Positions 1 through 64,000 of a DNA stretch of 64,000 nt are shown one piece after another (the stretch's first letter is position 1; every line of letters starts with the position of its first letter). Source of the DNA: Geobacteraceae bacterium (GTDB lineage: Bacteria; Desulfobacterota; Desulfuromonadia; Geobacterales; DSM-12255). Below the pieces are notes generated by a model. That model had not been told where the DNA came from and did no database searches. It saw only the letters and a list, made by a program, of their open reading frames with translations. Position numbers and translations under genes: made by a program. Location: positions 1 to 64,000 of the forward strand of contig JACABD010000017.1 in the NCBI GenBank assembly GCA_013377075.1, written 5' to 3'.

Positions 1-2
1 GC

Positions 3-104
3 CTCGGCAAATGCGGCCGCTGCAATGTGGGGAATGTCTACGTCTGCAAGGATGGTCCGGTCTTTACTGCCGGTCAGGTGAAGGCCATGCCGCAGGAGCT
101 TTAG
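3..104 (+). CDS. C-terminal fragment of an FAD/NAD(P)-binding iron-sulfur oxidoreductase subunit (dihydroorotate dehydrogenase electron-transfer / hydrogenase-gamma like), truncated by the window edge
   Basis: Frame 3 reads LGKCGRCNVGNVYVCKDGPVFTAGQVKAMPQEL*; CGxC..C...VCKDGPVF is the typical C-terminal [2Fe-2S] motif of this family. Confidence 0.7.
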   Translation, partial: LGKCGRCNVGNVYVCKDGPVFTAGQVKAMPQEL

Positions 105-129
105 CTGTTTCGGAATATGGGGGTTTTGC

Positions 130-348
130 ATGGGACGCAAAAGAAAGTATACTAGTAGCAAAGTGATCTCCATTCGCATCTCGGACGAAGAGAATCAGGA
201 TATAAGTGCAATTATGGCCAGCAAGCGTATTGAGACCGTGACCGACCTGATGCGCGAAGCAATTCGGCATTTCAAAAACAATCTGCAGATCGAGATTCAT
301 AAGGGGATTAATCAGATATCCCAACAGACCCATGGTAAACAGTTATGA
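130..348 (+). CDS. Small ribbon-helix-helix (CopG/Arc-type) DNA-binding protein
   Basis: 72 aa, basic N-terminus, VISIRISDEENQDISAIMASKRIETVTDLMREAIRHF pattern typical of RHH; ATGA overlap with the next gene. Confidence 0.65.
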   Translation: MGRKRKYTSSKVISIRISDEENQDISAIMASKRIETVTDLMREAIRHFKNNLQIEIHKGINQISQQTHGKQL

Positions 349-1655
349 AAGTGCAAACAGATTCACCGGCGATACGACCTTTTCCATCAAAGCTTTTTGT
401 CGAAGTGACAACCCGCTGCAACCTCAACTGCTTCATGTGTGTCAAGCAGAACCAGGGGAGCGAAGTCCTTGAAGGTGATTTTTCGCCTGAGCTGTTTTCG
501 CAACTGGAACCTGCTTTCCCCCATCTTGATGCACTCATCTTAAATGGCATCGGCGAACCACTGCTGAATCCCCACCTTGAGTCTTTCATCGCAAAAGCCA
601 AAAAGTTGATGCCAGCGAAAAGCTGGATAGGTTTCCAGACCAATGGCCTCCTCATGACCAAATTGCGTGCGATTGCCCTGGTTGATGCCGGTCTGGACAA
701 GGTCTGCATATCCATAGATGCGATTTCTCCTGAGCAGTTCAAGAAAATGCGCGAAGGTGGCGAAGTGGCTGCCATTGACATGGCCTTATCTGCCCTGAAC
801 AGTGCCAGGACGTTGTGCAACCGGCCTGAAGTACAAATCGGCATCGAATTCGTGGCAATGCAGAGTAATATCAGTGGCCTACCGGAAACACTCGAATGGG
901 CGGCCAGTCGTGGGGCAGGTTTTGCCATAATCACCCATGTTCTCCCCTACGACGAAAAGCACGCCCATGAAGCACTCTACTGCAACATTTCTGACAAGGC
1001 GATGGAGCTCTACAACTCCTGGCGTCGGACAGCAATCAATGTCGGCATCGACATCCAGCGCTATGCAGAAGTCCGTTGGAAATACAGTCGCACAAAGGAC
1101 GAACAGGCTGTTGTTAATATGGTTGATGCAATGAAGGACGCTGCCCAGCAGCAGGGGATCATGCTCGACATGAACAAGCTCCTCAAGGTGGAACAACAAA
1201 GATTTGATGAAATCAGTGAGATTTTTGCGGCCGCTGAAGCCGTCGCCCAAAGAACCGGACTGGAGCTGCGCCTGCCGAGCATTGCCCAGAAAGAACAACG
1301 AAAATGCAGTTTTGTTGAAGATGGGAGTGCCTTCGTATCATGGAGTGGTGATATTTCCCCCTGCTATTTTCTCTGGCATCGCTACGAATGCTTTGCCAGC
1401 GGCTGGAACCAGACGGTAAAGCCAAAGGTTTTCGGCAATATTGTTGAGCATGATATTTTACAGATCTGGCAGAATCAGGGATTTTCTTCGTTTCGCAACG
1501 ATGTCCTTGCCTACGATTACCCGTCCTGCTCAAGCTGCGGCCTGGCCCCTTGTGACTATGTTCAGACCGATGAATTCGAGCAGGACTGCCACATCAGAAG
1601 CGTTCCGTGCGGCTCTTGCCTCTGGTGTACCGGGGTGTTCCAGTGCCTTGGGTGA
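345..1655 (+). CDS. Radical SAM/SPASM-domain protein, probable metalloenzyme or peptide maturase
   Basis: CNLNCFMC (CxxxCxxC) at N-terminus, GIGEPLL motif, Cys-rich C-terminus CSSCGLAPCDYV...CHIRSVPCGSCLWCTGVFQC. Confidence 0.85.
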   Translation: MKVQTDSPAIRPFPSKLFVEVTTRCNLNCFMCVKQNQGSEVLEGDFSPELFSQLEPAFPHLDALILNGIGEPLLNPHLESFIAKAKKLMPAKSWIGFQTNGLLMTKLRAIALVDAGLDKVCISIDAISPEQFKKMREGGEVAAIDMALSALNSARTLCNRPEVQIGIEFVAMQSNISGLPETLEWAASRGAGFAIITHVLPYDEKHAHEALYCNISDKAMELYNSWRRTAINVGIDIQRYAEVRWKYSRTKDEQAVVNMVDAMKDAAQQQGIMLDMNKLLKVEQQRFDEISEIFAAAEAVAQRTGLELRLPSIAQKEQRKCSFVEDGSAFVSWSGDISPCYFLWHRYECFASGWNQTVKPKVFGNIVEHDILQIWQNQGFSSFRNDVLAYDYPSCSSCGLAPCDYVQTDEFEQDCHIRSVPCGSCLWCTGVFQCLG

Positions 1656-1700
1656 TGGGATTTGAAGCTATGAATGAAGAAAAGTGTGAACTAATATTCT

Positions 1701-1991
1701 TTACTTCAGTTGGAGCAGACTTAGTTTCTCAAGCCGTCCCATGGTTTTGATCTGAGTCTCTCTCCTGGCAGCAGAGGAACGGGTGTGTCCTTCTTCGAGA
1801 TAAACAACCTGCAACGGTTGCCGCCCACGGAAATACTTGGCACCATTCCCATCTGCATGTTTGCTGAACCTACAGTCGATGTCAGTCGTGATACCAGTGT
1901 AGAGAGACTTATCTGAACATAGAATAATGTAGACTTTCCAGTTCATCTCTTTCCACTTCGATTTGATCTGGCTACTGACCGTCACTTTCAT
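1701..1991 (-). CDS. GIY-YIG nuclease family protein
   Basis: WKVYIILCSDKSLYTGITTDIDCRFSKHADGNGAKYFRGRQPLQVVY matches the UPF0213/GIY-YIG pattern. Confidence 0.85.
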   Translation of the reverse strand: MKVTVSSQIKSKWKEMNWKVYIILCSDKSLYTGITTDIDCRFSKHADGNGAKYFRGRQPLQVVYLEEGHTRSSAARRETQIKTMGRLEKLSLLQLK

Positions 1992-4432
1992 TCCCCCACC
2001 TGAATCATCTGATCCGTTATCTCGGTAAACGCCACATCATGACTGATCAGGAAAAGCTGATCATACCAGTGCTCAGTCACCTCTTCCCGGCCGACATCGA
2101 TGGCGCGGAAGGCATGGGCCAGGTTTTCCCGGCGGGCAGAGTCAAGGTTGGAAGTCGGCTCGTCGAAGAAGGCTATGCGGGCGCCGATAGTCTGCAGTAG
2201 CGCCAATCGCAGGGCAACAACGGCGCTCATGGTCTGACCGCCGGAGAGCTGGTCGTCACTCCTTTCCCGGATGACCCCGTCCTGCATATCTTTGAGCACG
2301 ATCTGGTAGTTATCCCCCCAGTAGAGCTCCTCATCGGTCTCGGCAATGGTCCGGTAGATCCGGTCTGCCCGGAGGCTGATCTCTTCGCGGAAACGTTCGG
2401 AGAGCTGGGCTGAGACGTTTTTGAAGACCTGATTACGGAGGAACTTGACGAGTTTTTCTTTTTCCTCGAACGATTTGATCTCAATCTGCTTTGCTTCTAT
2501 CTCACCCTGAATCTTCCTGAGGCTGACAATATCAGCTTCAAGCCGTTCAATTGCCCGGCCATGGTCAACAATCTGTTGCCGCAGGGTAGCGATGCCAGCA
2601 AGCAGGTGCTCCTTATCCTGACGGAGTTGCTGTAGCTGCTCGGGCAGAAACCCGGCCTTCATCGTATCCAGCTCACCCTGCTTTGCTTTCTGATCAGCGG
2701 TCAGTGCTTCCAGCAGCTGATGCATTTTCTGCAGGCTTTGCTGGCGGCCGGGAAGCTCCCCGGCGACATTGAGGTTGGCCGTATAGGTATCGTTGGCGGT
2801 TTTATAGTGCAGCCGCTCCTGTTCAGCACCGGCAATGGCAACATCAAGACCGGCAAAGGCTTTCAGATCGACCTTTCGGGCTGCCACCAGCCTGGCCGCC
2901 TCAGCCTGCGGCTTTGCCAGAGCCTCAAGAGCTGTAGCACGCTCTTTGTTCCTTGAAGCCCGATCTCCGATGGCAGCCACCTGTTTATCCAGCTCCTGCA
3001 GGCGGATGATTCGGCTCCCCAGCTCCTTTTCGGCGACCTCAGCCTCTTTCTGCCGGAGAGCAGACGCCTTGATTTTCTCATCTAATGCAGCTGCCTGAAG
3101 ATCGAGTTCGGCAGTCCTTGCGCTGAAAACATCACGGGGCGCACTACTGCCATCGATATTGCTGCATATCTCCTGAAAGAAGGGGCAGACCCCTTCGCCA
3201 AGCTTCTCCTTCCCTTCCAGCAGGCTCTCCCGGCGACCGGTGAGCAGGGATCGTTCACCCTTCAACAAGTCAACTTCCTTGCGGATTTCGGGCAGCCGTG
3301 CCGCAAGGCTGGAGAGCTGCGGATCGGCTTGCAGTCCGTTGCGAGCGGCAGTCAATGAATCCTGTTCTGTCCCCAGCTGTCTGTTTATCCTGCCGATTTC
3401 AAGCTGTTCATGCTCCACTTTCTGGGACAGGGTCAACGCCTGCTTTTCCAGTACGGCAATATCCTGTTCGACTGCGCGGCGCTGCTGCTCCCTGCCACGC
3501 AGTTCGGAGAGAATTTTATCCGCCCGGTCAAAAGCATCCTTGCCGGCCTTTGATTCGTCCACCATCTGCAGAGCCTTTATACTCGACTCTACCCGCTCTG
3601 CCTCCCCGGCAATCTTGCCAGCGCCGTTCTTTATCCGGTCTTCAAGGATCGCCAGATCATTCCCCTTTGAGACAATGACCTTTTCAACCGCCTCAAGCTG
3701 CGTCAACCGAACTTCCAGATCTGCCAGCGACGTCTCCTTCTCAAGCAGCTCATTCTGCCGCTGAACGAGCTCTATTTTGACTGTGGCCAGTTCTGCTGTT
3801 TTGTCAGGCAACACCGCCAGTTGCTCCGTCTTACCGGCAACTTCCACATTGAGAATCTTGATCTTCTCCTGCACCGCAGACAAAAGTGAGCTTGTCCCCT
3901 TGTAGGTCTTGCGCCAGGCATCAATGCCGAGGATTTCGTCAAAAGCCTCCTGCCGTTTGGTGGCCTGTTTGATGATAAAAGGGCCGAGGAACTCGTTCTG
4001 GAAGGGGCCGATGACCAGCTTGAACTGCTCGGCCAACGTCCTGCCGTTGTTCAGTTCAAGCAGTTCGGCAATACGTGCTTCGGTCTCCTCGATTTTGGCA
4101 TGTTCCTCCACTTCAAAGGTGCCGCCACTCTCCTTATGCAGTAGCCACTTGGTCGGAGCGCCGACAGTGCGGCTCACTTTCCAGATATCACCAGAAGTCG
4201 TCTGAAAAACAACGGCAATCTCCCCCCGCTTGGCGCCAATGGAGAGAAACCTGTCAATGTTGGAGACAAAGTCACGGGCATCGACGCCAAAGAGGGCGTA
4301 GCCGATGGCCTCAAAGACCGTGCTCTTGCCGACGCCATTGGGGCCGGATAGGACGTTGATCCCTGCAGAAAAGGATAGTTCCGTATCACGGTGGGACTTG
4401 ATATTTTTCAGATGGATCGAGAGTATCTGCAT
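1988..4432 (-). CDS. sbcC: SbcC/Rad50-like SMC-family ATPase
   Basis: N-terminal Walker A GPNGVGKST, long coiled coil, C-terminal LSGGQTMSAVVALRLALL signature and IAFFDEPTSNLD Walker B; adjacent to Mre11-like gene. Confidence 0.85.
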   Translation of the reverse strand: MQILSIHLKNIKSHRDTELSFSAGINVLSGPNGVGKSTVFEAIGYALFGVDARDFVSNIDRFLSIGAKRGEIAVVFQTTSGDIWKVSRTVGAPTKWLLHKESGGTFEVEEHAKIEETEARIAELLELNNGRTLAEQFKLVIGPFQNEFLGPFIIKQATKRQEAFDEILGIDAWRKTYKGTSSLLSAVQEKIKILNVEVAGKTEQLAVLPDKTAELATVKIELVQRQNELLEKETSLADLEVRLTQLEAVEKVIVSKGNDLAILEDRIKNGAGKIAGEAERVESSIKALQMVDESKAGKDAFDRADKILSELRGREQQRRAVEQDIAVLEKQALTLSQKVEHEQLEIGRINRQLGTEQDSLTAARNGLQADPQLSSLAARLPEIRKEVDLLKGERSLLTGRRESLLEGKEKLGEGVCPFFQEICSNIDGSSAPRDVFSARTAELDLQAAALDEKIKASALRQKEAEVAEKELGSRIIRLQELDKQVAAIGDRASRNKERATALEALAKPQAEAARLVAARKVDLKAFAGLDVAIAGAEQERLHYKTANDTYTANLNVAGELPGRQQSLQKMHQLLEALTADQKAKQGELDTMKAGFLPEQLQQLRQDKEHLLAGIATLRQQIVDHGRAIERLEADIVSLRKIQGEIEAKQIEIKSFEEKEKLVKFLRNQVFKNVSAQLSERFREEISLRADRIYRTIAETDEELYWGDNYQIVLKDMQDGVIRERSDDQLSGGQTMSAVVALRLALLQTIGARIAFFDEPTSNLDSARRENLAHAFRAIDVGREEVTEHWYDQLFLISHDVAFTEITDQMIQVGE

Positions 4433-4434
4433 GG

Positions 4435-5694
4435 CTAAGACTCACGGGAGAGCAGTCCAAGCAGCTCTTCCCCCTCCCCGTCACCCTTCATAACCTGATC
4501 ACGGATAGCAAGAGCCAGGTTCACCAACTCATCCTTGCGATCCTTATAAATGCTGTTGGCAGAGATCAATTCACCCAGCACATCCCGCTCGATCTCGGTC
4601 AGGCTCCGTTTAACCTCTTCCCCTGCCCCGCTGCGGGTAATCAGGGAGAGATGGTTCTTGATCTCCAGATGGAGCGGAAGGCAGATTCCATCCAGTGCCA
4701 GTCGTAGCCGTTCCCGCCCCAGCTCAAAAGGGTGGAAGGCAACCCGGCCGATCAGCTTGACTTCAAGAAGCGGCCTGCGCTGATCATCCGATTTAGGAAG
4801 TTTTGCCGTTATCTGCTGACAAAAGCTTTCCAGGGCAGCATCGGCTGTGTCAGCCCCTTCAAGGTTGATTGTCGTCACCACCATGGGGCGGGGTGACGTG
4901 GTGCGAAACTGGTGCTGAAAGACGCCACCCTCAACCGTGACATGGTAATAGCCTTTGTCGTAGCGCTCTTCACCGAAGTTGACACACTCTGGCGAGCCTG
5001 GGTTCCAGGCATAGGGTCGGCCTGCGGGGGTCTCGATACTATAGGGTTTGTGGCCATGTCCAAGGGCAATGTAGTCAAAAGTCTCCGCCAGGGGCAGCGC
5101 ATCTTCAGGTTTCATGTTGCCGATCTCGACAGGAGAAAAGGTCCAGACACCGACATGGAAGAGGAGGATGTTGTTCCTGGTGGTCACCGCCTCGCAGATC
5201 CGCTCCACATGATTGCCGGCCTGGGTGCCGATGTAGCCGAGGCCGTAGATGTTCAGCCCCTTGATCTCCAGATGGCCGCCGCTGCCGGTTGTCGGATCAA
5301 AGGGCTCGAAACGGTAGCCGCCGCTTTCGCTGCGGGCCGGACGAAGGAGCCGGATATACCCCATCTGGGACAGCGCCTCCATCCAGGAGATGCTGTCACG
5401 ACGGTGAATCCAGTCGTGGTTCCCCTCCACGGCGATGCAAGGGATAGCGGCATCTTTGAGCGGTTGCAGGGTCTCGATGGTGCGGGCAAAGGTGCGGGGG
5501 AGGATTTGGCCGGTGTGAAAGAGGTCACCGGCAATGAGGACAAAGTCGACCTTTTCGGTAATGGCGTCGGCAACGATTGCCCCGAGCATACGGAAGAAAT
5601 CTTCGTAGCGTTCGGACTCATCAACAGCTGTGCGGTAGGTTTTACCGAGGTGGATGTCGGCGGTGTGGATAAAATTAACCATGATGGACTCCAA
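4435..5694 (-). CDS. sbcD: SbcD/Mre11-like DNA repair exonuclease (likely start at internal MVNFIHTADIHLGK)
   Basis: HTADIHLGK, IAGDLFH, EGNHDW, GHGHKP metallophosphoesterase motifs. Confidence 0.88.
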   Translation of the reverse strand: MESIMVNFIHTADIHLGKTYRTAVDESERYEDFFRMLGAIVADAITEKVDFVLIAGDLFHTGQILPRTFARTIETLQPLKDAAIPCIAVEGNHDWIHRRDSISWMEALSQMGYIRLLRPARSESGGYRFEPFDPTTGSGGHLEIKGLNIYGLGYIGTQAGNHVERICEAVTTRNNILLFHVGVWTFSPVEIGNMKPEDALPLAETFDYIALGHGHKPYSIETPAGRPYAWNPGSPECVNFGEERYDKGYYHVTVEGGVFQHQFRTTSPRPMVVTTINLEGADTADAALESFCQQITAKLPKSDDQRRPLLEVKLIGRVAFHPFELGRERLRLALDGICLPLHLEIKNHLSLITRSGAGEEVKRSLTEIERDVLGELISANSIYKDRKDELVNLALAIRDQVMKGDGEGEELLGLLSRES

Positions 5695-5766
5695 AGTCTC
5701 AAATCTTGTCAGTTCGAAACCATCACAGCCTGACTGGCAATTGAATCCAATGATTTATGGACGAGG

Positions 5767-6339
5767 TTACATTTCCGGTAGAGGCAACGGCACCTGATCC
5801 ATATCATCGCCTGAAACGGCAAGTTCTTCAATTTCACGCAGAGTTGGCAGGCTGGCCAGATCCTTCAAGCTGAAGGTCTCCATGAACTCTCTGGTAGTGC
5901 CGTAGATAAGTGGTTTGCCAGGGATGTCCTTCTTGCCGATAATCCTGATAAGTTTTTTATCAAGAAGACTTTTTAGAATACCACCTGAATCAACACCTCT
6001 GAAATATTCGATTTCGCTCCTGGTAACAGGCTGGCGATAGGCTATGATGGCAAGAGTCTCAAGAGCTGACGGACTGAAGCGGACGGGCTTGAGTTTTTTG
6101 AGACGACGGATGTAATCGGCAAATTCCGATCTGCTTCTAAACTGATAGCCACCGGCAACCTGGATCAACTCAATGGCGCGCCTGGAAACATTGCATTCAT
6201 CTGCAAGCGCGGCAACTGCGCCTTTTATATCCTCATGCTCGAACTCTTCGAGAAGAATATAAAGTCGATCGAGCGAGAGCGGAGAGTCAGAAACAAAAAG
6301 GATACTCTCGATAATCTGTTTAAGTGTCATCTCTTTCAT
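5767..6339 (-). CDS. scpB: Segregation and condensation protein B
   Basis: IIESILFVSDSPLS, LETLAIIAYRQPVTRSEIEYFRGVDSGG motif; ATGA overlap with scpA. Confidence 0.93.
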   Translation of the reverse strand: MKEMTLKQIIESILFVSDSPLSLDRLYILLEEFEHEDIKGAVAALADECNVSRRAIELIQVAGGYQFRSRSEFADYIRRLKKLKPVRFSPSALETLAIIAYRQPVTRSEIEYFRGVDSGGILKSLLDKKLIRIIGKKDIPGKPLIYGTTREFMETFSLKDLASLPTLREIEELAVSGDDMDQVPLPLPEM

Positions 6340-7124
6340 GGATGCTCCGGATCAGTCTCGGCTATTATGGCACTTTGCACCAGGATCATGCCGTAATTCT
6401 CAAACTGCGAAAGCCTGATCATTCTGAGTCTACAGAGCTCCAGTATTGCAAGGAAGGAGGCAATAATAAACTCCCTTGTATTTGTGCCAATAAAAAGCTC
6501 TTCAAAATCGACCGACTCCCTCCCTTGAAGAAATTCGAGAATATCGCTGATCCTGTCGGCAATACTGATATTTTCAGAGCCCACCTCATGGAAAGACTCT
6601 TTTGGGGCCTTGGCAAGTATCCGCCTGAATGCATCAACAAGTTCAAACATTTCGACAACAGGCAGCTCGTCTTCGGATGGAAAAGCTTCAAGCTCTTCTG
6701 ATGGAAAGTTCCTAGCAAACACATCCCTGTCAAGGAGTTCCCGGGCGACAAGAAGTGCCGATGCCTCACGGTAGCGCTCATACTCAAGTAGCCGTCTGAC
6801 AAGCTCTGCCCGCGGATCCTGCCCTAGCTCTTCATCGTGAGTATCAGTAATCTGCGGCAGTAGCATCTGGGATTTAATCTGGATGAGCGTTGATGCCATG
6901 ACAAGGAACTCACCGGCTACATCGAGATTGAGTTCCCGCATGATATCAAGATAATCAAGGTACTGACGGGAGATTTCAGCTATGGGGATATTGTATATAT
7001 CCAGTTCATTTTTTTTGATCAGGTGGAGGAGCAGATCAAGAGGCCCTTCAAAGGCCTCTGTCCTCACAAGACAGGCTATGGAGTCATCACCGGGGAATAG
7101 TGAGTTCTGATCCTGTTGGTACAT
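6336..7124 (-). CDS. scpA: Segregation and condensation protein A
   Basis: FEGPLDLLLHLIKKNELDIYNIPIAEISRQYLDYL motif. Confidence 0.95.
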   Translation of the reverse strand: MYQQDQNSLFPGDDSIACLVRTEAFEGPLDLLLHLIKKNELDIYNIPIAEISRQYLDYLDIMRELNLDVAGEFLVMASTLIQIKSQMLLPQITDTHDEELGQDPRAELVRRLLEYERYREASALLVARELLDRDVFARNFPSEELEAFPSEDELPVVEMFELVDAFRRILAKAPKESFHEVGSENISIADRISDILEFLQGRESVDFEELFIGTNTREFIIASFLAILELCRLRMIRLSQFENYGMILVQSAIIAETDPEHP

Positions 7125-7129
7125 ATTTA

Positions 7130-8113
7130 TCAGACCTTGAGCGCATCCCTGACATGGAGCATGGTTTCTGCGGCACTGATAGCGGCCTTGCGAGCACCAT
7201 CGGCAAGGATATCGTCCACCATTGAAGGAGAGGATATCAGCTCATTCCTGCGGCATCGAAACGGCTCCATGGCATCAACAAGAGCCTGGGCCTGAATCTT
7301 CTTGCAGTCTACACACCCTATTGATGCGGCTGGACAGGCGACTAGTATCTCTGATTTCTGGGCTTCTGTGAGGTACTGGTGATTTAGACTGTAGGCAACA
7401 CATTTGTCAGGATCGCCCGGATCGGCGCGCCTTACCCGCTGGGTATCCGTAACCATCGACATGACTTTTTTGCGGGTTTCATCGGCTGCTTCAGAGAGGA
7501 ATATCGCATTGCCGTAGGACTTGCTCATTTTTCTGCCGTCAAGGCCGAGCACCTTTGGAGTCTCTGTCAAGAGAGCTTCAGGCTCTGGAAAGACCTCACC
7601 GTACAGGTAGTTGAAACGCCTTGTAATCTCGCGGGTAATCTCAAGGTGCGGTAGCTGGTCGTGACCGACCGGAACTTTTGTTGCCCGATAAAGAATAATA
7701 TCGGCAGCCATCAAAACCGGATAGCCGAGGAACCCGAAGGTTGAGAGATCCTTTGCCGCAAGGTTATCCTGCATCTCCTTGTAGGTGGGGTTGCGCTCTA
7801 GCCAGGACACAGGGGTTATCATGGAGAGTATCAGATTAAGCTCGGCATGTTGATGAACGGAACTCTGGCAGAAGATGGTACTTTTTTCAGGATCGATACC
7901 AAAGGCAATCCAGTCAAGCACCATGTCACGAATGCTCTCGCGGATACCTGAAGTATCGGCATATTCGGTTGTCAGCGAGTGCCAGTCAGCTGCAAAAAAG
8001 AAGCATTCATACTCCTTCTGCATCTGTAGCCAGTTGGCCAGAACTCCATGAAAGTGGCCAAGGTGGAGTTTCCCTGTCGGGCGCATACCGCTGACAATAC
8101 GTCTGTTATTCAT
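7130..8113 (-). CDS. trpS: Tryptophanyl-tRNA synthetase
   Basis: SGMRPTGKLHLGHFHG (HIGH-like) and GRKMSKSYGN (KMSKS). Confidence 0.97.
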   Translation of the reverse strand: MNNRRIVSGMRPTGKLHLGHFHGVLANWLQMQKEYECFFFAADWHSLTTEYADTSGIRESIRDMVLDWIAFGIDPEKSTIFCQSSVHQHAELNLILSMITPVSWLERNPTYKEMQDNLAAKDLSTFGFLGYPVLMAADIILYRATKVPVGHDQLPHLEITREITRRFNYLYGEVFPEPEALLTETPKVLGLDGRKMSKSYGNAIFLSEAADETRKKVMSMVTDTQRVRRADPGDPDKCVAYSLNHQYLTEAQKSEILVACPAASIGCVDCKKIQAQALVDAMEPFRCRRNELISSPSMVDDILADGARKAAISAAETMLHVRDALKV

Positions 8114-8126
8114 GAATTTAAAGCTC

Positions 8127-8807
8127 CTAGCGCATCAGATATTGTGTAACAGAAAAGACCAGCCTGCTCTGGGGGCCGGCAAGAAAATGAACCATAACTC
8201 CAAGCATCGGACTGATGGTGTATTTAAAGATATCTGTAAAAAACACTACCCCGATAATAATTAACATCCCATAAGGCTCAATCCTGGCTAGCGATGCAGA
8301 CATGCGGTCAGGCAAAAGGCCCATCAGCACCCTGCCGCCGTCAAGTGGTGGCAGAGGCATAAGGTTGAAAAGAGCAAGGATCAGGTTTATGTAGACCGAA
8401 AAAGCAAGCATCAAAAGGACAGGTTCAAGAAAAAGCTGAAGCGGTGAACTGTCAGAAAGAGGCACAGTTAATGGGACTATGAAACGGATCAGAAGAGCCG
8501 ATAGTGTCGCAATAATAAGGTTTGTAATCGGTCCGGCTGCGGCAACCCATATCATGTCACGCTTGGGACTGCGCAGATTGTTGAAGTTGACAGGAACCGG
8601 CTTTGCCCACCCTATTCCGACAACAATAATCATTATGGTGCCGATAATATCAAGATGTTTGAGCGGATTAAGTGTCAGTCTTCCCAACTGACGTGCCGTA
8701 TTGTCTCCACGCAGATATGCTATGAAGCCGTGTGAAACCTCATGGAAAGTGATTGCCATAAGTCCGGGCACCAGCATTATTGATAGTTTGAGAAAGAAAT
8801 TATCCAC
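8127..8807 (-). CDS. Site-2 protease family (M50) membrane metalloprotease
   Basis: TFHEVSHGF (HExxH) and LMPLPPLDGGRVL motifs with TM helices. Confidence 0.92.
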   Translation of the reverse strand: MDNFFLKLSIMLVPGLMAITFHEVSHGFIAYLRGDNTARQLGRLTLNPLKHLDIIGTIMIIVVGIGWAKPVPVNFNNLRSPKRDMIWVAAAGPITNLIIATLSALLIRFIVPLTVPLSDSSPLQLFLEPVLLMLAFSVYINLILALFNLMPLPPLDGGRVLMGLLPDRMSASLARIEPYGMLIIIGVVFFTDIFKYTISPMLGVMVHFLAGPQSRLVFSVTQYLMR

Positions 8808-8810
8808 TGG

Positions 8811-9230
8811 TTAGCGCCCGGGTTGAGATGGCTGTGAGGTTGCCGGGGATGTCTGCGGAGACTCTTTCGGCTGATTGATCCCGGTCCCCATTAGCTCTTT
8901 ATTCCCCTTTTTCAGCGTGTCATAAAAAGTGAGGGGAGGAGCTCCGGTGGATTTATCACCTGCTGACTGCCCCTGAGGCTGGCTGCTTGGAACGATCGGC
9001 TGCCCCTGGGAAGGAAGGGATGATTCAGGTTTGGCTGCCACAGGTGGTGTCTGAACCTTTGGAGCAGTGTAGAACTTTCCTCCAGGACGCCACAGATACC
9101 AGCCAGTGCCAAGACCTGTTGCAAAAGCAACTATCATGAGCAAAATGATGATAATTACTGATGGCCATACCGAAGGGCGCCTTGGCGGTGCTGCGGTTCT
9201 GCTCTGTCTCCGTTCGCTGTAATCTCTCAT
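8811..9230 (-). CDS. Single-TM, Pro/Ser/Gln-rich periplasmic protein
   Basis: 139 aa, TM WPSVIIIILLMIVAFATGLGTGWYL followed by low-complexity linker; no recognisable C-terminal SPOR domain. Confidence 0.55.
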   Translation of the reverse strand: MRDYSERRQSRTAAPPRRPSVWPSVIIIILLMIVAFATGLGTGWYLWRPGGKFYTAPKVQTPPVAAKPESSLPSQGQPIVPSSQPQGQSAGDKSTGAPPLTFYDTLKKGNKELMGTGINQPKESPQTSPATSQPSQPGR

Positions 9231-9236
9231 ATCTGT

Positions 9237-10931
9237 TTACATCTTCTCCGGAGCGGAAACACCAAGTATGGAAAGTGCATTTTTGAGCGTCTGCTTCACG
9301 GCAACAAGCAGATAAAGCCGAGCCAGGGTAAGATTTTTATCCTCACCGAGAACACGGTGCTTGGCATAAAAGCTGTGAAGCAGAGTAGCCATATCGTGAA
9401 GATAGGATGGTATCCGGTGGGGTTCAAGGTTTGCTGCCGCAGATTCTACTGTTTCCGGAAACGCAGCAACCTTCTTTAACAGATCAAGCTCCTCTGTTTC
9501 AGCAAGCAGAGCTATATGAACAGCACCAAGCAGAGGGTCAAGACCATTTTCTGTTGCTGACTCAAGGATCCTACTGATCCTTGCATGGGCATACTGAACA
9601 TAATAGACAGGATTGTCAGATGACTGGTCCTTGGCAAGATCTATGTCAAAGACTAGCTGGGAATCAGGCTTGCGCATAAGGAAGAAGTAACGGGTCGCAT
9701 CCCGTCCGACCTCGTCAATCAGATCCCTGAGAGTGACATAACTCCCTGCACGCTTGGAGATTTTGACCTCTTCTCCGCCGCGCATAACAGTAACCATCTG
9801 GTGCAGAAGATATTCCGGCCACCCCTTGGGGATACCTGCATCAAGAGCCTGAAGACCTGCTCTCACCCGTGTGATAGTGCTGTGATGGTCTGCACCCTGC
9901 TCATTGATAACCCGCACAAAGCCGCGCTCCCACTTGTTCAGGTGATAGGCAACATCAGGAACAAAATAGGTGTAGCCACCCTCTGACTTGCGCATGACCC
10001 TGTCCTTATCATCGCCGAAATCAGTGGTTTTCAACCAGAGTGCGCCACCCTCTTCGTAAGTATGGCCACTGGCAATGATCCGCTGCACGGTGCTGTCAAC
10101 AAGGCCATCTGAATAAAGGGATGATTCAAGGAAATAGTTGTCAAAGCCCACATCAAAGGCCTTCAGGTCGCTGTCCTGCTCCTGGCGCAAATATGCCACT
10201 GCATACTTTCTGATCTCTTCAAGGTTTTGTGGCTCAGCAGCAGCCGTAATCTCTCCGACAGACTCGGCTGCCAGATAGGAGTTTGCAAGCTCAATGATAT
10301 AACCGCCCTGGTAACCGTCCTGGGGCCAAGAGGTATCTGTCGGATCTAACCCTAGACAACGGGCCTGGACAGAAAGAGCAAGATTGGCAATCTGCTGACC
10401 GGCATCGTTATAGTAAAACTCGCGGGTTACGTCCCATCCGGCGGCATCAAGAAGACGGCAGAGCGTATCACCGATTGCAGCACCCCTGCCATGGCCGATA
10501 TGCAAAGGGCCTGTGGGGTTGGCACTGACAAACTCAACCTGAACCTTGTGGTTTGCACCAGTTTTGGAGTTGCCGTAGTTGGCACCTTCGGAAATAACAT
10601 CGGATAGACGCCCCTGCCAAAAAGCGGGCTTGAGGGTAAGATTTATAAATCCGGGGCCTGCTATATCGATTTTTTCAAAAATATCGCTCTGGTCTGCCAG
10701 TTGTCCGATGATTATCTCGGCAACTGCTCTAGGGGCTTTTCGTTCGACCTTTGCCAGCTGCATGGCAATGTTTGTTGCAAAATCACCATGGAGCGGATCA
10801 GCAGGAATCTCAATTACAACTGACTGGAAAGCTTCTGAAACAAGAAGACCAGATTGCCTGGCCCCTTCAAGCGATATTTGAATAATATTACGCAACTTAC
10901 TGCGAACTGACACTTTTTTGCTCCTTGTCAC
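9237..10931 (-). CDS. argS: Arginyl-tRNA synthetase (actual start may be slightly downstream of the called ATG)
   Basis: [21 protein letters not shown] and other class Ia ArgRS features. Confidence 0.97.
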
Positions 10932-11079
10932 AATTTATATCATCTGATTCACAAGGCTGTTTCTTTATGGATACATCTCTTGAGAAATCGGGACATCTGG
11001 ATCCGCCATCCGAAATAGAGAAGCGCTTATTACATTTTTCACGCCACGCACATAGAACACAGCTTTGAACAGTTGTCAT
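10897..11079 (-). CDS. Small Cys-rich protein upstream of and overlapping argS
   Basis: 60 aa [20 protein letters not shown]...CPDFSRD; starts within 4 nt of the ftsB-like stop. Confidence 0.6.
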
Positions 11080-11378
11080 TTTTTCTCCTGCTCTGCTTTT
11101 TTGGGTTCAATTGGAAACTGATAGATAATCTCGTTTTTGCGAACCATCCCAAAATCGCGTCTTGCTATACTCTCAAGGTAACGGCGGTCATTTTTAAGAG
11201 CATCAACCTCACGAACGAGCTTCTGATTCTCACCCTTTAACAGATCAAGTCTGCTCTGCACATCCTGTTTTTCACGGTTTAAGTGGTATATACGAAGAAG
11301 TCCCCTTTCACCGAAAATTGTGAAGAAGAGAATAAATGATATGCCGATTATCGGGATGATATACATCTTTCTCTGCAT
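11076..11378 (-). CDS. ftsB: Septum formation initiator (FtsB/DivIC-like)
   Basis: Short N-terminal TM, coiled coil, RRDFGMVRKNEIIYQFP C-terminal motif. Confidence 0.85.
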   Translation of the reverse strand: MQRKMYIIPIIGISFILFFTIFGERGLLRIYHLNREKQDVQSRLDLLKGENQKLVREVDALKNDRRYLESIARRDFGMVRKNEIIYQFPIEPKKAEQEKK

Positions 11379-11394
11379 GAAAACGCCGCTCCTC

Positions 11395-12324
11395 TTACAC
11401 CATAAGTGATGAGAAGTAGTCTATTGTCTTTTTCAGACCTTCTTCAACCGAAACAACAGGTTCCCAAGCGAGCTTTTCACCTGCAAGAGATATGTCGGGT
11501 TGACGCTGCTTCGGATCATCGGCAGGCAGTGGCTTAAATATGATTTTCGAACTGCTTCCTGTGAGGTTGATTATTTTTTCAGCAAACTCAAGGATAGTTG
11601 TCTCAGTAGGGTTGCCTAAGTTTACCGGGCCTATGAAGTTTTCACACCCCATCATCCTGACGATACCTTCAACAAGATCACTGACATAGCAGAAAGATCT
11701 TGTCTGGTTACCCTCGCCGTAAACAGTTATATCTTCTCCGCGAAGAGCCTGGGTGATGAAGTTGGAGACAACCCTTCCGTCATTTTCAGCCATCTTAGGG
11801 CCATAGGTATTGAAAATACGGATAATACGGACATCAACGCCGTTTTGACGATGGTAATCCATCATCAGTGTCTCGGCAACTCGCTTGCCTTCATCATAGC
11901 AGCTTCTGATGCCGATTGGATTAACATTGCCCCAGTAATCTTCGGTCTGCGGATGTATCTGTGGGTCACCGTAAACTTCTGAAGTTGAAGCCTGAAGGAT
12001 TCTTGCCCTGACACGTTTTGCCATACCGAGCATATTGATGGTACCCATGACGCTGGTCTTGACTGTCTTGACAGGGTTATACTGGTAATGAACAGGCGAA
12101 GCCGGGCAGGCAAAATTGTATATCCTGTCTACTTCGAGAAGGATCGGTTCAGTAATATCGTGCCTGATCAGTTCAAAGCTGTGATTGTCCAGCAAGTGGC
12201 TGATATTATTTTTGGTCCCGGTAAAGAAATTATCAAGACAGACAACCTCGTGCCCCTCACCAAGCAGCCTTTCGCAGAGATGTGAACCAATAAATCCGGC
12301 ACCACCGGTTACAAGTATCCTCAT
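11395..12324 (-). CDS. uxs: UDP-glucuronate decarboxylase (SDR family)
   Basis: [42 protein letters not shown] motifs. Confidence 0.92.
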
Positions 12325-13680
12325 CTATTTAACCACACCGGATATTGCGCTGCTGGAGCGGCCTAGGGGAATATAATCGAAACCCGCATCGAACATCCTC
12401 CCCGGTTTATAGAGGTTTCTACCGTCAATGACGACTGGATTTTTCAGTTCAGTAAGCATCCGGTCAAAATCAGGGGTCCGGTATTCGCTCCAGTCGGTGA
12501 TTATGACAAGAGCATCGGCACCGGCAAGTATCTCATACTGGTTATGGCTGTACTCAATCCGCTCGCCGAAAAACTTGCGAGCTTCCTTAAGGGCTTCTGG
12601 ATCATGAGCGCGAACTTTTGCACCTGCTGTAAGCAGATTTTCTATTATGGTAAGGGAAGGTGCTTCACGCATGTCATCGGTTCTTGGTTTGAAGGAGAGA
12701 CCCCAGCAGGCTACAGTCCTGCCGGCAAGGGGGGTTTTACTGCCATCTCCAAGCGCCTTGAGTACTTTGGTGGAAAGCAACTCCTTTTGCAGTTCATTAA
12801 CCTCTTCTACTGCCTTAAGAAGGAGAAAATCGTAGTCTGACTCTTCAGCAGTCTTGATTAGAGCTTTTACGTCCTTCGGGAAACATGAACCACCGTATCC
12901 GGGACCGGGGAAAAGGAAATCATAACCGATTCTGGAGTCTGACCCGATACCATCCCTGACAGCTGCAACATCAGCACCCATCCGCTCGCAAAGGTTTGCA
13001 ATCTGGTTCATAAAGGAGATGCGGGTGGCGAGCATTGCGTTTGCAGCATACTTGGTCATCTCCGCGCTGCGTATATCCATGACGATAAGCCGGTTATTCT
13101 TACGCATGAACGGCTCATAAAGCTCTTTCATTATTTCTGCGGTACGAACATTATCTGTACCGATAACAACCCTGTCAGGCTTCATGAAATCGTCGATTGC
13201 AGCCCCTTCTTTTAGAAACTCCGGGTTGGAGACTACATCGAATTCAATAGATACGCTGCGGGCATCAAGCTCTTCCTGAACTGCAGCACGGACTTTATCA
13301 GCAGTTCCAACCGGAACGGTCGACTTGTCGACAATAACTTTGAATCCTTGCATATGCCTGCCTATGCTTCTGGCTACACCAAGGACATATTTGAGATCAG
13401 CAGACCCATCTTCACCGGGAGGTGTGCCGACAGCTATAAAGTTAATAAGGGAGTTTTTAACTGCACTCTCAAGGTCAGTGGTAAAAGTCAGCCTACCTTC
13501 GGCACTGTTACGAAGAACCATTTCCTTCAGGCCAGGCTCATAAATAGGGATAATCCCCTGCTTAAGCCCTTCAATCTTAGCTTCATCTATATCCACACAG
13601 ACAACTGAGTTGCCGCTCTCTGCAAAACAGGCTCCGGCAACAAGTCCAACATATCCGCTTCCAATGACTGCAACCTTCAT
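12325..13680 (-). CDS. ugd: UDP-glucose 6-dehydrogenase
   Basis: [43 protein letters not shown] catalytic Cys motif. Confidence 0.95.
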
Positions 13681-13866
13681 TTATAGTCATCCTCCAAATA
13701 ATATCCTGATTTTATAACACAGCAAAGACGTACTTTACCAGACTTTTCAGGCATTAACGAGGTATCTGGAGAACCATCTTCAGTTATTTCAGAAAAATGA
13801 TTCAGGTGCAAAGCTTATAATTTACATACAACAAAAGCTCCAGTATATTTTCAAAAAAGGCTACCC

Positions 13867-14385
13867 ATGATACAAAACTCCCAATTCACTTATCGGCCCA
13901 TTGGCATCCTGCGATCACCATATTCGCGCCGCATTGACGCACCTCATCAAAGTACGATTGTTGAAGGGACTCAAACCGGGGATTTAGCACTGGCGACTCT
14001 GGAACTTGAGGATTGGCTGGACGAAAAAACCATTGAGGATTTAAGTGGCTTCGATAGAATCTGGCTTATCTTCGCCTTTCACCTTAGTGAAGGTTGGATA
14101 TCCTGCGTAAAACCGCCTCGGGGTGGGCCTAAGCGTGGGGTTCTTGCAACACGGTCACCCCATCGACCCAACTCTATAGGCCTTTCAGCCGTAGAGTTAA
14201 TACAGATTATAGGAAGAACGTTACACCTTAGAGGAGTTGATCTCCTTGATGGCACTCCGGTTCTGGATATAAAGCCCTATGTACCTTATGCAGACGCCTT
14301 TCCTGATTCTAAAGCAGGTTGGATAGATGAACTGGATGCAAAGTTGGGGCGCTATTACGCTCCAGGGCCTCGAAAACCAAGGTAA
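13867..14385 (+). CDS. trmO: tRNA (N6-threonylcarbamoyladenosine37-N6)-methyltransferase TrmO/TsaA family
   Basis: PIGILRSPYSRRIDAPHQ, TRSPHRPNSIGLS, GTPVLDIKPY motifs. Confidence 0.88.
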   Translation: MIQNSQFTYRPIGILRSPYSRRIDAPHQSTIVEGTQTGDLALATLELEDWLDEKTIEDLSGFDRIWLIFAFHLSEGWISCVKPPRGGPKRGVLATRSPHRPNSIGLSAVELIQIIGRTLHLRGVDLLDGTPVLDIKPYVPYADAFPDSKAGWIDELDAKLGRYYAPGPRKPR

Positions 14386-14402
14386 AAGGAGCTCCAGTGG
14401 CG

Positions 14403-15221
14403 CTAAAGGCCTGCCAATTGAAACCTGCGGGAAAGTGTTGCAAACTCGTCAAGGGAGAGTGTCTCCCCCCTTCTCTTCTCATCTATTCCTGATTCGGCAA
14501 GTATCAATCGCAGCTCCTCATCGGTTTCAACAAACTCAGCATGCTTCAGACAGTTCCAGAGAGTCTTTCTCCTTTGACCGAACGCCGCCTTGACAATACG
14601 CCTGAAGAGTCGCTCATCACCAACATCTACGCGAGGTGCTGGAAGCGCCCTAAAACGCAGAACAGCAGAATCGACCTTGGGGACAGGGTGAAATGAGCCT
14701 GGCTTGACAATCAATTCCCTTGTCACATCAAAATGAAGCCGGGTAAAAAGTGTCAGAATGCCGTATTCCTTGGTCGACGGGTGGGCTGTCAGGCGATCAC
14801 CGACCTCTTTTTGAAGCATCAGGTACAAATCGGAAAAGAGATCAGGAGTATCGAGGAACTTGATAAGCACCTGGGATGAGATATTGTAAGGGAGGTTTGC
14901 AGCGACCTTCCATCTTTTGGAAGAAATACCGGCAAGTAGCGGGCGCAGCTCGATCTTCAAAACATCGGCTTCAACTATATGGACCATGCTGTTTCCGACA
15001 AACTCTTTTGCCAGAAGAGGCGCAAGCCGGCGGTCAAGTTCAATAGCAACAACCGTAGCTCCGGACTCAACAAGCTCCTGCGTAATTGCCCCCTGTCCGG
15101 GACCTATTTCAAGAATGCAGTCATTTTCAGACGGAGCAACAAGGGAGATAATTCTGCTGACAACATTATTGTCAGTCAGAAAATTCTGACCGAGCATCTT
15201 TATTGCTTTGATTGCTTTCAA
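14403..15221 (-). CDS. rsmA: 16S rRNA dimethyladenosine transferase
   Basis: LGQNFLTDNNVV, ILEIGPGQGAITQEL, NLPYNISSQVL. Confidence 0.96.
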   Translation of the reverse strand: MKAIKAIKMLGQNFLTDNNVVSRIISLVAPSENDCILEIGPGQGAITQELVESGATVVAIELDRRLAPLLAKEFVGNSMVHIVEADVLKIELRPLLAGISSKRWKVAANLPYNISSQVLIKFLDTPDLFSDLYLMLQKEVGDRLTAHPSTKEYGILTLFTRLHFDVTRELIVKPGSFHPVPKVDSAVLRFRALPAPRVDVGDERLFRRIVKAAFGQRRKTLWNCLKHAEFVETDEELRLILAESGIDEKRRGETLSLDEFATLSRRFQLAGL

Positions 15222-16261
15222 TTGGTTTTTCCTTGTAGGTGAGCTGAAATCAGATCGAGCGACCAGGATGGCACTGCATCAAAATCGAGGGAAGACATCC
15301 CTTGTGACAGGTAATAATCCCCTGGAACCGCGATCATGGCGGCATTGTCAGCGCATAATGACGGAGAAGGGAAATAAATATTTACTCCGCTTTTTTGGGA
15401 GAACTGCTGCATGGCCCCGCGCAGACCGGAGTTACAGGCTACGCCGCCTGCCACTACGACTCTTTTAAAGCCGCTTCGCTTGACAGCCTCGGCTGTTTTG
15501 GCAACCAGCAGCTCGCAGACAGCGGCCTGGAAAGAGGCGGCAAGATCATTTATCTGGCTGTCCGGATGATTTTTAATATGTGTCAGTACGGCAGTTTTTA
15601 GACCACTGAAGCTGAAATTAAGACTTTTGTCATGGAGCAGCGGTCGGGGAAACCTTATGGATAGCGGATCGCCCTCTTTTGCCAGCCGGTCAATTACAGC
15701 TCCACCCGGATAAGAAATGCCAAAAAGCTTGGCAACCTTGTCAAAAGCTTCTCCGGCAGCATCATCAATAGTCTGGCCGACTGTCTGGTAATCACCTATC
15801 CCCTTCACCTCGTAGAGATGAGTATGTCCGCCAGAAACAACCAGGGCAATGAAAGGGAACTCAACCTCCTGCTCAAGCAGAATGGCAAGAAGATGTGACT
15901 CAATATGATTGACCCCCACAAGAGGAATCCGGCGTCCAAGAGCAATCCCTTTGGCAGTAGAGACCCCAACCAGTAGAGCCCCTATCAACCCGGGACCACG
16001 GGTGACAGCAACACCTTCGATATCAGCTATGGAATTACCCGCAGCAGCAAGCGCCTGCTCAATTACAGGCAGAATAGTCTCAAGATGCTGTCTGGAGGCA
16101 ATTTCCGGAACCACTCCACCATAAAATGCATGGGTATCTATCTGTGAAGAGACAATGCTGGAGAGAATCTTTCTGCCGTCCTGCACAACGGCGGCAGCAG
16201 TTTCATCACATGATGTTTCAATAGAAAGAAGCAGCATATTATTAGAGAAGGTTTGCGGCAA
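15218..16261 (-). CDS. tsaD: tRNA N6-adenosine threonylcarbamoyltransferase (likely start at internal MLLLSIETSCDET)
   Basis: SIETSCDETAAAVV, GVNHIESH, VVSGGHTHLY. Confidence 0.97.
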   Translation of the reverse strand: MPQTFSNNMLLLSIETSCDETAAAVVQDGRKILSSIVSSQIDTHAFYGGVVPEIASRQHLETILPVIEQALAAAGNSIADIEGVAVTRGPGLIGALLVGVSTAKGIALGRRIPLVGVNHIESHLLAILLEQEVEFPFIALVVSGGHTHLYEVKGIGDYQTVGQTIDDAAGEAFDKVAKLFGISYPGGAVIDRLAKEGDPLSIRFPRPLLHDKSLNFSFSGLKTAVLTHIKNHPDSQINDLAASFQAAVCELLVAKTAEAVKRSGFKRVVVAGGVACNSGLRGAMQQFSQKSGVNIYFPSPSLCADNAAMIAVPGDYYLSQGMSSLDFDAVPSWSLDLISAHLQGKTN

Positions 16262-17558
16262 GTTCAGCCAGCTCGGACCTTTCGCCTTTCATCATAGTCA
16301 CATGACCAGAGATTTTGAGCCCTTTAAGCCGTTCGACAAGGTATGTCAGACCGTTACTGGAGGCATCTACATAAGGATTATCAATCTGGTACGGGTCGCC
16401 GGTAAGAACAACCTTTGTCCCCTCTCCTGCCCTGGTTATGATGGTCTTGATTTCGTGGGGTGTCAGATTCTGAGCCTCATCAACGATCATGAACTGGTTA
16501 GGAATTGATCGGCCTCGAATATATGTAAGAGGCTCAATCTCCATGATCCCCATGGCAACAAGCTCCTTGTATCCCTTGCTGTGCCTCTTTTCGGCCTCGT
16601 GGCCGGAAAGAAGAAGCTCGACATTATCAAAAATCGGCTGCATCCACGGGGCAAGTTTCTCTTCGATATCTCCCGGCAGAAAACCGATATCCTTACCCAT
16701 GGGGAAGACGGGACGAGAAACAAGAAGACGGTTGTAGACATTCTCCTCGGCAACCTTGTGGAGCCCTGCTGCAATGGCCAGAAGGGTTTTGCCAGTACCT
16801 GCCTTGCCAACCAGCGTTACAAGTTTGATTGAGTCGTCAAGAAGGAGGTCTATGGCAAAAGACTGCTCACGATTTCTGGGAGATATGCTCCAGATGCCAT
16901 CTTTTCCGGTCTTTTTGAGCGGTATAACCCGCTCCTTTGCTTCGTCATAACGGCCTATGCCGGTATGATTGTGGTTTGCTTCATCATACAGTGTAACGAA
17001 CTGGTTGGGGAGTAGAGACTTAACACCGTCGAGCCATCCTTGGCCATGAAAACGATCGACCTGCTCAGCTGACATCGGAAGCTCTACAGAGCCTGTGTAA
17101 AGTTCCTCTATCTCAACCTTGTCAGATTCATAATCTTCAGCAACAAGCCCGATAGCATCCGCCTTTATGCGCAGGTTGGTATCCTTGGAAACAAGAATGA
17201 CAGGGCCTTCGCCGGCTTTTTGCTTGAGATCCATGGCAACACCCAGAATCCGGTTATCACCTTTTTCGCTATGAAGCCCGGGAGGAAGGGACTTGATGCA
17301 CTGCTCTTCATACACCTCAACCCTGAGAACGCCGCCGGACTCAAGATCGACTCCAGTTGATAGAGAGCCGGTAGTGCGAAGATTATCGAGAAGCCTGGAG
17401 ACATGGCGTGCATTTCTCCCGGTTTCGTTCATATCCTTTTTGAATTTATCGATCTCTTCAATCACCGTTATCGGTATAACTATCAGATTTTTTTCAAAAC
17501 GATAGAGCGCATGGGGATCGTGCAGGAGGACATTTGTATCAAGAACAAAAGTTTTCAT
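16242..17558 (-). CDS. PhoH-family ATPase with N-terminal PIN domain
   Basis: N-terminal FVLDTNVLLHDPHALYRF PIN; LVGKAGTGKTLLAIAAGL Walker A; IVDEAQNLTPHEIKTIITRAGEGTKVVLTGDPYQID. Confidence 0.93.
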   Translation of the reverse strand: MKTFVLDTNVLLHDPHALYRFEKNLIVIPITVIEEIDKFKKDMNETGRNARHVSRLLDNLRTTGSLSTGVDLESGGVLRVEVYEEQCIKSLPPGLHSEKGDNRILGVAMDLKQKAGEGPVILVSKDTNLRIKADAIGLVAEDYESDKVEIEELYTGSVELPMSAEQVDRFHGQGWLDGVKSLLPNQFVTLYDEANHNHTGIGRYDEAKERVIPLKKTGKDGIWSISPRNREQSFAIDLLLDDSIKLVTLVGKAGTGKTLLAIAAGLHKVAEENVYNRLLVSRPVFPMGKDIGFLPGDIEEKLAPWMQPIFDNVELLLSGHEAEKRHSKGYKELVAMGIMEIEPLTYIRGRSIPNQFMIVDEAQNLTPHEIKTIITRAGEGTKVVLTGDPYQIDNPYVDASSNGLTYLVERLKGLKISGHVTMMKGERSELAELAANLL

Positions 17559-17577
17559 TTATCTCTTCTTTTATGTT

Positions 17578-17850
17578 TTATTTGGCGTAAAGACGGATCT
17601 TCAGACCGGAGTTGGTAGCCAGAATCTTCACAAAATACTCATCACCTAAACGAGTTTTACCCTCAAGCACAACCTCCCCTTCACGATTGAGCGTAGCAAG
17701 AACGCTTTCAGGAGAATCCTTTATGGTAAATTCGGAAAAAACATTGGTCTTGTAGAGTTCCTGTCTGGTGACGGATCTTTCCGGTGCAATAGAACAACCG
17801 GCCAGAAACGAAACGGTTAAAAGACAGACAGAAATGAAGTTAATTTTCAT
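17578..17850 (-). CDS. Small putative lipoprotein of unknown function
   Basis: Signal peptide with lipobox VSFLAGCSIAPE. Confidence 0.6.
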   Translation of the reverse strand: MKINFISVCLLTVSFLAGCSIAPERSVTRQELYKTNVFSEFTIKDSPESVLATLNREGEVVLEGKTRLGDEYFVKILATNSGLKIRLYAK

Positions 17851-17867
17851 CTATTGTCTCCTACACT

Positions 17868-19010
17868 CTATGGTGCAGCAATCTGCTTCATTGCAGCTAT
17901 AAAACAGTCTATCTGGTCTTCAGTGTTGAAAGCGCCTGGACTTACCCTGACCGTTCCTTCAGGAAATGTACCTATAGTACGATGGGCAAGAGGGGCACAA
18001 TGAAGACCTACCCTTACTGAGATGTCGAAGTCCCTGTCAAGGGTATAGCCGATTACAGAAGAATCTACTCCGTTTAGTGTAAAGGATACCACAGAGCCTC
18101 TCAATTTAGCGATATCTGAATTGATCACCTTGATCCCGTTTATCGACAGGAGCCCTTCTATAAGCCGGTTGACAAGATTTATTTCCAGGTCATGTATAGC
18201 TGATACACCTGTTGATATAAGAAAGTCAGCACCTGCCTTAAGGCCGGCAATTCCTGCAATATTGTGAGTACCGCTCTCAAATCTCTCGGGCAGCTCAAGT
18301 GGTTGCGTAATCTCTGTGGAGCCACCGCCTGTACCTCCGACAATAAGCGGCTTAAGCTCAAGGCCTTCAACAATATAGAGAAAACCGGTACCCTGTGGAC
18401 CGTATATTCCCTTGTGACCAGGGGCAGCAAGTATATCGACATTCATTTTATCAATATCTAGCGGAATACTACCTGCACTTTGTGACGCATCAAGAAGAAA
18501 GGTTATCCCCCTTTCCTTGAGAACAGCTCCAATCTCTTCGGCAGGATTAATGGCGCCGGTTACATTGGAGCAGTGAGTCATGGCAACAAGCCGTGTCGCA
18601 GGGGTAAGTGCTTTAAGGATAGCGTCAACAGAGACGTATCCGTCACTGTCACCGCTGGCCCAGGTCAGATCCACACCTGCGTGGGACATCTCGTGAAGAG
18701 GCCTGGCAAGGGAGTTATGCTCCATGGTTGTGGTAACCACATGGTCGCCAGGCTTCAAAAAACCCTTCACTGCCAGATTGAGCGATTCTGTTGCGCTGTG
18801 GGTGATTATTAACCTGGAGGAGTCGGCAACACCTAAAAGTGTTGCCAGGGATTCCCGTGTCTCAAAAAGTATTCTGGAAGCGTCTAATGACTGCCTGTAG
18901 CCGCCCCGACTCGGTGAAACACCGACAGTCCTGATAACCCTGTCCATCTCGATATAGACATTTTCAGGCTTGGGAAATGTAGTCGCCGCGTTGTCAAGAT
19001 ATATGGACAT
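17868..19010 (-). CDS. Aminotransferase class V / cysteine desulfurase family protein
   Basis: MSIYLDNAATTFPKPENVY, APGHKGIYGPQGTGFLYI PLP-lysine region. Confidence 0.92.
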   Translation of the reverse strand: MSIYLDNAATTFPKPENVYIEMDRVIRTVGVSPSRGGYRQSLDASRILFETRESLATLLGVADSSRLIITHSATESLNLAVKGFLKPGDHVVTTTMEHNSLARPLHEMSHAGVDLTWASGDSDGYVSVDAILKALTPATRLVAMTHCSNVTGAINPAEEIGAVLKERGITFLLDASQSAGSIPLDIDKMNVDILAAPGHKGIYGPQGTGFLYIVEGLELKPLIVGGTGGGSTEITQPLELPERFESGTHNIAGIAGLKAGADFLISTGVSAIHDLEINLVNRLIEGLLSINGIKVINSDIAKLRGSVVSFTLNGVDSSVIGYTLDRDFDISVRVGLHCAPLAHRTIGTFPEGTVRVSPGAFNTEDQIDCFIAAMKQIAAP

Positions 19011-19029
19011 ATCCTTCCTTTATCATGAT

Positions 19030-20220
19030 CTACTGAAGATCAATCACCGGTTCAAGGGAGAGTGTGGGAGAAATATTAACTGATCCGGCTTTACTGCTAA
19101 ATAGGGTTTTTCTGACATCAGAACTGAGAGAAGTTCCAAACCAGTTCCCTCCGACATAAATACTTTCATCACCCAGATAGAGAATATTATATCCGCTGTT
19201 CCCGTAAATGGAATTCCCCCAGATTACGGCGAGATTATCATCCAACTGCATTCCAATCCTGTTGTCGAGAACCTGATTATTATTGAATTTAAGTAAAGAG
19301 CCCTTTATGAGTATTGCAGTCTCGGCATTTGACAGGAATCCGGACTTTTGCAGAGTGCCGTCACTACTGACAATAACAGCTGCTGCCTGATTGCCGGAAA
19401 ACAGAGATTTATCAATCCTGACATGTGATTTTTCAGCAAGTAATCCTGTCTGGGACGATGATGATATTTTCAGCTTTTCTGCAGAAAGGGATGATGACGC
19501 TAATGATACACCGACTCTGCACTTTTCAACAACCAGCGAATCTATATCGATTTCGCTTGAGAGAGAAACAAGGCCGGACAGGCATGTGGAAACTTTAGAA
19601 CTGTTGATTCGGGCAATTGAGTCGGTAAGCTTTATGGCGATTGAGGAGTCTGATATCTGTGTGCTCTTTATATCAAGTGATGATGACCGACTGAAAATTG
19701 CGGACTCTGCGCCCTGAATTTTAATCTGTTCAAAAATATTCTTTTTGGAAGAGGCGGTGAGAACAATTCCGTACCAGTCAGACGGCGCTGGCTCCATGTA
19801 AATGGATGAAAAAGAGACTGGCTGGTCACTGGTACCTTTAACCACGATCCTGCCGAGAACAGTAATACCTGAATCAGGATTGAACCTGACAATAGTACCG
19901 GGAAGGACGGTAAGTGTCGCCTGTGCAGCAACTGTGACCATCCCCTGAACAAGAACTGAGCCACTCCACTGCGTATCCTCGGAAATTGTCAGATAGCTGA
20001 ATCTGGAAGAGGCTGAAAAAGGAGCAATCGTCCTGGGAGGAGACACAAGCGGCATGTCAGTGACAGGCGTCTGTACTGAAACAGAAGTTTTTTGCGGCGA
20101 ATTTATCTGAATGGCTGGGGATTCGGATGAACAGGCATATTCTGGAGTGAATGCGAATAGAAGATTCGCAGCCAGAACAAACGGATATATATATCGTTTA
20201 AGACAGGACAACAGAACCAC
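19030..20220 (-). CDS. Secreted right-handed beta-helix repeat protein
   Basis: Signal sequence then repetitive Ser-rich beta-helix (PGTIVRFNPDSGITVLGRIVVKGTSDQPVSFSS). Confidence 0.75.
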   Translation of the reverse strand: MVLLSCLKRYIYPFVLAANLLFAFTPEYACSSESPAIQINSPQKTSVSVQTPVTDMPLVSPPRTIAPFSASSRFSYLTISEDTQWSGSVLVQGMVTVAAQATLTVLPGTIVRFNPDSGITVLGRIVVKGTSDQPVSFSSIYMEPAPSDWYGIVLTASSKKNIFEQIKIQGAESAIFSRSSSLDIKSTQISDSSIAIKLTDSIARINSSKVSTCLSGLVSLSSEIDIDSLVVEKCRVGVSLASSSLSAEKLKISSSSQTGLLAEKSHVRIDKSLFSGNQAAAVIVSSDGTLQKSGFLSNAETAILIKGSLLKFNNNQVLDNRIGMQLDDNLAVIWGNSIYGNSGYNILYLGDESIYVGGNWFGTSLSSDVRKTLFSSKAGSVNISPTLSLEPVIDLQ

Positions 20221-20227
20221 CCTTTAT

Positions 20228-21310
20228 TCAGGAAACCTGCGAGATAGAGTGGCAGACACGGTTTTTACCCATGGACTTAGCCTTATACAGGTATGAATCC
20301 ATGAGAGAGAAGAGATCCTCCCGACTTGTTCCATTTTCAGGATAACAGGCAACCCCGGCGCTTACGGTTATTATACTCCCTGACGATTCAGGAACGGATT
20401 TTACAGCCTCTTCGGCAATCCTCTCCCTGAGCCTGTCAGCGGTCAAGACAGCATTTTCAAGTGAGGTTTCCGGAAGAAGTAAGACAAACTCCTCACCGCC
20501 ATAGCGAAATGCATAATCAACTTTGCGCAGAGAGCGGTTAATTATTTCACCGATGGCAATCAGTATCTTGTCTCCGACAGCGTGGCCCAGCCTGTCATTG
20601 AAGCTTTTAAAGTTATCGATATCAAGAATAACAAGAGAAAGCATTTTCTGATAACGCCTTGCCCGCCCAAGCTCCTGGGTAAGTATCTGCTGAAAATATC
20701 TGTGATTATAAAGACCGGTAAGATAATCGGTAATGGCCATAAGCTTGGTCTTGTTATGAAGACGTGCATTATGGATTGCCAGTGCGGCAAATGAAGCAAG
20801 TATTGAGAGTAATTCAAGCTTTGCCCTGTCGAAAACACGGGGATTGAAATCATCCAGATAGAGAATGCCGACTATGTCGTCCTGAAAAACAAGCGGCACA
20901 CAGATCAGGGCACGTATCCCTTCATTAATAGCTATCGGATTCTGAAAAAAAGAGGTTGCTTCGGTATCCTCTACTATGAATATCTCACCTGAATTCAGTA
21001 TCTGCTCGGTCAACCCTCCACGCGTTACATTCCATCTTTCAACATTAATAAACTCAGCGGAAAGCCCACGGTGTGCATGCAGGGAAAGCTCTTTTTGCTT
21101 GGCATCATAAAGGGCAATACTTCCGGCAGGAGTTTCAGAGTAATGCATTGCACTAACAAGTATTGCCTGAAGCAGAGTGTCCAGATCCAGCGTAGAAACT
21201 ACTGTTTTAGCAACTTCAATGAGATCTCGGAGCGCATCAATCTGCTTCTGAAGGGAATCATTACCACAGGATGGACAGACAGACTCAAGAGTTTTAGGTG
21301 CAGTTAACAT
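20228..21310 (-). CDS. GAF-domain diguanylate cyclase
   Basis: GAF-type N-terminus, DYLTGLYNHRYF, YGGEEFVLLLPE (intact GGEEF). Confidence 0.92.
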   Translation of the reverse strand: MLTAPKTLESVCPSCGNDSLQKQIDALRDLIEVAKTVVSTLDLDTLLQAILVSAMHYSETPAGSIALYDAKQKELSLHAHRGLSAEFINVERWNVTRGGLTEQILNSGEIFIVEDTEATSFFQNPIAINEGIRALICVPLVFQDDIVGILYLDDFNPRVFDRAKLELLSILASFAALAIHNARLHNKTKLMAITDYLTGLYNHRYFQQILTQELGRARRYQKMLSLVILDIDNFKSFNDRLGHAVGDKILIAIGEIINRSLRKVDYAFRYGGEEFVLLLPETSLENAVLTADRLRERIAEEAVKSVPESSGSIITVSAGVACYPENGTSREDLFSLMDSYLYKAKSMGKNRVCHSISQVS

Positions 21311-21546
21311 AAATCAAGCCATAGCATAAATCAGATTCCAAGTAAACCGAAAGTGTCCGTAAATGGCACATTTGCATATGTTTATATGATTATTCCAGCT
21401 GCAATAAACCTGAAACATTGCACAAATCAGCAGGTTACAAATTTAATCAAAAAGCTCTTGACACCCCCATACATCTTGTGGTTATTCTTCGTGCCACACA
21501 CAAAATATAGCGCATTTCCAAATGAAATGAAAAGGAGCCATACACT

Positions 21547-23781
21547 ATGACAAGCAAAGCATCGGTCAGCCTTCAACCGGCACTATCTCCCAATGCAGTA
21601 ACTGTCCTTGAAAAGCGTTACCTCAAAAGAGATCTGAGCGGAAAACCCCTCGAAACTCCGGCAGATCTTTTCCGCAGGGTTGCGGAAGCAATTGCATCTG
21701 CCGATGCTGTGTTCGATAAAAAGGCTGATACCACTAAACTTGCTGACAGCTTTTACTCCATTATGGCGAACATGGAATTCCTCCCCAACTCCCCTACTCT
21801 CATGAATGCTGGTCGGGAGCTTGGTCAGCTCTCCGCCTGCTTTGTTCTTCCTGTCGGCGACTCCATGGAAGAGATCTTCGATGCCGTAAAATTCACTGCG
21901 CTCATTCATAAGTCAGGCGGCGGAACAGGCTTCTCATTCTCACGTCTTCGCCCGGCAAATGATGTTGTCATGTCGACAACCGGCATCTCCAGCGGCCCGC
22001 TCTCATTTATGAAGGTTTTTGATATAGCCACCGAAACAATCAAACAGGGTGGGACGCGAAGGGGCGCAAATATGGGGATCCTGCGGGTTGATCACCCGGA
22101 TATCATGGATTTCATCATGTGCAAGGCCGATCAGAAGCAGCTCAATAACTTCAATATATCTGTCGGAATGACCGAAGCGTTCATGGAAGCTGTTGAGAAG
22201 GATCAGGAGTATGACCTGAAAAACCCCCGCAGCGGCGAAAAATGCGGCACACTCAACGCCCGCAAGGTCTATCACAGAATTGTCAAGCAGGCATGGGAAA
22301 ACGGAGAGCCGGGGATTATCTTCCTCGACAGGCTCAACCGTGACAACCCGACACCTCTCATCGGTGAAATCGAATCAACAAACCCCTGCGGAGAGCAGCC
22401 GCTCCTGCCGTTTGAATCATGCAACCTCGGCTCAATCAATCTGGGCAAAATGGTTAAATCCGGCGATGTCAACTGGACAAAACTTAAAGAGGTAGTGAAG
22501 CTTGCCGTAAAATTCCTTGATAACGTTATTGAAGTAAATAACTACCCGCTGCCACAGATTGACCAGATGACCAGATCAAACAGAAAGATCGGTCTTGGCG
22601 TCATGGGATGGGCCGACATGCTTATTCTCCTTGGCATCCCTTACAACTCTCCGGAAGGGATTGCTCTTGGCGAAAAACTAATGAAATTTATAAATGAAGA
22701 GGGGCATGCAGCGTCCAGAGAACTTGCAAAAGTCCGCGGTCCCTTCCCGAATTTCAAAGGTTCGATCTATGACAAGCCGGGTTTGGCACCAATCAGAAAT
22801 GCCACCGTGACAACAATCGCACCTACCGGGACTATCTCGATCATTGCCAATGCATCATCCGGTGTAGAGCCCCTTTTCGCGGTCTCCTACATACGTCAGG
22901 TAATGGACAAGAACATTCTTGTCGAAGTGAATCCTATTTTTGAAAAAATTGCCAAAGAACGTCAGTTCTACTCCCAGGAGCTAATGGAGGCAATTGCCCA
23001 GCATGGAACAATACATGACATCACAGCCATACCAGAGGATCTACGTGATATCTTTGTCACAGCCCATGACATAACACCTGAAGACCACATCGCTATGCAG
23101 GCAGCATTTCAGCTCCATACAGACAATGCGGTATCAAAGACAGTAAATTTCACATCTGAAGCCACAGTTGAAGATGTGGAAAAGGTTTACCGTCTCGCCT
23201 ACCAGTCCGGCTGTAAAGGCGTAACCATCTACCGTGACGGCTCCCGCGACGAGCAGGTTCTTTCGACCGGTAAAAAAGAAGAGAAGACTGAAGCTGTTGC
23301 AACAACGGTTGAGGACAAGCACTCCTTCAAGCGTGATCGTCCCAAGGCTCTCAAAGGATGGACTTATCAGATGCAGACCGGTTGCGGCCCTCTTTACATA
23401 ACTGTCAACGAAGATAAACAGGGGCTGTTTGAGCTTTTCACAACAATGGGAAAAGCAGGTGGCTGTGCGGCATCACAGGCAGAGGCCCTCGGAAGAATGG
23501 TCTCCCTTGCCTGGAGAAGCGGTGTTCAGGCACGCCAGGTTATAAAACAGCTTCTGGGAATCTCCTGCCACTGCCCTTCCGGCTTTGGAGAGAGCAAAGT
23601 CCTGTCCTGCGCTGATGCAGTAGCCAAGGCAATACAGGCACATATGCATGCAGCAGGATATGATACCGGCATCGAAAAGACGGGTCATGAGCGCGGTGCA
23701 TGCCCAGAGTGCGGTGGTCCTGTGGAGCATGAAGGTGGATGCTCAGTATGCCACGTCTGCGGATACAGTGAATGCGCCTGA
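21547..23781 (+). CDS. nrdJ: Vitamin B12-dependent (class II) ribonucleotide reductase
   Basis: FLPNSPTLMNAG, HKSGGGTGFSFSRLRP, NPCGEQPLLPFESCNLGSIN; C-terminal CPECGGPVEHEGGCSVCHVCGYSEC. Confidence 0.95.
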   Translation: MTSKASVSLQPALSPNAVTVLEKRYLKRDLSGKPLETPADLFRRVAEAIASADAVFDKKADTTKLADSFYSIMANMEFLPNSPTLMNAGRELGQLSACFVLPVGDSMEEIFDAVKFTALIHKSGGGTGFSFSRLRPANDVVMSTTGISSGPLSFMKVFDIATETIKQGGTRRGANMGILRVDHPDIMDFIMCKADQKQLNNFNISVGMTEAFMEAVEKDQEYDLKNPRSGEKCGTLNARKVYHRIVKQAWENGEPGIIFLDRLNRDNPTPLIGEIESTNPCGEQPLLPFESCNLGSINLGKMVKSGDVNWTKLKEVVKLAVKFLDNVIEVNNYPLPQIDQMTRSNRKIGLGVMGWADMLILLGIPYNSPEGIALGEKLMKFINEEGHAASRELAKVRGPFPNFKGSIYDKPGLAPIRNATVTTIAPTGTISIIANASSGVEPLFAVSYIRQVMDKNILVEVNPIFEKIAKERQFYSQELMEAIAQHGTIHDITAIPEDLRDIFVTAHDITPEDHIAMQAAFQLHTDNAVSKTVNFTSEATVEDVEKVYRLAYQSGCKGVTIYRDGSRDEQVLSTGKKEEKTEAVATTVEDKHSFKRDRPKALKGWTYQMQTGCGPLYITVNEDKQGLFELFTTMGKAGGCAASQAEALGRMVSLAWRSGVQARQVIKQLLGISCHCPSGFGESKVLSCADAVAKAIQAHMHAAGYDTGIEKTGHERGACPECGGPVEHEGGCSVCHVCGYSECA

Positions 23782-23807
23782 TGTAGAAGTCACAACTCTC
23801 TGGTCAT

Positions 23808-23842
23808 GGGGCTTCACCTATCAAGGTGAAGCCCCGTTTTTA
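23808..23842 (+). terminator. Rho-independent terminator of nrdJ
   Basis: 12-bp perfect stem GGGGCTTCACCT-atca-AGGTGAAGCCCC followed by gttttta. Confidence 0.92.
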
Positions 23843-23949
23843 CTTAATCCTTACGATCATCAAAATCATGGAAATATCTTTTTGCAATAACCTCCGGACG
23901 TGTCATAATTCGAAGACAAAACAGCTAACCAGCAAAAGGAGTATTTGGG

Positions 23950-24510
23950 ATGGATACACTTGAGGCGATAAAAACGCGAAGGAGTGTTCGCAAATTTTCA
24001 GACAAACTTGTTGAGGATCAGAAACTGCAAGCTGTTCTTGAGGCTGTTCAGGCTGCACCTTCATGGTCCAATATGCAATGTTGGAGACTGGTTGTTGTCA
24101 CAGATGCCGAAACAAGAGCTCAGATCAGCGATCTCTCTTATGTTGAATCATTTTTTTCAACCAGAGGATACAAATCAAATCCTGCTCAAAAAGGGATTGC
24201 AGATGCACCAGTTGTGATCGTGCTCTGCGCTGTACCAGAACAGTCAGGTGAGATGAAAGGTCAGCGTTATTATATGGCTGACGCGGGAATAGCCTCTGAA
24301 AATCTCATGCTTGCCGCTCACGCAGTGGGTCTTGCTTCAGTTTTTGTCGGTGTATTTGACGAAGAAAAACTTGGCGACCTCCTTGGAATTCCAGCCGGAG
24401 TCAGGATTGTCGGAGTCTTCCCGGTTGGCTACCCATTATCCGAGCCAAAGTCTGGCCCTCCGAGAAAACCTCTCGCTGAAATTGTCCATTATGAAAGGTG
24501 GAAGGAGTAG
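23950..24510 (+). CDS. Nitroreductase family protein
   Basis: [49 protein letters not shown]. Confidence 0.93.
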
Positions 24511-24512
24511 TA

Positions 24513-24845
24513 ATGAAAAGAAGAGAGCTTTATGTCGGCAGTCTGCCGTTTGAAACCACTGAAGAGGATCTTGCAAAACTTTTCTCAGTCTCGGGAACGG
24601 TTCAAGCAGTACATATCATCACCGATAAAATTTCCGGAAAATCCAGAGGCTGCGGTTATGTGAAGATGGCAACCCTTGAAGAGGCTAAAGATGCTGTTAA
24701 CTCTCTTGACGGGGCGCTTTTAGACAACAGACGCATCACCGTATCGGAAGCCAGAGAGCAGAAACCTGTTGCACCTACACCTGAACCTGGACGGGGTGGA
24801 CAGTTCAGAAAAACAGCCAATAGCAGTAGAGTACCCAGAAAATAA
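24513..24845 (+). CDS. RRM-type RNA-binding protein
   Basis: MKRRELYVGSLPFETTEEDLAKLFSVSG (RNP2), SRGCGYVKMAT (RNP1). Confidence 0.93.
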   Translation: MKRRELYVGSLPFETTEEDLAKLFSVSGTVQAVHIITDKISGKSRGCGYVKMATLEEAKDAVNSLDGALLDNRRITVSEAREQKPVAPTPEPGRGGQFRKTANSSRVPRK

Positions 24846-24919
24846 ATCCAGATTCATACTTTACTTCGGTATCTTTTTTCTGATATGTAAAGAGAACTGT
24901 TATACAAGGGGGTGTTCAA

Positions 24920-25072
24920 GTGGAACAGAATCAAAGCGGAGTCGGAACAGGAACAATAGTACTTTCTTTCATAACCGGGCTTGCAGCCGGTATAGCTGCT
25001 GCACTGCTCATTGACGCGAAAAAGGATAAGAGCCTTGGCGCAGAGGATCATGAAGACGAACTCTTTATCTGA
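24920..25072 (+). CDS. 50-aa small membrane protein (not in the supplied ORF track)
   Basis: GTG start after AAGGGGGTG region; VEQNQSGVGTGTIVLSFITGLAAGIAAALLIDAKKDKSLGAEDHEDELFI*; one TM helix then a charged tail, YtxH-like layout. Confidence 0.6.
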   Translation: MEQNQSGVGTGTIVLSFITGLAAGIAAALLIDAKKDKSLGAEDHEDELFI

Positions 25073-25156
25073 TTGGTAGACGTTTAAAACTGCAGCTAAA
25101 TTATCGATTTAATAAGGGGGACTTATGTCCCCTTTACTTTTTTAAGGAGCCATAAA

Positions 25157-26926
25157 ATGATCAGTGGCGACGATACAAGATGGAATCTTTCAGAGCTGGC
25201 ACCTGAGTCAGAAGATGACTATTGCAAAAAACTTGATGCGGCTCTTGATGATGCGAAATCATTCGCACAAAGATACAGGGGGAAAGTCTCATCCCTTGAA
25301 CCGGAAGAGCTCCTTAAGGCAATACTGGATTATGAAAAACTTCAGACAGATGCTCTAAAGCCCCAGTACTACGCCCATCTGGTTTTTGCTGAAGATTCAA
25401 ACTCTGAGACAGCCAGAAAACTGTCTCAAAAAGGGGCTGAGGCAGGAAATGAGCTCTCCAGAGAACTTCTGTTTTTTGATATCGAAATAATGGCAATACC
25501 TGACAGTCATTTTGCAAATGTCATATGTCACCCTTTGCTCGCTAATTACAGCCATTATATATCCAGCATCCGTAAATTCCACCCCTTTACCCTTGCAGAA
25601 AGGGAAGAACAGCTCCTGAAGCTCAAGGATCTGACGGGCACTACAGCCTTTGTCCGTCTATTTGATGAACTCAGTGCTTCATTCAGATACAGAATGGACG
25701 TAGATGGAGAGTCAAGGGAATTCAGCGGTGAAGAGCTTCTGGGGTACCTTCATCACCCTGAAAGAGGGCTACGAGAAAAAGCATTTGGCACCTTTCTCGA
25801 AAAACATGGAGAGAACAGCCTGGTCTACACGGCTGTATTCAACAATATAGCCCTTGACCACGCAAAAGAGATGGAGCTGCGTGGCTACAGCAATCCTATG
25901 CAGTCAACAAATATCGGCAATGAACTCTCCGATGAAACCGTGCAAAACCTGATGAGTGTTACCGAGGCAAACTACCCGCTTGCTCAGGAGTATTTCAGAA
26001 TAAAGGCCTCTTTGCTGGGAGTTGACAGGCTAAAGAATACAGACATCTATGCTCCGCTTGGAGAGAGCCCGAAGAAATACTCCTATGACGATGCCAAAGA
26101 GCTTGTCATGCAGGCCTACAGCAGTTTCAACCCAGAGTATGGGAAAATTATCGAATCGCTTTTCTCCGGAAGAAGAGTTGATGTCTACCCTAGGGCAGGA
26201 AAAAGCGGCGGAGCCTTCTGCATGGGTATTTCAGGGGAGATAAAGCCGTTTATACTGCTGAATCACACGGAAAATCTTCGTGATGTTGCCACAGTGGCAC
26301 ATGAACTTGGTCATGCCCTTCACTTTACCCTTTCCGGCAAGCAGAGCATTATCAACTATCACGCCCCGCTCCCCCTTGCTGAAACGGCTTCAGTATTCGG
26401 AGAGGTTCTACTCACCAGGATGATGCTTGACAACGAGAATGACCCGCAGGTGAGAAAGGCTCTTTTATGCGCAAAAATAGAGGATATAATCGCCACGACT
26501 TTCAGACAGGTTCTGCTGACAAGATTTGAAGAGAGGCTCCATCTTGAGCGGGCATCAGGGCTGCTTACGGATACCCGGATTTGTGAACTATGGCTGGAGG
26601 AGAACGGAAAGCTCTTCGGCAATACAGTTGATATGATTGAGCCATACAAATGGGGGTGGTGCTATATCTCGCACTTCATTCATACGCGCTTCTACTGCTA
26701 TTCATACACTTTTGCAGAGCTTCTTGTACTGGCTCTTTACAGACAATATCAACTGAAAGGGGCTGACTTTCTCCCAGGCTACCATGGGATACTGACCAGT
26801 GGCGGGGCCCTCTCCCCTGCGGACACGGCAGCACTTGCCGGAGTGGATATTAGTGATCCCAACTTCTGGCAGGATGGTTATGACATATTGAAAGGGCTGA
26901 TTGAGGAGCTGAAAGGGCTGCTATGA
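25157..26926 (+). CDS. pepF: M3 family oligoendopeptidase F-like metallopeptidase
   Basis: VAHELGHALHF (HExxH), GGAFCMGISGEIKPFILLNHT. Confidence 0.93.
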   Translation: MISGDDTRWNLSELAPESEDDYCKKLDAALDDAKSFAQRYRGKVSSLEPEELLKAILDYEKLQTDALKPQYYAHLVFAEDSNSETARKLSQKGAEAGNELSRELLFFDIEIMAIPDSHFANVICHPLLANYSHYISSIRKFHPFTLAEREEQLLKLKDLTGTTAFVRLFDELSASFRYRMDVDGESREFSGEELLGYLHHPERGLREKAFGTFLEKHGENSLVYTAVFNNIALDHAKEMELRGYSNPMQSTNIGNELSDETVQNLMSVTEANYPLAQEYFRIKASLLGVDRLKNTDIYAPLGESPKKYSYDDAKELVMQAYSSFNPEYGKIIESLFSGRRVDVYPRAGKSGGAFCMGISGEIKPFILLNHTENLRDVATVAHELGHALHFTLSGKQSIINYHAPLPLAETASVFGEVLLTRMMLDNENDPQVRKALLCAKIEDIIATTFRQVLLTRFEERLHLERASGLLTDTRICELWLEENGKLFGNTVDMIEPYKWGWCYISHFIHTRFYCYSYTFAELLVLALYRQYQLKGADFLPGYHGILTSGGALSPADTAALAGVDISDPNFWQDGYDILKGLIEELKGLL

Positions 26927-26935
26927 CAACCGGCT

Positions 26936-27226
26936 TCAGCAGCAACCGGTTCTGCTTTTTTTCCCGATATTGAAAGATGCCAGCCACTCATTTATCATTC
27001 CGGAAGCGCAGCCGACACCGGCATCAACCGTTATTGCCTTTGCAGGACAGTTGAGTGCACAGGCTCCGCACTCCATGCAGAGGTCTGTATCCAGAATTTC
27101 AGCCTTGCCACCTGCTACATAGAACAGGTTGTGAGGACAGACCTCCGTGCATATCCGGCATCCGGTGCAGATTCCCCTGTCTAAAGCCAGCGTAGAGACC
27201 CCTTTAAGGTAACTGAAACCTTTCAC
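26936..27226 (-). CDS. hgcB: HgcB, ferredoxin-like corrinoid-protein reductase partner required for mercury methylation (GTG start)
   Basis: VKGFSYLKGVSTLALDRGICTGCRICTEVCPHNLF...CMECGACALNCPAKAITVDAGVGCASGM...GKKSRTGCC*; two 4Fe-4S motifs, C-terminal Cys pair; GTGA overlap with hgcA. Confidence 0.93.
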   Translation of the reverse strand: MKGFSYLKGVSTLALDRGICTGCRICTEVCPHNLFYVAGGKAEILDTDLCMECGACALNCPAKAITVDAGVGCASGMINEWLASFNIGKKSRTGCC

Positions 27227-28233
27227 AAAAATCTCCAGATCAATATGGTGATAAAACCTGTGACAAGACAGAGCGCCTGTGCAGGCAGAGCCCATCTCAT
27301 CTCCTTTTTTACCCCCGAACGTGATGTATACGGAGTAGAACCGGTAAAGTTCAACATGAGAAAGGAGCTGAAAGCAGCTATCATCAGGGTTGTAGCAGCA
27401 AACAGTGGCGGAGATACAACTCCGGCAAGATATGAAAAAAAAGACCCGATGACAAGACCTGTAACCCCTCCCTTGATGGAAAAGGCTGGCGAAGGTAGCC
27501 AGGGGAGAAGCAGAGGCGATATGAATGCCCCGGAAATTACTGCTGCAAAGTAGGCCAGGAGTGCAAGAACAGCATGATGCAGACTGAATGAACCGTTGAA
27601 AAAGCCTGCTGCAAGGAAGAGGAGAGGAAGAAATGGTCCGGCCTTGCGCAGTGCGGTCTGGAGCTCTATGGGGGTCAGAATAACTCTTTCATATGCAGTG
27701 AAAGTAAGCTCACGTACGTTGCCGGATGCCTTGCCTCTGTCCAGAAACTCTGGCAGATCCTCTATACGGATGGTAGAGAACCTCACCTTGAAGCCGCAAC
27801 GCCTAAGAATCTCAATGCCCTTCACCCCTGCGGCTCCAAAAAGCGGCAGAATCAGCTCCCGATGGGTTACTATCTCAGACAGCCTTACCGCCCCTACCCT
27901 GCGAACCAGTTCACCGGTGCCGAATGTCCCCTTCCCAGCCGCGCACCAGACATTGATGCCGTATGTTTCCAGCACCAGCAGCCAGAGATCTCTACCGGCA
28001 AGAGCTTTTCTCACCAGATCATAAGTCATCTTGTAATTAGCTGTGACGACAACATGACTGTTTTCATCAGGTGAGCCGAGCGCATAGAGACCTGGCGGAA
28101 CGATATAGCTCATCCGGCCAAAATCCCAGCGAGCCTTCCAGCTACCGACCGTATCCTGACAGCTGATTTGAGAGGAGATAACCGGAATTTTCAGATCGGT
28201 TTTCGATGGATACCAGGAGATGAACCCCGCCAC
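27223..28233 (-). CDS. hgcA: HgcA, corrinoid-dependent mercury methyltransferase
   Basis: Cap-helix motif NVWCAAGK (27931-27954), N-terminal corrinoid-binding domain, C-terminal multi-TM region, 336 aa, followed by hgcB. Confidence 0.95.
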   Translation of the reverse strand: MAGFISWYPSKTDLKIPVISSQISCQDTVGSWKARWDFGRMSYIVPPGLYALGSPDENSHVVVTANYKMTYDLVRKALAGRDLWLLVLETYGINVWCAAGKGTFGTGELVRRVGAVRLSEIVTHRELILPLFGAAGVKGIEILRRCGFKVRFSTIRIEDLPEFLDRGKASGNVRELTFTAYERVILTPIELQTALRKAGPFLPLLFLAAGFFNGSFSLHHAVLALLAYFAAVISGAFISPLLLPWLPSPAFSIKGGVTGLVIGSFFSYLAGVVSPPLFAATTLMIAAFSSFLMLNFTGSTPYTSRSGVKKEMRWALPAQALCLVTGFITILIWRFL

Positions 28234-28316
28234 TTTTTCACTGATCTCACCGCTGACCGCGGCGTCTTTCGGGCCTCAGCAGGGTGGCTTGTCAAGCGCA
28301 GCAGGTTCGCACGAGT

Positions 28317-28793
28317 CTATTTGAGCGAGCATTCACTCTCCCATTCATAGTAACCGTCACCTTTGATATCCCAGAAGGATTCAATCCTGGAGATGTAATA
28401 ATTGATGTCAAGGCAATCATTTTTTATCCTGCCATAGAATTCTTCATCAATGGCCTCTATCTGAAGAAGGTATTGATAAAACTCGTTAACCCCCTTCAGA
28501 TGGGCTTCAATCTCATCAATCACCGGCTCCATGGTATTAACGATATACCAGTTGCCGGCAAACTTCCTGACTTCCTCAGGATCGCAATCAAGAAAGTTCA
28601 GCTGCCTTGCACCTATCAAATAATCGCGAAGGTAGAAATCAGCACTGTTTGCCAGGAGCGTAGCGTCATGTTCAGTCAAACCCGATGCTATACGTTCATG
28701 GTAGAATGTCATTAACAACTCTCGGCAGAGGCCGTCTACCCTTAACTCATCTTCCAGGGTTCCGATATTGAAATCACTTATTGTCAGTTTCAT
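28317..28793 (-). CDS. Hypothetical acidic protein upstream of hgcA
   Basis: 158 aa intact ORF, short gap to upstream gene, no recognised domain. Confidence 0.6.
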   Translation of the reverse strand: MKLTISDFNIGTLEDELRVDGLCRELLMTFYHERIASGLTEHDATLLANSADFYLRDYLIGARQLNFLDCDPEEVRKFAGNWYIVNTMEPVIDEIEAHLKGVNEFYQYLLQIEAIDEEFYGRIKNDCLDINYYISRIESFWDIKGDGYYEWESECSLK

Positions 28794-28804
28794 ACTATCC
28801 TTTT

Positions 28805-29680
28805 TCAGCTCCTTGTTATTCTTGGGTCAATGGCGTCTCTGAGCCCTTCTCCGACGAGATTGTACGCAATTACTGTAACCAGAATGGCTAAACCCGGAAA
28901 AAGTGAGAGCCACCAGGCGAATTCCAGATAATCCTTTCCTGCGGTAAGCATATTCCCCCAGCTCGGCACCGGAGGCTGCACCCCTATACCAAGAAATGAG
29001 AGCGCTGATTCTGTGAGGATAGCTCCTGCCACACCAAGTGTTGCAGCCACAAGCACCGGAGAGAGCGCATTGGGCAGTATATGCCTGAAAATAATCCTTG
29101 TATCGGAAGCCCCCAGAGCCCTTGCAGCAAGGATGAAATCACGTTCACGCAAAGAAAGTACCTCTGCTCTGACAAGCCGTGCAACACCCATCCAACCGGT
29201 TAGCCCGATTACGATCATGATGTACCATATTGATGGCTCAAGCATGGCTATTACGGCAAGGATAAGGAAGAACGTTGGAAAACAGAGCATGATATCAACT
29301 GTTCTCATCAGAAACTGATCTACCCATCGTCCAAAGTATCCGGCAACAAGCCCCGCGGTCGTTCCGATAAAAGTGGCAATACCGACTGCAACAAAACCGA
29401 CTTTGAGCGAAACCCTGGCACCATAAATGATTCGGGTAAGAACATCCCGCCCCAGTTCATCTGTACCGAGCCAATGCCCGTTAGAGGGTGGCAGGAGGAC
29501 ATGGTAGGCATCGAGATCATCAGGAGAGTACGGTGTAATGTATGGAGCCATAAAAGATAGCACAAAGAGAAGAGTTACAATCACTCCTCCAGCAAGAGCA
29601 AAGCGGTTGGAAATAAATCGTTTTGCAATATCGTATATATAGTGGTTACTTAAACTATTCATTTTAAACCATTGCCTCAT
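28805..29680 (-). CDS. ABC transporter permease, OppC/DppC type
   Basis: [40 protein letters not shown]-loop region. Confidence 0.93.
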
Positions 29681-30657
29681 GTTTTAGCATGTCTGATCCT
29701 TGGATCGGCTACAGCATATGCAAGATCGGCAAACAGGTTTCCGATAAGCGTCAAAAATGCTCCTATAACCAGAATCCCCATGACTAGCGGATAATCACGT
29801 GACATTACCCCCATATAAAAGAGCTGCCCCATGCCTGGTATGGCAAATATGGTCTCAAAAATAACGCTGCCGCCAATCAGTCCAGGCAGAGAGAAACCGA
29901 GTATTGTAATAATCGGCAGAAGCGCATTTCTCAGGGCATGACGATAAATGACAACACGTTCGGAGAGCCCCTTTGCCCTTGCCGTTGTAATGAAATCCTG
30001 ACCGATCACCTCTATCATTGTTGATCTTGTGTAGCGGGAGAGTCCGGCTAAAGAGCCGAATGTTGCAACTCCAAGAGGGAGTATCAGGTGTTTCGCACTG
30101 TCAATAAGCCAGGCTAATGTCGACATCTTTGCAGCGCCGAGTGAATGGAGCCCTGAAATTGGAAGCCAGCCCAACTTAACCCCGAACAGATACATCATTA
30201 AGAGTGACAGCCAGAAGGTCGGTACGGCAAAACCGAGAAAAACAAGAAGCGTTATACCTTTATCAATTATGGAATTACGGTGGGTTGCGGCAAGTATGCC
30301 GATCGGGATAGCAAGGCCGAATTCAAGTACAAGTGCAATGAAATTGATCGACAGTGTTACGGGTATCCGCTCAGAAATCTTCTTGATAACCGGCCTGCCG
30401 TCAGGCGCAAACGAACGGCCGAAATCAAGCTTTACAAGCCTGCCCAGCCAGTTGACATACTGAATATGCAGCGGTTTGTCGAGTCCGTAGAACTCGCGCA
30501 TACGCTGCCGTGTCTTTGCTGAGGCCTTTGGATTCAGAGCGGTCTGCATCTCTACGGGCTCACCAGGGGCAAGATGAATGACAACAAAAGTAATCAGCGT
30601 TATCCCTATGAAAAGCGGGAAAAGCATCAAAACTCTTTTCAGCAGATAACCGTACAC
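29677..30657 (-). CDS. ABC transporter permease, OppB/DppB type
   Basis: [41 protein letters not shown]. Confidence 0.93.
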
Positions 30658-30662
30658 TCCTT

Positions 30663-31556
30663 TTACTCCCCCATCCCTTCAAGCTCGTAGTTCAGGGTAA
30701 AACCTTTCTCCTTGCGCATCATGCTGCCGAATTTCCCGGCACTCTCTTCTACCAGCATATCAAGCAGATAAGATCTCTTTTTGGGCGGTTTTACAACACC
30801 GGGTTCACCGGAAATACCACCAAGTCGTCCTGCTTCAGCCAATGCGTCCTGCATCGTTCCGAGACGGTCAACGAGTTTGTAACCCATTGCCTGCTCACCT
30901 GAAAATATCCTGCCGTCTGCAATCTCACGGACTTTCTCTTCAGGAAGTTTGCGCCCCTCGGATACAGCTTTCACAAACTGGCCATGGGTACTGTCAATTA
31001 CTGCCTGAAGCATTGCCTTTTCATCAACACTCATTTTTCGGGAAGGAGAACCCACATCCTTGAATCTACCGGCTTTAAGGGTAAAGGACTTCATGCCGAC
31101 TTTATCCATCAAACCTTCAAGATTTGAAAACTTCATGAGCACACCAATGCTGCCGGTTATTGTACCGGGATTGGCAAAGATCAGCGTTGCTGGAGCCGCA
31201 ATATAGTATCCACCGGATGCAGCAACACTTCCCATGGAAACAACAACCGGTTTCTTCTCTTTGAGGCTTTTGACAGCAGACCAGATCTCCTGCGACGGGC
31301 CTACTACACCGCCCGGGGAATCAATACGAAGCAGAACTGACTTAACCTTGTCATCTTTCTTGAAGTCGTTAATCTGCTTTACCGTTTCAAGCGGATCGAT
31401 TATCAGCCCCTTGACTTCAATCAGACCAACACCTGACGATGCGGAATTATCACTCTTGCACGAGATAATTGACGTCAGTGCTATGACTGCAAATATGATG
31501 GTGGCAAAAAAAACAGCACCTATTGCGAGAAATATCCATAACCATCTGTTTTTCAT
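30663..31556 (-). CDS. sppA: Signal peptide peptidase SppA
   Basis: [39 protein letters not shown]. Confidence 0.93.
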
Positions 31557-31619
31557 ATAAAAGTTACTCCTGAAAACTCACGGTTGACGAAAACTAAAAC
31601 CGCTGTTATCGTATATCTA

Positions 31620-32087
31620 ATGAAAATACTGGTCGTTTCTGATACTCATGGTAACTACCTTGCTCCGGTGAAAATTCTGGAGGAGACAGGTGCCGAAATG
31701 CTGATTCATCTTGGCGATGAAATTAATGATGCATTGACACTTGAGCTTATAGTTGATGTCCCTGTGATCAAGATTCCGGGCAATTGCGATCACGGGGTGC
31801 GGGACGCACGTGAAAGACTTGAATCCATATCCGGCAAACTGTTTTTCATTACCCACGGAGATCTGTACGGCGTAAAGAGTGGTCTGGAAAAGCTGATAAA
31901 TAGAACCAGAGAACATAATGCCTCTGTTGTACTTTTCGGACACACCCACATACCGCTAATACAGAATCAGGAGGGGGTACTGCTGGTAAATCCGGGGACA
32001 CTTATGGCCAAAAGTGATTTAAAAAGCTATGCGCTCCTTACAATTACCCCTTCCAAGATAAGCGCAGAGATAATCTACCTTCCCTAG
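31620..32087 (+). CDS. YfcE/MJ0936-type metallophosphodiesterase
   Basis: MKILVVSDTHGN, LIHLGDEIND, IPGNCD, FGHTHIPL, VNPGTL. Confidence 0.9.
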   Translation: MKILVVSDTHGNYLAPVKILEETGAEMLIHLGDEINDALTLELIVDVPVIKIPGNCDHGVRDARERLESISGKLFFITHGDLYGVKSGLEKLINRTREHNASVVLFGHTHIPLIQNQEGVLLVNPGTLMAKSDLKSYALLTITPSKISAEIIYLP

Positions 32088-32476
32088 CACCCGCATCCAC
32101 AATTGTGGCAGACTTTTCTGTTACTGTCGTCAGGCTCAACTGTTTCAGGGGCAAAAGCCACCCTGTTCACAGCACGTTTTATATCTTCAAACAGCTTCAG
32201 ATTCTGACTCTGGCCTATTATATGCCCGACACACTTGTTTATGAAACCATCAGAGGGTGAAGTGACCCTGACGGCATTCAGCAGGTCTGCGTAGCTATTC
32301 ACATTAACAGTCACAACGTCATTGCGGATACAATCCAGCTCTACACCGAAAGCTGCCAGCTCTTCGCTCAACCCTTCCGTAAAAGCATTGAATTCATCAC
32401 CTTCAAGGTTGACCTTCCAGTTATCCCTGATGTGATTCTGGCTGCATATTGATATGGTAATTTTTTTCATACTCAT
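32084..32476 (-). CDS. Small protein of unknown function with Cys-rich CHNCGCGC C-terminus
   Basis: 130 aa intact ORF ending in CHNCGCGC*, convergent 4-nt overlap with the YfcE-like gene. Confidence 0.6.
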   Translation of the reverse strand: MSMKKITISICSQNHIRDNWKVNLEGDEFNAFTEGLSEELAAFGVELDCIRNDVVTVNVNSYADLLNAVRVTSPSDGFINKCVGHIIGQSQNLKLFEDIKRAVNRVAFAPETVEPDDSNRKVCHNCGCGC

Positions 32477-32480
32477 TATT

Positions 32481-32876
32481 TCACCCGGGAGAAATTGTGC
32501 AAAGCTTACTCTGCACTGACTTTAGTATCATCCCGAGAACCTCTTTCTGCTTAGCCTCAAATTTGTTAAGGACTGCCAGACAGCTACCCATGGGGAAAAA
32601 CTCTCTAAGATAGTTAGGTTCACGGGCAGAGAGGATAACTATCTTCCCTTTTTGTACACCGGATTCAGTTGCATACTTATAAATTTTCATACCGTCAAGA
32701 GCCGGCATTTCAAGATCTATGAGGATCAGCTCATTATTTCCTTTCCTGATAAGTGCAAGCGCAGCAAGGGGATTATTGCATATCTCGATTTTCAGTAGTG
32801 GACATATTTCATGAATATAGGATTCGAGAAGAGAGGTGAATCCGGGATCATCGTCTATGATAAGGACATTACCCAT
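32481..32876 (-). CDS. CheY-like single-domain response regulator
   Basis: VLIIDDDPGFTSLL, LILIDLEMPALDGMKIYKYA, KIVILSAREP. Confidence 0.88.
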   Translation of the reverse strand: MGNVLIIDDDPGFTSLLESYIHEICPLLKIEICNNPLAALALIRKGNNELILIDLEMPALDGMKIYKYATESGVQKGKIVILSAREPNYLREFFPMGSCLAVLNKFEAKQKEVLGMILKSVQSKLCTISPG

Positions 32877-32888
32877 AAGAGAAAAGAC

Positions 32889-33761
32889 CTACTTTATACC
32901 TTTTGTTGTTGTGTAAATAAACGCTTTCACTGTAGGATTTTCGCTTGCCTTGATCTCTGCCGGGGTGCCTATTTCTATAATTCGCCCCTCTGAAATCATC
33001 GCAATCCTGTCAGAAATATACAGCGCGAAATTCAGGTCGTGAGTAACTATCACCGTCGTATTTTTTGTCCGCTCTTTCAGTTTCAAAATTGTGTTGGCAA
33101 GTTCATCTGTGTTTATAGGATCAAGCTCTGCTGTCGGCTCGTCGTAAAGAATCAGGTCCGGATTCATGGCAAGAGATCTTGCAATGGCAACCCGCTTTTT
33201 CATGCCGCCTGACAACTCGGCAGTCTTTAGGGCATCCTGCCCTTCCAGGCCTACCAGAGCAAGCTTTTCCTGAATAATCGTTCTTATCAGCGGCTCTTTA
33301 CAAATTCTCTTTTCCCTAAGCCAAAGGCCTACATTCTCTCCGACAGTAAGTGAGTTGAAAAGTGCTGATGACTGAAAGACCATACTGTATCTGTAGTTGG
33401 GCGGGTCGTTGTCCGTAGGGTTAAAAACAGGATGTTCGTCAATGTATACTTCGCCGCTATCAGGTTTTTCCAGCCTGACAATATGCTTTAATAGCACACT
33501 CTTCCCTGTGCCGGAAGGACCTATAATTGAAAAAGTCTCCCCTGAAAGGATTTCAAGATCAATATCTTTTAAAACATGCTTATCACCAAAAAACTTGTTC
33601 AACTTCTCAATTCTGATACCTACACCTCTGGTATCATGCAGGTTCACATTGCACTCAGCATCATCCTTATGCCTGAAAAACGGCTGAGTAAGGCCATGCA
33701 TCACCTTATCAATGATACCGCCATCTTTGCCAAGCTTCATGAATTCGGGTAGAATGGACAC
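32889..33761 (-). CDS. ABC transporter ATP-binding protein, MlaF-like
   Basis: IIGPSGTGKSVLLKHI, LSGGMKKRVAIARSLAMNPDLILYDEPTAELDPI, VIVTHDL. Confidence 0.9.
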   Translation of the reverse strand: MSILPEFMKLGKDGGIIDKVMHGLTQPFFRHKDDAECNVNLHDTRGVGIRIEKLNKFFGDKHVLKDIDLEILSGETFSIIGPSGTGKSVLLKHIVRLEKPDSGEVYIDEHPVFNPTDNDPPNYRYSMVFQSSALFNSLTVGENVGLWLREKRICKEPLIRTIIQEKLALVGLEGQDALKTAELSGGMKKRVAIARSLAMNPDLILYDEPTAELDPINTDELANTILKLKERTKNTTVIVTHDLNFALYISDRIAMISEGRIIEIGTPAEIKASENPTVKAFIYTTTKGIK

Positions 33762-33772
33762 TGCGACCCCTG

Positions 33773-34216
33773 TTAAAAAAGAAACCTGTCGGTGTTATTG
33801 AAATACTTCCTGTTACGATAGATAAACTGTGAGAGGAGAAGAATAGCAAGGGCTGCGGCGATATTGTTTATCGCAAGCGCTCCCTGATCGACAGATGAGC
33901 CGATAATCCTCGCTATCTCCTTTGGCTTAATAAATGTCAGGTTAATAATAGTGTTTACAATTTCAAAGAGATTATAACAGAGTAGTAGATACCAGGTAAG
34001 TTCCTGCCGTTTGAATATCCCTATTAAAAGGTAAATACAGATAAGCGAGTCAAAGAAAACAAGAGCCTTCGCTGATGTCCCCTGATATATGCTCCCAAGA
34101 AAAGGGAATGGATGACCGTATGTCGTTATGGAGAGCAGAAAGAAAAAAAAATATAACCCGGTAAGAAGGGTTATGCCGAGAGGCCTTCTGCTTTCTTGAT
34201 CTTCAGCGTCAGTCAT
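33773..34216 (-). CDS. Multi-TM membrane protein of unknown function
   Basis: 147 aa with several hydrophobic segments. Confidence 0.65.
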   Translation of the reverse strand: MTDAEDQESRRPLGITLLTGLYFFFFLLSITTYGHPFPFLGSIYQGTSAKALVFFDSLICIYLLIGIFKRQELTWYLLLCYNLFEIVNTIINLTFIKPKEIARIIGSSVDQGALAINNIAAALAILLLSQFIYRNRKYFNNTDRFLF

Positions 34217-34311
34217 TTCTTTATCCTCAGACCGCTTATGGCAATACAGAAAATAATCACTACCATAACTGCGCCAATAAAGATCCAGTCACCTAAGGTA
34301 TAAAATGTCAT
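34213..34311 (-). CDS. 32-aa single-TM microprotein (not in the supplied ORF track)
   Basis: MTFYTLGDWIFIGAVMVVIIFCIAISGLRIKK*; ATGA overlaps with both the upstream TPR gene and the downstream membrane protein. Confidence 0.7.
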   Translation of the reverse strand: MTFYTLGDWIFIGAVMVVIIFCIAISGLRIKK

Positions 34312-35297
34312 GGCGCTACCCCAAGCTTTTGCATTTCCAGCTCAGCCTCTTCATAATCTGGGCGAATCCTGACGGCTTCCTTAAGGTACTGTTCTGCATA
34401 TCGTGGAATATCAAGCTTCACATAGCATAAACCGAGAAGATAGTTGATCTCGGCAAGTGGAAATTCATCATAGACAGAGACAGCCTCCATTACATCAAGA
34501 ATTATCGCCGCAGCCTCCTCATAATCCTCAGTTTCATAGGCCTCCAGAGCCACTCCTACGGCCTGAAGATAATCTACCGCAGGAACTGAAGGGGTGTTTC
34601 CTCCAGCTATCAGATTCAGTCTACGTCTGATTTTCTCGGCACTCTCAGTAGTAAGATCAGACCCAATAACCTTCCAGAGTTTACCTGCATCATCATACCT
34701 GCCTAAGATATAACAGACATCTGCAAGAAGACATATTACCTGAGTGTCATCGGCAGCAAGGTTAAATGACTTTCGAAGATACTTCTCCGCAGCAAAGAGA
34801 TGAAGAGTAGTATTTCTCATTGCTGCCAGATGCATCCCTTTATCAAAGAATGTAGCACCGATCTCAAAAGGAAGTCGGGGATTGTCAGGTTCAAGCAGGG
34901 TAAATATTTTCAAGTAGGAAATCTTGCGGTCAAGATAGGGAAGATCCACGTCTTTCTTGTCAAGCATGACAAGATATGTTGCAAGTTCAGCCAGAAGATG
35001 GGGATAACCATCCCGCAAAAGAGCAGCATAGCGGTCTGCTAAAGCAGCTTCAGGATTGACCCTGAGAAGATGATAAATCCCTCTGCCAACAGCATCATAG
35101 GAAGGCGTTTCTTCTGAAAAATCCTCCTTGAGCAGAGGGATCGGAAACCCTTCAAGTGGTATATTGACTTTACCATCACGGGCATCAAGCACGGATTCAG
35201 CTGGTGGGTAGTAGTACGATATACCAGCAACTTCAGTAGGTTGAACAATGTGTGCAGATTGCATGAATTCACCGGAAAATCTTGTCTGTAAAATCAA
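34308..35297 (-). CDS. Tetratricopeptide-repeat protein
   Basis: C-terminal TPR signature EINYLLGLCYVKLDIPRYAEQYLKEAVRIRPDYEEAELEM. Confidence 0.8.
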   Translation of the reverse strand: MILQTRFSGEFMQSAHIVQPTEVAGISYYYPPAESVLDARDGKVNIPLEGFPIPLLKEDFSEETPSYDAVGRGIYHLLRVNPEAALADRYAALLRDGYPHLLAELATYLVMLDKKDVDLPYLDRKISYLKIFTLLEPDNPRLPFEIGATFFDKGMHLAAMRNTTLHLFAAEKYLRKSFNLAADDTQVICLLADVCYILGRYDDAGKLWKVIGSDLTTESAEKIRRRLNLIAGGNTPSVPAVDYLQAVGVALEAYETEDYEEAAAIILDVMEAVSVYDEFPLAEINYLLGLCYVKLDIPRYAEQYLKEAVRIRPDYEEAELEMQKLGVAP

Positions 35298-35347
35298 CAG
35301 TAAGTAAATATTTATGCTACTAATTCAGCAGAAGGTCAATAATGAAT

Positions 35348-36481
35348 TCAGCCAATGACAATCGGAAATATGCTTTTTCTGATAATAGCTATACTTGACT
35401 CAACAGCGTCAAGAGCCCTGTTGCGATCCTCTTCCTCAGCCCAGTGCATGGCATCAAGTAGCATTTTATGTTTGTACCCCATAGGCTTGATAAGCTCAAT
35501 GAATGAATCCGGCAGATTTACAGGGAGCTTCACTCCGTTCATGATACCCCAGGCAATAGTCCATGCCCTGGCAGTATTCATCAGGTCATACCCCCCCCCG
35601 CCGGTTGCAACCCAGGGGATCTTCAGTGCCTTGATTTTTCTGAGGATATAGGAATAACTGTGGGTCGTTATTTCAAGACGCGTCAAAGGGTCGGTACGAA
35701 ATGTGTCAGCCCCGAGCTGCGTAAATATTATGTCAGGATCAAAGGCGGCGATAAGAGGATAGACAACCTCATCAAAGGCTTTCATATAGACAGGGTCATC
35801 GGTGTGGGCAATAAGTGGGATATTTACCGAATAGCCATATCCTTTACCCTCTCCCATCTCTTTCTCGAAACCGGTACCGGGAAAGAAATAGATACCGCTC
35901 TCGTGCATCGAGATGACAAGCACCTGATCGGTATCATAATAAGCCTCCTGAACCCCATCGCCATGATGGGCGTCAATGTCGAGATAAACTAGGCGCTTAC
36001 CTTTTGCAAGTAGTGAGTTTATGGCAATAACAGCATCATTGATGTAGGAAAAACCGGATGCCTTTGCCTTGTGGGCATGGTGATAGCCGCCTGCAAGGTT
36101 GAAAGCGGCAGAATACCCCTCTTCAGCCACAAGGCGGGCAGCTTCGCAGGTCCCGGAAGTCCCGAGTCTTGCCCAGTCATAAAAACCGTGGAAGACAGGA
36201 TTTTCAACGTCACCAAGTCCATAGAGGAAGTCTGCACGCGGCGTTTCTGATGAGCTGAATTCCTTCATTCTCTCAACATAAGCACTGTCATGAAAAGTAA
36301 GGATAGCCTCTTCAGCCATGGAGGGAGGTTCAGGATAGATCGAGTTTTCGCAGCAATCCAGCCCATAAGAGGATATCAGTTCATAGGCAAGATGAAACCT
36401 CTGTACATTGAACGGATGATGTTCACCATAGGAGAATTGTTCGAATTTCTGAGAGTATATGAGTGCGGTCTTTGCTGACAT
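35348..36481 (-). CDS. Histone deacetylase/AcuC-family amidohydrolase
   Basis: YLDIDAHHGDGVQEAYY, NLAGGYHHAH, VATGGGGYDL. Confidence 0.93.
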   Translation of the reverse strand: MSAKTALIYSQKFEQFSYGEHHPFNVQRFHLAYELISSYGLDCCENSIYPEPPSMAEEAILTFHDSAYVERMKEFSSSETPRADFLYGLGDVENPVFHGFYDWARLGTSGTCEAARLVAEEGYSAAFNLAGGYHHAHKAKASGFSYINDAVIAINSLLAKGKRLVYLDIDAHHGDGVQEAYYDTDQVLVISMHESGIYFFPGTGFEKEMGEGKGYGYSVNIPLIAHTDDPVYMKAFDEVVYPLIAAFDPDIIFTQLGADTFRTDPLTRLEITTHSYSYILRKIKALKIPWVATGGGGYDLMNTARAWTIAWGIMNGVKLPVNLPDSFIELIKPMGYKHKMLLDAMHWAEEEDRNRALDAVESSIAIIRKSIFPIVIG

Positions 36482-36494
36482 TGTTTCCTGAATG

Positions 36495-36531
36495 AAAAAA
36501 GCGACTCAAGAAAAGATCATGAGTCGCTTTT
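36495..36531. terminator. Likely bidirectional intrinsic terminator
   Basis: AAAAAAGCGACTCA-agaaaagatca-TGAGTCGCTTTT. Confidence 0.75.
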
Positions 36532-36552
36532 GGGACTGTCAATGACCCTGAA

Positions 36553-37155
36553 TCAGTAAATAGCCTCGATGAACTTGGAAATACTTATACCAAGATCCTT
36601 TGCCTGTATCGGGAAAAGATCATCATAGCTCATTGTGGTCATGGAGCCGAGATAGCCGGTCTCCTGATCTTCAAAAAGAGCAAGCTCTTTTCCGGTAGAG
36701 GCATCAATGAGACGCCCTTTTACTTTAAGATACGCCTTGCCTGCTCCAAAACCGACAAACATCTTTAACGCCTTGCTCCCTGCGTTATATTCGGTAATTT
36801 CCCCTTCAAGGATCACAGCTTTACCGGTCGGGCTGGTGTTTTTGTGTATTTTCTTAAAAACCTTCTTTGCTTTAAGCTCAGCTTCAACATTGTCGTTTAT
36901 GGTTCTGACAAGGCTTGGTGAGATTTTATCGATTACCTTTTTTTCATCAGTGCTTACATTTGAATATTCTGCCCTATCAAAGGTAAAATCCCTGAGGATA
37001 AGCGTATCGTAGTTTTTAGAAAGACTTTCAGTGAGAATCAGGGTTTCATCGTTCATCACCTTAGGTTTGGAGAGACTTCCTGCATAAGAGATTACAGCAG
37101 TTGAAAGCAGGCCTAGTGAAACAATCAAAAAAAGTAATAATCTATTCATTTTCAT
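36553..37155 (-). CDS. Secreted DUF4410-like protein
   Basis: Signal peptide; YDTLILRDFTF... and EGEITEYNAGSKALKMFVGFGAGKAYLKVKGRLIDASTGKEL pattern. Confidence 0.7.
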   Translation of the reverse strand: MKMNRLLLFLIVSLGLLSTAVISYAGSLSKPKVMNDETLILTESLSKNYDTLILRDFTFDRAEYSNVSTDEKKVIDKISPSLVRTINDNVEAELKAKKVFKKIHKNTSPTGKAVILEGEITEYNAGSKALKMFVGFGAGKAYLKVKGRLIDASTGKELALFEDQETGYLGSMTTMSYDDLFPIQAKDLGISISKFIEAIY

Positions 37156-37250
37156 ATTTTTCTCCTTTTGGAATTCTCATGAACTTGAATCCTGATTGGG
37201 CTAATAGATAGCATATTGACTAACTGTCGGCAATGATATTATCAGTACCT

Positions 37251-38672
37251 TCAGGAGGTAAACTCCCTGCGTATCCGAAGAAACGCGGGCAGATGCCTGA
37301 TCACCCTCTTCACACTATCAGTAGACTTGAACATGAGCCCAGGAAATTTTCTGATCCAGTTTTTTCCGGTATAAAAATTACGGATAAACTCCCGGTAGAG
37401 CTCATCCATCCGCTCTTTCGAAGGCATTCCATGGGGAACAAAAACAAAGTTCATACAATTCATCAGCTCCCATTTCTCATCGAAAGCTCCTTCGTCATGA
37501 ATCGTCTTGTACAGAGGTGAACCTGGGAAGGGAGTAAACTTGGTCAGGTTCATATCATCAAGCTCAAGTGCATGTATGAAGTCTGCAGTCATGCGGAAAG
37601 TCTGCTCGGTCTCCCCTGGCAGCCCCATCATGAACAGACCTTTGGCACGAAGCCCTGCTCTGCGAATCCTCTTGACGGTCTTCTTCATCTCATCGAAATC
37701 TACATTTGATTTATGCCTTGCCAGTATCTCGGGAGAACCGGACTCGACCCCAAGACTGACCATCCAGCAGCCGGATGCCTTCAGCATCTTCAAAAGATCA
37801 TCGTCAATATGGCCAACCCTGACCGCACAGTTAAAGGTCATTCCAAGGGGTTTTTCGCGCAATAACCGGCAGAACTCCTCAATACGTGCCCGATTGAAGG
37901 TAAAGAGATCATCATAGAAAAAAACATGATTGATGCCGAATTCGGATTTCAGAAAGACCATCTGCTCATACAAATACCGTGGAGAGTTGTACCTGAAACT
38001 GCTGCCAAAGACCGAACGGTCACAGTATGAGCAGGTGTAAGGGCAGCCACGGCTGGAAATCACCGTTGCAACCGGCCCCTTGGGGTAGTTGAAAAGTGCC
38101 CCTTCGTAATTGACCGGAAAGCCGTCAAGTCCGTGATAATCTGGAAAAGGGAGAGAGTCCAGATCGCAGAGGAGCCCCCTGGCACCGTTATCCTTTATGG
38201 CATCTCCATCCCGATAGATGAGCCCTTTTATGGAGGCACAAGGGGCGCCCGAGGTTATCTCAGCCATGGCTTCCTCCCCTTCTCCGGCCACTATCATGTC
38301 AATGGATCTGAACTTCTCCAGAATCACTCCCCGCAGGGCAGAAACATGAACCCCGCCGAAAACAGTCCCGGTATCAGGGAAACTGCTTTTGACCAATTCA
38401 GCCAGCTGGATGCCATTGAGGAAATTGGAAGTTACCGCAGTGAAACCCACAATATCGGGCCTGAAGGAGTGAAGCAGATCTATAAAGCGTTTTTTTGAAA
38501 ACTCTGATGATAAGGAGGACAGGTCAATGATCCTGACGTCATGACCTGATCTTTTCAGAAATGCCGAAATGGAAAGAAGCCCGACAGGTGCCGACCTGAC
38601 AGCAACTGAAGAGTTGTCAGCAGAGCCTTGAGTCCAGTTGGAACTATGGGGATTAACGAGGAATATCTTCAT
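37251..38672 (-). CDS. Cobalamin-binding-type radical SAM protein
   Basis: N-terminal B12-binding-like Rossmann domain; SSRGCPYTCSYCDRSVFG CxxxCxxC. Confidence 0.9.
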   Translation of the reverse strand: MKIFLVNPHSSNWTQGSADNSSVAVRSAPVGLLSISAFLKRSGHDVRIIDLSSLSSEFSKKRFIDLLHSFRPDIVGFTAVTSNFLNGIQLAELVKSSFPDTGTVFGGVHVSALRGVILEKFRSIDMIVAGEGEEAMAEITSGAPCASIKGLIYRDGDAIKDNGARGLLCDLDSLPFPDYHGLDGFPVNYEGALFNYPKGPVATVISSRGCPYTCSYCDRSVFGSSFRYNSPRYLYEQMVFLKSEFGINHVFFYDDLFTFNRARIEEFCRLLREKPLGMTFNCAVRVGHIDDDLLKMLKASGCWMVSLGVESGSPEILARHKSNVDFDEMKKTVKRIRRAGLRAKGLFMMGLPGETEQTFRMTADFIHALELDDMNLTKFTPFPGSPLYKTIHDEGAFDEKWELMNCMNFVFVPHGMPSKERMDELYREFIRNFYTGKNWIRKFPGLMFKSTDSVKRVIRHLPAFLRIRREFTS

Positions 38673-40100
38673 CTATCGCTTCAACTTACCGCTTGCAGTA
38701 CGCTGCATTGACTGAACTATTTCGAAATCCTTCGGCACCTTGTATGAGGTCAGCTTTGAGTAGCAGAAGCGCTTCAGCTCCCGCAGCAGGCTGTCGCTCT
38801 GCATACTTTCATCAAGCACAATTTTGGCAATCGGTAGCTCGCCGTACCGATCATGGGGCTGCGCATAGACCAGCGACTCAACAACCCCCGGAAAGCTATT
38901 GATCACCGCTTCAACCTCGGTAGCAAAGATCTTCATACCGACAAAATTTATGACATCCTTCTTCCTGCCAAGGATAAAGAGATAGCCATCCTCATCTACC
39001 CGGCCAAGGTCACCAGTATTAAACCAGCCATCCTCAAAGATAAGCTCCTTCGGTTTCCAGGGTGAGTAATAGGCATTCAGGGTCCCCTTCCCTCTTATCA
39101 GTATTTCGCCGATGCCGCTTTCATCGGGATCGCGCAGCTTTATGAGGTAATCCGGCAGTATTCTGCCAACGGAACCGCTCTTTCCGCAAACACCGGCAGG
39201 CTTTATGAACGGCAATCCCACCTCGATGATGCCGTATGCCTCGCAGAGTTCGAAACCGAACTTGACGGAAAAGGCTTCTGCTATCTGGGGAGGGAGTTTC
39301 ATGGCTGTTGAAATAGCCATTCTGACGCTTTTCAGGGAATCCGGTGTGACCTCGTCAGATGCGGCTAGAAGTGAGTAGTGAAAGGGGGAGGCATAGATAA
39401 AGGTGCCATTTTGCCTGATAACAGCGTCGATAAGCCCATTGGGAAGATTATTCCCGCAGAGAACGATTGTAGCTCCTCTGCGCAGAAATAGAAGAATCGT
39501 CACCACAAAGTGGTAGCTCATGGAAAGGACCCAGAGCACCGTATCATCGGGAGTAATCTGTAATCCCTTGTCTGCAGCGTCGGTACGGTCGATTATCGTT
39601 TCGTGGGAAAGAAGGACCCCCTTGCTGACACCGGTAGTCCCTGAGCTGAAGCGGATAAAGGCGGGATTAAGGTCGAAATACTGACTGTCAGGCGGAGATG
39701 ATGCTCTCTGTAACAGCCTGAACTCTCTCTGCCTGAATGCTTCACAGATGAGGGGGTTACTGCCATCAAAACCGCTGATCCTTGAATCAGAAATGAGGAA
39801 ATCAAGATCGATTCTCTCGATCACCTGATTAATCTCGTCCTTTGCCAGATCAGGTGAAATGGGGACGACAACGGCTGAAATCGAGAGTATGGCCAGTGTC
39901 AGGGTGACATAATCAATGCTGTCATCACAGAGAACACCGATGCGGTGGAAGCGGGACACCCCTGCTGAAGAAAGCGATATTGCTACCTGTAAAGCCCCGT
40001 CAATAAGGTCTTCATAGGTAACAGCCTCATCGCCGTCAATCAGCGCTATTTTCTTCCTGAAGGGAGCCGATTCGATCTTGATCCGGTCAAAAATGTTCAT
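38673..40100 (-). CDS. AMP-forming acyl-CoA/acyl-ACP ligase (ANL superfamily); start placed at MNIFDRIK
   Basis: IRFSSGTTGVSKGVLLSHE, WFNTGDLGRVDEDGYLFILGRKKDVINFVGMKIFATEVE, RTASGKLKR; ATGA overlap with upstream gene. Confidence 0.92.
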   Translation of the reverse strand: MNIFDRIKIESAPFRKKIALIDGDEAVTYEDLIDGALQVAISLSSAGVSRFHRIGVLCDDSIDYVTLTLAILSISAVVVPISPDLAKDEINQVIERIDLDFLISDSRISGFDGSNPLICEAFRQREFRLLQRASSPPDSQYFDLNPAFIRFSSGTTGVSKGVLLSHETIIDRTDAADKGLQITPDDTVLWVLSMSYHFVVTILLFLRRGATIVLCGNNLPNGLIDAVIRQNGTFIYASPFHYSLLAASDEVTPDSLKSVRMAISTAMKLPPQIAEAFSVKFGFELCEAYGIIEVGLPFIKPAGVCGKSGSVGRILPDYLIKLRDPDESGIGEILIRGKGTLNAYYSPWKPKELIFEDGWFNTGDLGRVDEDGYLFILGRKKDVINFVGMKIFATEVEAVINSFPGVVESLVYAQPHDRYGELPIAKIVLDESMQSDSLLRELKRFCYSKLTSYKVPKDFEIVQSMQRTASGKLKR

Positions 40101-41554
40101 CTCAGTTCCGGCGGATAGTCCTTGTAGATGTTGCGCATGGAAATAATGTATTTGGTGCCGTTGACAATACTGCGGATAATCTCGCGAAACGGCACCTTTA
40201 CTTTGTTGCGCCTTAAGGGGTTGTGCTGCCAGCCGATGCGGTAGAGCTTTGCAAAGTGGGCGTAAAAGAGGGTCAAAGGCAGTTTTGTCGGCAGGATGGT
40301 ATGCATGCAATCGTAATAAAGGTACGGATCAACAATGTAGTCATCCTTGTGCTTCTTCGCCAGATCAGTGCCTGGAGAAGGGGAGAAGACGGTAAATGAT
40401 ACCTCAGCGGGGATGAGATCGATGATCACTTTTTCAAGATTGCGGAAATCCTGTACGGAGAAACCGGGATCTACCATAAGCGAAGCATGGAGAAGAATTC
40501 CTGTATCGCGCAGGATCTTGATGGCCTGCCAGTTCATATCAACAGTTGTCCGCTTGCCGTAATCCTTGAGACGTGACTCGTCCATGGCTTCCAGTCCCAC
40601 ATAGACAATATGCAGCCCGACCTCTTTCCAGAGGCGGAAAAGCTCCGGGTGGCTGACGATGGTGTCAACCCGTGCCCAACTGACATACTTCTTCTTAATG
40701 CCCCGCTCCTTGAGGAGTTCAGCAATCCGTGTCAAACGATTATGGTTGAGAAAAGTCTCATCATCGACAAAGTAGATGTATTCTTCCTGAATACCGGCAA
40801 TTTCGTCAACAACATCCTCAGGCGTCCGTTGCAGATACTTGCCGTTCATCATGTGATGAACAACGCAGAAATTACAGTCAAAGGCACAGCCCGTAGATGT
40901 CCGTATGGTGGCGATATTCGGGTACATGGTCTCAAGGCGGTTGTTTTTATCAGGTGATGTCCAGACTGAAAAATACTTTGAGCGGTCCAACAGGTTACGC
41001 CGTGGCCGAGGGATCTCTTCAACAGGCGGAAATGGTGGTGGTTTCAGAGCAGTTAATTCGGCAAAAGCAGGATCAGTAACGGCAATGACAGCATTTCCTG
41101 AAGCAAGTGACTCCCCTCCCCTGTAGCGGGCAACAATGCCGGTGAAAGCGGTGCCACCCTCGCCTCTGACAATAAGATCGAGTGATGTACCGGTAAAATC
41201 GTTGGGAATAATGGTCGGATGAATGCCGCCGGCAATTGTTATAACCCCCGGTAGAATGCTTTTGGCGCGGGTCGACAGGTCTTTCACAATAGCAGCCTGG
41301 TTACTGTAACAGGTAAAGCCGATGATATCCGGATTGAACTCCCGGACTTTCTGTTCAAAAAAGAGAACCGGATCCTTTTCAAGGGCAATATCAAGAATTA
41401 CGATATTCTCCCCATCCGGAATCCCTCCGGCAACTATCTCAAGCTCAAGGGGCTCAAGATGGAGAAAACTCTGTAGATTCCTGGCAACCCGAAGATGGGA
41501 ATGGGGCCTTACCAGCAGGATATTCAGTGGTCGGTCAATATTTTGAGACATCAA
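40097..41554 (-). CDS. Cobalamin-binding-type radical SAM protein
   Basis: N-terminal B12-binding-like domain; TSTGCAFDCNFCVVHH CxxxCxxC. Confidence 0.9.
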   Translation of the reverse strand: MMSQNIDRPLNILLVRPHSHLRVARNLQSFLHLEPLELEIVAGGIPDGENIVILDIALEKDPVLFFEQKVREFNPDIIGFTCYSNQAAIVKDLSTRAKSILPGVITIAGGIHPTIIPNDFTGTSLDLIVRGEGGTAFTGIVARYRGGESLASGNAVIAVTDPAFAELTALKPPPFPPVEEIPRPRRNLLDRSKYFSVWTSPDKNNRLETMYPNIATIRTSTGCAFDCNFCVVHHMMNGKYLQRTPEDVVDEIAGIQEEYIYFVDDETFLNHNRLTRIAELLKERGIKKKYVSWARVDTIVSHPELFRLWKEVGLHIVYVGLEAMDESRLKDYGKRTTVDMNWQAIKILRDTGILLHASLMVDPGFSVQDFRNLEKVIIDLIPAEVSFTVFSPSPGTDLAKKHKDDYIVDPYLYYDCMHTILPTKLPLTLFYAHFAKLYRIGWQHNPLRRNKVKVPFREIIRSIVNGTKYIISMRNIYKDYPPELR

Positions 41555-41562
41555 AAACTCCT

Positions 41563-42729
41563 TTAAATAATCATCTTCACAGCTTCAAGCCCTGCCTGCT
41601 CACCAAGAGCAGCGCAGATCCCAATTACCCTTGTGGAAGCCAGCGCCTCGTGGGTCACTGAAATACATCGGCCAGCCAGAAGCATATTTTTAAATCCATC
41701 TGCCTTGAGGCATGCAGCAGGTATCTCGTAATAATCACCATCGGGGGGATAGCGGTATGACACGCCTCTACCCGGAGTCCAGATCTCCATGGGCCACGCC
41801 CCCTTGACAGCAGCATCTGGAAACTTGCGGCCAAAGAGGACATCCTCTGCAGACAGCCTGTAGCCGCCTTTTATCCGGCGACCCTCGCGAGAGAATAACC
41901 TTTTTGAAGTTGTGGCGATAGAGGCATTTTCAAGTTCTGTAAGCTGACCTGCCAGAAAACAGAGCAGTTTCTCAGCCTGTAGAGGCAGATCAACAGCATA
42001 ACTGTCAGCACAATCAGGCAGACTGATCTTTAGAAACCCTTCGGTCGCCCCGGTTCCTGGGTAATAAACGGTATAACGGAAAAACTCTGCAATACTGGCC
42101 GACTCAATCCCCTTGGCTATGACAAATGGTATTTTCAAAGAAAGCGAATCAGCTCCGGCAGCTATTCCGCAGAGAGCAGCGGTAAAACCGGCCATCTGCA
42201 GCTCGCCTGCAGGTGAAAGCTCGTAACCTGCCCCTGCCAGAAAAGAGAGGGAACCATCTCCAGTGGCATCGATCAGCACCTTTGGTGAGCAGTTGCAGGT
42301 TCCAATATCAGCCGCAAGCTCCAGAACGCCGATAACACCGTCATTAACAGTGACAGAGGTTATGGAGCCATTCAACATGACCTGCAGGTTGGATTCACTG
42401 CTGCACAATATTTCCAGAACCGACAACAACTGTTTCGGTGAGTATGGCAGTGTAAAGACCTTGCCGATCTTTTTAACAGAGGACGTCTCAAGAAGGGCCA
42501 AAGCTATCTCTTCGACTATACCTACGTTAAGAAGTTCACCCGGACTATCTCCACCATTTTTAAAGAGCCCGCACAAAGCTCCGACAGCACCACCGGTTGC
42601 CGTGCCGCCAATCATGCCACTCTTCTCCACCAGCAGAACACTGCATCCACGTCTGGCGGCAGCAACAGCAGCGGCTATGCCTGCCACACCGGCTCCTGCA
42701 ACGATGATGTCAGGCCGGACTTTAAGCAC
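41563..42729 (-). CDS. FAD-dependent oxidoreductase (FAD_oxidored-type)
   Basis: IIVAGAGVAGIAAAVAAARRGCSVLLVEKSGMIGGTATGGAVGALCGLF. Confidence 0.88.
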   Translation of the reverse strand: MLKVRPDIIVAGAGVAGIAAAVAAARRGCSVLLVEKSGMIGGTATGGAVGALCGLFKNGGDSPGELLNVGIVEEIALALLETSSVKKIGKVFTLPYSPKQLLSVLEILCSSESNLQVMLNGSITSVTVNDGVIGVLELAADIGTCNCSPKVLIDATGDGSLSFLAGAGYELSPAGELQMAGFTAALCGIAAGADSLSLKIPFVIAKGIESASIAEFFRYTVYYPGTGATEGFLKISLPDCADSYAVDLPLQAEKLLCFLAGQLTELENASIATTSKRLFSREGRRIKGGYRLSAEDVLFGRKFPDAAVKGAWPMEIWTPGRGVSYRYPPDGDYYEIPAACLKADGFKNMLLAGRCISVTHEALASTRVIGICAALGEQAGLEAVKMII

Positions 42730-42731
42730 TG

Positions 42732-44051
42732 TCAGAGATTTCCACGAAGTTCAGTCTCTAACAGCCTAACCTCTTCAGGGGTGAAGGTTCCGTCGAGCCA
42801 GGAGATAGTGGCGTTCAGCCGATTATCAAAGGTATTGAAAAAGATGCCGATGCCCGGTGGAACCGGCATGCGCGGCATATGAAAAACATTTGTGATCCTG
42901 GAGTCCATCAGCATATGGGAGCTGTATGAGCACTTGCTGACATGGGAAAAACAGAAAGAGGCAATCTTCCCCTGCAATGGCAGGTGGAATATCCTGTTCA
43001 TCAGCCAGAGGGGCGCAATCCGTGTCAAGGATGATGCTTTCATCAGGTTCTGCGGAAAGCGGGACTGCACCTGCTCATAGAGCTGGTTCTTGATCTGGCC
43101 GGTCAACTCTTCCATATTGTCGACAATTTCCGGTTTTATCTGAAAAAAGAACATGGAGTTATGGTTAAAGAAAAGGGCCTGACGGATATCCTTTACCTGC
43201 CTCAAGTCTGTCGAAGCGGGCACTGTGTAGGCACCAGCTGTAATTCCACGAGCCTGAAACACCTTGTGCAGGGCGCGAAACACATTGGCAAACAGGTAGG
43301 GCATTATCATCAGGTAACCGGCGACAGAGTAGGCTCTATCGTAGATGGCCGCTGTCTCGGCACTGTCAAAGGCAAGAACCAGATGCCTGAACCCCCGCTC
43401 CTCTTTTGCAAGGGAGACCGGTAGCGACAGAATCGACTCTTTCGAAAGGGCCTTGATTTTCCTGCTTACTGACTGACCTGCCTTAAACTTGTCTGTCCAC
43501 TGATTCAGATCAATCCCCTGGCTAAGGCGGACTCCATCGGCAATCGACCCGTCTTCGCCAGAGACAAGATACTCCTGGAAAAGGTTTACAAAGGATTCGG
43601 CACCACGGGCATCGAAAAGTCGATGATCAAAAGTCATGGCAACGGCCTGAATATCCTTGCCGCCAAGCAGATGAAAGGCAAGATGAATATTCTTTGCAGC
43701 AAAAGGGGTATTGATAAAACGCCCCAGAGCCGACATCAGCGACTCTTCATCATCAACCTTTGTGACCGTAATCGGCACATCCAGAGGATCATGATCAGCT
43801 TCCACCTTCCAGTAAGGGGCGAGAGACGGGTATTGACGGACAACCGAGCCGCTTATGACCGGAAAAAGAGCAAGAAAACGCCGCAGCGAGCCCTTAAAAG
43901 CGGCTTCATCCAGAGGAGCGTCGAGAACGAAAACAACCTGGGAGGCATTGCCGGCACCGGTTGTTCTCCTCATGATGGTATCAATTACACCCATAACCCA
44001 GTCGAAACCGTTCAGGTAATATTTATTTTTAATGGAGAGGTAGGAGCGCAT
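42732..44051 (-). CDS. Condensation/acyltransferase-like protein (BAHD/WES/PapA-like fold)
   Basis: MTFDHRLFDARGAESFVNLFQEYL (HxxxD-type motif) in a ~440 aa two-domain protein. Confidence 0.7.
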   Translation of the reverse strand: MRSYLSIKNKYYLNGFDWVMGVIDTIMRRTTGAGNASQVVFVLDAPLDEAAFKGSLRRFLALFPVISGSVVRQYPSLAPYWKVEADHDPLDVPITVTKVDDEESLMSALGRFINTPFAAKNIHLAFHLLGGKDIQAVAMTFDHRLFDARGAESFVNLFQEYLVSGEDGSIADGVRLSQGIDLNQWTDKFKAGQSVSRKIKALSKESILSLPVSLAKEERGFRHLVLAFDSAETAAIYDRAYSVAGYLMIMPYLFANVFRALHKVFQARGITAGAYTVPASTDLRQVKDIRQALFFNHNSMFFFQIKPEIVDNMEELTGQIKNQLYEQVQSRFPQNLMKASSLTRIAPLWLMNRIFHLPLQGKIASFCFSHVSKCSYSSHMLMDSRITNVFHMPRMPVPPGIGIFFNTFDNRLNATISWLDGTFTPEEVRLLETELRGNL

Positions 44052-44062
44052 CTATCTTGGGA

Positions 44063-44305
44063 CTAGAGCTTTGTGCTGATATATGTCGAAAGTGCCCTGA
44101 CAGACTCAAAATCCTTCCTGTCAAGCTGGGAGGCAATAAGCTGAAGTTTCAGGTTCTTTTCGATATAAACAAGGATCTCTACAAAGCCGAGGGAGTCAAT
44201 ACCAAGTTCATGAAAAGGCTTTTCAGGAGCGATGGTAGCTGCATCATCACCGGTGATATTGGATATAACCTGCATAAGTTCTGTTTCGATCTGCGCTTGC
44301 GTCAT
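44063..44305 (-). CDS. Acyl carrier protein
   Basis: FHELGIDSLGFVEILVYIEKN phosphopantetheine Ser motif. Confidence 0.9.
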   Translation of the reverse strand: MTQAQIETELMQVISNITGDDAATIAPEKPFHELGIDSLGFVEILVYIEKNLKLQLIASQLDRKDFESVRALSTYISTKL

Positions 44306-44321
44306 ATTGCATAAACTCCTG

Positions 44322-45350
44322 TCATTTTTTTGATAAGATCACAGCGGCAACATCACCATTACAGCCGCAGGAAAGAGTTCGCACCGTTTCAACAGGCGAT
44401 CTTGCAGTCTGCGTAACGATGTTAAGATTATGGGGATTTGTCTGCTCCGGAGCAGCGTATATTTTCTGATTTCTCAAGGTTATGGCTGCTGCTGCGACCG
44501 AAAAAGCGGCTCCTGTCATGAGCCCGCCGTACAGAGGCGTATAGGATGTGACCGGCTCACCGGATTGCAGCACTTGCAGAAGTTTGGACTCATCCTTGAT
44601 GAAACCGGCTGAATCGAGAATTGTCAGATCAGCAGGAGATGCTGCAGACGATGAAAAATCCGTTGTAACGGCATCAATAGCACAATAACCGGGCTGTCCC
44701 CTCCCCAGAAGCAGGAAGAGCGCCCCCTCGCCAGGGAGCGTCTCAGATGGCGAGAAGATAAACGGTTTGATGACACCATCTTTGGCGAGAGGAAGTTTCT
44801 GCTTCGCCAGATAATCGAGCACATCACCATGCTGGTCAATTGAGCCGAGAAGCAGATAATCGCAGCGCCCCTGTTCAAGCCAGGCTGAAGCGAGTTGGAG
44901 AGCCGATTGAAACGGGAATGAAAACCGGGAAACCGTCAGGGTCGGCCCTTTGATGCCAAGGGACGAGGCGACATAGGAGGCTGCAGCATTATGGACCGAG
45001 TTGGAAAAGGCGGTAGGTGAAACATTCGCCTCACCATAGTCGATGATGCCGTCAAGAAAATCAAAGGTGGTGACATGGGCTCCGAAAGCTGTTGAGAGGA
45101 GTATTCCGACTCTTATTTCAGACAGATCCTCAACGTTACTATCCTGAAGAGCTGCAGCAGCAGCAAGAACAGACATCTTGCTGAATCGGTCCGCACGACG
45201 TAGTTTCTTCAAGAGAGTCCTGTCAGAAATCCCGTCAAGATCAACAAGGAATGAGTCACATTGTGGCGCGAGCCCATCATTCAAGGCCTTTTCCAGGGAT
45301 TCTACGCCATATCCGCGACTGCAAAGTGAACCGATGCCAAGAATATTCAT
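44322..45350 (-). CDS. Catalytically degenerate ketosynthase-like protein (possible chain-length-factor analogue)
   Basis: Thiolase-fold KS homology, but active-site Cys motif replaced by RFSFPF and His motifs lost. Confidence 0.8.
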   Translation of the reverse strand: MNILGIGSLCSRGYGVESLEKALNDGLAPQCDSFLVDLDGISDRTLLKKLRRADRFSKMSVLAAAAALQDSNVEDLSEIRVGILLSTAFGAHVTTFDFLDGIIDYGEANVSPTAFSNSVHNAAASYVASSLGIKGPTLTVSRFSFPFQSALQLASAWLEQGRCDYLLLGSIDQHGDVLDYLAKQKLPLAKDGVIKPFIFSPSETLPGEGALFLLLGRGQPGYCAIDAVTTDFSSSAASPADLTILDSAGFIKDESKLLQVLQSGEPVTSYTPLYGGLMTGAAFSVAAAAITLRNQKIYAAPEQTNPHNLNIVTQTARSPVETVRTLSCGCNGDVAAVILSKK

Positions 45351-46525
45351 CGTCCCTCCACTCCGATCAGAACAGCTGCGTTATTGCCGCCGAACGCCAG
45401 GGAGGTTGAAAGAGCATAAGTACCTGTAATTGACGTACGCTCCATTAGTGGAGTAACAGCAATTGCCTCATCCTGGATAGAGAAACCGGCGCTGGCCGGG
45501 AGCCACCCCTCTTTCAGGGCAGCAGCGGCAAATACAGCCTCTAGTCCACCGGCAGCACCAAGGGTATGACCTGTATAACCCTTTGTCGAAAGAACCTTCA
45601 GATCAGCTCCAAAAATTCTGGCAAGGGTATTACCTTCAACGAGGTCATTATCATGGGTTCCTGTGCCGTGGGCATTTACAAAAGCAATATCTTCAGGACC
45701 GACTCCCCCCTCCTGCAGTGCCACTCTGACAGCCTTCTCAAGGGATGCGCCATCAGGATCGGGGGCAGTCAGATGATAAGCATCGGCAAACAGGCCGTAA
45801 CCGGCAAGAAAAAGAGACGGGGTAAGGCTGCGCTGCAAGGCTGATTGCCGCTTTTCAACGATCATCACCCCGGCACCCTCACCCAGATTAAGTCCCTTTC
45901 TGTCACGATCAAATGGGGAACAGAGATCCGGATTGAGTATGCCGAGCGATGAAAAGCCCGAGTACGGAATAAGGCTCAGTTCATCTGCTCCGCCTGCAAT
46001 AACCAGATCGCACAAATCGGCTTTCAACCAGGAAAGGGCAATACCAATTGCATCAGTACCTGAAGAACAGGCATTTACAACCGAGAGAACAGGGCCCTTC
46101 AAATTGTATTTACGGGAAAGGTATTCAGCTGGGTTACCGGCAAGAAAGCTGTCTACCGGTTCAAGTGGGGGAGCACCTGTTTCACGGTAGGAGCGGTAAA
46201 AGTCAAGATCATTCAACTGACAGGCTACGGTTGTGCCGATACAGACACCAACTCTCAACCCATCAAAAGAGCTTAGGGCAGCGTCATTCATCGCTTGATG
46301 CACTGCGCTCAAAAGAAGAGCAACGGTTCTACTCTCTCTGCTTAATTCGCTTCTACATTCGAAAACAGGATAGGAGAGTGTGGATGAAAAAAGCGTTAGG
46401 GATGAGTGATTACGCTCCCCGGCAGACATGCTTTTAAGCGAAGAGGCAAGATCTGCACCTGCTGCAGAGACAACTCCCAAACCTGTTATTGGATATTCAC
46501 CTTTTATCATGGCTTTTGCCTGCAA
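45347..46525 (-). CDS. Beta-ketoacyl-ACP synthase, FabF type (likely start at internal MIKGEYPITG)
   Basis: VVNACSSGTDAIG (Cys), VNAHGTGTHDND (His), TKGYTGHTLGAAGG (His). Confidence 0.93.
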   Translation of the reverse strand: MQAKAMIKGEYPITGLGVVSAAGADLASSLKSMSAGERNHSSLTLFSSTLSYPVFECRSELSRESRTVALLLSAVHQAMNDAALSSFDGLRVGVCIGTTVACQLNDLDFYRSYRETGAPPLEPVDSFLAGNPAEYLSRKYNLKGPVLSVVNACSSGTDAIGIALSWLKADLCDLVIAGGADELSLIPYSGFSSLGILNPDLCSPFDRDRKGLNLGEGAGVMIVEKRQSALQRSLTPSLFLAGYGLFADAYHLTAPDPDGASLEKAVRVALQEGGVGPEDIAFVNAHGTGTHDNDLVEGNTLARIFGADLKVLSTKGYTGHTLGAAGGLEAVFAAAALKEGWLPASAGFSIQDEAIAVTPLMERTSITGTYALSTSLAFGGNNAAVLIGVEGR

Positions 46526-47522
46526 ATTTCGGCACTCCGAGAATATCTAAACCCTGATCTATGGTAACAATCGGCATCTGTGGATATCGATCCTTGATAT
46601 ACCCAAGCAGACCAGTTAACTGCTCACGTTGGTTGTATATTATTTTGTCAATTCTGGCAACAGCACCGCTTTTCTCACCACGAACAGTATCGCCCACCCG
46701 GGGGGTGCCGGAGAAAGGGACAAGGTAGATTGCATATTCATAGACCGGGAACCAGTGGGTTGTTACATACCTGGCAACAGTACCTGAAGGTGAGAGGCGA
46801 AGAGTTTCTCCCGGCTCAAAAAAGCCTTCATAATCTGTCACTTTGACCTTGGCATTAATCTCATGCTGATAAAAAACCAGCCATTTCCGCTCTTCCCAGG
46901 CCCTGTCAATATGAGCCTTCATTGCATCAGAATCATGTTTCATCGAAAAGGATCTGATCATATACAGGTCGAGATATGAGGAGTTTAATGAATTGGTACC
47001 ACCCCTGGCAGAGCGGTAGTATTGGGCTGCTACGGTTCGTACTGCCTCATCATTCTTGTTATATGGATAGACAAGATTGGTAACCCGTGCACCGATGCGT
47101 TCAAGTTCACTATTTGACTTTTGAAACTCTCTAGCCAACTCTTCTTTTGAGAGTGATTTCAGGTTGGGATGGGATGCAGTGTGTGCCATGATTTCCCAGC
47201 CCGAGCCTTGCAGGGCAAGGATCTGCTCCTGTGTAAGGTGGTCAGTGGTTCCGATAAAATCGGTAGTAATCGCAGTTGAGGCAACAGCGCCCTGCTCCGC
47301 AAAAACATCTTTGCCAACAAGAAAATCGGTGTCATTACCGTCATCAAAAACAAAAGAGACCATCGCAGCTGACTTATAATTCTGGCTGGCAACAATCAGA
47401 TCCCTGTTCGCACAGGAGATTAAAAAAAGCGATGCCGCCAATAACAGTGCAAGGCGGCATATAAAACAAAAATATATTTTTTCAGGAAATTTACTTCCTG
47501 TTGTCATAAACGAAGTTTGCAA
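46497..47522 (-). CDS. Lipoprotein-type polysaccharide deacetylase-family protein
   Basis: Lipobox SLFLISCANRD; MVSFVFDDGNDTDFL; IMAHTASHPNLKSLS. Confidence 0.85.
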   Translation of the reverse strand: MQTSFMTTGSKFPEKIYFCFICRLALLLAASLFLISCANRDLIVASQNYKSAAMVSFVFDDGNDTDFLVGKDVFAEQGAVASTAITTDFIGTTDHLTQEQILALQGSGWEIMAHTASHPNLKSLSKEELAREFQKSNSELERIGARVTNLVYPYNKNDEAVRTVAAQYYRSARGGTNSLNSSYLDLYMIRSFSMKHDSDAMKAHIDRAWEERKWLVFYQHEINAKVKVTDYEGFFEPGETLRLSPSGTVARYVTTHWFPVYEYAIYLVPFSGTPRVGDTVRGEKSGAVARIDKIIYNQREQLTGLLGYIKDRYPQMPIVTIDQGLDILGVPKFAGKSHDKR

Positions 47523-47790
47523 TCGTATCTATGGAAAAAAAGATTTCTCTCCCCTGATCCATGCTCTTTATTTCCAGGCCGAAATTCCTTTGAAGCAGAA
47601 CAACGATCTCTACGGCATCAAGTGAATCAAGTCCCAGACCTTCACCAAAAAGAACTTCATCGTCTTTGATGTCCTCTGGATTAATGTCTTCAAGAGAGAG
47701 ATCTCTGACAATCATCTCTTTTAAAGATTTCCGGATTTTCTGGAGTTCAAGCTCCTTTTCACTCATCAGCATCTCCTTGCAAAAATTCAT
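47491..47790 (-). CDS. Acyl carrier protein
   Basis: LFGEGLGLDSLDAVEIVVLLQRNFGLEI. Confidence 0.93.
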   Translation of the reverse strand: MNFCKEMLMSEKELELQKIRKSLKEMIVRDLSLEDINPEDIKDDEVLFGEGLGLDSLDAVEIVVLLQRNFGLEIKSMDQGREIFFSIDTIANFVYDNRK

Positions 47791-47945
47791 ATTACTACCT
47801 GCTACATACGGACAGGAAGGAAATTGGCATTTTGCACTAAAATAAGGGATTTGGGAAGCATCTTTTACGGGGAATTGTGAAAAAACAGTGAAACAACATT
47901 AAGTCCAGAAAGTATGGGCGCGGCAGCGTGCTTAAATTGCCCTGA

Positions 47946-47975
47946 AAAGCAAAAGCCCTGAGAGTTCAGGGCTTT
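47946..47975 (-). terminator. Intrinsic terminator downstream of ssrA
   Basis: AAAGCCCTGA-gagt-TCAGGGCTTT hairpin; minus strand continues TTTTGCTTTT. Confidence 0.8.
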
Positions 47976-48006
47976 GACAAATACGTACGGTGATGCAAAA
48001 AATCTT

Positions 48007-48363
48007 TGGTGGACCTGGCGGGAGTCGAACCCGCGTCCGAACAATTTACCTTAATACATCTACATGCTTGTTTCAGTATTTAGGTTTTAGCAGCTGTCGT
48101 CTCCACTGAACGGGATACTATCGCCGCGATCCTTCTTTGTTTTCGCTTAACCGCCAAAGGCAAACGGAAAAACTATCTCGAATAAATGACGTCCGTTCCT
48201 AACCTCCGAGAAGAGCGCGGGCGGACGGTAACAGGTTATTAAGCTGCTACGGCGTAATCATAATTGTCGGCATTTAAAGCCGTGCGGGTTTTTTAACGGG
48301 GCCAACCCACATCCCCGGCATGCAGCATTAAGTTGGACCGCCCGTCGAAACCAGTACAGGCCC
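48007..48363 (-). ncRNA. ssrA: tmRNA
   Basis: Minus strand 5' GGGCCTGTACTGGTTTCGACGGG ... 3' GGTTCGACTCCCGCCAGGTCCACCA; tag reading frame ADNYDYAVAA* at 48239-48271. Confidence 0.96.
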
Positions 48364-48455
48364 ATTTCAAAGATCAAAACTTCTACTTTTTACAGCCTGA
48401 CAGCTTACGGCTAACGTTGCAACATAAAAATATCGACAGAGAAAAATGATTCCCC

Positions 48456-48914
48456 TTACCCCTTTCTATGCTCTTTAGCAGCCTGGGCAATATCACGCTG
48501 ATGATCCTTCTTCTTCAGATCCTCGCGCTTGTCGTACATCTTCTTCCCTTTGGCAAGTCCAAGTTCAACCTTTACCCTCCCCTCTTTAAAGTAAAGGCGG
48601 AGCGGAATCAGTGTATACCCCTGCTCACGGATGCGGCTGAAGAGTTTGACAATCTCCCTTTTGTGCAAAAGCAGCTTGCGCATCTGGTCAGGATCATGGT
48701 TCTCACGATTGCCAAAAGCATAGGGGGAGATGTGAAGATTATTCAGAAAAGCCTCGCCCCCCCTGAACTGGGCAAAGGCATCATTCAGGTTTCCTCTCCC
48801 CATTCTGAGCGACTTAACCTCAGTCCCGGTAAGGACAATTCCTGCCTCGAATTTCTCCTCGATAAAGTATTCGTGCCAGGCTTTTTTATTGTTGCAGATC
48901 AGCTTTTCACCCAT
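48456..48914 (-). CDS. smpB: SsrA-binding protein
   Basis: NKKAWHEYFIEEKFEAGIVLTGTEVKSLR, YTLIPLRLYFKEGRVKVELGLAKGKKMYDKRE. Confidence 0.97.
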   Translation of the reverse strand: MGEKLICNNKKAWHEYFIEEKFEAGIVLTGTEVKSLRMGRGNLNDAFAQFRGGEAFLNNLHISPYAFGNRENHDPDQMRKLLLHKREIVKLFSRIREQGYTLIPLRLYFKEGRVKVELGLAKGKKMYDKREDLKKKDHQRDIAQAAKEHRKG

Positions 48915-48981
48915 AGTTCGGCTATACTAGCAAATATGACTCTAACCTTACAATCCAAATCGCCTCTTCAAAAGGATCCTT

Positions 48982-50829
48982 ATGAACAACAGAGAGCTTG
49001 AAGAACTGCTTGCCATAGACAGAACAGTACTTCCTGATAATGGTGGAACAGAGTTTAACAGATTGATCTTTTCCCGAAGCCCATATCTGTTGCAGCATGC
49101 TCGTAACCCTGTAAAGTGGCGTGAATGGGGAGATGACGCACTAAATGAAGCAAAGTGCCGCGACCTGCCACTTTTTATATCCATCGGCTACTCCACCTGT
49201 CATTGGTGCCATGTTATGGCCCATGAATCATTTGAAGATAATGAAGTTGCCGACCTTCTCAATTCATCCTTTATTCCTGTCAAAGTGGACCGGGAGGAGC
49301 GCCCAGACCTTGATGATTTTTACATGACCGCAGCACGGGCCCTCACAGGTGGTGGCGGCTGGCCGCTCAATGTTTTTGTCGATCATGAGAAGAGACCGTT
49401 CTTCTCAATAACATATCTGCCGAAATATCCAAGATTTAAGACACCAGGCTTCATTGACCTTTTGAAGAATATTTCCACACTCTGGCAGAAGCAGCGCGAG
49501 CTTATCAGGTCAAACGCAGAGTCACTGATTGCTGGACTGGCCACCTCTACAATTATGCCGGCAAAGAGCAGCATCTCTCTGGAAAACTGCCGTACATCTG
49601 CGTTCAGTCACCTTGAAGAGATCTACGACCACGCACATGGCGGCTTCGGCATGGCAGTCAAATTCCCGATGCCGACCTACCTTCTTTTTCTCCTCACTTC
49701 AAGTGGAAAAGCAGAGCAGATGGCGTTGCATACTCTCGATAAGATAATTGACGGCGGCATACATGATCAGATCGGTGGCGGCTTTCACCGCTACGCTGTT
49801 GACCGGAAGTGGATTACCCCTCATTTTGAGAAGATGCTCTACGATCAGGCGCTTTTAATCACCTCACTCTGCCAGGCTTACAAAACAAGCGGCAAGTCTG
49901 AGTACCTCAAAACAGCTGAAAAGACCGCACTCTTTTGCATACGAGAGCTGCAGGACACGACTGGAGGCTTCTGTGCAGGTATTGATGCTGACAGTGAGGG
50001 TGGCGAAGGGTTCTATTACACATGGAGTGAAGATGAGCTGAATACTGGGCTTTCTGATGTTTTTTTGCCACTGGCAGACTACTGGCAGAGAGGTGATGAA
50101 TACCGACTTGATGATAGATTGATCCTCTGCCCCTCTATGTCACTGGAAAAGTTTGCCGCTAAAGCAGGTATAAGCCCTGAAAAGTGCCAAAGCATCTACG
50201 CTCAAGGCTGTAGTCAACTACTTACGCTTAGATCAACAAGAGAAGCACCCCTGAAGGATCTGAAAATTGTCTGTGCTTGGAACGGACTTCTCATCTCGGC
50301 ATTTGTCCACCTGTATGAAGTATCTAAAGAGCCGCTCTGGCTGCGGCATGCCACGGTATGCGCCACCGCAATTATCGAAAAAATGTTTACTCCCTACCAG
50401 GCACTGAAACGGACAATACTGGGAGATAAAGCCGGAGTTGATGCATTTGTCGAGGATTACGCCCTGCTGGCAACTGCGCTGGCAGACATCTGCCGTCATG
50501 ACAAAGGCAGCTACTACTTGGAGAACCTGAAGCTGATCCTTAAGATAATGATGGCTGAGTTTATCTCTGTTGATGGTGAGGTCCGTTTCACTACAAAAAG
50601 CGGCGAACAGCTTCCTCTGGCACTTCCCACTATCCAGGACAATGTCACCCCTTCAGCAGCAGCGTCTGCTGCCATAGCGCTAATGTCAGGCGGCCTTCTG
50701 TCAGGTGATCAAGATATGATCGAATGTGGAGAGTTAATTGTGCAGCGTTACAGAGGTTTTATTGAGAAGAGTCCGGCAGCGTGTCTTTCGATGATACTGG
50801 CGGCAGAGATGGCAGAGAAGCGGAAATAA
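48982..50829 (+). CDS. DUF255/YyaL-type thioredoxin-domain protein
   Basis: [38 protein letters not shown]. Confidence 0.92.
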
Positions 50830-50830
50830 A

Positions 50831-50854
50831 AAAGGGGGCGTTAACGCCCCCTTT
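50831..50854. terminator. Bidirectional intrinsic terminator
   Basis: Perfect palindrome AAAGGGGGCGTTAACGCCCCCTTT between convergent genes. Confidence 0.85.
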
Positions 50855-50857
50855 AAG

Positions 50858-51223
50858 CTACTTTTTCTTGTCAGCCTTCTGTGGCTGCTTGGCAATTATC
50901 TTGTCCTTGATCTTCTCATAGAGAGCATCCGGAATGACCTTCCTGCTTTTCAGCTGATCCTTCTTGGCATAAGGTCGACCGGCAACAATCTTCTTTGAGT
51001 ATTCATCGCCGATACCGGCAATCTTCTTCAGCTGCTCTTCAGTCGCCGTATTAATATCAATAAGCTCTTCAGCAGCAGGTTTTGCCGCTGTTGCAGCTGC
51101 ATCGGCTTTCTTTTCAATAGCAGGTTTTGCAACAGGAGCCTTCGGATCAGCAGCTGATGAAATACCGGCTGTAAGGACAACAGTGAACATAAATACAGTC
51201 ACATAGATGAAAACTCTTTTCAT
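50858..51223 (-). CDS. Secreted ComEA-like helix-hairpin-helix protein
   Basis: Signal peptide, Ala/Lys-rich linker, LIDINTATEEQLKKIAGIGDEYSKKIVAGRPY. Confidence 0.85.
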   Translation of the reverse strand: MKRVFIYVTVFMFTVVLTAGISSAADPKAPVAKPAIEKKADAAATAAKPAAEELIDINTATEEQLKKIAGIGDEYSKKIVAGRPYAKKDQLKSRKVIPDALYEKIKDKIIAKQPQKADKKK

Positions 51224-51244
51224 ATTCTCTCCCTCCTGGATTAA

Positions 51245-52066
51245 TTACTCTTTATAGCGTGTAAATGAAACAACATGCAGATCATTTTTGACAGCCTGAA
51301 CCCCGGCCACTGAATTGGCAATTCTTACAGCCTCTGCAAGTTCATCGTCCGATTGTACATGCCCAGCAAGATGAACCTTTCCATTATAAGATGCAATTTT
51401 CAAGTGAAGACTTTCAATTTGGCCGGACTTAAGCAGTTCAGTCTCGATCTTTTTTGCAAGGATAATGTCCTCAAGAAACGCATCAACCCCTACTTCGGCA
51501 TCTTTTAGTTTAGGATCTTTGGCAGCAGAGACGATACAGTCAATAATGGAAGCTTCACTAAGGGAAGATGTATTGAAAGTAAGATCATAGCCAAGGGGAT
51601 CACTCCAGTCGCGATCAAAATAGAAATGAATAAAGCCGGCTCTCTGATGGTCACTCTTTCTGATGAATTCATGTGCAAGATCTGGATCAAGCCATTCACG
51701 CTCGGCAAATTTCTCAACTCTCTCTTCAAAAGGGGCAGTAAACCTGAGTTTAAGGGTATTACCGAGGCCTTTAAGAAGATCCTGACAGCCACGGCCATAA
51801 AGAATTACATTCCCAGACTTTGCAAAATCAAGCAGAATCAGTTCGATCATATTCAGATAAGCAGCATTAAGCCTGTCTTCAGCAGTAATATAAACAGGAG
51901 GCTTCTCATCAATTCGCTCAAGAATATCTTTAGTAAGCCCATACTGCTCGGCGACTTCGGCAATCTTTGCCCCGTCAACAAGAGTGTATTTAAGCTTCTT
52001 TGCAACATCTTTTGCAATCTTGTAAGCACCGGTTCCCATTTCACGGGAAATTGTGATAATAGCCAT
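51245..52066 (-). CDS. Cytidylate-kinase-like protein with C-terminal BON domain
   Basis: MAIITISREMGTGAYKIAKDVAKKL (CK-like P-loop) and SLHLKIASYNGKVHLAGHVQSDDELAEAVRIANSVAGVQAVKNDLHVV (BON). Confidence 0.8.
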   Translation of the reverse strand: MAIITISREMGTGAYKIAKDVAKKLKYTLVDGAKIAEVAEQYGLTKDILERIDEKPPVYITAEDRLNAAYLNMIELILLDFAKSGNVILYGRGCQDLLKGLGNTLKLRFTAPFEERVEKFAEREWLDPDLAHEFIRKSDHQRAGFIHFYFDRDWSDPLGYDLTFNTSSLSEASIIDCIVSAAKDPKLKDAEVGVDAFLEDIILAKKIETELLKSGQIESLHLKIASYNGKVHLAGHVQSDDELAEAVRIANSVAGVQAVKNDLHVVSFTRYKE

Positions 52067-52112
52067 CTACCTGCCTCCTCGTATCAAAACTGAACAGCCG
52101 GGATACTAGCAT

Positions 52113-53243
52113 CTAATTTTTATTTTCACAATATGTTCCCAACAATAATTCATAAACACTTTTAGCTGTTTTCCCCCATGAAAATTCGGAAGCTCGTTCT
52201 AGACCCGCTCTTTGGAGGTACTCTTTTGTTGGGCTATCTGTGGCTACTTTCAATATTGCACGAGAAATGGCATTATAATCCAGTGGGTCTACCAATATCG
52301 CCGCATTTCCAGCGACTTCGGGGATAGAGGTTGAATTAGATGCGATAACCGGTACGCCACAGGCCATTGCCTCTAAAAGTGGCAGTCCAAAACCCTCGTA
52401 TAATGAAATATACGCAAGCAAAGTAGCTCCACTATAAATTGCAGGCAGGTCAGAATCTGGTATATACCCAGGAAATATCAGCCTGTCCTCAACATTATGT
52501 TTCCTAGCAACTTCACGCAACAAAAGCTCTTGTGATGGAGATATCGAACCAGCAAGGACAAGTTTGTGAGAAATTTGTCCTCTAAGATGACTAAATGCGA
52601 CGATAAGCGTGTCAAGGTTTTTTCTCCGATTAGCGCTGCCAACCGCAATTACATAATCTTCTCGTATAAGCCCATATTTTGAGATTATGAGCTCATCATT
52701 TACCGGCCTGAAAATATCAGGATCATACCCTAAATCAACTACATTTATGTGATCTGGTTGTAGCCCGTAGTAACCGACAATATCCCGTTTAGTATGTTCG
52801 GAATCAGCAATAATTGCAGCCGATCGTGAAAGTATTTTTGGGAGACGCTTCATGTAATTCCATCGAACGAACCAAGGATGATCCTCTGGAAAGACAATGG
52901 GAGTGAGATCATGAACGGTCACCACATGTGGGACAGGACAATTCCTCATCCCGCCAGGTACTGTCGAATATAGAACATCAACACCCTCGTATCGAAGCTG
53001 ATTCGAGAAAAGAAATTCCATCCAGAAAGGTCTGACCATGTAACGGTTCTGCCCCAAAAATGCAAACTCCCGGAGCACGTTCCGCACTCGTTCTTGGGGA
53101 AGATTAAAACCTGATTCTGCTGTAGTCCAAAGAACAATATCATCATGAATTTTGGCGAGTTCATTCACTACTTGACGAGTGTATACGGCAAGTCCAGTAG
53201 GCTTTTCTGTACCAATAAACGTAGCGTCAATGCCAATTTTCAT
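52113..53243 (-). CDS. Family-4-type (GT4) glycosyltransferase
   Basis: [43 protein letters not shown]. Confidence 0.92.
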
Positions 53244-54283
53244 GCATCAAAACCGTGGGTTATTGCCTTGACCGCCGCCTCAAAGGCAAATTTGCTTTTC
53301 TCGAAATCATATAAACTGGCATCTTGAAAAGCTTTTACCCGAGACCTTTCAAGAAAGCTAGAATCAAAAACTACTCGCTGAAGATTCTCTTTAAGATCCG
53401 TCAGGCTTCCAATTGGTGAAACCAGCATCGATGGTGTGTTTTCGGCATAAGGTATTGCAGCTGTCGTCACAGCTACACATCCACAGGCCATTGCTTCTAA
53501 AGGAAATAAACCAAAACCCTCGTGACGCGAAGGATAGAGAAATATATCAGCGCTGCTGAGCAACTGCCTGAGTCGCTCGTCACTAATTACTCCAAAGTTG
53601 CGAACAGTGAACCTGAACATATCTTCGGCAAGAGATTCGCCACAGACCCAAAGCTCCATCTTTTCAGCCATATCGGCATCAATCAACGAGAATAGACTCA
53701 TCGCGACATCTATTCCCTTTCTATATGAATCGCCACGCAGCATAAACACAATAGCCTTTTTGAGCCCTTTCAAGTGAACCAATTCAGGATCAGCATCAGG
53801 ATAAAACAAGTTATGATCAATACCGGTTGTAAGAGTAGAAATCTCTATGCCACGATATCTTTTAACGAATATATCTGATAGGTGTTGCGACATTGAGATC
53901 ATTGGATTACGTTTATAGAAATGAATTCTATAGAGACAGTCAATTAAAGCCCTAACCATAAAATTGTCGTAATACTCAATATCGTCAGCCTGAGCATAAT
54001 AGATAACCCTATTATGCCTAGACAACAGACAGTGCAGGTGAATGATGTCCACAATGACTACGTCGTGACCAAGGCAATGGGTAGCAGCGTAATAGAGGCA
54101 CCCGATTCTTCCAGAACAAGGAACTCTCTTAATTTTCAAGAAAGGAGAAGTGTCAAAAACAGTTTCAAGTTCCTTAACATACAATGTGACGTCATGTCCA
54201 ATTGAAGCCAAATGGTTCGCATATGCAAGACTTAATCTATCCCCGCCTCTATTGAAAAGAGAATACCTAAAAAAAGCTATGTT
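53240..54283 (-). CDS. GT4-type glycosyltransferase; start placed at MNIAFFRYS
   Basis: LYPSRHEGFGLFPLEAMACGCVAVTTAAIPYAE. Confidence 0.88.
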   Translation of the reverse strand, partial: NIAFFRYSLFNRGGDRLSLAYANHLASIGHDVTLYVKELETVFDTSPFLKIKRVPCSGRIGCLYYAATHCLGHDVVIVDIIHLHCLLSRHNRVIYYAQADDIEYYDNFMVRALIDCLYRIHFYKRNPMISMSQHLSDIFVKRYRGIEISTLTTGIDHNLFYPDADPELVHLKGLKKAIVFMLRGDSYRKGIDVAMSLFSLIDADMAEKMELWVCGESLAEDMFRFTVRNFGVISDERLRQLLSSADIFLYPSRHEGFGLFPLEAMACGCVAVTTAAIPYAENTPSMLVSPIGSLTDLKENLQRVVFDSSFLERSRVKAFQDASLYDFEKSKFAFEAAVKAITHGFDA

Positions 54284-54410
54284 CATATTAGTCTTACCTT
54301 CCAAAGTTTTCCAAGAAGACAAATCGTAAAATATCGAAGACGATACCCAATTTACAATTAAATATTATCTTAGAATACACTTAAACTTATAAAAATAGTT
54401 ACCTTGTAAA

Positions 54411-55712
54411 TCAATGTGAAGTGTTCTTAAATAGTATTTCCTTTTTAAACTCCTGATTACGAAGAACAGAAATATAAGAGCAGTATTTCATTAGTAATGT
54501 ATATCTATTTGAACCAAAAACTTTTAAAATAACGCGTAATAAGAAGTTTATCATCCTAATTCTAATATCAGATCCACAATATGTCTCTGAGAGAAATTTA
54601 CTGTAATCATTATTACTACTCAGATAACCTTCATTTTTGCACCACGTATATATAAGCCCTTCAGAATCAAATGGATTTGTCTCTTGAAATAGACCTTCAT
54701 TTACTGAATACATTCTGCGAGCAAGGTGCGTAATAGTTACTGAATTTGAAAACTTAGAATATTTGTATGAATAGTTTAGGCAGGCTTCTAACCCATTTTC
54801 TGAAAGCAAATCGTGGTACTCGCGAAAAATAATTAAAAGATCTGGCCTTAAAGAAAAATTGAAACGTGTCTGGTGATGTGATATTTGCGTTTGATCATTA
54901 AATACAATTCCGCTAAAGTGAAAAAATACCAATGGCCATTTATCATTGACAATCCATTGACCATCTACACATTTAATAACACGCTCATGCAAGTTCCAGT
55001 AAGCCATATTGTAACCTAAATGCTTCAAGATCAACACACCTTCAAAAAAACATGGAACAAGGTTGACCCATTTTTGATCAACAAACAAGCCCGTTTGAAG
55101 TTCAACAAATCCTAGAGTCAGGCATCGCTGTTCCCACCAGTCAAGAAATCGGATAGTTTCTTGACTATTGCTTAAACCAATAAAACCTAGATTAAATGTA
55201 CCACTTTGCAAGAAATCCTGTTCAGTTGGTTTCAGATCATCATTAATAGGACTAGTACAATGTGGTGTAAGAACGATATTAGAAATTGAAAGGCAATCTA
55301 AAACTTCACTCAAAGCATGATATAAAAGAATATCCGGATCGAGATATAGGACTTTCAAAAAACCCATATTTTTCAGAAGATATTTTAGAAAAGATGGCTT
55401 AACATTAGTATTTAGCTCTATAATGTCAAATTTAAATGCCGCTTGTTTAAAATTGGGTATATTAAGGTTTGACACTTCGAGTACTAAAAAAGGTTCTTGT
55501 GCCAGATCAAGCACATCATCATTTTCATCAACAAGCAAAACTACAAACTGAAGATCGGGATTGTGACAAATAATAGAATTGTATAGTGTTCGTGCATAGG
55601 CAAAGTAATTTTTAGAAACTATAGTACAAACAGCATTATTTGAATAAACCATAACGTTCCCATATTTTTGTTGTAAAATTATACTTTTTGACAACTCTTG
55701 CTGGATTTCCAA
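54411..55712 (-). CDS. Putative glycosyltransferase (GT8-like N-terminus); true start probably near the MVYSNNAV codon
   Basis: [44 protein letters not shown] DxD-like motif. Confidence 0.7.
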
Positions 55713-56289
55713 CCGCGATTGAATATGGAGGGATACATTTCGAAACTACAGAATTACAACCGATAATAGATCCTTTTCCTATAATAACTCCAGGCAACAC
55801 GGAAACAAATTCTCCCAACCACACATTGTCCTCTATGATTACACTCTTATCACTATTAACTGGCCTAATGTTAGGTGCTGTTTCTGGAGAAGATTGTTCG
55901 TCACCTGAATAGTCACCGTGAATGTGGTCAGAAATAAATATCTTGCTTGCCATCAGAACATTATTACCAATCTCTATATAGTTTGTTGCCGCAATATGCA
56001 CGGAATCATTAATTGCAACATTGTTCTTAATAAGTATTTTAGGGTTATACTTTAATTCGCCGTGCGAATATACGGCTTCGAGCCAAAGATCTCTGCCCGC
56101 ATAAAAGTTTTGCCCAATAACAATATTTTTATGTCCGACAATTTTTGCAGAAGAGTGAATATATATTTTTTTCAAATTAAATTGATTCCCAATAATTATA
56201 TTAAATATTCGCTGTAGAAGATTACGATAGATAAACAGAATTCCGAAAAAAATACCGTGGCGCTTCAAAATGTAGTATATTCCCATCAA
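55636..56289 (-). CDS. Left-handed beta-helix (hexapeptide) acyltransferase
   Basis: [55 protein letters not shown]. Confidence 0.9.
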
Positions 56290-56399
56290 ATTATTGCCTC
56301 ATTATGCTTGTCACTAGTTAACGATGGGACATAGTAGGAACTTTTTGCCTAGCCGTAACAATATCTCAAGATCGTATTAAATTTCTCAACCTACCCAAT

Positions 56400-57143
56400 T
56401 CAAGCCTTCTCGAGTAAAAATATCGCAGATTCTCCTGACCCCATTGGCAAAATAAGACGTCCTAAAATAAACTGTACTAAAGCTGGAATTGAGAACCGTA
56501 TGCCATCCTGTACTTTCCATTTACCCTTCCGATAAGGTAAATTCCAGAGGCCGTCACTTCCGACACGAAAGACTGAAAATCCGGCTGATGTAAAAATGGT
56601 TCTCCATTCTTCTGCGCCAAGGAGTGTTACATGGGATGGATCACCAAAACCTATCCAGTGTTCGCATGACAACAAACGTCCTCTACCGTTATAGTCAGGC
56701 ACTGCACAGAGAACTCGACCATGATTTATCAGTGAACTGTGCCAGCAAGCAAGTGTTTCAAATAGAATGTCTTTATTAATATGCTCCAAGACGTGAATAG
56801 ATACAATCCCACTGAATAAACCTTTGGGTATACTCTCCTCTTCGCCGTAAACATTAGCGGCAGACACGTTTTTACGTACAGCATCAAGTGCGTGGGAAGA
56901 AACATCAAATCCGGCAACATCATAGTATCGAGCAAGACGACGGAGCATAAATCCAGTTCCACAACCATAGTCGAGTACAACCCCCGGTTTGATCCAGCGA
57001 CGAGCAATTCGTTCATAAAACCAGAGAGCGGGACGATCCTGATCCTGGTTTCTGGCCTTAAAATACGGCAGGTCATAATTACTGCCAGAAATATGAGTGA
57101 CTGTTCTTTCAGCGGCCTTATCTTGCATAAATGCCCCACCCAA
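56400..57143 (-). CDS. Class I SAM-dependent methyltransferase
   Basis: GVVLDYGCGTGFMLRRLARYYDVAGFDVS. Confidence 0.9.
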   Translation of the reverse strand: MGGAFMQDKAAERTVTHISGSNYDLPYFKARNQDQDRPALWFYERIARRWIKPGVVLDYGCGTGFMLRRLARYYDVAGFDVSSHALDAVRKNVSAANVYGEEESIPKGLFSGIVSIHVLEHINKDILFETLACWHSSLINHGRVLCAVPDYNGRGRLLSCEHWIGFGDPSHVTLLGAEEWRTIFTSAGFSVFRVGSDGLWNLPYRKGKWKVQDGIRFSIPALVQFILGRLILPMGSGESAIFLLEKA

Positions 57144-57975
57144 CCATTACTGCCCACATTATACCGACAATTAATAGAGGTAAATCACGCGTTAAAGATT
57201 CAGTTGGGTCACCACCCTTCCCAGTCTGAACCCTAAGTATATAACGGAACAGACCGAAACAGCATAAAGGAACAGTGTATATTAGTAATGAAGAATGACG
57301 CGAGATTACATACATAGTGTAGGTTACCAGCACAGCTGAGCCGGTCATGGAAAGCACACCGTCAAGAAATCCAGTAGGATAAGCAGCCAAAGCCTTTCTA
57401 TGAAACTCTGCATGCTCTCCCAAGGCCTTCTTTTCACTATAACGCTTACCGGTGCTTAGAAAAAGTGCAAGTAAAAAAACTGTCAGAAAAAGCCACTCGG
57501 AAATTGCCACACCAAATGCTTCTCCACCGGCAAGTAGCCGAAGAATGAAGCCGGAAGCAATACTAAAAAGGTCAAATAGCGGGTAATTCTTGAAAATAAA
57601 TGTATAGCTTAGTGAAACGGCAAGATAAGCCAGAAGTAAGATCAAAAACTTTACAGACACAGAAATAGCGAGAAAAAGTGCGGAAATCAGCAATAGTCCG
57701 GCAAGCATTAATGCTTTTCCAACTACAACTTCGCCTGAAGGCAAAGGGCGGAACCGTTTTACCGGATGTTCCATGTCAGCAGTGCAATCCACAATATCGT
57801 TGATTATGTAAGTTGCGCTTGATGCAAAACAGAATGATGAAAGTGGCAGCAGTATTGCTAGAAACAAACCTTCATTAAATATTGTCCCTCCAAGAAAAGG
57901 TGGGAAAAGCAGCATGAGGTTTTTTAGCCACTGTACCGGACGAAGAAGTTTTAAATATGACGTGATTTTAGTCAT
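57118..57975 (-). CDS. UbiA-family prenyltransferase, decaprenyl-phosphate phosphoribosyltransferase-like
   Basis: LRPVQWLKNLMLLFPPFLGG, NDIVDCTADMEHPVKRFRPLPSGEV. Confidence 0.85.
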   Translation of the reverse strand: MTKITSYLKLLRPVQWLKNLMLLFPPFLGGTIFNEGLFLAILLPLSSFCFASSATYIINDIVDCTADMEHPVKRFRPLPSGEVVVGKALMLAGLLLISALFLAISVSVKFLILLLAYLAVSLSYTFIFKNYPLFDLFSIASGFILRLLAGGEAFGVAISEWLFLTVFLLALFLSTGKRYSEKKALGEHAEFHRKALAAYPTGFLDGVLSMTGSAVLVTYTMYVISRHSSLLIYTVPLCCFGLFRYILRVQTGKGGDPTESLTRDLPLLIVGIMWAVMVGWGIYAR

Positions 57976-59705
57976 TTAAGTTTTTCAGCAAGCTTTTTTG
58001 CTGCCGGTTTGTAATATGCACCTTCTGGGGATTTAAGATATGCCTCGGAAAAACTACGTTGTGCTGTAGTTCTATCTCCAATACTAAGATGAAACTGGCC
58101 AATACGGTAATAATAAAAGGGATCACCACTTTGTTCCTGAAGTTTTAGCAGCAGCGTCAGTATCTCATTGCGAAGCTCTTTGATTTTTATACTATTACGC
58201 TCACCACTAATGAGTTTCATATTTATAGAAATAATACGCTCAGCAATGGATGGATACATTGAACCTGAATCTTCAATATTACGCAGCAGCAACTTTTTTG
58301 CTCCGTTCAGATCACCATCCGCAGCAATAATTGCAGCACGATTGCCATCAACTAGCTTCCCACCGCGCTTGCTATTTTCAGGCGCTTCAATCGAGAGCAT
58401 CAGTTTTTTTGCTTCATCGTTACGCCCAATCTGCTGTAAGGCATATACCAGTTCATTCTTGGCAAGATAAAAGTCGGGTGAGTTTTTGAGAGTATCCTCA
58501 AAGAGAGCGATGTTGCTTTGCCAAATCATAACTCGTCTCACTGTAGAGTATGAACAGATAATAAAGAAAACGACAATTAGTAGATATAATAAATTCTTTA
58601 TACGTGTTGAGCATTGATTCATGTTTTTATAAACAAGAATTGATATTGCTACGCTGAAAGTAATACAAGGGATGTAAAGGTATCGTTCTGCAACGGGTGT
58701 CCAGGCCATTCTAGCCAGAGCAACTAATAATGCCGGAGCAGTCACACAGATACTGGTAAGGAAAAACGCATGAATAAGGCCTCTTTTGTACAACATATAT
58801 ACTAAGGTTATTATCAGTATTACCCCTGCAATAACGTAATAATCAGAGATTCTGACGATAGCAAAATTAAGCGGCCAGGGTATGAAGATTTTTTTAAAAT
58901 AAAATCCTGAAACCTTTAGGATAACACGGATATTGTTCAACAAATCAAATGTTGGCGCATTTACGGAATTGGTAACTATATTAATACCTGAATCACCATG
59001 ACGGAAGGCAAAAAATCGGAACAGGAAGTATGTTATGGCTGAAAAAGATAAAGTCGCAGCAAAGAACCACCTTTTCATAAGTCCATGTAGCAAAGAGTCT
59101 TGACTGTCATGGAACGCTACTATTGCTAATAGACCTGGCAATGCACAAACGGCAACTTCTTTAGTTAAACAGCTTATTAGGAAAACCACAGCAGCAATCA
59201 AGCCTATGAAAACGTTTTCCCGTTGCATTGCGATAAGAAGAAAAAGAATTGAAAGTGAAATGAATATACCGGCGATAAGGTCTGTACGACCAGCTATCCA
59301 GCTGACAGACTCGGAGTTTATCGGGTGCACTGCGAAGAGAAGGGCTGCACAGAAGGGAACAAGCCGCTCTTCAATTGAATAGCGCCGTGCCACATGTTCG
59401 GAGATTAAAAAGACGATTACAACATTTAGTCCATGAAAGAGAATATTCTCCAGGTGCATGAAACTCTCATTCAGTCCCCATACAAATTTATCAAAAATGA
59501 AGGTCAACCCCAGAATAGGTCGATAGTAGTATCCAGAACTGCCTGGGAGGAAGAGTGATTTCAGGTCAAAATTATCAATGTTAAGATAAGCAGTGATTAT
59601 ATGAATATCATCAACGGAATTGGCTCCGGCAAAAATTGCCGGATAATAGATACCGACTGAGATGAAAATCAAGAGAAGAACTGCAAAACCGCGCCTCAAG
59701 GTCAT
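57972..59705 (-). CDS. GT-C-like multi-TM protein with C-terminal TPR-like region
   Basis: NSVDDIHIITAYLN acidic first loop, many TM helices, C-terminal helical repeats (YYYRIGQFHLSIGDRTTAQRSFSEAYLKSPEG). Confidence 0.7.
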   Translation of the reverse strand: MTLRRGFAVLLLIFISVGIYYPAIFAGANSVDDIHIITAYLNIDNFDLKSLFLPGSSGYYYRPILGLTFIFDKFVWGLNESFMHLENILFHGLNVVIVFLISEHVARRYSIEERLVPFCAALLFAVHPINSESVSWIAGRTDLIAGIFISLSILFLLIAMQRENVFIGLIAAVVFLISCLTKEVAVCALPGLLAIVAFHDSQDSLLHGLMKRWFFAATLSFSAITYFLFRFFAFRHGDSGINIVTNSVNAPTFDLLNNIRVILKVSGFYFKKIFIPWPLNFAIVRISDYYVIAGVILIITLVYMLYKRGLIHAFFLTSICVTAPALLVALARMAWTPVAERYLYIPCITFSVAISILVYKNMNQCSTRIKNLLYLLIVVFFIICSYSTVRRVMIWQSNIALFEDTLKNSPDFYLAKNELVYALQQIGRNDEAKKLMLSIEAPENSKRGGKLVDGNRAAIIAADGDLNGAKKLLLRNIEDSGSMYPSIAERIISINMKLISGERNSIKIKELRNEILTLLLKLQEQSGDPFYYYRIGQFHLSIGDRTTAQRSFSEAYLKSPEGAYYKPAAKKLAEKLK

Positions 59706-59708
59706 AAT

Positions 59709-60617
59709 TTACCTTTTTTCAACTAATTCAAGGAAAAAAGACTCTATGTTCTTTCTTACAGGTTCGACCAGATCAACTTCACAATTTGCGTGAACCACTA
59801 TTTCCATGAATTGCTTGAAAAGGGCACGAGAAGTATAAAACTCAAGTATGCCGGAATCTCTCTCTGTAAAATCAAATCCTGAAAACAGGGAAATGTCACC
59901 ACCAGTCCTGACATGAATATTGTAACCTGTAATACCTTTTTCAAGAATACTCTCTACCTTGTCTACAGCTCTCAGTTCACCATTTACAATTATCCCTACC
60001 CTGTCACATACTGCTTCCACATCTGCGGTTATATGTGTACTGAAAAAGATTGTCTTACCATGTGCTTTGAGCTCTTTTATAAGATTTTTGACCAGTGCAC
60101 GGCCAAGCGGATCGAGACCGCTCATTGGCTCATCGAGAATATAAATCTCGGGATCATGAAGCAGCGCCTGTGCAAGGCCCAAACGTTGCACCATACCTTT
60201 ACTGTATCCACGGATAGGCCGATCGGCCGCAAGAGACAGCTCCATTTTATCAAGAACCTCATTTGTCCGTGACTTGAGTAAATTGTCAGCCATATGGAAA
60301 CTGGTCCCAATGAAATAAAGATACTCTCTGCCTGTGAGAAAGTCATAAAAACTGGGGTTTTCCGGAAGATAGCCTATATTTAGCCTTGAGTGAGGATCGC
60401 TGGCAGGAACACCGGCAATCAATGCATCACCCTTTGACGGCTTTATCAACCCCATAATAGCCTTGATTGTCGTACTTTTACCAGCGCCATTAGGACCAAG
60501 AAAACCAAATACCTCCCCAGAGGAAATAACCAGATTCAAATCTGACAATGCATTAACGACTCCAGCTTTTTTAGTTTTATAGATCTTGCTCAAACCGGTT
60601 ATTTCAAGTGCTTTCAC
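59709..60617 (-). CDS. ABC transporter ATP-binding protein (ABC-2 type)
   Basis: FLGPNGAGKSTTIKAIMGL, GYSKGMVQRLGLAQALLHDPEIYILDEPMSGLDP. Confidence 0.95.
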   Translation of the reverse strand: MKALEITGLSKIYKTKKAGVVNALSDLNLVISSGEVFGFLGPNGAGKSTTIKAIMGLIKPSKGDALIAGVPASDPHSRLNIGYLPENPSFYDFLTGREYLYFIGTSFHMADNLLKSRTNEVLDKMELSLAADRPIRGYSKGMVQRLGLAQALLHDPEIYILDEPMSGLDPLGRALVKNLIKELKAHGKTIFFSTHITADVEAVCDRVGIIVNGELRAVDKVESILEKGITGYNIHVRTGGDISLFSGFDFTERDSGILEFYTSRALFKQFMEIVVHANCEVDLVEPVRKNIESFFLELVEKR

Positions 60618-61465
60618 CTGCTCTGCCCCCCAAAAGCAAATTTGCTAGTACTCTCAACTCTACCATTTTTTGACAGGTAAAATTTCCCGCCATAAGGATC
60701 GACAGGAACTTTATTTAAGAACCCTTTTGATATGAGTTCTTCAATCGTATTCGGATCAACGTTCTGCTTTTCTCTATAACGATTGACAGCATCTGTAATT
60801 TTCTGAGCATTCAGCAAGGCTTCCTTACGGGTATGATATGATGTTCTAACCTTCTCATCCTTGGCGCTATGTTCCATGGAGTCGATAAACATGATCCCCA
60901 GTTCGGTTCTACCAGCTTCATGAAAATATCGAGCTGACAAGGTCGTAAAAAGTGGATCGCCTGACAATTCGGCGGCCTTTTTCATGAACTCTGCAGCGGA
61001 GTTATAGTCATGAAGAAAATAGGCTGAATTGAATCCTGCAAAAAACGGAAGATAATAGTCCCATGTTCGGTAGCGCATGCCATAAATAAGCAGTTTATTA
61101 ATCTCTTTGGCACTATCCTTAACATCCCAGACAAAAGTAGCCTGGGCAAGATAATATGCATCCATATTATAAGGATCAAGCCTTACAGCGTTTGAAATCA
61201 TTCTAGACATACCGGGATATTCCGGAGGGAGCTTCAGCTTGTTAATATCATTATCAACCATACCGCCGAAATAAAGCATTACCTTGAATACTGCCCACTG
61301 GGACGCAAGGTAACGCAGATCGCCGAGAGCAAATTTTACGATCTCGGCTTCAGGCATATAACCCAGCTTGTTTACAATGGATCTGTTACCGAGATATGAA
61401 CTGAACGGTACAATTACGGCAACATAAGAACCAAGAAGTGCAATAAATAGAACTTTTCTAATCAC
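60614..61465 (-). CDS. Membrane-anchored TPR-like protein encoded between ABC subunits
   Basis: N-terminal TM, helical repeats; ATGA overlap with both ABC genes. Confidence 0.65.
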   Translation of the reverse strand: MIRKVLFIALLGSYVAVIVPFSSYLGNRSIVNKLGYMPEAEIVKFALGDLRYLASQWAVFKVMLYFGGMVDNDINKLKLPPEYPGMSRMISNAVRLDPYNMDAYYLAQATFVWDVKDSAKEINKLLIYGMRYRTWDYYLPFFAGFNSAYFLHDYNSAAEFMKKAAELSGDPLFTTLSARYFHEAGRTELGIMFIDSMEHSAKDEKVRTSYHTRKEALLNAQKITDAVNRYREKQNVDPNTIEELISKGFLNKVPVDPYGGKFYLSKNGRVESTSKFAFGGQSR

Positions 61466-62262
61466 GGGAACTCTCTACGGGAAAAGAAATAAACTGCTAG
61501 ATAAAGTATAATTGTCGTGTACACCAGAAAATACAGTAGGGTGTAAATCACACCTTGGGATGAAAGAGCAACAGGATATATTGCTGATACTTTAAAGTTA
61601 AAGGCACCAAGGTTAGGTATTAAATAATAAATCCCCTTGGCTGCGTAGAGAAGTGGTTTGGCAGTTTTAACGCCCACGGAATCCTTGGTCAGATACTCGA
61701 AAACCTCCTGCGAGGCATTACCTGCAAGCAGAAGGGAGATTGTGCCAAAGATAGGCAGGAAAAATGAAGTGGATATAGATGAGAACAAAATTGCAATCGC
61801 CACGAGGAGGACGTACTTCAAGACATCAAAAGCAACCGCTGTAAAAATATGAAGCCATCTGATGGGCAGGGAAGATTGATACAGGCCCGAACTGAAAGAG
61901 ATTGCAACGGCAGCAACAAGCGTAAAGATAGCGGCGCTGCAAACAAGACAGACAGCTATTGCAAAAAACTTCCCGAGCAGATAAGAGCCGCGAGAATAGG
62001 GAAGCGTCAGTACAGCAGATGTGTAGCGTTTTTCGATATCGCGCCAGACTGAAGAGGCGCCAAGCAGAATCGCCAACAGTGCAAGAACAAATGATATAAA
62101 TGATAGTGACAAAGTAATGGAGAGTTCCTGAACCTGGCGCATGGAGAGAACACTGAATGCTGGCACAAGAACAAGAAGCAGCAGGGCAACTCCTACAAGC
62201 GCCTGTAAAACTCGGTCACGGATAATCCACTTGAGGTTAAGTTGATATAAATTGGTAAACAT
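61462..62262 (-). CDS. ABC-2 type permease
   Basis: About six TM segments, SVWRDIEKRYTSAVLTLPYSRGSYLLGKF motif. Confidence 0.85.
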   Translation of the reverse strand: MFTNLYQLNLKWIIRDRVLQALVGVALLLLVLVPAFSVLSMRQVQELSITLSLSFISFVLALLAILLGASSVWRDIEKRYTSAVLTLPYSRGSYLLGKFFAIAVCLVCSAAIFTLVAAVAISFSSGLYQSSLPIRWLHIFTAVAFDVLKYVLLVAIAILFSSISTSFFLPIFGTISLLLAGNASQEVFEYLTKDSVGVKTAKPLLYAAKGIYYLIPNLGAFNFKVSAIYPVALSSQGVIYTLLYFLVYTTIILYLAVYFFSRREFP

Positions 62263-62283
62263 GCTGAAAGCATCCTCTTTTCA

Positions 62284-62315
62284 TTGAAAAACGGGATGTG
62301 ATTGACACATCCCGT
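62284..62315 (-). terminator. Intrinsic terminator of the pilin transcript
   Basis: Minus strand ACGGGATGTG-tcaat-CACATCCCGT followed by TTTT. Confidence 0.88.
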
Positions 62316-62344
62316 CCTGATTAAAGCTTATAAAACAATATTTT

Positions 62345-62683
62345 CTAGAGTACAGAGAATCCTGCAAGAGCTGAATCGGAAATTGTTGTCGGAGCAGCAG
62401 GAACATCACCGGCTACAAGAGCATTACCTGGCACTCCAGTTTTAAAACCTATAGCGGAAGAAGCACTGGTAGCACCAAAGATTTTATCTCCGGCGTTATT
62501 TTTGGAGCCTATAGCATAGACAACGCTACTGGTACCGCCAAGAGTATCAGGCAAATAACCAAGATCAACATTCTTTGAGGGGACAAACGTTATGCCAGCT
62601 GGTACAGCAATAGTGGCGGTTCCAGCGAAAGCAGTAGCCGCAAAAGCAATAATAGCAAGCGTGAGAGTTATTTTTTTCAACAT
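62345..62683 (-). CDS. Small secreted protein downstream of pilA, possible PilA-C/Spc-type partner
   Basis: Signal peptide MLKKITLTLAIIAFAATAFA; ~92 aa mature beta-rich, Gly/Ala/Ser-rich; immediate position after short pilA. Confidence 0.55.
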   Translation of the reverse strand: MLKKITLTLAIIAFAATAFAGTATIAVPAGITFVPSKNVDLGYLPDTLGGTSSVVYAIGSKNNAGDKIFGATSASSAIGFKTGVPGNALVAGDVPAAPTTISDSALAGFSVL

Positions 62684-62735
62684 ATTATACCTCCAGTAAG
62701 TTTATGAGTTGGTTGCAACTTTTACAAAACCTAGA

Positions 62736-62942
62736 TCATGGATATTTTTGATTGTCAGCAAAGTAACCTTCAAGTGATGTCTTGAAGTTTCTGAGGTCAC
62801 TTGTGGCAGCAGAGTTGTAGCCCCTCATACGGTAGGCAGCGAACTGCGGAATGGCAACTGCTGCCAGGATACCGATGATCGCAACAACGATCAGCAGCTC
62901 GATCAGGGTGAAGCCTTTTCTGTTCCTGATTCTGTTAAGCAT
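62736..62942 (-). CDS. pilA: Short type IVa pilin (e-pilin-like PilA / PilA-N)
   Basis: MLNRIRNRKG|FTLIELLIVVAIIGILAAVAIPQFAAYRMRGYNSAATSDLRNFKTSLEGYFADNQKYP*; 58-aa mature, closely resembles Geobacter PilA. Confidence 0.93.
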   Translation of the reverse strand: MLNRIRNRKGFTLIELLIVVAIIGILAAVAIPQFAAYRMRGYNSAATSDLRNFKTSLEGYFADNQKYP

Positions 62943-63012
62943 AGAATTTCTCCTTTTGTTTAGATGTGTCGCCCTTACGAGCAGACTAACAAATATGATT
63001 TATGAACATACA

Positions 63013-63028
63013 TACACAACCTGTGCCA
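63013..63028 (-). promoter_or_regulatory. Candidate sigma-54 (RpoN) promoter upstream of pilA
   Basis: Minus strand TGGCACAGGTTGTGTA against TGGCACGnnnnTTGCW; -24 element perfect, -12 GC replaced by GT. Confidence 0.4.
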
Positions 63029-63138
63029 AACAGCAATACCTCCATAACTACTCGAATAAACAATCAATCATTATAGAATTAAGACTTCGCAAGACACTTT
63101 CGAGTAATTTACTCAGAAAAAAGTGCCATTATTTGTCA

Positions 63139-63342
63139 CTACGGATAACGCTGATGCTCGGCAAAATAGGACTCGATACTTATTCTGAATGCTGAGAGAT
63201 CAGAAAGAGCTGCACTGTTACAACCTTTCATTCTAAATGAGTTAAATTGAATTATGCAAATCGATGCAAGAACTGCAATCACCATCACAACAATCATAAG
63301 CTCTATGAGCGTAAAACCGTTTTCCTGATTACCAAAAATCAT
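63139..63342 (-). CDS. Divergent short pilin paralog
   Basis: MIFGNQENG|FTLIELMIVVMVIAVLASICIIQFNSFRMKGCNSAALSDLSAFRISIESYFAEHQRYP*. Confidence 0.85.
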   Translation of the reverse strand: MIFGNQENGFTLIELMIVVMVIAVLASICIIQFNSFRMKGCNSAALSDLSAFRISIESYFAEHQRYP

Positions 63343-63496
63343 CTACGCTACTCCGTTTTAACTTGATTACGAATAATCATTCACTTATAGAAGTATCATT
63401 ATTACAGTACTTTTATCTTTAGCAAGCAATTTGTAACAAATGTGCATTTTTCACATAACTTCCATTCACAACATAATTTATCCGTATGGAGGCTAC

Positions 63497-64000
63497 TTGC
63501 ACGAAATACTCAAGCAATATCTGGAAATCCACGGCTACTGGGTTCTCTTCATCTGGACATTTCTTGAAGGTGAGGCAGGGCTTATCTTTGCCGGGTTTCT
63601 TGCCTTTCAGGGTTACTTCTCTGTCCCTGCAGTCATGGCAACTTCCTTTGCAGGGGCGTTCTGCGGCGACCAGTTCTATTTCTATCTGGGCAGATATAAA
63701 GGTCCCTATCTCCTCAGCCATTCGCACTTTCTTGTCAAAAAACTGCGTAAGGGGCTGAAACTGATAGAGCGCTACGGCAATCTGGTTGCTTTCACATCAC
63801 GATTTACCTACGGATTCAGGCTGGTTCTGCCGATAATTCTCGGCATGACATCATTTCCCGGCAGAAGGTTTTTGTGGTTGAACCTTTTGAGCGCTTTCTC
63901 CTGGTCAATCATCTTTACACTGACAGGCTATCTCTTTGGAAAAAGCGCTGAATTCTTTGTCGGAAAAGATGTAAAGCGTTACGAACATTATCTTTTTGCA
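63497..64000 (+). CDS. DedA-family membrane protein (TTG start, truncated by window end)
   Basis: LHEILKQYLEIHGYWVLFIWTFLEGEAGLIFAGFLAFQGY...FTSRFTYGFRLVLPIILGMT; GGAGG 5-9 nt upstream of TTG. Confidence 0.85.
   Translation, partial: MHEILKQYLEIHGYWVLFIWTFLEGEAGLIFAGFLAFQGYFSVPAVMATSFAGAFCGDQFYFYLGRYKGPYLLSHSHFLVKKLRKGLKLIERYGNLVAFTSRFTYGFRLVLPIILGMTSFPGRRFLWLNLLSAFSWSIIFTLTGYLFGKSAEFFVGKDVKRYEHYLFA

Follow-up and report, generated by a model that had tools for sequence, protein, structure and literature searches.

HgcA and HgcB are the source of biological methylmercury, and the question raised by this locus is whether a complete pair of these genes is present and where the first of them begins. 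The window, meaning the whole stretch of 64,000 nucleotides analysed (positions 1 to 64,000 of contig JACABD010000017.1), belongs to a genome of 3.7 Mb in 126 contigs, 95% complete, which contains one HgcA. In the original prediction the organism had been described as a genetic candidate for mercury methylation, a reading that was fair as regards the gene pair and its motifs and incomplete in that the N-terminus of HgcA was wrong and a selenocysteine codon was overlooked. Judging from the evidence set out below, we give a probability of about 87% to the view that a Geobacter-like anaerobe has its complete hgcAB operon here, with HgcA as a selenoprotein (Table 1).

Table 1. Features of the hgcAB locus in window coordinates.
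Feature	Coordinates	Strand	Remarks
hgcB, 96 aa	26936..27226	(-)	GTG start; two 4Fe-4S motifs; Cys73; terminal Cys95-Cys96; ordinary TGA end
hgcA, corrected	27223..28332	(-)	ATG start; 369 codons and a stop; one in-frame TGA (predicted Sec19)
Membrane domain, five predicted helices	27229..27696	(-)	AlphaFold helices 213-368
Corrinoid-binding domain (CdhD/CFeSP-like)	27832..28101	(-)	PF03599, 33 bits; Foldseek to CFeSP 2ycl, 2h9a
Cap-helix motif NVWCAAGK	27931..27954	(-)	Cys130 in corrected numbering, at 27943-27945
GTG formerly taken as start, internal Val34	28231..28233	(-)	codon not ATG, GTG or TTG in 73 of 94 relatives
N-terminal tail, codons 1-33, predicted flexible	28234..28332	(-)	pLDDT 45-62 for residues 1-30
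SECIS-like hairpin	28248..28264	(-)	6 bp stem; 5-nt loop GGUCA; loop starts 17 nt after TGA
TGA, predicted selenocysteine 19	28276..28278	(-)	after Cys18 (TGC, 28279-28281); motif PPC-U-GP
158-aa gene directly upstream of hgcA	28317..28793	(-)	overlaps the hgcA start by 16 nt
GGGAG, likely hgcA ribosome-binding site	28338..28342	(-)	from sequence; five bases ahead of ATG 28332

The identity of both genes is established by the family models. HgcA scores 405 bits (404.6) with the NCBIfam model NF040863, whose cut-off is 275, over residues 49-368 of the corrected protein, and HgcB scores 117 bits with NF040864, whose cut-off is 99. Since the E-values are 2e-121 and 2e-34 and both curated cut-offs are passed, the match is not a matter of chance, and the hgcA-hgcB pair named in the original prediction is borne out by the very profile search put forward there as a check. 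Phylogenetic placement, another check named there, locates the protein inside the HgcA family and not among the CFeSP/CdhD proteins. In the 336-aa open reading frame first described on the minus strand (27223-28233) the cap helix had been noticed together with the position of its Cys, and it is present as given; it conforms to N(V/I)WCA(A/G)GK, Cys130 is invariant across 48 aligned HgcA, and NVWCAAGK itself occurs in 83 of 85 aligned sequences. The multi-transmembrane C-terminus, likewise noted beforehand, is predicted as a membrane domain of five helices. The AlphaFold model (pLDDT 85.6) combines an N-terminal corrinoid domain of the CFeSP type with five long C-terminal helices, and the top Foldseek match of this fold is the HgcAB model 9a0b (E 3e-18, 42% identity), CFeSP structures coming second. 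Corrinoid domain, NVWCAAGK cap helix and five-helix membrane domain are those of the HgcA of mercury methylators (PMC7305189 model).

What the CFeSP large subunit (PDB 2h9a, 2ycl, 4c1n) shares with the protein is the corrinoid-domain fold (Foldseek E about 1e-4 to 4e-5, rmsd 2.2 Å), with 21-23% identity over ~130 residues, whereas CFeSP has neither the membrane domain nor the cap-helix Cys of HgcA (PMC7305189). A CFeSP/CdhD identity was rejected on the score with PRK04165 (52 bits versus 306) and on the presence of the cap Cys and the membrane domain; the score with the acetyl-CoA decarbonylase/synthase gamma model lies far under its cut-off. The HgcAB-like fusion protein (NF043039) has domains in common with the pair and was discarded because the score of 167 bits is under its cut-off, 285, and because the window genes are two separate ones.

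HgcB carries Cys at positions 20, 23, 26, 30, 50, 53, 56, 60, 73 (in VGCASG), 95 and 96. HgcB is characterized by a gene adjoining hgcA and, in the protein, by two CxxCxxCxxxCP motifs, Cys73 and one or more Cys at the C-terminus. All of these are found, among them the two motifs, VGCASG Cys and terminal Cys-Cys of the HgcB-type ferredoxin proposed at the outset. In HgcB of strain ND132, Cys 20, 23, 26 and 60 belong to cluster A and Cys 50, 53, 56 and 30 to cluster B, in addition to Cys73 and Cys94/95 (PMC7305189); the cysteines of the window protein occupy the corresponding places, and its terminal pair keeps the ND132 spacing. The genes are adjacent and overlap by stop and start, the GTG of hgcB (27226-27224) sharing four bases with the hgcA stop (GTGA); an upstream ATG at 27295 is not the start. 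Whether hgcB too ends in a recoded TGA (TGC TGC TGA) was tested, and the idea was rejected, since in the same genomes the genuine stops vary (TGA in 58, TAG in 22, TAA in 9) and nothing is conserved past them. Sec at HgcB position 73, for which the literature gives a GVGU motif, was rejected as well, the residue being Cys in every HgcB read, that of the window included.

The start of hgcA is where the original prediction failed. It was placed at GTG 28233, and the frame runs upstream from there through an in-frame TGA to ATG 28332, 99 bases away, which adds 33 codons; the corrected N-terminus, from the window translation, would read MLAQIDSCEPAALDKPPC-U-GPKDAAVSGEISEKVAGF... The TGA stands 15 codons upstream of the formerly supposed start. 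In most relatives the codon of Val34 is GTT, GTC or GTA, a possible start being found in just 21 of 94, and 12 of the 84 genes with TGA are without any ATG, GTG or TTG from the TGA to residue 32. The open frame of nearly all relatives counts ~349 codons and extends ~14 codons 5' of where the alignment begins, and no further, because of the conserved in-frame TGA; translated through it, they read ...DKPPC-*-GPPTSAGGGEITDKVPGF... This conserved length first suggested a riboswitch or leader, a candidate that was dropped: an Rfam search gave no match here, and the recoded TGA accounts for the sequence. Within the order the tail keeps the motif [D/A]xPPC-U-GP...G, and its residues of note in the window protein are Cys8, Cys18 and the predicted Sec19.

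Among 141 sampled genomes of the order the HgcA model matches in 98, of which 94 reach the cut-off, and it finds no HgcA in 43. In a set of 94 genomes of the order codon 19 is TGA in 84, TGC in nine and TGT in one, never TAA, TAG or another residue; the codon preceding it specifies Cys in all 94, and the peptide 3' of the TGA is conserved (GP....A..G.I.E.VPGF). An in-frame TGA aligned to the Cys of homologues, and never replaced by TAA or TAG, is the pattern by which bacterial selenoproteins are recognized. In a wider set of 48 HgcA, mostly from outside the order and taking in Desulfacinum isolates, Syntrophales-like and other deltaproteobacterial MAGs, Sec or Cys occupies the Sec19 column in 45. 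Some wider HgcA relatives have the TGA after Gly or Thr, not Cys (GU, TU), namely L052, L053 and L054 of Desulfacinum, and L034, L040 and L044.

The hairpin spans 14-30 nt past the TGA and its loop bears a G, being CGGCG in most relatives. Over 83 distinct TGA genes 97.8% of the pair cells are standard, versus 53% over the 10 Cys genes, and the stem has a covariation score of 0.189. The highest score is 0.067 in 300 shuffles, which leave sequence relatedness in, and 0.045 when the hairpin is slid. Bacterial SECIS elements are generally recognized as a hairpin just 3' of the UGA with a G-bearing apical loop, the rule used here to judge the geometry, and the window element has this form; it has no match in Rfam. 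As to the machinery, the host genome encodes SelB (347), SelA (583), SelD (358) and a tRNA-Sec with anticodon UCA (79.9 bits), all four in one genome; the SelD gene has its own in-frame TGA, as is already known for this protein. Since (i) the codon is occupied by TGA or Cys only, (ii) a SECIS-like hairpin follows it, and (iii) SelA, SelB, SelD and tRNA-Sec are at hand, the window HgcA is predicted to be a selenoprotein, its in-frame TGA very probably encoding selenocysteine. By the same comparison, predicted Sec in HgcA is the rule in the order Geobacterales.

Two genomes, both 99% complete, keep hgcA with TGA and hairpin (G038, loci L068/L103; G107, locus L150), and SelA, SelB and tRNA-Sec were not found in them, the machinery being apparently missing. 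Missing contigs or recent loss would explain this absence. Where visible, the SelA, SelB and tRNA-Sec genes can be close neighbours (G112, contig 16), so one lost contig may be the explanation; if the losses were natural, HgcA of these two genomes would have to start downstream.

The Cys forms of the order, ten in number, are spread over about three positions in the tree. All ten, which are not independent of each other, have an additional Cys-Cys pair at a more upstream point of the tail, as against 1 of 83 Sec forms. The pattern suggests that where Sec was given up thiols were added, and a soft-metal ligand or a redox role would fit this better than a purely structural one. Three genomes with Cys forms are without Sec machinery (G104, G116, G123) while the seven others keep it; loss of the machinery is weakly associated with the Cys forms (3/8 versus 7/79, p about 0.05).

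In a tree of 112 HgcA the window protein forms a cluster (SH-aLRT 97) with those of two genomes from the same genus, beside a small group of other Geobacterales. Among named relatives, Geobacter and other deltaproteobacterial MAGs come nearest to it. It differs from known HgcA in its 33-residue N-terminal tail with the predicted Cys-Sec pair and in being the most diverged HgcA of its clade: the end branch, 0.71, is the longest there (median over the tree, 0.19), the identity to the nearest kin in the genus is 58%, and 9 of 98 well-conserved columns deviate, none of them inside the cap helix. The gene order DppBC - orf158 - hgcA - hgcB - oligoendopeptidase is identical in G001; G002 preserves it over the part that its matches cover, from DppBC to hgcB, and it has a looser form in G014 and G017. 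The 158-aa gene, without a family match in Pfam and NCBIfam, is syntenic with dipeptide-transporter-like genes and hgcA in G001 and G002 and lies near hgcA in G014 and G017. In another genome of the genus, G003, hgcAB lies at a locus unrelated to this one (L100) and belongs to a different HgcA clade, suggesting that the pair has been transferred or replaced within the genus. Elsewhere in the window, a minus-strand cluster (37251-47522) resembles a pathway to a natural product of the fatty-acid type, its genes encoding two B12-binding radical SAM proteins, an AMP-ligase, an FAD oxidoreductase, two ketoacyl synthases and a polysaccharide deacetylase, and at 32084-32476, also on the minus strand, a 130-aa protein without family match ends in CHNCGCGC, a possible metal-binding tail.

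We propose the following model for the locus, its cobalamin chemistry being taken from published work on other species. Ribosomes would start at ATG 28332, and at the UGA of codon 19 SelB carrying Sec-tRNA, guided by the downstream hairpin, would introduce selenocysteine beside Cys18; translation would then proceed to the 369-aa HgcA. In ND132 HgcA, cobalamin is bound with Cys93, the equivalent of Cys130 here, as lower ligand, and HgcB gives the electrons (PMC7305189, PMC11588087); in the purified ND132 complex SAM is the methyl donor (PMC11588087). Likewise, the corrinoid of the window protein would be held under the cap helix with Cys130 as lower cobalt ligand, HgcA would take a methyl group (from SAM in the one purified system) and hand it to Hg(II), and low-potential electrons from HgcB would bring the cobalt back to Co(I). 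HgcB needs Cys73 and one of its two terminal Cys (PMC7305189), and the flexible Cys18-Sec19 tail would, like that terminal pair, serve as a movable high-affinity ligand bringing Hg(II) in or taking methylmercury out. From its gene content, the strain of the window probably methylates mercury. The role of the tail as a metal-handling arm, argued by analogy, is put forward more tentatively, as possible and short of probable. In ND132, a methylator, the cap Cys is residue 93 (PMC7305189), which leaves little or no room for a comparable tail, so the tail would not be essential for methylation in general.

Two alternatives concern the gene itself. The TGA could be an ordinary stop, with HgcA starting at GTG 28233 (336 aa) and an 18-codon leader peptide plus the hairpin controlling its expression. 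A GTG does exist there, ND132 HgcA seems to be tail-less (PMC7305189), and in the short form the NF040863 match starts at residue 16, so that the whole domain is present even without the tail. Against this, the ten relatives with TGC or TGT at codon 19 read straight through, TAA and TAG are absent among the 84 genes, the formerly supposed start codon can equally be GTT, GTC or GTA, the peptide 3' of the TGA is conserved, and both SECIS geometry and Sec machinery are present; termination at the TGA is very improbable. It is also highly improbable that hgcA is decaying in this genome, its long branch reflecting relaxed selection and the organism no longer methylating mercury. The end branch, several times the median of the tree, and an HMM score that is the lowest among the four members of the genus would agree with decay, but the gene has no frameshift and no stop besides the conserved TGA, the cap helix is intact, no class-wide invariant residue or HgcB cysteine has been lost, and the synteny with G001 and G002 is retained.

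The other alternatives accept an intact selenoprotein operon and differ on what it does. Mercury may be a side substrate, in which case HgcAB would natively carry out a different methyl transfer, with some other metal or metalloid as a conceivable acceptor, and the Cys-Sec tail would be made for that substrate. HgcAB is not known to have an established native function, other methylators lack the tail or have it replaced, and the lack of HgcA in 43 of 141 genomes of the order indicates that the gene pair is dispensable. However, mercury is the subject of all the functional studies cited, the affinity of Cys and Sec pairs for Hg(II) is very high, and no neighbouring gene names another substrate; we regard this reading as unlikely, though with an appreciable chance. 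A serious rival to the metal-arm reading of the tail, in itself rather improbable, is that Cys18-Sec19 is a redox pair, forming a selenenylsulfide like that of thioredoxin reductase; the pair would then serve to reduce or protect the cobalt centre or HgcB and would bind no mercury. Neighbouring Cys and Sec are the redox motif of known reductases, and the Cys forms, having Cys-Cys at this place, could retain redox chemistry. On the other hand, HgcB already supplies two 4Fe-4S clusters, and the motif of some wider relatives is TU or GU, not CU, so that a Cys-Sec pair cannot form in them.

Selenocysteine in HgcA has been listed before: a 2026 review includes HgcA (NF040863, motif CU) and HgcB (motif GVGU) among selenoproteins, with one example accession for HgcA (PMC13188914), and HgcA as a selenoprotein is mentioned in one sentence elsewhere (PMC11588087). 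The kind of protein is hence already known. Compared with the one-accession listing, the present analysis gives the residue state over 94 genomes of one order, the SECIS covariation, the Sec/Cys exchange and the machinery of the same genome. A text search of the open-access literature combining mercury methylation, hgcAB and selenocysteine found no paper. The cited source of selenoprotein HgcA with the CU motif is reportedly Haft & Gwadz 2023 (J Bacteriol), family and motif being the same as in the window HgcA; of the additions made here, which are the corrected gene, the order-wide residue state, the SECIS covariation and the Cys-pair pattern, part may stand in that work.

A wider reading, which we offer as a conjecture with less than even odds, is that in Geobacterales and many other deltaproteobacterial lineages HgcA would ordinarily be a selenoprotein whose Cys-Sec tail acts as a mercury or organometal arm, so that some environmental methylmercury would be Se-dependent and models or constructs starting at the Val would represent a truncated enzyme. 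On this reading, HgcA start sites, expression constructs and structural models in the order should be checked for a missing N-terminus. If the reading were true for most Geobacter-like bacteria, selenium and mercury chemistry would meet within the enzyme, and the known Se/Hg antagonism would gain a directly testable molecular site.
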